Positions 1-38,377 of a DNA stretch of 38,377 nucleotides are shown one piece after another (within the stretch, counting starts at the first letter, position 1; every line of letters begins with the position of its first letter). This DNA comes from Gammaproteobacteria bacterium. Lineage in GTDB: Bacteria > Pseudomonadota > Gammaproteobacteria > Enterobacterales > Psychrobiaceae. A program made the translations under genes and the position numbers. The notes below the pieces were generated by a model, which had not been told where the DNA came from, made no database searches, and saw only the letters and a program-made list of their open reading frames with translations. The DNA is taken from positions 1 through 38,377 of the forward strand of contig JABSRU010000028.1 of NCBI GenBank assembly GCA_013214965.1, given 5' to 3'.

Positions 1-1
1 T

Positions 2-175
2 GGTGATAAAATTGCTGCCTTTGCATCGAGCCTCGGCGTGGATTCGGATACTGCCACAACAGGTTTAAGTAATATGCTCCCTGATTTAATCGATCAAGGA
101 AGTAGCGGCGGGAACTTGCTCGATAGTGTTGGCGGGATCGGCGGGGCACTCGACATGGCGAAAAAATTCTTTTAA
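2..175 (+). CDS. C-terminal end of a DUF937/YidB-like protein (partial)
   Basis: Frame 2 is open from the left edge to a TAA at 173-175 and gives 57 residues. The tail has the pattern of a DUF937/YidB-like C-terminus: a helix with LGVDSDTATTGLSNMLPDLIDQ, then a Gly/Ser-rich stretch (SSGGNLLDSVGGIGGALD) and a final MAKKFF. In that family a 'LLP.lid' helix precedes a Gly-rich end; the function is not established. The start lies outside the window, so length and N-terminal domains cannot be judged. A hairpin follows the stop. The family call is recognition by eye and moderately sure. Confidence 0.55.
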   Translation, partial: GDKIAAFASSLGVDSDTATTGLSNMLPDLIDQGSSGGNLLDSVGGIGGALDMAKKFF

Positions 176-212
176 CCAAACATGACGCTAACACGACACT
201 TAGTTTGTGATT

Positions 213-247
213 GAGATAGCCGTTTAATGCTGCTAAGCGACTATCTC
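213..247 (+). terminator. Stem-loop after the DUF937-like gene
   Basis: The arms GAGATAGCCGTTTA (213-226) and TAAGCGACTATCTC (234-247) pair over 14 positions, with one C/A mismatch and one G/T wobble, around a 7-base loop. No T-run follows; instead there is a small GGTA/TACC repeat at 248-259. It may be a weak or factor-assisted terminator that insulates the suf promoter. The hairpin is seen directly, but its role is inferred. Confidence 0.45.
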
Positions 248-301
248 GGTATTAGTACCCATTCAAATCTCCTCTCTAAATAGCCCACACTTTAATCATG
301 G

Positions 302-329
302 TTGAAATAAGTATGATAATCGTTATCAT
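302..329 (+). promoter_or_regulatory. suf promoter with a Fur box
   Basis: ATGATAA-TCG-TTATCAT at 313-329 is a perfect inverted repeat. It matches the 7-1-7 Fur consensus TGATAATnATTATCA closely, differing only at the centre. A TTGAAA (302-307) and a TATCAT (324-329) are 16 bases apart and could be the -35 and -10, so bound Fur would cover the -10. The site lies 31 bases before the sufA start. E. coli sufA is also Fur-repressed (established); here regulation is inferred from the site. Confidence 0.7.
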
Positions 330-359
330 TAGCGAAATTATTCCATGGGGTATTTTGAT

Positions 360-728
360 ATGTCCACTAACGTTAGTAGTTTCGATCCCAATGCACAAGA
401 GTGGCAAGGGTTAATCCTGACTCCAGCTGCCGGTCAGCAGATCTTTTCTTTACTTAAATTAGACTCAGAGTTACTTGGTGTGCGCTTAGCGGTGAAAAAA
501 TCTGGTTGCGCTGGTTTTGCTTATGATTTAAGCATGGCGCATCAGCAGCTAGCCGATGATTTAGTGTTTGCACAGGATGGCGGCAAGCTTTTTGTCGCAC
601 GAGAAATGATGATTTATGTCGACGGCACCACTGTTGATTATGTCTCGGTTGGTCTCAATAGCATGTTTACTTATACCAACCCTAAAGCGCAAGACGCTTG
701 TGGTTGTGGGGAAAGTTTTAGTGTTTAA
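360..728 (+). CDS. sufA: SufA, A-type Fe-S carrier protein
   Basis: A-type carrier that receives Fe-S clusters from the SufBCD scaffold and passes them to apo-proteins in the cytoplasm. The protein shows the three family cysteines: one in KKSGCAG and two in the C-terminal CGCGESF. I start at ATG 360 because GGGG at 347-350 stands 9 bases upstream. This gives 122 residues, the length of E. coli SufA. An in-frame ATG at 345 would add five residues but has no ribosome site. It is the first gene of sufABCDSE, behind a Fur box. IscA and ErpA are close relatives, but the operon context settles the call. Confidence 0.95.
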   Translation: MSTNVSSFDPNAQEWQGLILTPAAGQQIFSLLKLDSELLGVRLAVKKSGCAGFAYDLSMAHQQLADDLVFAQDGGKLFVAREMMIYVDGTTVDYVSVGLNSMFTYTNPKAQDACGCGESFSV

Positions 729-749
729 GCAAGTGATTGGGGCAATAAC

Positions 750-2210
750 ATGAGCGAGAGTGGCGTTGAAGTCCAGCAAGATATTCAAGATTGGGTCGAT
801 GATGAAAGCTATAAGCAGGGTTTTTTTACTGAGGTTGAGTCCGATCGCTTGCAGCAAGGGATCAATGAGCAGGTAGTTCGGGCTATTTCGGCGAAACGAA
901 ATGAACCACAATGGATGCTCGATTTTCGGCTTGAAGCCTTTAAAATTTGGCTGACCATGGAAGAACCCCATTGGTTAAAGGGTGAATATACGCCGTTGAA
1001 CTATCAAGAATACAGCTACTATTCTGCCCCGAGTTGCGATTCGGCGAGTTGCAACGATGGCGATGATGATGAGTTTTTGACCAAGGAAGTTGAAGAAGCC
1101 TTTAATCAACTTGGCGTACCGATTTCAGAACGGGATAATATTGCGGTTGATGCTATTTTTGATAGTGTTTCAGTGAAAACCACTTTTAGAGGTAAATTAG
1201 CCGAGCAAGGTATTATTTTTTGCTCTTTTAGTGATGCAATTCATCAATATCCCGAGTTGGTGCAGCAATACCTTGGCACGGTTGTGCCACCCAAAGATAA
1301 TTTCTTTGCGGCGTTAAATGCCGCTGTCGCCTCCGATGGCACTTTTGTTTATATTCCAAAAGGGATCCGTTGCCCGATGGAATTATCGACCTACTTTCGA
1401 ATTAACGCGGCTAAAACCGGACAATTTGAACGCACTATTTTGATTGCCGATGAAGGCAGTTATGTCAGTTATATCGAAGGTTGTTCAGCGCCATCCCATG
1501 ACAGTTATCAGTTACATGCCGCCGTGGTTGAGGTGATTATTCTTAAAGACGCCGAAGTGAAATATTCGACGGTGCAAAACTGGTATTCGGGTAAAGATAC
1601 CGCAGGCGGTATTCTTAACTTTGTGACTAAGCGAGCGGTTTGTCAGGGTTCTGGTTCGAAGATGTCTTGGACGCAGTCGGAAACAGGATCGGCGATTACG
1701 TGGAAATACCCTAGCATTATTTTAATTGGCGATAATTCGATTGGTGAGTTTTATTCGATTGCGCTGACTGCGGGTAAGCAACGTGCAGATACTGGCACTA
1801 AGATGATTCATATCGGTAAAAATACTCGCTCCACGATAATCTCGAAAGGGATTAGTGCAGGAATGAGTGAGAACACCTATCGCGGCTTGGTGAAAATTTT
1901 GCCCGGTGCCACTAATGCCCGTAATTTCACCCAATGTGATTCGATGCTGATTGGTGCCGATTGTGCGGCACATACTTTCCCTTACATTGAAGTTAAAAAC
2001 AGTAGCTCGCAAATTGAGCATGAAGCAACCACCAGTAAAATTGGTGAAGATCAGCTATTTTATTGTGCCCAGCGCGGCATCGCCGAAGAAGATGCAATTT
2101 CAATGATCGTTAATGGTTTCTGTAAGGATGTTTTTTCGGAACTGCCATTGGAATTTGCAGTAGAAGCTAAAAAATTATTGGCGATTAGCCTTGAAAATAG
2201 CGTTGGCTAG
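750..2210 (+). CDS. sufB: SufB, Fe-S cluster assembly scaffold subunit
   Basis: Core subunit of the SufBC2D complex, on which nascent Fe-S clusters are built from SufE-delivered sulfane sulfur. The 486 residues (E. coli 495) cover the N-terminal helical part, including a Cys-containing YYSAPSC segment, and the beta-helix core. Conserved elements include EGCSAP near residue 240, FTQCDSML with Cys396 (counterpart of the E. coli cluster cysteine) and the [16 protein letters not shown] stretch with the active glutamate. It follows sufA by 21 bases and precedes sufC by 11. Nothing is missing; the call is secure from near-identity of these blocks to E. coli SufB. Confidence 0.97.
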
Positions 2211-2221
2211 AAGGATTGAAA

Positions 2222-2968
2222 ATGTTAACAGTTAAAGACTTACACGCCAGCGTTGATGGCACCATGATTTTAAAGGGGATTAATTTGACGATTAACCCCG
2301 GTGAAGTACATGCGATTATGGGCCCTAATGGCTCAGGCAAAAGTACCTTAGCCAGTGTGCTAGCGGGTCGAGATAGTTATGAAATAGAATCGGGCAGTAT
2401 TGAATTTAAAGGGCAAGATTTGTTGGCGTTAGATCCCGATGCTCGCGCTGGTGAAGGGGTGTTTTTGGCCTTTCAATATCCGGTCGAAATCCCTGGGGTG
2501 TCAAATCAATTGTTTTTACAAGCAGCGATTAATTCAGTGCGCAAATACCAGGGGCTAGAAGCGTTAGATCGTTTTGATATTGTTGATCTGATTGATGAAA
2601 AAATTGAATTGCTTAATATGCCGAAAGATTTATTGCAGCGTTCGGTCAATGTTGGTTTTTCCGGCGGTGAAAAAAAGCGTAACGATATTTTACAAATGGC
2701 GGTGCTCGATCCAACATTATGTATTTTAGATGAAACTGATTCAGGGCTAGATATTGACGCGCTTAAAGAAGTTTCACATGGGGTGAATAGCCTGCGTGAT
2801 GGTAAACGGGCCTTTATTATTGTCACTCACTATCAGCGGATACTCGATTATATTAAACCTGACTTTGTGCATGTGTTAGCCAATGGAAAAATCGTTAAAT
2901 CAGGGGATTTCTCGATGGTCGCTAAGCTAGAGGCACAAGGCTATGGTTGGATTGGTCATGACGAATAG
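2222..2968 (+). CDS. sufC: SufC, ABC-type ATPase of the Suf scaffold
   Basis: Cytoplasmic ABC ATPase that drives conformational change of SufB-SufD during cluster assembly; it is not a transporter. It shows the Walker A GPNGSGKST, the Q-loop FQYPVEIPG, the signature FSGGEKKR, the Walker B CILDETDSGLD and the H-switch VTHYQR. ATG 2222 follows AAGGA (2211-2215) at six bases and gives 248 residues, exactly the E. coli length. An in-frame TTG at 2216 is less likely. The 3' end overlaps sufD. Confidence 0.97.
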   Translation: MLTVKDLHASVDGTMILKGINLTINPGEVHAIMGPNGSGKSTLASVLAGRDSYEIESGSIEFKGQDLLALDPDARAGEGVFLAFQYPVEIPGVSNQLFLQAAINSVRKYQGLEALDRFDIVDLIDEKIELLNMPKDLLQRSVNVGFSGGEKKRNDILQMAVLDPTLCILDETDSGLDIDALKEVSHGVNSLRDGKRAFIIVTHYQRILDYIKPDFVHVLANGKIVKSGDFSMVAKLEAQGYGWIGHDE

Positions 2969-4190
2969 CGCACAACAGGTTTTTGAGCAATTATATCAGC
3001 AGCAAGCGAAAATTGCTGATCAAGCGAGTTGGCAACAAGCGATAGCAACGGGTTTCGCCAAGCCAACCGACGAAGATTGGCGTTACACTAAACTCGATGA
3101 TTTTTTTCAGCTCGATTTTAAGCTAAGCATCCCAAGCGTTGTTTCCGCGCAGCAAGTACAAGCGCTGGCATTACCGCTCGACAGCTATTTGTTGGTATTT
3201 GTTAATGGCGAGTATCAATCACATTTAAGCAGTGACGATCTTGGTCCCTTCACGATCAGTGAATTAGGCATTGAGCGATCGCCCGCGATTGCCGCTGAAA
3301 TTTTCCAGCTCATTAGCGAAAGCTTTACTCGTCATCCGCAGCATATTCGGTTAGCGAAAAATACGATGGCGACTAAGCCGCTGCATTTTTTGCACATTAA
3401 CAATGGTGATGGAGGCATGAGTCATAGCTACAATAATGTGTCGATTGAGCAAGGCGCACAGTGTGTGGTGATCGAGCAGTTTGTTAATTTAGAGCCACAC
3501 CAGCCCAGTCAATTTAATGGTGCGCGTTTAGTCTTTAATATCGCTGATAATAGCAAGCTCGAACATTATAAGTTGTGCTTGCAAGAGAGTAGTTATCATT
3601 TTGGCCATAACGATTTGCATATTGGTCGAGATTGTCAGGTTAGTAGCATGAGCTTTTTATTGGCCGGGGCATTAATTCGTCATCATTGCAGCGCGATCCA
3701 TCATGGTGAAAACAGTCAATTAACCATTAACAGTTTAGCCTTGCCCAGTGGTAATCAAACCTATGACTCGCGCAGTTTTCTTGAGCATAAAGTGGGTCAT
3801 TGTCATAGTAAACAACTGCATAAAAACATTGTGCAGGATCAGGCAAATGCCGTGTTTAATGGCATGATTAAAGTGGCTAAAGGCGCACTGAAAACCGATG
3901 GCAAGATGGACAATCACAACTTGCTCTTGAGTGAAACCTGTCAAATTAACAGTAAGCCACAACTAGAGATTTATGCCGACGATGTCCTGTGTGGTCATGG
4001 CACCACCACTGGCGCACTTAACCCTGAGCAAATATTTTATCTTCAAACTCGCGGCATTAATAAAGTCGCAGCCGAGCAGATGATTACCTTTGCTTTTGCT
4101 GCACAATTAAGCGATGCGATTAAGCTGCCAGCCGTGCAAAGTTGTGTGCTAGCCCATATCTCTAAAAAATTGGCCGAGGTGTTGTCATGA
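2958..4190 (+). CDS. sufD: SufD, Fe-S cluster assembly subunit
   Basis: Partner of SufB in SufBC2D, needed for iron acquisition by the scaffold. The N-terminal half is variable. The C-terminal half has the family core: [11 protein letters not shown] and [15 protein letters not shown], with the Cys and His that match the functional pair of E. coli SufD, then [12 protein letters not shown] prefer ATG 2958, which overlaps sufC by 11 bases and gives 410 residues (E. coli 423). An in-frame ATG at 2943 would add five residues. The stop overlaps the sufS start as ATGA, which points to translational coupling. Confidence 0.95.
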
Positions 4191-5419
4191 GTTATCCAAT
4201 TGAACAAATTCGCAGCCAGTTTCCGATTTTGCAACAGCAGGTTAATGATAAGCCGTTGGTATATCTCGACAGTGGGGCTACCGCGCAAAAACCCTTACAG
4301 GTGTTAAGCCGGATCGATGAATTTTATCGTCAGCAAAATGCCGCAGTACATCGTGGCGTGCATCAGCTGAGTAGTGAAGCTACCACGATGATGGAACAAG
4401 TGCGTGATAAGGTTCAAGGTTTTATTGGAGCAAAACAGCGCGATGAAATTGTGTTTGTCCGTGGTGCAACGCAAGCAATTAATCTGGTTGCCAGTAGTTT
4501 TGGCGGCAGTCATTGGCAAGCCGGTGATGAGATTATTATTACCGAAATGGAGCATCACGCCAATATTGTGCCGTGGCAGCTATTGGCCGAACGCCTTGAG
4601 CTAACATTAGTTATTTGGCCCATTGAAGCAGATGGCCGTTTGGCCACCGCAACGTTGCAGCGGCTATTAACTCAACGGACACGGTTGTTAGCGGTCACCC
4701 ATGTCTCGAATGTGTTGGGTACGGTTAATCCTATCGCCGAAATTGTTAAATTATGTCGAGATAATCAAACGTTAACCTTAATAGATGGCGCGCAAGCAGT
4801 GATGCATCACCGGGTTGATGTTCAAGCGCTCGATTGTGATTTCTATTTGTTTTCGGGTCATAAACTTTACGCGCCAACGGGCAGTGGCATTCTTTACGGC
4901 AAGCTGGCGTTATTAGAAAGTATGCCGCCGATGGAAGGTGGCGGGGCGATGATTACTGAGGTTGATCTGGTCACTGGCAGTAAGTTTGCCAAGCCTCCCT
5001 ACCGTTTTGAGGCAGGTACCCCGAACACTTGTGCCATTATCGGCTTAGGTAGCGCCATTGATTATATTGAGCAAGTTGGCCTCGATAATATTGCCGAATA
5101 TGAACAGGGCTTAATGGCTTACGCGTTAACGCAATTAGGATCAGTTGATTTGCTGAAAATTTATGGTGAGATGCCGCTGAGTGAACGTGCTGGGGTGATT
5201 GCGTTTAATCTTGACGGTATTCATGCGCTTGATGTCGGGACGTTTTTAGATCGTTATGGCATTGCTATCCGTACTGGTCATCATTGTGCGATGCCGCTGC
5301 TTAAGCATTATCAGCAAAGTTCGATGTGTCGGCTGTCGATTGCGATGTATAACGACAAAAGTGAAATAGATGCCTTGGTCGCAGGGTTAACCCGTATTGT
5401 GCGGTTGTTAGGGAAGTAG
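4187..5419 (+). CDS. sufS: SufS, cysteine desulfurase
   Basis: PLP-dependent group II desulfurase that removes sulfur from L-cysteine as a persulfide and hands it to SufE. Visible marks are the PLP lysine Lys226 in [12 protein letters not shown], the [11 protein letters not shown] block, DGAQAVMHH, and the catalytic Cys367 in RTGHHCAMP, the SufS/CsdA pattern rather than the IscS one. Its 410 residues compare with 406 in E. coli. It overlaps sufD by four bases and ends one base before sufE, so the desulfurase and its acceptor are made together. CsdA is the alternative by sequence, but the operon argues for SufS. Confidence 0.96.
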
Positions 5420-5420
5420 A

Positions 5421-5819
5421 ATGGATCAACAAAAACTATTAAAAAACTTCGGTCGTTGTCACGATTGGGAAGAAAAATATCTTTATTTAATTGAGTTAGG
5501 TGAAAAATATGCCACCTTGCCTGAGTCGGATCAAGTGCCTAAATATACGGTCACTGGTTGCCAGAGTCAGGTCTGGATTAAAGTGAGCGTGGTAGATGGC
5601 AAGGTGTTATTGAGCGGTAATAGTGATGCCGCTATCGTTAAAGGCTTGGTGGCGATGCTGTTGATTTTATTGCAACAGATGAGTCCAGCTGAGTTAATGG
5701 CGTTTGATATTAATGGTGTGCTTGATCGGCTCGATCTTAAACAGCAAATCACCCCCACTCGTAATCAGGGCATGGCGGCGATGTTAACGGCTATTTATAG
5801 TCAGTTAAGCGTTATTTAA
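5421..5819 (+). CDS. sufE: SufE, sulfur acceptor for SufS
   Basis: Takes the persulfide from SufS on its own cysteine and passes it to SufB, stimulating SufS. The key residue is Cys47 in VTGCQSQVW, on the exposed loop typical of the family; VPKYTVTGC before it is also conserved. Its length of 132 residues compares with 138 in E. coli. It is the last gene of the suf operon, only one base after sufS. Downstream lie two hairpins and then a convergent gene, so transcription probably ends there. Confidence 0.95.
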   Translation: MDQQKLLKNFGRCHDWEEKYLYLIELGEKYATLPESDQVPKYTVTGCQSQVWIKVSVVDGKVLLSGNSDAAIVKGLVAMLLILLQQMSPAELMAFDINGVLDRLDLKQQITPTRNQGMAAMLTAIYSQLSVI

Positions 5820-5870
5820 GCACGCAGAAATAAATTGAACAACAAGACGCCGTAAATCCGTCACTACTGC

Positions 5871-5944
5871 GATAGACTTCCGAATGCCACTGGCATTTGG
5901 CTTCTATCTTCGTTCGAGGCTCTGGAGCAGCATCCTTGCTGCTC
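5871..5944. terminator. Two tandem hairpins between sufE and nrdA
   Basis: Hairpin 1 (5871-5908): GATAGA pairs with TCTATC, and inside it CCGAATGCCA pairs with TGGCATTTGG (one G/T wobble) around a single C at 5890; the real loop must open a few pairs. Hairpin 2 (5925-5944): GAGCAGCA, loop TCCT, TGCTGCTC, a perfect 8-bp stem followed by AAGCTTGTTTT. Hairpin 2 can act as the suf terminator and perhaps also serve nrdA from the other side. The block from about 5846 resembles an interspersed intergenic repeat; see findings. Confidence 0.6.
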
Positions 5945-6008
5945 AAGCTTGTTTTATCAAATAACAACACTTTCAGTCGATTAGCCGAAATGTTTAAGTT
6001 TGAAAAAA

Positions 6009-7679
6009 TTAACCCTCACAAGCCTTACATTGGCGCTTTTGATTGAGTTGTTGGGCGGCATTCATGCTGTGTTGATAATAAAGCGCCTTAATCCCCATTT
6101 TCCATGCGCTGATATACAGTTGATTAATCTCTTTTATTGGGGTGTCTGGATGCACCATGACGTTGAGGGATTGTCCTTGGTCGATATAGGTTTGGCGGGT
6201 CGCGGCTTGATTAATCACGCTCATTTGATCTAGTTCGGCAAAGGTTTTAAACACTTCTTTGGCGTCGTCACTTAAAAAACTAAGTTGTTGTACTGAGCCG
6301 TCATGATCGCGAATGTTACGCCATACTTCTTTGCTATTTTGACCAATTTCTTCTAATAACAATTCTAAAAATGGATTTTTAATCGTGGTTTTCAATTTTG
6401 CGATATCTTTGACATAGCAATTTGACCAAATCGGTTCGATACCTTGCGAGACTTGGCCGAGAATAAAGGCCGATGAAGTCGTCGGCGCTAGCGCATTAAG
6501 GGTCGCATTGCGTCGTCCGTAACCGCGCAGTAGCTCTGGCTCACCTAGTAGTTGGGCTAACTGAGTTGAAGCATCGTAGGATTGTTGTTTGATCTGTTTA
6601 AAAATCTCTAAATTAAGTTTGGCGGCTTCGCGTCCTTCCCAGGCTAACATTTTTGATTGCAATAACGAGTGCCAGCCCAGCACACCAACACCTAAGGCAC
6701 GATTAGCTTTGGCAAATCGATACGCTTTTTCCATAAACAAAAAGGTTAGTTGGTCATCGCGGGCGTCGCTGTCACGTAATGTTTCGAGTTTTTCGAGAAA
6801 CTCGCTGTTTACCGCATCTAAAAAGTAGACCAATGTTTGCACCGCGTCAGTGTCTTTCCAACGTTCATAATGCAGTAAATTGATTGACGATAACACACAG
6901 ACAAAAGACCATTTATCGCTGCTCGGTAACATGATTTCGCTACAGAGATTACTGGCTTTGATCTTCATATTATGATCTTTGTAGACATCGACGGTATTGT
7001 TATTGGCGTTATCGCTAAACAAAATATAGGGATAACCCATTTCACCACGACGTTGTAATACCTTGGCCCACAGGGTGCGCTTGTCGGCGTCGCCATCAAT
7101 CATTTGTCGCATCCATTGATCGGTTACGGTAATGCCGTGGGTTAGCTCTTGAATCGGGTTGCCTTCGGTACCAAGATTTAAAAACTCGTTGGCGTCGGGA
7201 TGTTCAATCGGTAAATAAGGTGCAAAGCGACCACGACGCACCGAGCCTTGGCTCACGACATCGACCATGGTTTCAAACAGTTGCATAAAATGCACCGCAC
7301 CGGATGAATGACCATCATTACTAATAGGCGCACCACGACCCCGTAAATGACCAAAATAGCCGGAAGTGCCACCGCCTAATTTTGACATCATGCCAATTTC
7401 GGCTTCACTAAATAAAATGCCGCCAATATCGTCATCGATACTCGAACCATAACAGCTCACTGGTAGGCCGCGTTTGCGACCAAAGTTAGACCAAATAGGT
7501 GAGGCGAGGGAGAAAAAACCTTGCTCCATATAGCCGTAAAATTTATCACTAAAACCGCTAATACCTAAAATTTGTTCAGCGCGATCGGCGATGTTGCGGA
7601 TCCGTTGTTCGGCGCTTTCGCCGGCTTCAAGGTAGCCACTGGCTAAAAACTGGCGGCTGTTTGGGGTTAACCATTGCAT
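6009..7679 (-). CDS. nrdA: Class I ribonucleotide reductase, large (alpha) subunit lacking an ATP-cone
   Basis: Catalytic subunit that reduces ribonucleoside diphosphates to the deoxy forms. The active site is complete: Cys76 (LPVSCYGSS) and Cys261 (SFVCVLSS) are the redox pair, Asn244-Cys246-Glu248 (NLCSEI) the radical cysteine and its partners, and Tyr534-Tyr535 (ALYYQHS) the radical-transfer pair. The C-terminal CKACEG (Cys551, Cys554) serves regeneration by thioredoxin or glutaredoxin. The protein has only 556 residues, and the N-terminus begins almost directly at the catalytic domain, so the usual ATP-cone is absent. The start has GGAAA a few bases upstream. It lies 30 bases after nrdB in the same operon. 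The missing cone is explained by nrdB. Confidence 0.9.
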   Translation of the reverse strand: MQWLTPNSRQFLASGYLEAGESAEQRIRNIADRAEQILGISGFSDKFYGYMEQGFFSLASPIWSNFGRKRGLPVSCYGSSIDDDIGGILFSEAEIGMMSKLGGGTSGYFGHLRGRGAPISNDGHSSGAVHFMQLFETMVDVVSQGSVRRGRFAPYLPIEHPDANEFLNLGTEGNPIQELTHGITVTDQWMRQMIDGDADKRTLWAKVLQRRGEMGYPYILFSDNANNNTVDVYKDHNMKIKASNLCSEIMLPSSDKWSFVCVLSSINLLHYERWKDTDAVQTLVYFLDAVNSEFLEKLETLRDSDARDDQLTFLFMEKAYRFAKANRALGVGVLGWHSLLQSKMLAWEGREAAKLNLEIFKQIKQQSYDASTQLAQLLGEPELLRGYGRRNATLNALAPTTSSAFILGQVSQGIEPIWSNCYVKDIAKLKTTIKNPFLELLLEEIGQNSKEVWRNIRDHDGSVQQLSFLSDDAKEVFKTFAELDQMSVINQAATRQTYIDQGQSLNVMVHPDTPIKEINQLYISAWKMGIKALYYQHSMNAAQQLNQKRQCKACEG

Positions 7680-7709
7680 AAAAATTTCCGTATCTGTGGT
7701 GGTCGCGTC

Positions 7710-8984
7710 TTAAAAAAGATCGTCGCTGGTGACGCTTTTGCTGCGTTTGTTGTAGTTGATTGAGCGTTTAACAAAAAAGTCGCCATGTTTGGTGGCAATG
7801 ATCTCGTCATCGAACCACTCGGTTTGTTCAACTAGCGCTTGATCGACACTAAACACTGGCGCAATATCAATGCTAGCGAGCGAGTTATTAAAACGATTTT
7901 TTATGAACTCTTTCACTTGTTGCTTGGGTAAAAAATCTAATTCACCATCACTAAAGATCCAGTCAATAATTTGTGCCTCGGCGTCATAGGCTTCAATGCA
8001 CAATTGTTGGACTTGCGCGGTATGTGCGTCGTCGAACCAGCTGGGGTTTTCTTGCTTAATTATTTTAATTAAATCGATCCCAAAATTACCGTGAATTTGC
8101 TCTTCTTTTGACGTCGCTTCCACGACATTTGAGATGCCCTTGAGCCGATTTTGGTGCTTATTGAAGGACATGATGATTAAAAACTGTGAAAATAGCGATA
8201 CATGTTCAATAAACAGCGCAAACAACAAGATTGACTCGGAAAATTCGCGGTTTTCATCGCTGCTAGCGTGTTTAAGTGCTGCCTCTAAATAGTTGACTCG
8301 ACTCATGATCGCAGGGTTTTCAGCGAGTTTCTCAAACTCGTCATTTAGTCCTAATAATTCCAATAGATGAGAGTAGGCATCGTGATGGCGAACTTCTGAC
8401 TCGGCAAAGGTTGCGCCGATGGCACCAATTTCTGGTTTTGGCATTTTTTGATAAATATTGCCCCAAAAACTTTTCACTGCCACTTCAATTTGTGAAATAG
8501 CCAGCATAGTGCGTTTGATCGCTTGGCATTCATGAGCGGCTAAATGTATTTTGAAATCTTGAATGTCACTGGTGAAATTAAATTCGGTGTGGATCCAATA
8601 GGAGTGGCGAATGGCATCGACATACTCCAATAAGTCCGGATATTCGTAGGGTTTGAGATTAAGACGTTTTTCAAAGATATTATGCTGGCGCTTATGGGCT
8701 TGGGCATCACGATATAAAATATATGCCTTGGCAGCTTGGTGAAAATCCGATGACATCAACTGATCTTCGATAATATTTTGAATCCCTTCAATTGACGGGG
8801 TATAGCGGCTATCAATTTTTTTCATCGAGCTTAGTACCGCGAGTACTTGGATGGTGATTGTTTTAGCATCGGTTGGAGAACCAACACCGACGGCCGCCAT
8901 CGCTTTGGTAATCGCCGCCGTTATTTTGCTATCGAAAAATGGCTTGAGAGTGCCATCTCTTTTTACAACATTCGTTATTTTCAT
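7710..8984 (-). CDS. nrdB: Ribonucleotide reductase radical (beta) subunit with an N-terminal ATP-cone
   Basis: Ferritin-like subunit that holds the dimetal centre and starts the radical. Residues about 3-95 are an ATP-cone: VVKRDGTLKPFFDSKI at the front, then IEGIQNIIEDQLM and AKAYILYRD. This domain normally sits on NrdA. The ferritin-like part has candidate metal ligands Glu167, Glu197, His200, Glu260, Glu295 and His298, and Tyr204 sits where the E. coli radical tyrosine (Tyr122) is. Glu167 replaces the usual Asp of E. coli NrdB. The 424 residues exceed E. coli's 376 because of the cone. Known cases such as Leeuwenhoekiella blandensis NrdB use the cone to switch activity by beta-subunit oligomerisation and may use manganese; that this protein does so is inferred. 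A promoter and an inverted repeat lie upstream. Confidence 0.92.
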   Translation of the reverse strand: MKITNVVKRDGTLKPFFDSKITAAITKAMAAVGVGSPTDAKTITIQVLAVLSSMKKIDSRYTPSIEGIQNIIEDQLMSSDFHQAAKAYILYRDAQAHKRQHNIFEKRLNLKPYEYPDLLEYVDAIRHSYWIHTEFNFTSDIQDFKIHLAAHECQAIKRTMLAISQIEVAVKSFWGNIYQKMPKPEIGAIGATFAESEVRHHDAYSHLLELLGLNDEFEKLAENPAIMSRVNYLEAALKHASSDENREFSESILLFALFIEHVSLFSQFLIIMSFNKHQNRLKGISNVVEATSKEEQIHGNFGIDLIKIIKQENPSWFDDAHTAQVQQLCIEAYDAEAQIIDWIFSDGELDFLPKQQVKEFIKNRFNNSLASIDIAPVFSVDQALVEQTEWFDDEIIATKHGDFFVKRSINYNKRSKSVTSDDLF

Positions 8985-8997
8985 AACTGGCTCAAAT

Positions 8998-9050
8998 CTT
9001 AATGGTTATCATTTGCCATTAAGAATAGCGATAAATAAACTGCAAATCAA
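8998..9050 (-). promoter_or_regulatory. nrdBA promoter and a perfect inverted repeat
   Basis: On the minus strand TTGATT (9050-9045) and TATTCT (9027-9022) are 17 bases apart, a plausible sigma-70 promoter. CTTAATGG (8998-9005) and CCATTAAG (9016-9023) are perfect 8-bp inverted arms with a 10-base spacer. They overlap the edge of the -10 and the expected transcription start, and lie 14-39 bases before the nrdB ATG. The repeat does not match the NrdR box consensus as I know it. It may be an operator or a 5'-UTR hairpin. Confidence 0.5.
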
Positions 9051-9114
9051 CAACTAGTTTATTGTTAACGCTTAAGGTAAATTACAAGAATATTTAATTA
9101 TTTCGGAGTGTGTG

Positions 9115-9453
9115 ATGAAACCAGCGTTAAAGGCAGCGTTATGTTCAGGTTTAATTTTTCCAGGTTGTGGTTATTTTTCTATTGGTCATTACCGTCGTGG
9201 TTTTCTTACGTTGCTGGTAGCACTAAGTTGTTTAGCGATTGTCGTTATCGACACTTACCACAAAGCGCGCACTGTCGCCGATCAGCTGTTGGAAAATGGT
9301 CAATTATCGATAAATATGGCTCAAGTACAGCAGTTATTAGCACAAACGGAAGATACGTTTGAGCCAATGTTGCTCAGTTTAAGCTATGGCATGTTAGTTA
9401 GTGTTTGGATTTTTAGTGTGGTTGATGGCTATCGCTTAGGGCGTAATCAATAG
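9115..9453 (+). CDS. Small two-helix membrane protein of unknown function
   Basis: ATG 9115 follows CGGAG (9104-9108) at six bases and gives 112 residues; an in-frame GTG lies just before it. Two hydrophobic stretches are visible: about residues 8-45 (LIFPGCGYFSIGHYRRGFLTLLVAL and onward, probably a hairpin or one long segment) and about 84-103 (LLSLSYGMLVSVWIFSVVDGYRLG). The opening 'GLIFPGCGYFSIGHYRRG' with small residues and a basic turn recalls TM2-type small membrane proteins, but I cannot name the family with confidence. It stands alone between the divergent nrd operon and a downstream pseudogene. Confidence 0.65.
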   Translation: MKPALKAALCSGLIFPGCGYFSIGHYRRGFLTLLVALSCLAIVVIDTYHKARTVADQLLENGQLSINMAQVQQLLAQTEDTFEPMLLSLSYGMLVSVWIFSVVDGYRLGRNQ

Positions 9454-9484
9454 TTCATCATTCGAGCGTAATTTTGATCCCAAT

Positions 9485-10396
9485 CAATGTGATGCATGCC
9501 ATTAGGTACATGCCTGTCATGGTGATTGGCCAGTAAAGCCAACACTGCCTTTAGTACCGGGTCATGAAGGCGTTGGGGAGATTGTTGAGATTGGTGCGGA
9601 AATTCATCATCTCAAGCTAGGAGATCGAGTCGGGATCCCTTGGCTGTATTCTGCTTGTGGTCAATGTGATTACTGCCTTGAAGGCCGGGAAACTCTGTGC
9701 CTTGAGCAACAAAATGCGGGTTATTCTATTGATGGTTCATTTGCCGAATATTGTCTAGCAAATGGCGAATATGTGGTTAAAGTACCCGATGGTTTAAGTT
9801 CTGTCGATGCTGCACCACTGTTTTGTGCTGGAGTCACGACCTACAAAGCGCTTAAAGTTAGTGAGGTTAAACCGGGGCAGTGGATGGCCATTGTTGGTGT
9901 TGGTGGTTTAGGTCATCTTGCTATTCAATATGCGGTGGCAATGGGGATGAAAGTTATCGCCGTTGATACCGGCCAAGAAAAAATGGCGTTGGCTAAAAAG
10001 CTCGGCGCGGTTCATTGCATTGATTTTATGCAGGATAAGCCGTCTGAAAAAATCAAAGAATTGATTGGTGGTGTTCATGGTGTGGTCTGTACTGCCGCTT
10101 CTAAAGTAGCCTTTGAAGAGTCTTATCGATCGGTCCGCCGTGGTGGAACTTTTGTGTTAGTTGGCTTACCACCGGAAGAAATGCCAGTACCAATTTTCGA
10201 TACTGTGCTCAATGGCATCAAATTAGTTGGTTCCATTGTAGGTACCCGTAAAGATCTTAAAGAATGTCTGCAATTTGCCGCAGACGGCAAAGTGAAAGCG
10301 ATTATTGAAGTAAAATCAATGAATGACATCAATGAGATATTTAGCGATATGGAGCAGGGTGAAATTACCGGCCGTGTCGTGATAAGTATGGAATAG
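9485..10396 (+). pseudogene. 5'-truncated zinc alcohol dehydrogenase (adhP-like) remnant
   Basis: A medium-chain Zn alcohol dehydrogenase lacking roughly the first 35 residues; no start codon precedes the homology. The first recognisable codons read QCDACH, then an in-frame TAG at 9503-9505, then [12 protein letters not shown], where AdhP relatives have CHTDLH; the catalytic-zinc region is therefore damaged. The rest is open to 10396. It shows GHEGVGE, the structural-zinc cysteines in [15 protein letters not shown], and the Rossmann motif [17 protein letters not shown] at 9773 could start a 207-residue product, but that would lack both zinc sites, so I regard the locus as dead. The preceding gene ends only about 30 bases upstream. 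Confidence 0.8.
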
Positions 10397-10719
10397 GTGG
10401 CTTTGAGAATATTACGATATGTTAGTTAACCTGAGCTTGGGATAAGAAACTTTACCAAATAACGCTATTTAAATGATTATCGGCGTTATTTTTATTCGAA
10501 ATAGCCAGCTATTCGCTCGTAAAAATGCCTTGATACCCACCTAAATCTCGTCACTGGGTCACACGAGCTGATGTTTTGTTTTTAATTACACACTTTAAAA
10601 TTAAAGCATCTTATATCTCATATTGATACTTCACTCTTTATCTCGAGTTCAGGTTAGTTAAGATGTAAAAAACAGGTTTAATTGTTTAAAAAGAAACCTA
10701 TTTTATTAGAAATTACAAT
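10397..10719. other. Intergenic stretch without a gene
   Basis: No convincing coding frame. It holds two hairpins. AAATAACGC (10457-10465) with GCGTTATTT (10483-10491), then TTTATT, is a plausible terminator for the adhP remnant. AGGTTT (10674-10679) with AAACCT (10694-10699), followed on the minus strand by a T-run, is a plausible terminator for the protease remnant. I see nothing else in it. Confidence 0.5.
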
Positions 10720-11400
10720 TTAATTGTTGATGTTTGCAATGACTTCTTTTGAACAAGTCCCAGCTTCGTTACATAGTTTGTAAATAAAGCTATCACTAGT
10801 GTTTTCTTGTATTTTACCGATAAACAAACCATAATGATTTAAGGTGGCGATAAGGATGTTATCACGATAAATATGAATTAATTCATGTACATGTTAATAA
10901 TCAGAGTTCCAATTTAAATAGATTTCGATGGCTTCTGGGGAATATGTCTCAATATGTGTTACCTCAAGTTTGAATGGATCACCGTGGCCTGAACCAACAA
11001 CAATAGCGTCTGTTTTACAGTCTTGGTCAGCGTCAATAACAGTTAATTTTACTTGGTAAGTGCCTGGCGTTGAATAGAAGCTTAAAGGGTATTGTTGATC
11101 TGACGTATTGCCGTCACCGAAGTTCCAATGCCATTGTTCAATGTTATTAGAAATTCGGTACTTGTGTCATTAAACTCAACAACTAGATCAAAACGTTGTT
11201 ATTAAAATCAGCCGTTGGAGCATGACCATTCGACGTTACTACGATGGCCTGAGTCGTACTGTTACTATTATTTTTTTTGATCTTTGACTCTTAATGTCAG
11301 CTGAGAATTTAGCGACTGGGGAAGTTGAAGTGGCTTCTTTGACCGTCACGGTTGCTGTTTTTTCGGCGTCTATTAACCGAGCCAGCTTTATTTTACCCGT
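10720..11400 (-). pseudogene. Detached C-terminal PKD/FN3-like tail of the split M4 protease gene
   Basis: Read on the minus strand across several frames, this encodes the end of one PKD domain (LIDAEKTATVTVKE) and the start of the next (SPVAKFSADI). Further on come FDLVVEFNDTSTEF, IEQWHWNFGDG and TPGTYQVKLTVIDADQDC. After a short linker there is a fibronectin-type-III-like segment (HIYRDNILIATLNHYGLFIGKI) ending at TAA 10720-10722. At least three frame changes are visible, one within the A8 run (plus-strand T8, 11271-11278), and there is an in-frame TAA after LNWNSDY. The first fragment completes the PKD domain that breaks off at 13171. I infer that this is the displaced 3' end of the protease gene. 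Confidence 0.7.
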
Positions 11401-11486
11401 TAACTAGGGCACTATGTGACAGGACACCTCAAGATTGGTAAATATTTTACACATCTTGTATCTTGGGCCTAATTGTAAGGTAGTGT

Positions 11487-12044
11487 ATGGTTAAACATTC
11501 AAATACAGCGCGTGTAGATGTGCTTGTGAACAGAAGCTCTCTAGGTTTTACACTTATTGAATTAGTACTAGTAATTATTGTTCTTGGTATCCTTGCTGTT
11601 GTAGCTGCACCTAAGTTTATTAACATCAGTGGTGATGCTCGAGCCAGTGTAGTACAGAATATTTATGGTTCAATCAAAGAATCTTTGAAGATGACAAGAG
11701 TGAAAGGTCTCATTAATGGTATGAAAGAAAACGGTGGAGAAATTTTTGCATCGCCAATTGGCGACTATGAATTTTTTAATGGTTATCCAGAAACTAAAAG
11801 TGAAGCCACTAATCCCAATTTGTTTTTTTTGCAGCTAACTATGGAGCTGGGTCATGAGATTAGTAACATAAGTAATAATTCAACTAGGCAGATAGATTAC
11901 GATAGTGGTTTACACTCATATGAAAATAATAACGTTTCGCGTGTTGGTTATGGAACTGGGAATTTAAGCGATTCATCTTGCTATGTTGAATATCAGTTAA
12001 GTACCAAGGGACATTCATTTTTTATTGATACAAGCAAATGTTAG
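11487..12044 (+). CDS. MshA-like type IV prepilin
   Basis: A 185-residue prepilin with the class III signal SSLG^FTLIE, followed by the hydrophobic helix LVLVIIVLGILAVVAA and PKFINISGDARAS, the look of MSHA-type major pilins. Glu at +5 of the mature protein is present. A C-terminal pair of cysteines (SSCYVEY and DTSKC, the last residue) could form the D-region disulfide. The start ATG 11487 has AAGG upstream but makes a 20-residue leader, long for this class; GTG at 11526 would give a short leader but lacks a clear ribosome site. It is an orphan, with no msh or pil genes nearby, and the only intact gene within the insert that splits the protease. Confidence 0.8.
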   Translation: MVKHSNTARVDVLVNRSSLGFTLIELVLVIIVLGILAVVAAPKFINISGDARASVVQNIYGSIKESLKMTRVKGLINGMKENGGEIFASPIGDYEFFNGYPETKSEATNPNLFFLQLTMELGHEISNISNNSTRQIDYDSGLHSYENNNVSRVGYGTGNLSDSSCYVEYQLSTKGHSFFIDTSKC

Positions 12045-12550
12045 CTATTTAAATTCTATTTAATTTCCCTACAAGCATAAAAATCCGACACTCGGCAGGC
12101 TAAATTCATTACTTTTCCCTGACGCTACCTTGCGCGTATCCAGCGAAGAGATCACTCGATCCCACTCACCTGAGTTTAAAGCTAAGGTGGCATTAGCTGC
12201 AGCTAAAGGCAACAACCCTAATATTAAATAAGCTATTTTAGTTTTTATCGATAGATCGAGATGTTTTTTTTTTTCATATGGAGAGATCTATATCGATCTG
12301 AAATTTAATTTAAGAAAAGTGGCTAGCCTGTTATTTTTAGTCAAATCAATTACTTTATTCGTTTAACTCAATCATTTTTATTGTTGGTGGTTATTCTACG
12401 TCATGCGTTGTAATCCTTTGTAATTCCTCTGTACTAACGCATGCTTCCTCGATAGTGTCACTGATACTTTCTAAGTTCTGTCATTGAAGTGAGCCACTTT
12501 GACATCGAAGATGTGGTTTGCTTTTTGAACATACAAATTTGGTGAATACC
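12045..12550. other. Non-coding stretch with two inverted repeats and an IS scrap
   Basis: Apart from the IS fragment at 12151-12231, no gene is visible. ATCGATAGATC (12247-12257) pairs with GATCTATATCGAT (12285-12297), allowing a two-base bulge, around a loop that contains eleven T. CATGCGTT (12402-12409) and AACGCATG (12436-12443) are perfect arms 26 bases apart, about 108 bases before the regulator pseudogene, and might be a relic operator. The sequence is very AT-rich. Confidence 0.45.
12151..12231 (+). mobile_element. Fragment of an IS3-type transposase orfA
   Basis: Frame 1 reads ITRSHSPEFKAKVALAAAKG and then NNPNIK and stop. The segment HSPEFKAKVALAAAKG is the well-known N-terminal helix of IS3-family OrfA proteins; after the Gly the similarity ends. 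There is no start, no helix-turn-helix remainder and no orfB, so this is only a scrap, 26 codons long. I did not recognise terminal inverted repeats. It suggests that the insert in the protease gene arrived with, or was shaped by, an IS element. Confidence 0.55.
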
Positions 12551-13169
12551 ATGAATAACAACATGATAGTGTCAATTGTAGTCGAGGGGTCGCTGATGAC
12601 CTGCGAGTCAACGAATAATATTATTATTCTTCTGAAAATGTTTGATATGGATATTGAACTACACACATTCGACGGCTATGAACCCAATTTGAGTTTGCAG
12701 GCTGATTGGGTTTTTTAGATGCAAGTCTCTATAATTTAAATGATTGTGGAAATTCAGAATTTGCTAAAATAACGCTAACTTCTAATCTCACTATTTTAAT
12801 GCAACACGACAATGTACGTCAGAACATTCCTGTCTGCTCGCAGGCATTAAAGGGGGGGGTTATAGCGACGATCGGTTAGAGCTTGTGATGAAAGGACTGA
12901 CATCGGTATTCAGTCGGGAATTATGGTTTACTAGAGAAGTGCTTAATGACGTTATTATATATTTATTAAATACCAACTGCGTACCAAGTAAAAAACAATT
13001 AATTTCACCGAAAAAAGTATTAACTAAACAAGAGATGATAATAACTAATATGGTATGTCAGGGTTCGAGAAATAACGAAGTTGCTGCTAGCCTAAACATT
13101 AGTGCTCATACTGTAAATACACATATCCATAATGTCTATCGAAAAACGGATTCACATAATCGTGTTCAA
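12551..13169 (+). pseudogene. Broken VpsT/CsgD-like LuxR-family regulator
   Basis: Joined across frames, this is a LuxR-type regulator. The N-terminal degenerate receiver part (MNNNMIVSIVVEGSL and onward) runs into a T6 run (12711-12716), where the frame shifts to FLDASLYNLND. A G8 run (12852-12859) shifts it again to YSDDRLELVMKGL. The joined product then has WFTR (12924-12935), which fits the W[FLM][TS]R c-di-GMP-binding motif of VpsT. The helix-turn-helix follows: LTKQEMIITNMV, NNEVAASLNISAHTVNTHIHNVYRK. It is cut at NRVQ (13169), where the sequence becomes antisense to the protease PKD domain. Two homopolymer slips and a lost C-terminus make it a pseudogene unless slippage is used. Confidence 0.75.
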
Positions 13170-13170
13170 C

Positions 13171-15133
13171 CACGTGTTGACCTTCGGCTGTCGAACCGTC
13201 GCCAAAATCCCAGCTAATTTTAGTCAACCAGCCATCGCTGTCGGTAGTGCTATCCGTAAACTTAACCTTTAGTTTGTCTGGAGCCCAGAAAAAATCAACA
13301 ATCGGTGCGACATTCGGAGCTTCAAAGTGGGTTGCAAGTAATTTAACGTTTTGATAGGACGTGTGGCCATGGACGCCTACATACCAGTTACCTGGCATGT
13401 CTTTAGCCACGGTGACTTTACAATTGTTATTATTACCTGATTTGAATGTTCGACAATAAGAAGATACGCTACTTGGAAGTAGATTTTTTCGAATAGCGAT
13501 ATTGGCATTTTCGTTGCTGCTATCACCATCAGATAGAGAGAAATTCAGATTGTTTGTGCCTTTAGGAACGGTAATTTTATAGTACTTAGTAGTGCCGTGC
13601 TCACCGGATATCACTTGAGCGACCTTGTTGACTAGCTCTACGGTGTCGGCCGGTGGCAGCGGAGGCAGCGGAGGTGAACAAGGGGTGATCCCTACCGCTT
13701 CAAAGGCTGTTACCACATCGGCTTTACTATATTTTAAATCCTTAGCGGCTTTTTTTGCCCCACAAGCGCCTTGATACATCAAACTGTTCTTCGTCCAATA
13801 GAGTTTGTTCGCAATTCCAAAGGGTATGAATGCTTTCTTAGGATCCCACCCTGATAAGTGAGCCAAGGTATAATATGCTTTGTTGAATATACCCGATGAG
13901 AAATGAACATTTATACCATCAGAATAATCTTTGTAATGCCCAAGAGAGCGCCCATCTTTAGTTGGATCTTCGAAATGACGCATCGCTTCTTTATTTTTCA
14001 TTACCGCTGCGCCAGTCAGCCAGTCGACTTTGCCGTTCACATAAAATTCTGTTGCTTCTGCAGCGATATCAGAATAGGCTTCATTCATGCCACCAGACTC
14101 ATTTTCATACTTTAAATTAGAGTATCGTTCTGTATAGCCATGAGATGCTTCATGAGCGACAATATTGAGTGTTGTGAGTGGATACATGTCATTGAACACT
14201 AAATGTCCACCGCCCCAGAATGCGTTGTGGACGTTTTTCCCATAATGGACAATCTGAAGTAACTTACCAATGATTGGGGTATCGTTGAGGTAGTCTTTAT
14301 ACATATTAAGTGTGGCTTGACCGAAGAAGTGCGCATCGTTTAGGGGGCTATATGCGCCGTTAATCTCTTTGTGGGTGTTCTCTGGGCAGGGGATATCATC
14401 ACCAGATGTTTGATGTTTGCGTCGACCGTTATCACGCCATCGGATAATAGCTCACAATCATTACCGTCTACGGTAACATTAAACTTGGGGTAGTCGACTC
14501 CGTATTGATATTTCCCTATTTTAATATTGCCACCAGGTCCGGTGCCGACCGCGTCAAAAGTAAGACCATTCCATTTCTGTAGTATTTTTTCCGTGTTTGC
14601 GTCTATTCGAACATATGGCCGAGCCGGTGTATTGCCAAAGATTACATAATTGACTTCATAAACATATTGAGCAGTGTTGGTTGAATCAATGTGTATTTTC
14701 AGCTCGACATTGGTGTTTTTGGCACGTTTTGTTGTTTGGCTATTTTTTGTATCTCTAGTGCCTGTTTTTTGGTGATAATATTTTGCTTGTTTTTTAAGTC
14801 ATTTTTAAGTTCGGTAACGACAAACCCTGATAGATTACGCTTAGCTCCATGCTTAGTGACATCAGCGACCACGGCATAGTTCTCAACTTCGACACCGCCA
14901 TAGTATTGTTGTAGTTTTTATTTTTTCTGTCCTGAGGGCAATGTGTGTTCGACCGCTGTTCGTAGGTCGATTGTTTCCCCGTTGATAGTGAAAAATGAAT
15001 GGCCACTGCGGGTCATCGTGTTGTTGATATTGGTTAACTTGTTGGCATCTTGAATCGTCGCTGCATATACTTGTGACGCAATGGCCAATGTTAATAAACT
15101 GGATAATGTTGTAATTTTTGTTTTTAATAACAT
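13171..15133 (-). pseudogene. Disrupted vibriolysin-like M4 metalloprotease (5' and catalytic part)
   Basis: A secreted thermolysin-family (M4) zinc protease gene, broken. It begins at ATG 15131-15133 behind GGAGA, with a signal peptide ending in SQVYA^A. The propeptide is stopped by an in-frame TAA at 14918-14920, after LPSGQKK; the same frame continues as KLQQYYGGVEVENY. Frameshifts follow near 14720 and near 14420. The catalytic part is then open from 14304: AHEASHGYTE (zinc HExxH), GGMNEAYSD (third ligand Glu) and DGINVHFSSGIFN (catalytic His). A Pro-rich linker, a PPC-like beta domain and the first half of a PKD domain (WDFGDGSTAEGQHV) come next. There the gene breaks off; its tail lies at 10720-11400. 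Such enzymes are typical type II secretion cargo. Confidence 0.85.
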
Positions 15134-15361
15134 TTGTATTCTCCGCTCTTTAGCGTTATTGCTAAGAATGATGATGTTTGTCCTTACTAAGTGCTTAATA
15201 GTTATTATTAGAAATAGAAGGATGTAGCCATTCTATTGGATATTTTTTGTACTTTATATCGTGTGTTTCTGTGATTTTTAATACGTTAATTGATAAGTGT
15301 GGTATATATTTAGTAGATGAATTTGTTACCAATCGTTACCAAAAGTCTGGGAGGTATAATT
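15134..15361. other. Divergent intergenic region between the protease remnant and fpr
   Basis: Very AT-rich. It holds a short CGCT/AGCG hairpin next to the protease ribosome site and a direct repeat of GTTACCAA (15325-15332 and 15335-15342) just before the fpr ribosome site. No gene, and no promoter that I can place with confidence. Confidence 0.35.
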
Positions 15362-16105
15362 ATGGCGAAGTGGATTAAAGCTAAAGTTATTGAAAATATA
15401 CAGTGGCATTCTCGCTTGTTTAGTTTGCGAATTGAAGCTGATTTACCACCTTTCATGGCGGGGCAATTTACCAAATTAGCATTGGAAATTAATGGTGCTC
15501 GGTTAGCCCGTGCTTACTCTTTTGTTAACTCACCTAATCAGTCGATTCATGAATTTTATTATGTCAGCGTTGACGATGGCGGTTTGTCTCCGCAATTGGC
15601 TAAATTGACCGTCGGTGACTCGGTACTGGTGTCAGAACAAGCCAGTGGATTCTTCACTTTAGATGATATTCCTGCGGGCAAGGAGTTGTGGTTGCTGTCG
15701 ACTGGGACTGCAATCGGTCCCTATTTATCAATATTAGCGACAGCTGGCTTAGTCGAACGCTTTGAATATATTGTGCTGGTTCATTGTGTGCGTCATTTAG
15801 AAGATTTAAGTTACCGCAGTGAAATAGCAGACTTAGTCGAACAATACCGTGGCAGGCTAGTTTATCTACCTATTGTTACTCGCCAGGTTCAGCCTGAGAT
15901 GTTATCGGAGCGTGTACCGAGCTTGATTGAGAATGGTTTGTTGGCAGCAAAGGCCAAGGTTGATTTAGATCCTGACACCAGTCAGGTGATGATTTGTGGT
16001 AATCCTGAGATGGTGCGTGCCACCACAGAGATGTTATTATCGCTCGGCTTCAGTAAAAATTTACGTCGGGCACCGGGTAATATAACGGTCGAGAATTATT
16101 GGTAA
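15362..16105 (+). CDS. fpr: Ferredoxin/flavodoxin-NADP+ reductase
   Basis: FAD enzyme that passes electrons between NADPH and ferredoxin or flavodoxin in the cytoplasm, feeding Fe-S biogenesis and redox defence. Motifs are RAYSFVNSP (FAD), LSTGTAIGPYLSIL (NADP pyrophosphate), MICGNPEMV, and the C-terminal ENITVENYW-like end, here NITVENYW, with the aromatic last residue of bacterial FPRs. I start at ATG 15362, seven bases after GGGAGG (15349-15354), for 247 residues (E. coli Fpr 248). A longer reading from 15317 has no ribosome site. The MAPEG gene follows after 30 bases. Confidence 0.93.
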   Translation: MAKWIKAKVIENIQWHSRLFSLRIEADLPPFMAGQFTKLALEINGARLARAYSFVNSPNQSIHEFYYVSVDDGGLSPQLAKLTVGDSVLVSEQASGFFTLDDIPAGKELWLLSTGTAIGPYLSILATAGLVERFEYIVLVHCVRHLEDLSYRSEIADLVEQYRGRLVYLPIVTRQVQPEMLSERVPSLIENGLLAAKAKVDLDPDTSQVMICGNPEMVRATTEMLLSLGFSKNLRRAPGNITVENYW

Positions 16106-16135
16106 CTAATTGAACAAAATTAAAAAGGAAAAAGG

Positions 16136-16522
16136 ATGTCTACCATCATCATTTGTAGTTTAATCGCGGTATGTTTACCTTATTTGGCTAAAGTGCCATT
16201 AGGGATTGCGATGAATAGAGAAAGTCGCTACGACAATAAAAACCCACGGGAACAACAAGCGCGGTTAACTGGCTTTGGGGCACGGACATTAGCAGCTCAT
16301 CAAAATTCATTTGAAGCATTAATTATTTTTGGCGTCGCGATAGCGGTAGTCTTAGCAACAAATACCACGACTGCCACGGTGGAATATTTGGCCATCACCC
16401 ATATTGTGGCACGAGTGATTTATTGTGTGATGTATTATATTAATCAGGATAAGCTACGCAGCTTGAGTTGGTTTGTGGCAACGGCTTGTCCACTTGCAAT
16501 GATTTGGTTAGCTATTCCTTAG
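16136..16522 (+). CDS. MAPEG-family membrane protein
   Basis: 128 residues with about four hydrophobic helices. The family mark is the polar loop and helix RTLAAHQNSFEAL, preceded by a conserved Arg/Asn-rich loop (AMNRESRYDNKNPREQQARL). MAPEG proteins in eukaryotes conjugate glutathione or act in eicosanoid metabolism; for bacterial relatives the substrate is generally unknown, and I name none. AGGAAAAAGG precedes the start. It probably shares the fpr transcript, and its last 11 bases overlap the convergent small gene on the other strand. Confidence 0.8.
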   Translation: MSTIIICSLIAVCLPYLAKVPLGIAMNRESRYDNKNPREQQARLTGFGARTLAAHQNSFEALIIFGVAIAVVLATNTTTATVEYLAITHIVARVIYCVMYYINQDKLRSLSWFVATACPLAMIWLAIP

Positions 16523-16688
16523 GCGTGCTATTAGTTTCTGCTTCTTTAGCGGTAATAGCCCGTTGTTGTTTGCGATAAACCGATAGTTGTTCATAAAAAT
16601 TGTCCCAGACACAGGGGGCACAAGCACCACCGCCGCAACAATCGTCATCTAAGGGTTTTGTTGGTTTTTCGACTAGCTCTTCAGGCAT
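16512..16688 (-). CDS. Small oxidoreductase-like (PF09791-type) cysteine-rich protein
   Basis: A 58-residue frame on the minus strand, from ATG (16688-16686) to TAG (16514-16512). The centre DDDCCGGGACAPCVWDNFYEQL has the CCGGGCxxCVW pattern of the 'oxidoreductase-like, N-terminal' domain, found as small stand-alone proteins in many gammaproteobacteria. The four cysteines suggest metal or redox chemistry, but the function is not established. GAGA lies just upstream of the start. Its 3' end overlaps the MAPEG gene by 11 bases, tail to tail. The family pattern makes me fairly sure this is a real gene despite its size. Confidence 0.8.
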   Translation of the reverse strand: MPEELVEKPTKPLDDDCCGGGACAPCVWDNFYEQLSVYRKQQRAITAKEAETNSTPKE

Positions 16689-16734
16689 GACTTATTGTTC
16701 TCAACTATCTATTCTCAACTTTTAGCTATCATAA

Positions 16735-16764
16735 CAAAAAAGCCGCCCGAAGGCGGCTTTCTTT
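16735..16764 (-). terminator. Rho-independent terminator of pckA
   Basis: AGCCGCC (16741-16747), loop CGAA, GGCGGCT (16752-16758). On the minus strand the stem is followed by TTTTTTG, and on the plus strand by TTCTTT, so it may work both ways. It lies 20 bases after the pckA stop. Confidence 0.9.
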
Positions 16765-16783
16765 AGTCTAACAACTTTAATAG

Positions 16784-18403
16784 TTAAAGTTTTGGACCTG
16801 CTTCAACTAATGACTTACCTTCGTCGGTATCGGTAAACTTAACAAAGTTATTCACGAAACGCTCGGCTAATTCTTTGGCCTTGCCATCCCACTCAGCTGC
16901 ATTGCTGTAGGTCTTGCGAGGGTCAAGAATATCACCTTCAACACCAGCAACCGCTGTCGGCACTGCTAAATCGAAGTAAGGTAACTGCGTGCTTTCAGCT
17001 TTATCGATTGAGCCGTCTAAAATCGCATCGATAATCGCGCGAGTTGCTTTAATTGAAATACGCTTGCCAGTACCGTTCCAGCCAGTGTTAACAAGGTAAG
17101 CTTCTGCACCAGCAGCTTCCATACGCTTGGTTAGTACTTCAGCATATTGCGTTGGGTGCAAGCTAAGGAAAGCAGCACCAAAACATGATGAGAACGTTGG
17201 AGTTGGCTCCGTAATACCACGCTCAGTACCTGCTAGTTTAGCTGTAAAGCCAGATAGGAAGTAATAGCGAGTTTGCTCTGGCGTTAACTTAGACACGGGA
17301 GGTAATACACCAAAGGCATCGGCGGTCAAGAAAATAACTTTCTTCGCGTGACCAGCTTTTGATACTGGCTTAACGATATTGTCGATGTGGTAAATTGGGT
17401 ATGAAACACGCGTGTTCTCAGTTTTTGAGTTATCGTCATAATCAATTTCACCATCATCAGCAACGGTTACGTTTTCTAGTAACGCATCACGACGGATCGC
17501 TTTATAAATATCGGGTTCGTTTTCTTCGCTTAGGTTAATGGTTTTAGCGTAACAACCGCCTTCGAAGTTAAATACGCCATTATCATCCCAACCGTGTTCA
17601 TCATCACCAATTAAGGCGCGCTTAGGGTCAGTTGATAGGGTTGTTTTACCGGTGCCTGATAGGCCGAAGAACACAGCCGTGTCGCCATCTTTACCAACGT
17701 TAGCAGAACAATGCATTGAAGCGATGCCGCGTAGTGGTAATAGGTAGTTCATCATTGAGAACATACCTTTTTTCATTTCGCCGCCGTACCAAGTGCCGCC
17801 AATCAATTGCATGCGCTCAGTCAGGTTAAAGGCCACGAAGTTTTCTGAATTTAGACCTTGTTCTTGCCAGTTAGGGTTGGTGGCTTTTGCACCGTTCATT
17901 ACCACGAAATCTGGAACAAAGGTTGTTAGTTCTTCGTCTGATGGACGAATAAACATGTTTTTAACAAAGTGTGCCTGCCATGCTACTTCGGTGATGAAGC
18001 GAACCATTAAGCGAGAATCTTCGTTAGCACCACAATAGGTATCAACAACAAATAATTTTTTGCCTGAAAGCTGAGTCGACACAAGATCTTTTAATTGTGA
18101 CCATGTTTCAGTACTCATAGGCTTGTTGTCATTTTTACCTTGATCTGACCACCATACCGTATCACGCGTTGTGTCATCACGAACGATGTACTTATCTTTG
18201 GGTGAGCGACCGGTAAAAATTCCGGTATCGACAGATACTGCGCCTGATTGGGTAATTACACCTTTTTCATAACCTTCTAAACCTGCCTTGGTTTCTTCTT
18301 CGAATAATAATTCATATGAAGGATTATAAATAACTTCTTGGACGTCGTTGATTCCATATTTACTTAAATCGATGGTGGTATTACCATTTGTGGCGACGGT
18401 CAT
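16784..18403 (-). CDS. pckA: Phosphoenolpyruvate carboxykinase (ATP)
   Basis: Makes PEP from oxaloacetate with ATP, the entry step of gluconeogenesis. The 539 residues match E. coli PckA (540). Visible marks are the kinase P-loop [13 protein letters not shown], the metal- and substrate-binding stretch [20 protein letters not shown], and the late [14 protein letters not shown] segment. AGGAG lies nine bases before the ATG. It is downstream of hslO on the same strand, but 274 bases and a strong hairpin separate them, so it probably has its own promoter. A CRP-like site about 100 bases upstream suggests catabolite control, as in E. coli. Confidence 0.97.
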
Positions 18404-18501
18404 CTTCTTCTGCTCCTAACAGTGGTAAGTGGTATTTTTAAATTACATCAAGGTTTCGTAACCCGGCCGACTGGCAAACGGAATTGTACAGGATCAAGGG
18501 G

Positions 18502-18517
18502 TGTGATTTAAACCACA
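18502..18517 (-). promoter_or_regulatory. CRP-like site upstream of pckA
   Basis: TGTGA-TTTAAA-CCACA fits the CRP consensus TGTGAN6TCACA with one mismatch in the core. It lies 99 bases before the pckA start. E. coli pckA is activated by cAMP-CRP (known); here it is inferred. A possible -10 (TACAAT on the minus strand, 18488-18483) is nearby but does not sit at a classical distance. Confidence 0.5.
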
Positions 18518-18635
18518 AAAATGATAAAAAAGTCTAATATAAGCTAAAAAAAATAAAAGATTCAGTTTTTGGGATGAATTAATAGAAGAAATTGATTGAA
18601 AAGTTGTAAGTCATTCTGAAAGTCTTACCAAATTA

Positions 18636-18669
18636 GGCAATGATTTTAGGTGGGTTTAAAATCATTGCC
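18636..18669 (-). terminator. Perfect 13-bp hairpin after hslO
   Basis: GGCAATGATTTTA (18636-18648) and TAAAATCATTGCC (18657-18669) are perfect arms around an 8-base loop. The hairpin begins nine bases after the hslO stop on the minus strand and is followed by TAATTTGG rather than a clean T-run. It probably ends the hslR-hslO transcript or protects its 3' end. Confidence 0.65.
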
Positions 18670-18677
18670 CGATGTAA

Positions 18678-19550
18678 TTAATGAACTTGATTGTCATTTT
18701 TTGCTGGATCATTAAATAACTGAGCAACATCGCCCGTATTAAATAAGTATTTCGTATTGCAGTAATCACAGTGCATTTCAATGTTGCCCTGTTCGGCTAA
18801 AACATCTTCTGCTTCAACTCGGCCAATCGAAATTATCGCACTGGCACTACGCTCACGAGAACAACCACAGTGATAGGTAAGAGGCTGTGGTTCAAAAATA
18901 CGTATCTTTTCTTGATGATACAGACGATTTAAAATGTCATTGGCTGTTAATTCAAATAACTCTTCGGCTTTTATCGTCGCTGTCAATTGTTGTAAGTGGC
19001 TGTAGTCATCATTCGTCGCTGCGATTTGATCCTGATCTTCAGGTAATGCTTGAATCATGATACCTGCTGCATGCTGGTGATCTGCCTTTAACCAAAAATG
19101 GGTTTTTAGTTGTTCTGACTGCAAGAAATAGGCTTCTAGACATTGTGCTAAGGTTGGGTGATCTAAAGCAACAATACCTTGATAACGTTCGCCTTTTTTA
19201 GGGGTGATCGAAATGACCATATAACCTTTTCCGCCGAATAACTCCACTAAATCACCAGTGGTAATATCGCCGGTCACTCGTGCTACGCCACGTAATTCTT
19301 GCTGATCGTTGCCATTAACCACGGCTAATGGCATAGGACCGTCACCTTGTAGTTGCACGGCAATCGTTCCTTCGAATTTTAGTAAGGCGGTTAACATTGA
19401 AGTCGCCACTAATAATTCGCCGAGCAAATGCTGAACAGGAATAGGATAGTTATGGTTAGCAATAATTTCTTGATAAGCGTTGCTGGCTTGGACTAACTCA
19501 CCACGAACGGGGATATTATCAAATAAATAGCGGTTTAATAGGTCTTTCAC
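18678..19550 (-). CDS. hslO: Hsp33, redox-regulated chaperone
   Basis: Holding chaperone switched on by oxidation plus unfolding stress. The C-terminal redox switch is present as CGCS (CxC) and CDYC (CxxC), the four zinc-binding cysteines of the family. The N-terminal domain has the usual RGELVQ and LLGELLVATSMLTALLKFEG blocks. 290 residues against 292 in E. coli. The start lies immediately beside the hslR stop with no gap, so the two heat-shock genes form one operon. Confidence 0.96.
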   Translation of the reverse strand: MKDLLNRYLFDNIPVRGELVQASNAYQEIIANHNYPIPVQHLLGELLVATSMLTALLKFEGTIAVQLQGDGPMPLAVVNGNDQQELRGVARVTGDITTGDLVELFGGKGYMVISITPKKGERYQGIVALDHPTLAQCLEAYFLQSEQLKTHFWLKADHQHAAGIMIQALPEDQDQIAATNDDYSHLQQLTATIKAEELFELTANDILNRLYHQEKIRIFEPQPLTYHCGCSRERSASAIISIGRVEAEDVLAEQGNIEMHCDYCNTKYLFNTGDVAQLFNDPAKNDNQVH

Positions 19551-19973
19551 TTAATGGCTTCCATTATCTTGGGATTTAAATTGGATGATCTTACGGCGCT
19601 GTTTTTTATCTGGACGGCGTTCCGGGTGTGGGTTGTCTAAAATGTGTAAACGACGTAGTTCAGCGTTCTTTTCCCGTAGTTCAATACTTTGTTGGGTTTC
19701 TTGATATAGTAGTTGCGCCTGTGGTGCGCCGCGGCGCTGGTCGCTTAATTGAATAATCTCTACTGAGCGTTCTTCGTTACCCTGTCGTAATTTGATAATA
19801 GCGCCAATTTCAACTGCTTTGCTTGGTTTGCTACGTTGTCCATCATAGAACACCTTGCCACCCTGAACCATCTCGCGAGCGGTGGCACGAGTTTTATAGA
19901 ATCGAGCGGCCCATAACCATTTATCGAGACGAATAGCACTGTTTGACTCTACTTTATCTGATCTTTTCGACAA
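19551..19973 (-). CDS. hslR: Hsp15, ribosome-associated S4-domain heat shock protein
   Basis: Binds 50S subunits that carry stalled nascent chains and helps recycle them. The S4 RNA-binding domain is clear at residues about 13-75: IRLDKWLWAARFYKTRATAREMVQGGKV. A basic tail (HPERRPDKKQRRKII) follows. 140 residues against 133 in E. coli. The start is TTG 19973, which has AAGGA seven bases upstream; no in-frame ATG lies near. First gene of hslR-hslO, divergent from gspC. I looked for a sigma-32 promoter upstream and could not place one. Confidence 0.93.
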   Translation of the reverse strand: MSKRSDKVESNSAIRLDKWLWAARFYKTRATAREMVQGGKVFYDGQRSKPSKAVEIGAIIKLRQGNEERSVEIIQLSDQRRGAPQAQLLYQETQQSIELREKNAELRRLHILDNPHPERRPDKKQRRKIIQFKSQDNGSH

Positions 19974-20078
19974 GGTTAATTCCTTACAGGTAGATTAGCG
20001 GCAAATATACTCTTTAATCGCTTGTTTTTCCATCTCGAACTTAAAATAGTCGTCTATAATGTAAAGAGTTTTCAGTGG

Positions 20079-20107
20079 TTGTGACAGACTCCATACAATA
20101 GTATAGT
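20079..20107 (+). promoter_or_regulatory. Candidate gsp operon promoter
   Basis: TTGTGA (20079-20084) and TATAGT (20102-20107) are 17 bases apart, a fair sigma-70 match, which would leave a leader of about 110 bases before gspC. A second possible -10, TATAAT (20170-20175), has TTGATT upstream but at a 19-base spacing. The choice between them is not settled by sequence. Confidence 0.4.
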
Positions 20108-20223
20108 AAGGGTTAATGATAATAATTCTCGAACAGTTTTACGATTGATTACATTCTTCGCAGTAAATTTATAATAAGCTCTCATCATAATGAGACTTTT
20201 AGGCTAGGTATACGAAATTACAG

Positions 20224-21099
20224 ATGGATAGATTGACAGATATAGTAAAAGCATTGCCTCTTAACATTGTGTTAATCACTAAAGCTATTATTTTTTTATT
20301 GATTATTATTGTTAGTTATCAACTCGCTAAAATCACTTGGTTAATTGTAGACCCTGTTACTGTGGTGCCGTCGTCATGGCAATTACCTCGTCCTAATGAT
20401 AGTAACAATCAATCCGCTAGTATTGATTTTTCTGGTTATCAGTGGTTTGGACAATTTAATGCCGAAGCGAATCAGCCAAAAGCTGAACCTAAACAAGTCA
20501 CTGATGCCCCTGAAACTCGGCTTAAATTAACTCTATCTGGCTTGGTGGCTAGCTCAGTTCCTGAAAATTCCATGGCGATTGTCGAATATCAAGGTAAGCA
20601 AGCAACTTATGTCATCGATGAGAAAATCACCGGGACACAGGCAGTCATTCATGAAATTCACCCCGATCGATTGATTTTAAAGAATCGTGGTAAGTATGAA
20701 ACGTTAATGCTCGATGGCTTCGATTATAATGAACAGCCAACGGCTTCTAATCCTAAAATAAATAATAATCGTAACGGGTTGTCAAAAGACTTGGCACAAA
20801 CTCGTGATGAAATTTTAAAAAACCCTGGAAAAATCACTGATTATATTTCGATTACTCCGGTGCGCGGTGATAAGAATAAACTTAAAGGTTATCGCTTAAA
20901 TCCGGGGCGTGACTCTAGTTTGTTTAGACAGTCAGGGTTGAAACAAAATGATTTGGCGGTGGCAATTAATGGTTATGACTTAACTGATTTTAGTGCATCA
21001 CTTAAAGTAATGAATGAACTAAAGAGCATGACTGATATCTCAATTAGTGTTGAGCGCGATGGTCAGATCGTCGATATTCAATTTGCTATTTCTCAATAA
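20224..21099 (+). CDS. gspC: GspC, type II secretion inner-membrane clamp protein
   Basis: Links the inner-membrane platform to the GspD secretin and takes part in cargo recognition. One membrane helix near residues 17-40 (ITKAIIFLLIIIVSYQLAKITWLIV). The periplasmic HR domain follows at about 95-160 (LTLSGLVASSVPENSMAIVEYQGKQATYVI), and a C-terminal PDZ-like domain from about 215 (ISITPVRGDKNKLKGYRLNPGRD onward). 291 residues, normal length. First gene of a twelve-gene gsp operon; the ribosome site is weak. The gspD start lies 35 bases after its stop. Confidence 0.92.
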   Translation: MDRLTDIVKALPLNIVLITKAIIFLLIIIVSYQLAKITWLIVDPVTVVPSSWQLPRPNDSNNQSASIDFSGYQWFGQFNAEANQPKAEPKQVTDAPETRLKLTLSGLVASSVPENSMAIVEYQGKQATYVIDEKITGTQAVIHEIHPDRLILKNRGKYETLMLDGFDYNEQPTASNPKINNNRNGLSKDLAQTRDEILKNPGKITDYISITPVRGDKNKLKGYRLNPGRDSSLFRQSGLKQNDLAVAINGYDLTDFSASLKVMNELKSMTDISISVERDGQIVDIQFAISQ

Positions 21100-21134
21100 C
21101 AATTAGTTAAAATAAGAAAGTAAGGAATCACTTA

Positions 21135-23195
21135 ATGTCTGCAACACGAGGCTTAATCTCTTCATATAAATATGCCGCAGCATTTGTCGCACTCAGCACT
21201 GTTTTTGCTGCACCTGCGTTTGCGGTACAATATTCTGCCAGTTTTAAAGGGACAGAGATTAACGAGTTTATTAATACTATTGGTAAATCATTAAATAAAA
21301 CCATCATCATTGAAACCAATGTCCGTGGTAAAATTAATGTCCGTAGTTATGAAACCTTTAATGAAAAACAATACTACCAGTTTTTCCTTAATGTCCTTGA
21401 AGTGTATGGTTATGCCGTTGTTGAAATGGACAATAACATCCTTAAAGTCATTAAAGGAAAAGATGCTAAGTTGGCACCCATTGCCGTTGCCGATGAAGAA
21501 AATCCGGGCTATGGCGATGAAATGGTGACCCGCGTTATTCCGGTTTATAATGTCCCTGCTCGTGAATTAGTACCTATTCTACGTCAAATTACCGATAATG
21601 CCCGTGGTGGTAATATCGTGTCCCATGATGCATCTAACGTGATTATGCTAACCGGTCGTGCTGCAGCGGTGAAACGGACCGTTGAGTTAATTCGTCGGGT
21701 TGACCGACAGGGCGATCAAGAAGTAACTATTGTTAACCTCAAACATGCATCGGCCTCTGAGTTAGTACGTATTATTGAAAAAGTCATTGCCAGCTCAAAA
21801 GGCGGTAAGAGCAGTAGCCAATTAATCCCTAAGCTCGTTGCTGATGAACGCACTAACAGTGTATTAGTCAGTGGCGAAAAACGCGCGCGCGAACGTGCGG
21901 TTGCTTTAGTTAAGCGCCTTGACAACGAACAGGAATCGTCAGGTAACACCAAGGTTATCCACCTTAAATATGCCCAAGCGGTTGAAGTGGCTAAAGTATT
22001 GACTGGAGTGGCTAAAAGCTTAACCAAAGATGGCTCGAAAGCGAAGTCGAGTCGGAGTAGCTCGAGTCGCGATGTCAATATTCAAGCCCACGAAGATACT
22101 AATTCATTGGTGATCACCGCTCAGCCTGACACCATGCGCAGTTTGGAGTCGGTGATACATCAGTTGGACTCTCGTCCGATTCAAGTCAATGTTGAAGCTA
22201 TTATTGTTGAAATTAGTGAAGGTGATGGCATCGATCTTGGGGTGCAATGGGCCAGTGCCGATGGCGGTTTAATCCAGTTTAATCAAGGCGCTTCAATTTC
22301 AGGTATTGCCGGTGCCGCAGCTACCGCACGCACGGTGACTACCCCTGGCTCAACAGTGCGTGATTCACAGGGTGGTGTCACGGTTAATGATCCAACGACC
22401 ACGATTGCCGATTATACCGCACTCGGTAATGTATTAGGTTCGGTTAATGGCGCCTTAGCAGGTTTTGTGACCGGTAACTGGGGCGCGGTGATTCAAGCCG
22501 TGAGTGCCTCGAATACATCGAATATTTTAGCGACTCCTAATCTGACTACCTTGGATAACCATGAAGCAGAATTTATTGTTGGTGAAGAAGTGCCGGTGAT
22601 TACCGGTTCCGCGGCAAGCAACAATAACTCTAATCCATTCCAAACCATTGAACGTAAGGAAGTGGGGATTAAGCTAAAAGTAACCCCACAAATTAACGAT
22701 GGTAACTCGGTGCAGTTAAAAATTGAGCAAGAAGTGTCTGGTGTTAAGTCGGGTACTGCGGGTACTGCGGTTGATGTTATTTTTTCGAAACGTTCAGTAA
22801 GTACAACGGTGATGGTCGAAGATGGCCAAATTGTGGTGATTGGTGGATTAATCGACGAAGATGTTCAAGTCGTGGAATCAAAAGTACCGTTATTAGGTGA
22901 TATTCCGATTCTTGGTCATTTGTTCCGCTCAACTAAAAGTAAAGTGACTAAACGTAATTTAATGATTTTCATTAAGCCGACGATTATTCGTGACGCTGAA
23001 ACAATGTCACGGATAAGTTCTGATAAATATCGAATGATGAGAGAGCTGCAATTAGAGCGTGATGATGATGGGATTGCATTAATGCCATTTACCGATTCGC
23101 CAGTGATGCTAGAAGAGAAATTACCGAAAAAATTACAACAATACCTCGACGAATATCATAAGAAACAAGCGGAAAAGCAGAGTCAAGATGACTGA
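21135..23195 (+). CDS. gspD: GspD, type II secretion outer-membrane secretin
   Basis: Forms the multimeric outer-membrane channel. A signal peptide ends at PAFA^VQYS (about residue 30). The N0 domain follows ([24 protein letters not shown]), then repeated N1-N3 domains (for example [51 protein letters not shown]). The secretin core has [22 protein letters not shown]-type sequence and [11 protein letters not shown] near the end. A Ser-rich linker in N3 (residues about 299-310) is normal for the family. 686 residues. The stop overlaps the gspE start by eight bases. Confidence 0.96.
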
Positions 23196-24702
23196 TAGCC
23201 AAACAACAGATACGATTGACTCAGCCACTGAAGAGGAATCACAACAGTGGTTTCGCTTTAGCTTCGCCCACGCCAAATCTCATGGCGTAGTGATTATTGA
23301 AGGTGAGCAAGAGACTAAACTGATTTATAGTCCTGAGACTAAATTGTCAGCGTTGTTGGAAGCTCGTCGCTATTATGGGCGACCACTGATCCCTGTTTTA
23401 GTTGATAAGGACAATTTTGAGCGTGAACTCACCATTGCTTATCAACATGACACATCACAGACCCAGCAGTTAGTCGAAGACTTAGGCAATGATGTTGACT
23501 TGTTTACCTTGGCCGATGAAATTACTGAAGTTGAAGATTTACTCGAGTCAGAAGATGATGCGCCAATTATTCGCTTAATTAACGCAACCTTAAGTGAAGC
23601 GATTAAAGAAGGCGCATCGGACGTTCATATTGAAACCTTCGAAAAGTTACTGATGATCCGTTTCAGAGTGGATGGAATTTTACGGGAAGTATTAAAACCA
23701 AATCGTAAGTTAGCGTCATTACTGGTGTCACGAATTAAAGTGATGGCGAAACTCGACATTGCCGAAAAACGTTTACCGCAAGATGGTCGAATTTCATTGC
23801 GGATTGCCGGACGTGCGGTCGATGTTCGTGTCTCAACGATGCCATCAAGTCATGGTGAACGTGTGGTACTTCGTTTACTCGATAAGAATCAGGCGCGATT
23901 AAACCTAAAAGATTTGGGGATGACGGAGGCGATTCGCGTTCGTTTCGACCGGATTATTCACCGTCCCCATGGCATTATTTTGGTCACTGGACCGACTGGT
24001 TCCGGTAAAAGTACCACGCTCTATGCTGGCTTAACGGATTTAAACAGCCAAGATCGTAATATTTTAACCGTGGAAGATCCGATTGAATATAATATCGATG
24101 GCATTGGTCAAACTCAGGTCAATGCCAAGGTAGATATGACCTTTGCCCGTGGTCTACGAGCTATTTTACGTCAAGATCCTGATGTTGTGATGATTGGTGA
24201 AATTCGCGATTTAGAAACGGCGCAAATTGCGGTTCAAGCGAGTTTAACCGGTCATATGGTGTTATCGACCTTACACACCAACACTGCAGTTGGCGCAGTA
24301 ACTCGCTTACAAGACATGGGCATAGAAACCTTCCTATTATCCTCGAGTTTACTCGGGGTGTTAGCGCAACGTTTAGTACGAACCCTATGTGTTGAATGTC
24401 GTGAAGAACATCCGGCTGATGCCGGTGAATTAGCTTTATTACAATGTGAGAGCGCTAATATTTACCGCGCTAAAGGTTGTGAAAAATGTAATTTCAATGG
24501 CTATCGCGGTCGAACGGGGATCCATGAACTATTAGAAGTGGATAATAAAGTACGTGAAATGATCCATAACGGTGCCAGTGAAGCGGAAATAGAACGTCAT
24601 GTTCGAACAACATGTCCTGGTATTCGTCAAGACGGTATCTCTAAAGTGTTAGCAGGTATTACGACGCTGGAAGAAGTGCTACGCGTGACTAAAGAAGAAT
24701 AG
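23188..24702 (+). CDS. gspE: GspE, type II secretion ATPase
   Basis: Cytoplasmic hexameric ATPase that powers pseudopilus assembly. Motifs are the Walker [10 protein letters not shown] (from residue 268), an Asp box, the Walker [13 protein letters not shown], the His box [12 protein letters not shown], and the zinc tetracysteine Cys401-Cys404-Cys431-Cys434 (CVEC and CEKC). The N-terminal domain binds GspL. 504 residues, usual for the family. It overlaps gspD, and gspF follows after nine bases. Confidence 0.97.
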
Positions 24703-24711
24703 GATAGCATT

Positions 24712-25926
24712 GTGGCAGCATTTGAATTTAAAGCGTTAGACAAAAAAGGCAAGCAACAAAAAGGTGTGTTAGAGGCTGACTCTGAACGCCAAGTTCGCCA
24801 CCAGCTTCGTGAAAAAGGCTTAATGCCACTCGAAGTTAAATCGGTCGCTACAGCAACGTCAAAACAACAACGATTAGGCGGTCGCCAGAAGATCAGTGCC
24901 AGCGAATTGGCACTGATCACCCGTCAATTGTCGACTTTGGTTCAAGCATCACTGCCGATTGAAGAGAGTCTGCAAGCGGTCGCCGAACAATGCGACGTAC
25001 CAAAAATAAAATCGGTAGTCTTAGCGGTGCGTAGTCGAGTGGTTGAAGGTTACAGCCTTGCTGATTCGATGGCCGAATTTCCGCAAATTTTTGAAAAGCT
25101 TTATACTGCGATGGTGGCTGCTGGCGAAAAATCTGGTCATCTTGATATTGTGTTAAATCGCTTAGCTGATTACACCGAACAACGTCAAGCCATGCGTAGC
25201 AAGCTGATGCAGGCAATGATTTACCCGATTATGTTAACCGTGGTTGCGGTTGGAGTGATCTCGTTGTTATTGGCGGTTGTGGTACCCAAAGTAGTCGAAC
25301 AATTTCAACATATGGGACAAGAATTACCTTGGGCAACCCAGGTCTTAATAGCAGCCAGTGATTTTGTCCGTAATTACGGAATATTGGTGGTATTGCTGAT
25401 TATTGGCGCTATTTTTCTGTTTAAACGGCAAATGAAGCGGCCGTCTTTTCAATTGAAGGTACACAAAAAATTATTATCGATGCCAGTGTTTGGTAAAGTA
25501 ACTCGGGGTTTAAATACGGCTCGATTCGCTCGAACCTTAAGTATTTTAACCTCGTCGAGTGTGCCATTACTTGAGAGCATGAAGATATCCTCTGATGTGT
25601 TAGCCAATGTTCATATTAAAAACTCAGTGCTCGAAGCGGCTAATTATGTCCGTGAAGGATCAAGTCTGCGGGCGAGTTTACAGCAAACGAAATTATTTCC
25701 ACCGATGATGTTACATATGATTGCTTCAGGTGAGAAAAGTGGTGAGCTCGAGCAAATGCTCGGGCGCGCGGCCGACAATCAAGATCGAGAATTTGAAGCC
25801 TTAGCCAATATGGCTTTGGGCGTTTTTACCCCGGCGATTGTAGTCAGTATGGCGGGTGTGGTCTTTTTTATTGTGATTGCAATTTTACAACCTATTTTGG
25901 ATCTGAACTCGTTAGTCGGATCTTAA
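24712..25926 (+). CDS. gspF: GspF, type II secretion inner-membrane platform protein
   Basis: Polytopic platform protein between GspE and the pseudopilus. Two repeated GspF/PilC cytoplasmic domains are visible (residues about 65-190 and 270-390, each with a GEKSGHL or GEKSGEL motif). Three hydrophobic segments occur near 170, 220 and 375. The start is GTG 24712 behind AGGAT. 404 residues, normal. Inside codons about 60-69 lies a hairpin of 12 pairs (24891-24918); see findings. Confidence 0.95.
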   Translation: MAAFEFKALDKKGKQQKGVLEADSERQVRHQLREKGLMPLEVKSVATATSKQQRLGGRQKISASELALITRQLSTLVQASLPIEESLQAVAEQCDVPKIKSVVLAVRSRVVEGYSLADSMAEFPQIFEKLYTAMVAAGEKSGHLDIVLNRLADYTEQRQAMRSKLMQAMIYPIMLTVVAVGVISLLLAVVVPKVVEQFQHMGQELPWATQVLIAASDFVRNYGILVVLLIIGAIFLFKRQMKRPSFQLKVHKKLLSMPVFGKVTRGLNTARFARTLSILTSSSVPLLESMKISSDVLANVHIKNSVLEAANYVREGSSLRASLQQTKLFPPMMLHMIASGEKSGELEQMLGRAADNQDREFEALANMALGVFTPAIVVSMAGVVFFIVIAILQPILDLNSLVGS

Positions 25927-25949
25927 TTATTTTATATATCGAGGATGTT

Positions 25950-26396
25950 ATGAAGTTGAATAAGAATAAACAACAAGGTTTTACCCTATTAGAAATTATG
26001 GTTGTTATCGTTATTTTGGGTATTTTAGCCAGCATGGTGCTACCTAGTCTTTTTGGTAATAAAGAAAAAGCCGAGCGACAAAAAGTGGTATCAGATATCA
26101 CAACCCTCAGCAGTGCCATGGATATGTACAGACTAGATAACAGTCGGTATCCAACCACTGACCAAGGCTTAGAAGCTTTAGTGAGTAAACCTGACGCTGA
26201 TCCTGTACCCCGTGATTACCGTGAGGAAGGCTACATTAACCGTGTACCGACCGACCCTTGGGGCAATGAGTATTTGCTGTTGAGCCCAGGAGAAAATGGT
26301 AAATATGATCTGTTTTCACCGGGTTTAGATGGTGAAGAAGGTACCGAAGATGATATTGGTAACTGGAACATGTTTGACAAGAAAGAAGATCAATAG
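25950..26396 (+). CDS. gspG: GspG, major pseudopilin
   Basis: Main subunit of the periplasmic pseudopilus. Prepilin signal KQQG^FTLLE with cleavage after Gly10 and Glu at +5, then a hydrophobic helix IMVVIVILGILASMVLPSL. The C-terminal Asp-rich loop FSPGLDGEEGTEDDIGNW is the calcium-binding site of the family. 148 residues. GAGGA lies before the ATG. The needed prepilin peptidase (GspO/PilD) is not in this window. Confidence 0.97.
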   Translation: MKLNKNKQQGFTLLEIMVVIVILGILASMVLPSLFGNKEKAERQKVVSDITTLSSAMDMYRLDNSRYPTTDQGLEALVSKPDADPVPRDYREEGYINRVPTDPWGNEYLLLSPGENGKYDLFSPGLDGEEGTEDDIGNWNMFDKKEDQ

Positions 26397-26402
26397 GCTT
26401 AA

Positions 26403-27020
26403 GTGAAAGTAATCATCCCAACTAACAATTATCACCGCCAACAAACAGGGTTTACCCTGATTGAATTAATGTTGGTGGCATTATTAATGGGCTTAGTCGC
26501 CGCCACGGTAATGTTTACTGTTGATAGTTCTCAACCGCAAAAAAATCTTAAGCGTCAAGCGATGAAAATGGCCGCATTAACTGAAATCGCACTGGATCAA
26601 GCCACCATGACCGGACGAGATTTTGGGATGGTGATAGGGTTGAACGAATACCGTTTTGTTGAATTGGTTGAGCAACGGTGGCAACCATTAGAAGATGATA
26701 TCTTAGTGGATCAAGAGCTCAAGCAAGCTGAGCTATTAATGACGGTTGATGGTTTTGCTTGGGCGCCGGATAAAATTGATTTTTCATCGAGTACTTTCTA
26801 CAGCGAACGGGAAACTGATTACGACAAAGACGAAAAAGAGAAAAAGCATATTCCTCAAGTGTTATTGCTTTCGTCAGGTGAGTTGACTCCTTTTAAAATT
26901 GAATTTAAGTTAAATGATAGTAGTGAACTTGATTTGAGCGATCTCCAACAAGCCTATCGGGTTAATTTATCAGCCAATACCTTAGGGATGATTAAGGTCG
27001 AGGTATTGAGTGATGAATAA
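26403..27020 (+). CDS. gspH: GspH, minor pseudopilin
   Basis: Minor pseudopilin of the tip complex. Signal QQTG^FTLIE with cleavage after Gly16, then the helix LMLVALLMGLVAATVMFTV. GTG start at 26403. At 205 residues it is somewhat longer than typical GspH; an acidic-basic stretch YSERETDYDKDEKEKKH at about residues 136-152 looks like an exposed insertion. It lies six bases after gspG and overlaps gspI. Confidence 0.9.
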   Translation: MKVIIPTNNYHRQQTGFTLIELMLVALLMGLVAATVMFTVDSSQPQKNLKRQAMKMAALTEIALDQATMTGRDFGMVIGLNEYRFVELVEQRWQPLEDDILVDQELKQAELLMTVDGFAWAPDKIDFSSSTFYSERETDYDKDEKEKKHIPQVLLLSSGELTPFKIEFKLNDSSELDLSDLQQAYRVNLSANTLGMIKVEVLSDE

Positions 27021-27384
27021 TCGACAACGCGGGATGACACTCATTGAAGTGATGGTGGCATTAGCGGTTTTTTCGTTGGCGGCACTCGCCGCAGTGAATG
27101 TCTCGACTGAACATATGCGCTCGCTCTCTTATATCGAACAAAAAACCTTGGCGTTATGGGTTGCTAACAATCATTTGACCCAATTACAGCTCGATAAAAA
27201 ACTACCAAAACTAGGCGATAGTCGTGGCAAAGTTGAATTGGCGGGTCGAGATTGGTACTGGCACCAAGAAGGGGTTAAAACTGAAGATCCGCAATTTAGA
27301 ATGGTCAGAATTCGAATTGCCGCGAGCGAAGATAGTCAGTCAGCCTTGGCGCGTTTGACCACGTATATGGTGGCGAAAAAATGA
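27013..27384 (+). CDS. gspI: GspI, minor pseudopilin
   Basis: Minor pseudopilin that starts the tip complex with GspJ and GspK. Signal RQRG^MTLIE with Met at +1 (allowed) and Glu at +5, then VMVALAVFSLAALAAVN. I take ATG 27013, with GAGGT about nine bases upstream, rather than the in-frame GTG at 27010; this gives 123 residues. It overlaps gspH by eight bases and gspJ by four. Confidence 0.93.
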   Translation: MNNRQRGMTLIEVMVALAVFSLAALAAVNVSTEHMRSLSYIEQKTLALWVANNHLTQLQLDKKLPKLGDSRGKVELAGRDWYWHQEGVKTEDPQFRMVRIRIAASEDSQSALARLTTYMVAKK

Positions 27385-28004
27385 ATATTATTCGCCAGCG
27401 TGGTTTTACCTTAATTGAAATATTGATCGCCATCTCGATATTTGCCTTAATTGGCTTAGCGTCGCATCAAGTTTTATATTCGGTACTGACTAGTGATGAG
27501 GTGTCACAAAAAGCCGCACAACGGATTAAACAGACCCAAAGAAGTTACCAGTTGGTTCAAACCGATATCATGCAAATAGCGCCACGGCCGATTCGTTTTG
27601 GCAGCCATGAAAGTGCAGGAGCCAAACAATTTTTATTGGCTGGCGATGATGTCATTGACAGTGATGATCAAGGGATTGTCTTTGCACGCTTAGGCTGGCG
27701 TAATCCGGCCCAAATGTTTCCTCGTGGTGCGGTTCAAGCGGTGGGTTATCGTTTAATTGATAATAAATTAGAAAGGTTACATTACCTTTATCCAGACCAA
27801 GAAAGTGGTACTAAGCCGCAAGTGACCGTATTACTTGAACATGTAGAATCGTTAAAATTTGAGTTTTTTGATAAAAATAAATGGCAAAAAAATTGGCGTA
27901 AGCCAACATTGCCGGCAGGTATTGCGATGATTATTACCCTTAAGAGTTATGGTGAAGTGCGCTGGCAATTTTTAACGGTAGCCTCGCCTGAGGTTGAATC
28001 ATGA
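27381..28004 (+). CDS. gspJ: GspJ, minor pseudopilin
   Basis: Minor pseudopilin of the GspIJK tip. Signal RQRG^FTLIE after eight residues, then ILIAISIFALIGLASHQVL. Family-like blocks follow: QRSYQLVQTDIMQIAPRPIR and the later LLEHVESLKFEFFD. 207 residues. The start overlaps the gspI stop (ATGA) and the stop overlaps the gspK start (ATGA). Confidence 0.95.
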   Translation: MNIIRQRGFTLIEILIAISIFALIGLASHQVLYSVLTSDEVSQKAAQRIKQTQRSYQLVQTDIMQIAPRPIRFGSHESAGAKQFLLAGDDVIDSDDQGIVFARLGWRNPAQMFPRGAVQAVGYRLIDNKLERLHYLYPDQESGTKPQVTVLLEHVESLKFEFFDKNKWQKNWRKPTLPAGIAMIITLKSYGEVRWQFLTVASPEVES

Positions 28005-29002
28005 ATCAACCACGTCAGGGAGGTATAGCCATTATAACGGTGTTACTCGTGGTTGCATTAGTCGCAATTATTGCCTCGAATATGACCGGACGCCTACAAC
28101 TAATTGCAAATCGTACCATCAACCAACAACTGTATCAGCAAGGGTTATGGTCGGCGATTGCCGGTGAACAGTTAATTTATAAGGTGTTAGAACAAGATTA
28201 TCAAGACAGTAAAAACTCGGTTCATTTGCAGCAGCTATGGGCGAGAGAAGGTGTTGTCGTACCATTAGATGAAGGGATGCTCGAACTGACGGTACAAGAT
28301 TTACATAGTTGTTTTAATTTAAACGTGTTGGCTAATGAGCCAAGTGGCGGTGGCGGCAAACAATACGCCGTCACTCCTGAGCAACAGCAATTTGCCGCGT
28401 TACTAACCGCATTAGAGATTGAGCCTTACTTGGTCGAACAATTATCGAGTACGGTACGAGATTGGATTGACAGTAATACCATTGTTGAAAGCTCAATGGG
28501 TGCTGAAGATGATAATTATGGCTCAAAACAGGTGCCTTACCTAACGGCTAATGCCCCGATGGCAACCGTGACCGAACTCATGGCGATAGAAGGCATGACA
28601 CCGGCGCTATATCGGAAAATAAGACCCTTTGTGTGTGTAATCCCAAGCCAAACAGAGATGGCGATTAATGTTAATACCATTGCTGTTGAACAGGCGGCGG
28701 TGTTAGTCGCGATGTTTGGTGATAAATTGACCTTATCATTAAGTGATGCTAAGTCATTGTTAGGTAGTCGTAATGAGCAGGGGTTTTCGAACATAAAGGA
28801 TTTCTTTGCTAGCTCAGAAATTAAAAAGTTGGGCAAGTTGCCCACTGATTTACAAAAACAATTTAAAATAACCAGTGATAGTTTTCGTGCTGAAATGACG
28901 TTTACGATTGATCAACGCAGGTTTACCCTGACTAGTGTGTTTTTGCGTGATGATAAGGGAACATTGGCGGTGGTAAGCCGTCAATTTGGAGATATAGAAT
29001 GA
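28001..29002 (+). CDS. gspK: GspK, minor pseudopilin capping the tip
   Basis: Large minor pseudopilin at the tip. Signal PRQGG^IAIITVLLVVALVAI; the residue at +5 is Thr, not Glu, as expected for GspK. A long C-terminal domain contains DLHSCFNLNVLA, VRDWIDSN, and the paired helix-hairpin segments VTELMAIEGMTPALYRKI and FSNIKDFFASSEI. 333 residues. Overlaps gspJ and gspL by four bases each. Confidence 0.95.
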   Translation: MNQPRQGGIAIITVLLVVALVAIIASNMTGRLQLIANRTINQQLYQQGLWSAIAGEQLIYKVLEQDYQDSKNSVHLQQLWAREGVVVPLDEGMLELTVQDLHSCFNLNVLANEPSGGGGKQYAVTPEQQQFAALLTALEIEPYLVEQLSSTVRDWIDSNTIVESSMGAEDDNYGSKQVPYLTANAPMATVTELMAIEGMTPALYRKIRPFVCVIPSQTEMAINVNTIAVEQAAVLVAMFGDKLTLSLSDAKSLLGSRNEQGFSNIKDFFASSEIKKLGKLPTDLQKQFKITSDSFRAEMTFTIDQRRFTLTSVFLRDDKGTLAVVSRQFGDIE

Positions 29003-30207
29003 GTGAACGATTAGTTATCCGCTTAGGTAGCCAAGCTAACGATAGTATTAGCTGGCTAGTTTGGTCCGATAATCAACAAGAAGTTATTGCGTCAGGTCAG
29101 CTGGAACATGCAGAGCAGTTATCGACATTAGTGCAGCGATCGAGTAATCGACCGGCGCAAGTCTTAGTACCTGGCTGTGATGTTGGTTTGTTTGAAGTGG
29201 AGCTGCCCCAGAGTAATCGTCGTCAAGCGTTAAAAGCGATTCCATTTATGTTGGAAGATGAGATCGCGGCTGATGTGGAACAACTGCATTTTGTTTACCC
29301 TAAGCCTCAAGGGAAAAAACAGCAGGTTTTTGTTGTTGCTAAAACCAAGATCAGGCAATGGCGGCAGTGGTTAACAACCGCTGGCATTCAAGTAAATCAG
29401 ATGACTCTAGACTGGTTGGTCTTGCCGGTACCTAGTGATGAAAATGCCATTAGCGTGTTACAACTCAGCGATCACATACTACTACGCCAAGGCGAGCTTC
29501 AAGGGCAAACGATTGCGACGCAATGGCTGGAACCTTGTGTCACTCTATTGGAACAACAGCAAGAAAATACCGTTCAACTGGATAATTATGGCGTGGATGA
29601 TGCGGTATTAGCGATGCCATATAACTGGCATGCACAAGATCCTTTACTACCAATGCAACGCTTAGCGGTTGGTTTTACTGACGTTGAAATCAATCTTCTG
29701 AGTAGCGAATTCGCGGTTAAAGATCACAGTAAAAAAAGTGTCAATGTGTGGCGTAATGTCGCGTTAGTTGCTAGCGTAGCGTTGGTCTTGATATTTGTTG
29801 AGAAGTTTTTCCGGATCAATCAGCTGGAATCACAGCAAGCAATTGTTAAGGCACAATCACAAGAAATTTACAAAAAAATCAACCCACGAGCGAAACGAAT
29901 AGATCGCTTAAAATATCGGATTAAGCAGCAATTAAAACAAGCTGGTGGTAGCCAAACTGATCCGCAGTTTACCGCCATGATGGTGGCGCTAAATCAAGCA
30001 TTATCACAGGTGCCTCAACTCAAGCCTATCAGTATTAAATACGATAATAAACGCCAAGAACTTCGAGTACAGGCCGATGGTGATAGTTACCAACAGTTTG
30101 ATCAATTTAAGCAGGCGTTGAAAGGTCAATTCTCAGTAACCGCCGGTGCGATGAATAATAATGGCAATAAGGTCAACGGCTCAGTAATTATTAAGGTGGC
30201 ATCATGA
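28999..30207 (+). CDS. gspL: GspL, type II secretion inner-membrane protein
   Basis: Bitopic protein that recruits GspE to the membrane. The large N-terminal cytoplasmic part has the actin-like fold blocks (VLVPGCDVGLFEVELP, RRQALKAIPFMLEDEIAADVEQLHFV). One membrane helix lies near residues 254-270 (NVALVASVALVLIFVEKFF), then a periplasmic ferredoxin-like domain. 402 residues, normal. ATGA overlaps on both sides point to translational coupling with gspK and gspM. Confidence 0.93.
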   Translation: MSERLVIRLGSQANDSISWLVWSDNQQEVIASGQLEHAEQLSTLVQRSSNRPAQVLVPGCDVGLFEVELPQSNRRQALKAIPFMLEDEIAADVEQLHFVYPKPQGKKQQVFVVAKTKIRQWRQWLTTAGIQVNQMTLDWLVLPVPSDENAISVLQLSDHILLRQGELQGQTIATQWLEPCVTLLEQQQENTVQLDNYGVDDAVLAMPYNWHAQDPLLPMQRLAVGFTDVEINLLSSEFAVKDHSKKSVNVWRNVALVASVALVLIFVEKFFRINQLESQQAIVKAQSQEIYKKINPRAKRIDRLKYRIKQQLKQAGGSQTDPQFTAMMVALNQALSQVPQLKPISIKYDNKRQELRVQADGDSYQQFDQFKQALKGQFSVTAGAMNNNGNKVNGSVIIKVAS

Positions 30208-30677
30208 GAGATTGGTTCGAGTCATTACAACAACGAGAGCGTACTTTAGTGCTCGCCATGGCGGCGGTACTGGCAATTGCGATTGTTTACTTTGCGTTGT
30301 ATCAACCATTACAGCAGCGATTAGCTCAGGCTCAAAAATCATTAGACCGTGAGGTCAAACTATTACAATGGGTCGAAACCAATGGGACTAAACTTGCTAG
30401 ACTTGGTGGTAGCAGTTATGGCGGTAGTCAAAGTAATAGTAACGGTTCATTAGATCGCATTGTTAATAATACGGCCCGTCAGTATGGTTTAACCATTAAC
30501 CGCTTGCAGCCTCAAAATAGTAAATTAAATGTCACCTTGGACAAAGCTAATTTTAGCTCGACTCTACAATGGTTAGAATTGTTGCAACAACAGCACGGCA
30601 TTACGATAGATAGTGTTGACTTTCGAGCAGAATCGACCCCAGGCTTAGTGCGAGCCCGGGTATTATTAGTGAGATAA
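30204..30677 (+). CDS. gspM: GspM, type II secretion inner-membrane protein
   Basis: Partner of GspL in the platform. Short cytoplasmic start (MRDWFESLQQRERTLV), one helix (LAMAAVLAIAIVYFALYQPL), a coiled-coil region and a ferredoxin-like end (FSSTLQWLELLQQQHGITIDSVDF). A Gly/Ser-rich stretch (LGGSSYGGSQSNSNGS) sits where related proteins have a variable linker. 157 residues. Starts within the gspL stop. Confidence 0.92.
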   Translation: MRDWFESLQQRERTLVLAMAAVLAIAIVYFALYQPLQQRLAQAQKSLDREVKLLQWVETNGTKLARLGGSSYGGSQSNSNGSLDRIVNNTARQYGLTINRLQPQNSKLNVTLDKANFSSTLQWLELLQQQHGITIDSVDFRAESTPGLVRARVLLVR

Positions 30678-30684
30678 TGATAAC

Positions 30685-31437
30685 GTGAAAATATTTAAAT
30701 ATACGCTCGGTACGGTGGTTTTATATGTGGTTTTCCTGATTGTATTGTTACCGGCAAGTTTTGTGGTTAATCAAGTAACATTACCACCGTCGCTACAGTT
30801 AGGGATGATTCAAGGCACTCTATGGCAAGGCCAAGTGAGCTCGGTAAAAGTTGAAAAGCTCGATCTTAAAAATGTGCAGTGGGATTTGATCGTGAGCTCT
30901 TTGTTTGCTGGTCGATTAAATCTTGATCTCAATATTGGTAATAGTCGTGATCCTATTCGTGGTAATGGTTATGTCGGTTACTCGTTAGACGGGGTCTTTG
31001 CTGAACAGTTTACACTTAATGCACCTGTAACGACTTTAACCACGATTCAACCGTTGCCAATGGATTTGGTCGCGAATGGTCAGGTGTCGCTGCTGATTGA
31101 AGATTATCAACAAGGCGAACCTTGGTGTGAGGCCCTCAATGGTTTACTGACACTAAAATCATCACAGATCAGTAATAATTTTGGCCGAGTAAACATTGAT
31201 AATGCCCAGGTTAAACTCGTGTGTGATAAGGGCGATTTAATCGCGACGATGAAGCCTAAAACCAACACCCTTGGCATTGATGTCAAGGTCGTGGTTAATA
31301 AAAATAATATGGCGACGTTATCGGGCTTTGTTAAACCGCCAAGTAATGCGCCAAGAGACTTTGTCGAGATGTTGAAATTTACCGGACCAGCCGACAGCCA
31401 AGGTCGCTACCCGTTAAAGTTGGAACAAAGACTCTAG
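30685..31437 (+). CDS. gspN: GspN, accessory type II secretion protein
   Basis: Membrane-anchored protein of the T2SN family, present in many but not all gsp operons; its exact role is not clear. An N-terminal helix (YTLGTVVLYVVFLIVLLPASFVV) and then the family blocks GTLWQGQVSSV and LDLKNVQWDL. 250 residues. The start is GTG 30685, seven bases after gspM, without a strong ribosome site. Last gene of the operon; a terminator follows. Confidence 0.9.
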   Translation: MKIFKYTLGTVVLYVVFLIVLLPASFVVNQVTLPPSLQLGMIQGTLWQGQVSSVKVEKLDLKNVQWDLIVSSLFAGRLNLDLNIGNSRDPIRGNGYVGYSLDGVFAEQFTLNAPVTTLTTIQPLPMDLVANGQVSLLIEDYQQGEPWCEALNGLLTLKSSQISNNFGRVNIDNAQVKLVCDKGDLIATMKPKTNTLGIDVKVVVNKNNMATLSGFVKPPSNAPRDFVEMLKFTGPADSQGRYPLKLEQRL

Positions 31438-31474
31438 CGGTTAAGCTCATTTTCACATTCCCATGATATTTTAT

Positions 31475-31520
31475 GCCCGACTGGTTGTTTAAAGTAACCA
31501 GACGGGCTATTTTATTTATA
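31475..31520 (+). terminator. Terminator of the gsp operon
   Basis: GCCCGACTGGTT (31475-31486) pairs with AACCAGACGGGC (31496-31507), with one A/A mismatch, followed by TATTTTATTT. It lies 37 bases after the gspN stop. Confidence 0.85.
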
Positions 31521-31545
31521 TAGGTATCAGAGACAGTAGGGCGTA

Positions 31546-32109
31546 ATGACTAAGCAACGACAACTTCCAACCATTTTATCTTCTAAGGTAAGCGCTAAAA
31601 GTAAATTTTTTACCGTTGAACAACTCAATTTACGTTTTTCAAACGGGGTTGAGCGGCAATATGAACGGATGAAAAGTGGAGGTCGTGGCTCAGTGATGGT
31701 AGTGCCATTTCTCGATCCTGATACCCTGCTTTTAATTCGAGAATATGCCTGTGGTACCCATCATTATGAACTGGGTTTTGTTAAAGGCTTGATCGACCCC
31801 GGTGAAACACCAGAGCAGGCCGCGAATCGGGAGCTTAAAGAAGAGATCGGCTATGGTGCGAATAAACTCATTGCGTTGAAGTCATTAGCGATGGCACCGG
31901 GTTACTTTGGTTCTAGCATGCATATTTTTATTGCCAGTGATTTGTATCAAGAAACACTCGAAGGTGATGAGCCTGAGTCACTCGAATTAGTACCTTGGGC
32001 CTATCATCAATTAGATCAGTTAATGGATGATCCCGATTTCAATGATGCTCGAAGTATTGCAGCTTTGTTGATGACTCAGCGTAAACTCAATGAAGCAGCA
32101 GGAGGGTGA
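31546..32109 (+). CDS. nudE: NudE, ADP compounds hydrolase (Nudix)
   Basis: Hydrolyses ADP-ribose, NADH and diadenosine compounds. The Nudix box is complete: GLIDPGETPEQAANRELKEEIGYG, with the REL.EE.G core, at about residues 81-104. 187 residues, as E. coli NudE (186). An AGGG lies a few bases upstream of the ATG. It begins a small operon, with cysQ three bases downstream, a pairing common in gammaproteobacteria. Confidence 0.93.
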   Translation: MTKQRQLPTILSSKVSAKSKFFTVEQLNLRFSNGVERQYERMKSGGRGSVMVVPFLDPDTLLLIREYACGTHHYELGFVKGLIDPGETPEQAANRELKEEIGYGANKLIALKSLAMAPGYFGSSMHIFIASDLYQETLEGDEPESLELVPWAYHQLDQLMDDPDFNDARSIAALLMTQRKLNEAAGG

Positions 32110-32112
32110 ACT

Positions 32113-32916
32113 ATGGATTTATGTGAACTAACTTTAGCCGTCGAAAAAATTGCACGAGCTGCGGGCGCAGAAATTAAGCGTATTTATCAATCCGGTGATT
32201 TCGAGTGCTTAACCAAAGAGGATTCATCACCGGTCACTTCGGCTGACTATGCCGCCAATGATGTAATTTGTGCGGCACTACGTCAATTAACCCCTGAGAT
32301 CCCGATCGTATCAGAAGAGTTTCCTGATATTACCGTCGAACAACGTCACAGCTGGCCGCGTTATTGGTTAGTCGATCCCTTGGATGGTACTGGAGAATTT
32401 GTTGCCGGTAGTGGTGATTTTGCTGTTGCTATCGCTTTAATCGATAATCATGTGCCGACGATCGGTGTTATTTATGCCCCGATGTATGATCGATGTTATT
32501 TGGCCAGTTTAGATAATGGCGCTTATCGACGAGATCCTAATGGCTTGACTCCGCTTAAAGTTAACACAGATCAACAGTCGCCAATTAAAATTGCGGTAAG
32601 TTTAAGACAGTCCAAAGAAACCGTGTTATCTCGTGTTTCAGACCAGTTTCAGTATCAATTGGTGCCGATGGGCAGTGCGACCTTAAAAAGCTGTTTAATT
32701 GCTGAAGGTAGCGCCGATTTTTATATGCGCATTGGACCGACTGGTGAGTGGGATACGGGGGCTGCTCATTGTATCTTAAGTGAAGCAGGCGGAGATATTA
32801 AAGACTTAAGTCTGGTGACTTTGACCTATAATAAGAGAGATACCTTACAAAATCCTAACTTCATTGTGTGTGGTGATCCTGATATTCCATGGAGTGAAGT
32901 CGTTAATAAAATATGA
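32113..32916 (+). CDS. cysQ: CysQ, 3'(2'),5'-bisphosphate nucleotidase
   Basis: Removes PAP, the by-product of sulfate activation, and so relieves sulfite and lithium stress. It has the inositol-monophosphatase-fold metal motif DPLDGTGEF at about residue 92, the EE metal ligands (VSEEFPD), and the second motif EWDTGAAH at about residue 216. 267 residues, 246 in E. coli. GGAGGG precedes the ATG. It sits between nudE and the DksA-like gene in one operon. Confidence 0.92.
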   Translation: MDLCELTLAVEKIARAAGAEIKRIYQSGDFECLTKEDSSPVTSADYAANDVICAALRQLTPEIPIVSEEFPDITVEQRHSWPRYWLVDPLDGTGEFVAGSGDFAVAIALIDNHVPTIGVIYAPMYDRCYLASLDNGAYRRDPNGLTPLKVNTDQQSPIKIAVSLRQSKETVLSRVSDQFQYQLVPMGSATLKSCLIAEGSADFYMRIGPTGEWDTGAAHCILSEAGGDIKDLSLVTLTYNKRDTLQNPNFIVCGDPDIPWSEVVNKI

Positions 32917-32929
32917 TAAGGAGTGGCTT

Positions 32930-33256
32930 ATGCCGCAGTTTAATGAGATGAAAGTGCAGTTAGTTGAAATGCAATCACAGTTAACTGATAAGCTAGAGCG
33001 GATTGTTAAGAATGTAACGAAGGAAGCCAACAGCGATTGGTCTGAACAAGCGCAAGAGCGCGAGAATGACGAGGTCATGGATGCCTTAGGTAATGAGGTC
33101 CGTCGTGAGCTTAAGTTGGTTAATGTCGCCTTACACCGTTTAAATGAAGGTGAATATCAATACTGTGCCGATTGCGGTGAAGACATCGCAATCGCTAGAC
33201 TTAAAGTATTACCTTTTACTCAGCATTGCATTGGCTGCGCCTCGAAACGAGATTAA
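32930..33256 (+). CDS. DksA/TraR-family zinc-finger protein
   Basis: 108 residues from ATG 32930, behind AAGGAG. The N-terminal half is a predicted coiled coil (MKVQLVEMQSQLTDKLERIVKNVT). The C-terminal half has the CxxC...CxxC zinc finger: CADCGEDIAIARLKVLPFTQHCIGC. This is the short YbiI/TraR-like type, not full DksA (about 150 residues), so binding to RNA polymerase is possible but not shown. It follows cysQ by 13 bases. A longer reading from 32864 inside cysQ lacks a ribosome site. Confidence 0.9.
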   Translation: MPQFNEMKVQLVEMQSQLTDKLERIVKNVTKEANSDWSEQAQERENDEVMDALGNEVRRELKLVNVALHRLNEGEYQYCADCGEDIAIARLKVLPFTQHCIGCASKRD

Positions 33257-33269
33257 TCCTGCTTAAGTC

Positions 33270-33295
33270 GCCCCAACTATTATTGGGGCTTTTTT
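33270..33295 (+). terminator. Terminator of nudE-cysQ-dksA-like operon
   Basis: GCCCCAA, loop CTATTA, TTGGGGC (33283-33289), then TTTTTT: a classical Rho-independent terminator 14 bases after the stop. The convergent sthA ends just beyond it. Confidence 0.92.
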
Positions 33296-33299
33296 ATGT

Positions 33300-34745
33300 C
33301 TAAAATAAGCGGTTTAAGCCGTTAAGTGCCGCCACACGATAGGCTTCTGCCATGGTGGGATAATTGAAAGTGGTGTTGACGAAATATTCAATATTGTTTC
33401 CTTCGCCTTTTTGTTCCATGATCGCTTGACCAATGTGGATGATCTCAGAGGAGCGCTCACCAAAACAGTGAATACCTAATAATTTCTTGGTTTCACGATG
33501 AAATAGTAATTTTAAAAATCCAATATCGACGCCACCAATTTGGGCGCGGGCTAAATGTTTAAATTGCGCACGACCTACCTCGTAAGGTACTCTTTGTTCC
33601 GTAAGCTCTTGTTCTGTTTTGCCCACGGAGCTTATTTCTGGAATGGTATAAATCCCGGTTGGGATGTCACGAATCAGTTCCCCTTCATTGTTCCCCGAAA
33701 TCATCGCTTTGGCGGCAATTCTACCCTGATCATAAGCGGCACTAGCTAACGACGGGTAGCCAATAACATCACCAACCGCATAGATGTTCTCGACACAGGT
33801 TTGATAATGTTTATTAACCTTAAGCTGGCCACGTGAGTCAGCAGTTAAACCAATCGCTTCCAAGTTCAAAGAATCGGTGTTACCGGTTCGGCCATTGGCA
33901 AAGAGTAAACAATCGGCGCGCATCTTTTTACCCGACTCAAGGTGCATGACTACACCATCTTCAGTTTCTTCAATTTTTGCATAAGATTCGCTATTACGCA
34001 TCACCACGCCGCTGTTCCAGAAGTGATATGACAGGGAGTCTGTCACTTCGGTATCGAGGAATGATAAGAGTCGGTCACGGGTATTGACTAAATCAACCCG
34101 TAATCCCAACCCTCTAAAAATAGAAGCATATTCACAGCCGATCACCCCGGCACCATAGACAATAATACTGCGAGGTTGATGTGCTAGGGTTAAAATGGTA
34201 TCGCTGTCATAGACTCTGCTACTGCTAAAGTTAACATCAGCAGGGCGATAAGGACGAGAGCCTGTAGCAATAATGATTTGCTTAGCTCCTAAGTATTCGA
34301 CTTCGTTGTTGTTATTAACAACTTTGATGGTATTGGCATCGACAAAGCTGGCTGAACCATTATAAATAGGGCAATTGTTACGATCGTAAAATCCTTGACG
34401 TAACTTGACTTGATCTTTAATCACTCGCTCAGTGTGGCCCAAAATACTTTGAAAGGTTACTTTAGATCCCAGTTCACGCTCTAAATTGAAACCACTTTTG
34501 GTGAACTCGACTAAGCGCGATACTGAATGACGTAATGCTTTCGATGGAATAGTACCGTAATGGGTACAACCGCCCCCAACATCACGATTACGTTCGATAA
34601 CGGCAACAGTTTTACCTTGCTTCGACAAGCCCATTGCAGCACCTTCGCCGCCCGGTCCGGTACCAATGACAATGACATCATAAGATGCCGACAGTTTGAT
34701 ATTAGCAAGGGGTTTAGTTTTCTTACTTTTGGTGGTTGCAGTCAC
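33300..34745 (-). CDS. sthA: Soluble pyridine nucleotide transhydrogenase
   Basis: Cytoplasmic FAD enzyme that moves reducing equivalents between NADPH and NAD+, usually draining excess NADPH. It belongs to the pyridine nucleotide-disulfide oxidoreductase fold: FAD motif [11 protein letters not shown], the [17 protein letters not shown] segment with a single Cys (so no active disulfide, as in SthA), NAD motif [25 protein letters not shown], and the C-terminal dimer domain. GTG start 34745 with AAGGA nearby, giving 481 residues against 466 in E. coli; the extra part is a basic tail at the N-terminus (KSKKTK). Convergent to the dksA-like gene. Confidence 0.95.
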
Positions 34746-34850
34746 AGAGCCTAATCCTTATTAAGTTTTTAATAATACTACCTTGTGTTCGCTATCAGTG
34801 CCATGTTATCAATCAAAATCTACGACTATTGACTAGCAAAAGAGGCAAGG

Positions 34851-35231
34851 ATGTTAAAACAAACGATCATTGAGTTAGAGAGGGAGTTGTTACAATCTGA
34901 AGTTAGATCTTCTGTGGTGGCATTAGATCGTTTAATCAGCGATGACTTTTGGGAATTTGGCGCATCAGGTGCTAGCTTCGGTAAGGCCGATGTTTTAAAC
35001 CGATTGCCGAGTGAAGCCGCCCTCAAACTACAATTTCAGCAGGATCAATTTAGACTAAGGATAATGAATATTGATTGGGTGCAGTTAACATATCGCGCGA
35101 TTATTACTGCAGCTAATCAAGTCCCTAAGTATTCATTACGTTCATCGTTATGGCATAAAACATCCTTAGGTTGGCAAATGAGTTTCCACCAAGGAACACC
35201 TTGCTCACCGTTTATTTTGAATGATGTTTAA
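34851..35231 (+). CDS. DUF4440 (SnoaL/NTF2-like) protein
   Basis: 126 residues with the NTF2-like pattern: LERELLQSEVRSS-x-LDRLISDDFWEFGASG in the first half and SLRSSLWHKTSLGWQMSFHQGTP at the end. This is the DUF4440 family, often found with unknown substrates; a small-molecule-binding fold is likely but no reaction can be given. Stands alone, divergent from sthA. Confidence 0.8.
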   Translation: MLKQTIIELERELLQSEVRSSVVALDRLISDDFWEFGASGASFGKADVLNRLPSEAALKLQFQQDQFRLRIMNIDWVQLTYRAIITAANQVPKYSLRSSLWHKTSLGWQMSFHQGTPCSPFILNDV

Positions 35232-35255
35232 GGCTTTAAATACTCGGATATAGTT

Positions 35256-35293
35256 GTGTAAAAAATAATCGTCAGTGTCTGTTTTTTTTACAC
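35256..35293 (+). terminator. Hairpin after the DUF4440 gene
   Basis: GTGTAAAAAA (35256-35265) and TTTTTTACAC (35284-35293) are perfect 10-bp arms around an 18-base loop. An A-stem ending in a T-run suits a terminator for the DUF4440 gene. Confidence 0.6.
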
Positions 35294-35363
35294 TTGTTGA
35301 TTTTCTAATGTTTTAAAATTAAATTAATCATTTAATAATAATTGGTTAACTTCATTGGCATAT

Positions 35364-35375
35364 CTAATGCATTAG
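35364..35375. promoter_or_regulatory. 12-bp palindrome upstream of the PEP-CTERM gene
   Basis: CTAATGCATTAG is its own reverse complement and lies about 50 bases before the PEP-CTERM ATG. A TTGGCA lies just upstream (35355-35360) and a TATAAG downstream (35381-35386), but 20 bases apart, so the promoter is uncertain. It could be an operator. Confidence 0.3.
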
Positions 35376-35425
35376 TAGAGTATAAGTTGAAAAATTAATA
35401 ATAAAGATTAATCAGGGGATATCAT

Positions 35426-36046
35426 ATGAAAAAAACAATGAGTGCTTTACTATTTGTTCTGGGCACATCAGCGGCTAATGCCAGTCTTATTTCGGAAGGA
35501 TTTGAAGGTGCTAATGTTAACGGTGCACATACTATTGTTAACTCACTAGCTAATTGGCAAACTAACGATGCATTTGAGATATGGACTAGTGGATTTCTTA
35601 ATGTCGCTTCCAACGAAGGGAATCAATTCTTAGAGCTTAATGCTTACATCGCTAGTTCAATTTATCAAGATATTAGCGGTGTGACTGCTGGTGAATCGCT
35701 TGATTTTAGTTTTGCTCACCGTGGACGTTCAGGTAATGAATCTTTGAATTTCAGCATGGTTGATGCGGGTGTTGACAATGTTTTTGGTACTGCTGATGAT
35801 TTTTCATTATTTAGCAAAACCTACACGTCAGGTACTGGCGCTTGGTCAATGTATGATAATAGTGCAATAGCATCAATTGTCAGTAAAGGTAATGATATCC
35901 GCGTTAGATTTACAGCGACAACGGGTACATCTGTTGGTAACTTTCTTGATAGCATTAACGTACGTGTTTCTGTACCAGAGCCAACGCCATTAGCAATAAT
36001 GGCTTTCGGATTGATTGGTTTGATGGTGTCACGTAAAAAAGCATAA
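35426..36046 (+). CDS. PEP-CTERM sorting-signal protein
   Basis: 206 residues. A signal peptide ends at about ANA^SLIS. The middle is a beta-rich, Asn/Ser/Gly-rich domain (EGFEGANVN, LDFSFAHRGRSG, GNFLDSINVRV) like other PEP-CTERM surface or matrix proteins. The tail VPEPTPLAIMAFGLIGLMVSRKKA is a complete PEP-CTERM signal: PEP box, one membrane helix, basic end. Such proteins are cut by an exosortase (EpsH/XrtA type) and often belong to exopolysaccharide or biofilm systems (known); no exosortase lies in this window. AGGGG precedes the start; a strong terminator follows. Confidence 0.88.
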   Translation: MKKTMSALLFVLGTSAANASLISEGFEGANVNGAHTIVNSLANWQTNDAFEIWTSGFLNVASNEGNQFLELNAYIASSIYQDISGVTAGESLDFSFAHRGRSGNESLNFSMVDAGVDNVFGTADDFSLFSKTYTSGTGAWSMYDNSAIASIVSKGNDIRVRFTATTGTSVGNFLDSINVRVSVPEPTPLAIMAFGLIGLMVSRKKA

Positions 36047-36057
36047 TTTGGGTATTA

Positions 36058-36092
36058 ATGCGTGTCAGTTAAGAGCTGACGCGCATTTTTTT
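36058..36092 (+). terminator. Terminator of the PEP-CTERM gene
   Basis: ATGCGTGTCAG (36058-36068) and CTGACGCGCAT (36076-36086) pair over 11 positions with one wobble, followed by a T-run to 36092. Confidence 0.9.
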
Positions 36093-36133
36093 ATTTTGGG
36101 GTAAGATTTTAGATCAAGTTAACGCTATATTAC

Positions 36134-37240
36134 TTACCCAACCATTTTAAGGAAGGTTAATAATGCTTCTTGCTTACCTTCAAAAATAACTCGCTGTTGT
36201 TTCTTCGTGATTTGATAGCTGTACATTGGGTCATAATACCAAGCCAGTAATGGCGCGATCCATTGATAATGCTCTTGAATGTTGTTGTCTTGCTGATGAG
36301 CAACCAACGCGTGTTTGATTAAAGCATCTAATTCATTAAACCGCGTGTCGCCTAAACGCTTTTTAATCTTAAATAAGCTGGTGGTCAAAAATTCACTAAA
36401 GGCATCAAAACCGTCAGACTCTCCCAAAGCATCAACATAGCTCGCTAACTGAACATCAATATATTCATGATGGATCTGTTGTTGGCGCTCAAGTAAGGTT
36501 TTCTGCAATACTACAATAGGTGCTAAGTTCATTTTGTCTTTAAAACAAAGAGGCAGCGCGCAACGACCAATCAGAAAGCTTTCGTCTTCTAAAATAATTG
36601 TTTTGTGTCCCGCTTGTTCGGCACGCATTAGCGCAATGGTTAAATTGTTTTCAAAATCAATTTGGCTTGGCTGCGGGGTAATTTGACGGCCAAAACTTGA
36701 ACCACGATGATTGGCTAAACCTTCTAGATCAATCGCATTGACTAAATCAGGTAATACTAGTGTTTTACCTGAACCAGTATGACCGGCAATAATGACAAAA
36801 TTAAATTTGTTGGTTAAGCGTTCTAATTCACTTAATAAAAATTGCCGTAATGCTTTGTAGCCACCTTCAATACGTGGCACGGTGACTCCAGCTTCGTGAA
36901 GCCATTGTTGGACGGTGCGTGAGCGTAAGCCGCCTCGAAAACAATATAAAATACCATCGGGGTGTTGGTTTACAAATTCGAGCCATAAAGCCATGCGTTG
37001 GGCTTTTACTTTGCCGCGAACCAGTTGATGACCCAATACTATCGCAGCCTCTTGACCGTCTCGCTTGTAACGAGTACCGACTTTTTGGCGTTCTTGATCG
37101 GTCATTAATGGCAAGCTCTCGGTGTTTGGAAAAGCGCCTTTGTTAAATTCAATAGGGGCTCGCATGTCCATCATTGGCACATTATTGAGGAACAAATCTT
37201 TAAACTGATTGGCGCTAATGAGCGGGTGTTGTTGACTCAT
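36134..37240 (-). CDS. selU: tRNA 2-selenouridine synthase
   Basis: Converts 2-thiouridine at the wobble position of some tRNAs to 2-selenouridine, by way of a geranylated intermediate, using selenophosphate. The N-terminal rhodanese domain holds the catalytic Cys100 in YCFRGGLRS; the C-terminal domain has the P-loop GHTGSGKT (residues 153-160). 368 residues, 364 in E. coli YbbB. Overlaps selD by four bases (ATGA), so enzyme and selenium donor are coupled. Confidence 0.95.
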
Positions 37241-38280
37241 GAGGCCATCTCGATAACCGTATCTTGCTGGTTACTATCAACTAACTGGCCAATAGGCAAG
37301 GCATGTAAGCCAGCACTTTGTAATAAAAGTTCAACTTCAGCACAAGCATGGGGTTGAACCGCCACTAATAAACCGCCGCTGGTTTGTGGATCGCAGATAA
37401 TTTGAAGTTGTTGCTCTGTTAGTGTTCCCAATAATGCTTGGTAGCTTTCAAAATTACGCTGAGTACCACCCGGTATACAGCCTAGTTGGCGATAATGTTC
37501 AACCTGCTCTAATAAGGGCAATTGTGAAAATTGTACTTGTGCCTTCACATCGCTGCCTAAGCATATTTCACTTAAATGACCAGCCAAGCCAAAACCAGTG
37601 ACATCGGTCAGGGCTTCAACCCCATCAATATTTGATAATTCTTGGCCAATTTTATTGAGCTGACACATTGCATCGATAGCAATGTGTTGATGTTGTTGCT
37701 CCAATTTTTGTTGTTTTTGCGCGGTGGTTAAAATACCTATTCCTAATGGTTTGGTCAGGTACAATTGGCAACCGGCAGTGGCGGTGTTGTTTTTCTTTAC
37801 TTTATCTAACGCAATAATACCGGTAACGGCCAAGCCAAATATTGGCTCAGGACTGTCGATACTATGACCACCAGCCAAGCTAATGCCCGCTTCATGACAA
37901 ACTGATCGTCCACCATCAATGACTTGTTGGGCAATTTCAGGGGCTAGTAAGTTGACTGGCCAACCTAAAATTGCAATCGCTGTAATAGGCTTGCCCCCCA
38001 TGGCATATACATCGCTAATGGCATTCGTGGCAGCAATTCGACCGAAAGTAAAGGGATCATCAACAATCGGCATGAAGAAATCGGTGGTGCTAATAATGCC
38101 CGTACCATTGCCGATATCGACCACTGCAGCATCATCTTTGGTTTGATTACCAACAACTAAGTTTGGATCATTAAAGGTAGCTAGCTGTGTTTTGAGCATG
38201 GTGTCTAGCACTTTTGGTGATATCTTGCAGCCGCAGCCTGCGCCATGGCTGTATTGAGTTAACTTAATTGTTTGGGTCAT
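37237..38280 (-). CDS. selD: Selenophosphate synthetase
   Basis: Makes selenophosphate from selenide and ATP, the selenium donor for SelU (and for selenocysteine where present). The N-terminal catalytic motif is GAGCGCK with Cys16, Cys18 and Lys19; in E. coli Cys17 and Lys20 are the active residues. It also has [37 protein letters not shown] and [13 protein letters not shown]. 347 residues (E. coli 347). First gene of selD-selU. Confidence 0.97.
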
Positions 38281-38358
38281 TACTGGTCATCATTAATAAA
38301 ACAGAAAGTGATTTTAACTTAATATTGAGTAGGACTGAATAAAATATTGCGCTTTAAA

Positions 38359-38375
38359 ATGTTATGTTATAACAT
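38359..38375. promoter_or_regulatory. Zur-box-like palindrome at the right edge
   Basis: ATGTTATGTTATAACAT fits the gammaproteobacterial Zur consensus ATGTTATAnTATAACAT with one mismatch outside the central N. It lies 79 bases upstream of selD and probably serves a divergent gene beyond the window, for example a zinc uptake gene. That is inferred from the site only. Confidence 0.5.
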
Positions 38376-38377
38376 AC

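Follow-up and report, generated by a model that had tools for sequence, protein, structure and literature searches.

A class Id ribonucleotide reductase with an ATP-cone on its β subunit, probably gained by transfer, and Fur-like sites before its operon in gammaproteobacteria

The nrdB and nrdA genes present in a 38,377-nt stretch of gammaproteobacterial DNA (the window, as we call the whole stretch analysed) very probably encode a ribonucleotide reductase (RNR) of class Id (NrdAi/NrdBi) that was gained by horizontal transfer and carries its overall-activity switch on the β subunit. Judged from sequence comparisons, this reading has in our estimate a probability of about 0.9, a figure that excludes the Fur step considered below. 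By homology, the β subunit would carry a Mn2(IV,III) oxidant that MnII and superoxide generate with no need of NrdI; ATP bound to the cone would leave β dimeric and give an active α2β2 enzyme, and dATP would make the cones stick together, giving β4 and inactive α-β complexes. Class Id enzymes with the cone on β have already been published (2018), and the new element, for which the evidence is moderate, is a Fur-like pattern in the promoter regions. The finding places such an enzyme beside a canonical class I RNR in one genome and provides a testable proposal for when the class Id enzyme is used; how class Id enzymes compete for superoxide in vivo is described as unclear in the available text of PMC9936198.

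Both open reading frames are complete, lie on the minus strand and are separated by 30 bp. The nrdB gene (7710..8984) encodes a radical-generating β subunit of 424 aa, in which Pfam placed an ATP-cone (PF03477) at residues 5-95 (8700..8972, minus strand) with 71.6 bits against a cut-off of 25.8 (E 8e-20), covering positions 2-86 of the 88 in the profile. This agrees with the original prediction, which had seen a full ATP-cone at about residues 3-95. The R2-like radical-generating core (7842..8666, minus strand) was recognised by PF00268 at residues 107-381 and by residue comparison. None of the NCBIfam β-subunit models scored above its cut-off (best, 148 vs 237 bits). The closest solved structure was 5olk (E 5.3e-193), known from published work to be the cone-bearing NrdB of Leeuwenhoekiella blandensis. 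The two proteins align ungapped with 279 identities in 423 positions (66%); 47 of these fall within the 97 positions of the cone stretch and 232 within the other 326.

The metal site provides the clearest subclass assignment. NrdB contains the ligands Glu167, Glu197, His200, Glu260, Glu295 and His298, with Lys171, Trp174, Tyr204 and Thr291 near the site. All ten positions are identical in 5olk, where Glu167, Lys171, Trp174, Glu197 and His200 correspond to Glu170, Lys174, Trp177, Glu200 and His203 of L. blandensis, and Tyr204, Glu260, Thr291, Glu295 and His298 to Tyr207, Glu263, Thr294, Glu298 and His301; together with the overall identity, this bears out the kinship with L. blandensis NrdB that had been proposed. 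They are also invariant in the 82 rows of an NrdB alignment comprising the window, 80 loci (the best 80 of 404) and one further genome of the order, G043. In L. blandensis these ten residues bind or surround two Mn ions, according to the accessible parts of PMC6754362 and PMC5794259. Class Id β subunits are distinguished by Glu instead of Asp as the most N-terminal metal ligand, by a conserved Trp in place of the NrdBk Tyr and, in a subgroup, by a Lys three residues upstream (PMC6754362); in NrdB the first ligand is Glu167, not Asp, and the Trp and upstream Lys are Trp174 and Lys171. The Tyr is kept in the class, hydrogen-bonded to a Thr and away from the metals, as part of PMC6754362 describes, and both residues of that pair are present in NrdB, as Tyr204 and Thr291. 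The original prediction had noted Glu167 and Tyr204 and left the choice between Fe and Mn open; the residues are as stated, but the ambiguity does not stand, because the Tyr/Glu pairing is named as a class Id mark in a passage of PMC8463856 and the Asp-to-Glu change at position 167, accompanied by the Trp and the Lys, is a subclass signature. These signature residues therefore lead us to predict a Mn2 cofactor. No NrdI was found among the Pfam matches of the 30 other ORFs of the window, and the host genome gave no match to an Nramp-type Mn transporter.

The nrdA gene (6009..7679, minus strand) encodes a class Id-type catalytic α subunit of 556 aa. Pfam detected only two RNR large-chain domains in it, the N-terminal one below cut-off (25 vs 28 bits), and no ATP-cone, as had been expected from the letters. 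The two outcomes on which the original prediction had staked itself, a lack of a cone within NrdB residues 1-95 or a cone in NrdA, were looked for with Pfam, and the opposite was found in each subunit. NrdA matched TIGR02510 (NrdE-prime), a family that we read as equal to NrdAi, with 725 bits (cut-off 602), and NF006577 with 665 bits, also above cut-off. The best solved structures were the class Id α chains 6dqx (E 7.6e-206) and 6dqw, and the protein has Cys76, Cys246, Cys261, Tyr534-Tyr535 and the tail pair Cys551/Cys554, residues with known roles in RNRs. Cone-free and 556 aa long, NrdA fits the minimal NrdAi α subunit, the class Id median being 565 aa in the available portion of PMC9531940. 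The nrdB-nrdA order, earlier singled out as the reverse of that in E. coli, was confirmed, but it is no oddity, since 78 of the 80 cone-bearing loci (best 80 of 404) share it. It also occurs in 10 of 13 relatives whose match omits the cone, the other three having nrdA-nrdB, and nrdA-nrdB is the order in both Veronia operons.

Among known systems, the class Id RNRs of Flavobacterium johnsoniae and Actinobacillus ureae share with the window enzyme the class Id core and the minimal α subunit, and the β subunit of A. ureae is not known to have an ATP-cone. The F. johnsoniae β subunit is described as cone-free, unlike the window NrdB, in a section of PMC6754362. The NrdBi of Facklamia ignava combines the class Id core with an ATP-cone (PMC6187632, PMC6754362, each in part) but has an extra glutaredoxin domain (passages of PMC6754362), a domain that Pfam did not find in the window NrdB. 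The nearest system is NrdAi/NrdBi of L. blandensis (5olk, 6sf4/6sf5; PMC5794259, in part), with the cone on NrdB, none on NrdA and the same metal-site residues, and the window enzyme is, as had been suggested, a gammaproteobacterial example of this type. It differs in its host and clade, in having Asn70 for Asp73 and in the Fur-like promoter site; in addition, the partner RNR of L. blandensis is class II according to the same portion of PMC5794259, whereas that of the window host is a canonical class I enzyme with a cone on NrdA.

We then considered the distribution of the enzyme. None of eight same-genus genomes, five of which are at least 93% complete, contained an NrdB match at E 0.001, and this absence supports transfer of nrdBA, a possibility already raised in the original prediction. 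At 1e-60, 14 of 394 genomes sampled from the order matched NrdB, the match running through the cone only in the window genome and G043; 3 of 369 genomes sampled from the class matched, through the cone in the window genome and G451. Thirteen relatives from these samples matched NrdB only from about residue 78-102 onwards, with 51-55% identity. A collection of named genomes yielded 404 confirmed NrdB-matching stretches, of which the best 80 were kept. Among these 80, the gammaproteobacterial matches were Hydrogenovibrio sp. UBA650 (L010, 78%), a Thiotrichales MAG (L011, 75%), UBA7957 (L012, 75%), and Veronia pacifica and V. nyctiphanis (72 and 71%); apart from Gracilibacteria and two further bacterial MAGs without placement, the remaining ones came from Bacteroidota, most of them Flavobacteriaceae. 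In a tree of NrdA plus NrdB (33 chosen loci and the window, nine NrdA rows being shorter than 500 aa, rooted on the relatives whose match lacks the cone), the seven gammaproteobacterial rows formed one group (98/100) beside Bacteroidota rows (95/94), and the same seven stood together in a tree of NrdB alone (35 chosen loci and the window; 86/90). Two loci, L142 and L179, both from G451 contig C78, were left out of the trees, L179 being the reverse complement of L011.

We read this distribution as suggesting that nrdBA was gained by patchy transfer, chiefly among gammaproteobacteria. A recent flavobacterial source was rejected because the gammaproteobacterial rows group apart in both trees and because Bacteroidota matches reach at most about 71%, against 78% for the best gammaproteobacterium (best 80 of 404). 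Phage and plasmid origins were rejected as well, since all 153 phage records (the best at 59.8% across 85% of the query) and all 46 plasmid records fell below 60%; so was an origin from viral contigs, for which, among the best 80 of 134 matches, identities as high as 72% were confined to the core and matches spanning the cone did not exceed 58%. The available text of PMC5794259 counts 93 RefSeq cone-bearing NrdB sequences in several phyla and viruses; our literature search for class Id together with gammaproteobacteria found no paper.

Besides the window pair, the host genome (95.7% complete) encodes one RNR small subunit and one large subunit, side by side at C55. An ATP-cone is present on this large subunit, so that a canonical nrdAB, which the original prediction had proposed to seek, does exist elsewhere in the genome. 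A search for NrdD in the host genome gave no match; C115 encodes a short protein with a cone (154-aa open frame), which is probably NrdR. With the usual NrdR box pattern and spacing, a pair of NrdR-like boxes with 2-3 mismatches was found ahead of the canonical nrdA, at a distance of 31 bp from each other, although 29 of 200 shuffles of that stretch had as many. The coexistence of a canonical nrdAB with a cone-bearing NrdB agrees with part of PMC5794259, where every species that has a cone-bearing NrdB is stated to encode other RNRs as well.

When would the second enzyme be used? One answer suggested by the promoter sequences, to which we give slightly less than an even chance, is that Fe-Fur represses nrdBA and that under iron shortage the class Id enzyme replaces that of class Ia. 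The Fur scan relied on a 19-base E. coli consensus, with p values from Markov resamples, and the host genome does encode a Fur family protein (PF01475, 157 bits). A Fur-box-like site matching 14 of 19 positions (p 0.02) lies on the minus strand at 8998..9016, 13 bp ahead of the codon at which nrdB starts. Alone, this site is weak: 14/19 was reached by 5 of 72 upstream regions sampled from the same genome, nrdB included, and by 9 of 93 in partly overlapping same-genus stretches (regions upstream of ORFs of at least 150 aa, in 9 own stretches and 21 partly overlapping same-genus locus ids). The weakness of the site lends weight to the principal rival, by which the same enzyme would be constitutive or under non-Fur control, for example by redox stress, and would be a plain spare RNR with no iron role; we regard this as a serious contender, if somewhat below even odds. 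Elsewhere in the window, a pair of Fur-box-like sites scoring 15/19 and 16/19, which overlap with an offset of 6, precedes the suf cluster at 309..333 on the plus strand, and none of 1000 resamples was as good. The whole window contains six sites of at least 14/19 against 2.0 expected, and 19 places in the genome, the suf site included, reach 16/19, compared with 2 when the pattern is reversed. Of three further genomic loci with strong Fur-like sites, one contained no ORFs and the other two contained three. The best site before the canonical nrdA reached only 11/19 (p 0.97).

The comparison among operons bears on both views. Fur-like sites of at least 14/19 precede four of the seven gammaproteobacterial operons, those of the window, G043 and the two Veronia species (three of six counting Veronia once). 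In G043 there are two overlapping sites of 14 and 14/19 (p 0.02), and in V. pacifica and V. nyctiphanis two of 15 and 15/19 (p 0.004 and 0.003), despite the reversed gene order; the two-site sums are 28 in G043, 30 and 30 in Veronia and 26 in the window, and the stronger pairs speak against non-Fur control. So does the finding that only 1 of 74 non-gammaproteobacterial operons reaches 14/19, although these are an imperfect control because their hosts may use another Fur motif. On the other side, UBA7957 reaches 13/19 (p 0.04), and no site was found near the operons of Hydrogenovibrio (13/19 at best, at a long distance upstream, p 0.19) and Thiotrichales (12/19 at best, p 0.27). The Hydrogenovibrio operon nevertheless has a TonB receptor gene on one side and, on the other, a ChaN-like haem-uptake gene from which a YceI-like gene separates it; the TonB receptor and ChaN-like genes both have 15/19 Fur-like sites. 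Of ten relatives whose match lacks the cone, one (L140) reaches 16/19, within an AT-rich repeat. These upstream counts, 74 and 10, omit L082, L130, L131 and L132, which have too little upstream DNA.

NrdR-like boxes show another distribution. The Thiotrichales operon has two (16/16 and 15/16, 31 bp apart), that of G043 one (16/16) and that of Hydrogenovibrio one (14/16), and none above 12/16 was found upstream of the window, UBA7957 and Veronia operons. NrdR control of the window nrdBA was rejected, the best upstream box being 11/16 and none lying near nrdB. Boxes of at least 14/16 occur in five of the ten relatives matching without the cone (L133, L134, L135, L141 and L143) and before 3 of the 74 non-gammaproteobacterial operons. 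Overall, although single sites are weak, the pattern across operons is moderate evidence that the class Id enzyme may have come under Fur in part of the gammaproteobacterial lineage. We tentatively propose, at a little under even odds, that this lineage spread among distant genera as a module for iron starvation while its control shifted among NrdR (Thiotrichales), both regulators (G043) and Fur (window, Veronia), and that on Fur derepression a Mn2/superoxide RNR with a dATP brake on β would relieve the iron enzyme. It would then be the class Id counterpart of E. coli nrdHIEF, a Mn enzyme expressed on Fur derepression at low iron (PMC8463856, in part) that belongs to another subclass, class Ib, and uses a tyrosyl radical and the NrdI activase. 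Our literature search found no passage linking class Id to Fur: the Fur passage of PMC8463856 concerns class Ib, and the available class Id passages of PMC9936198 contain none.

As for the switch itself, the L. blandensis cone binds two dATP, leading to β4 (PMC5794259, in part), and inhibition may be steric, according to an excerpt of PMC8350387. Seven of nine cone positions compared are identical between NrdB and 5olk (Glu73, Asp74, Met77, Lys86, Ile89, Arg92 and Arg99), the other two being Leu90 for Ile93 and Asn70 for Asp73 of L. blandensis. Residue 76 of the latter is given as Asp in the text of the paper and as Glu in the letters of the 5olk chain. Asp73 is described, in the portion of the source available, as forming an internal salt bridge to Arg95; its replacement by Asn, found in all seven gammaproteobacterial rows and in 4 of the 75 others, means that tetramer strength may differ. 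This replacement, and the lower conservation of the cone than of the remainder relative to 5olk, could suggest a vestigial or structural cone with no role in activity control, which we consider improbable given that the cone is kept in all seven gammaproteobacterial rows compared and that 21 of its positions, Lys8, Arg9, Lys86, Arg92 and Arg99 among them, are invariant in 82 of 82 rows.

That this part of the contig is contamination or a chimeric join foreign to the host is very improbable: the contamination estimate of 3.25%, the lack of NrdB and of any sufS match above 46% in the same-genus genomes, an nrdA G+C of 45% against 39-43% in the window at 16.5-36.4 kb and in all but one of eight longer stretches that were sampled, and pckA-side genus stretches that are unlike window 1-15 kb but end ∼1.5-4.6 kb past the shared genes would favour it, yet in tetranucleotide usage window 1-11 kb correlates with other stretches of its own genome (0.51-0.73) much as these do with each other (0.47-0.81), and to the right of ∼15.3 kb the contig agrees with the genus. 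There, the 16.5-36.4 kb part is found in all eight same-genus genomes, in pieces, the large ones with roughly 64-84% identity; MAPEG lies beside pckA in six of them, and Fpr (15317-16105) is found in G004. Because the window starts where the contig does, the left border of the nrdBA-suf segment falls outside it. The suf Fe-S assembly cluster (SufA-like, SufB, C, D, S, E, by Pfam; 345..5819, plus strand) is convergent with nrdBA, a neighbour and not part of the enzyme. A second sufS, 43% identical, is located at G000:C123, and among the same-genus stretches fetched a divergent suf cluster occurs in G001 only (SufB 61%).

Among the 80 cone-bearing nrdBA loci, the best of 404 confirmed stretches, the two from Veronia (L013 and L016) presented the order nrdA-nrdB, opposite to that of the other 78, and putative Fur-like sites preceded the first gene of their operons. 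Upstream of the nrdBA counterpart of G043, a genome of the same order as the host, we found a predicted NrdR-like box with a perfect match to the pattern, together with overlapping candidate Fur-like sites (positions 10777-10861 of locus L156). The longest nrdB frame of this locus, which begins with a TTG codon at 10782, barely overlaps the NrdR-like box, and the nrdB start codon is therefore uncertain. Relatives of NrdB with 51-58% identity were also present in viral contigs (L197, L202, L205-L207 and others; best 80 of 134), and these matches extended through the ATP-cone.

Adjoining nrdB in the window, a zinc alcohol dehydrogenase frame (9506-10396) seemingly lacks its N-terminus. Further along, on the minus strand, a region matching M4-type peptidases (13099-15232) contains a main frame without much of the catalytic domain and additional open frames upstream of it, which may reflect either gene decay or errors in the assembly.

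A Fur-box-like site (16/19) was located at 20112-20130, ahead of a cluster of type II secretion genes (gspC at 20224); a comparable site (15/19) precedes the corresponding ORF in a same-genus genome (L158). Two strong, overlapping candidate Fur-box-like sites (309-333) were likewise predicted upstream of the complete suf cluster (345-5819). The genome encodes a second sufS (contig C123), 43% identical to that of the window, whose closest same-genus match reached 46%.
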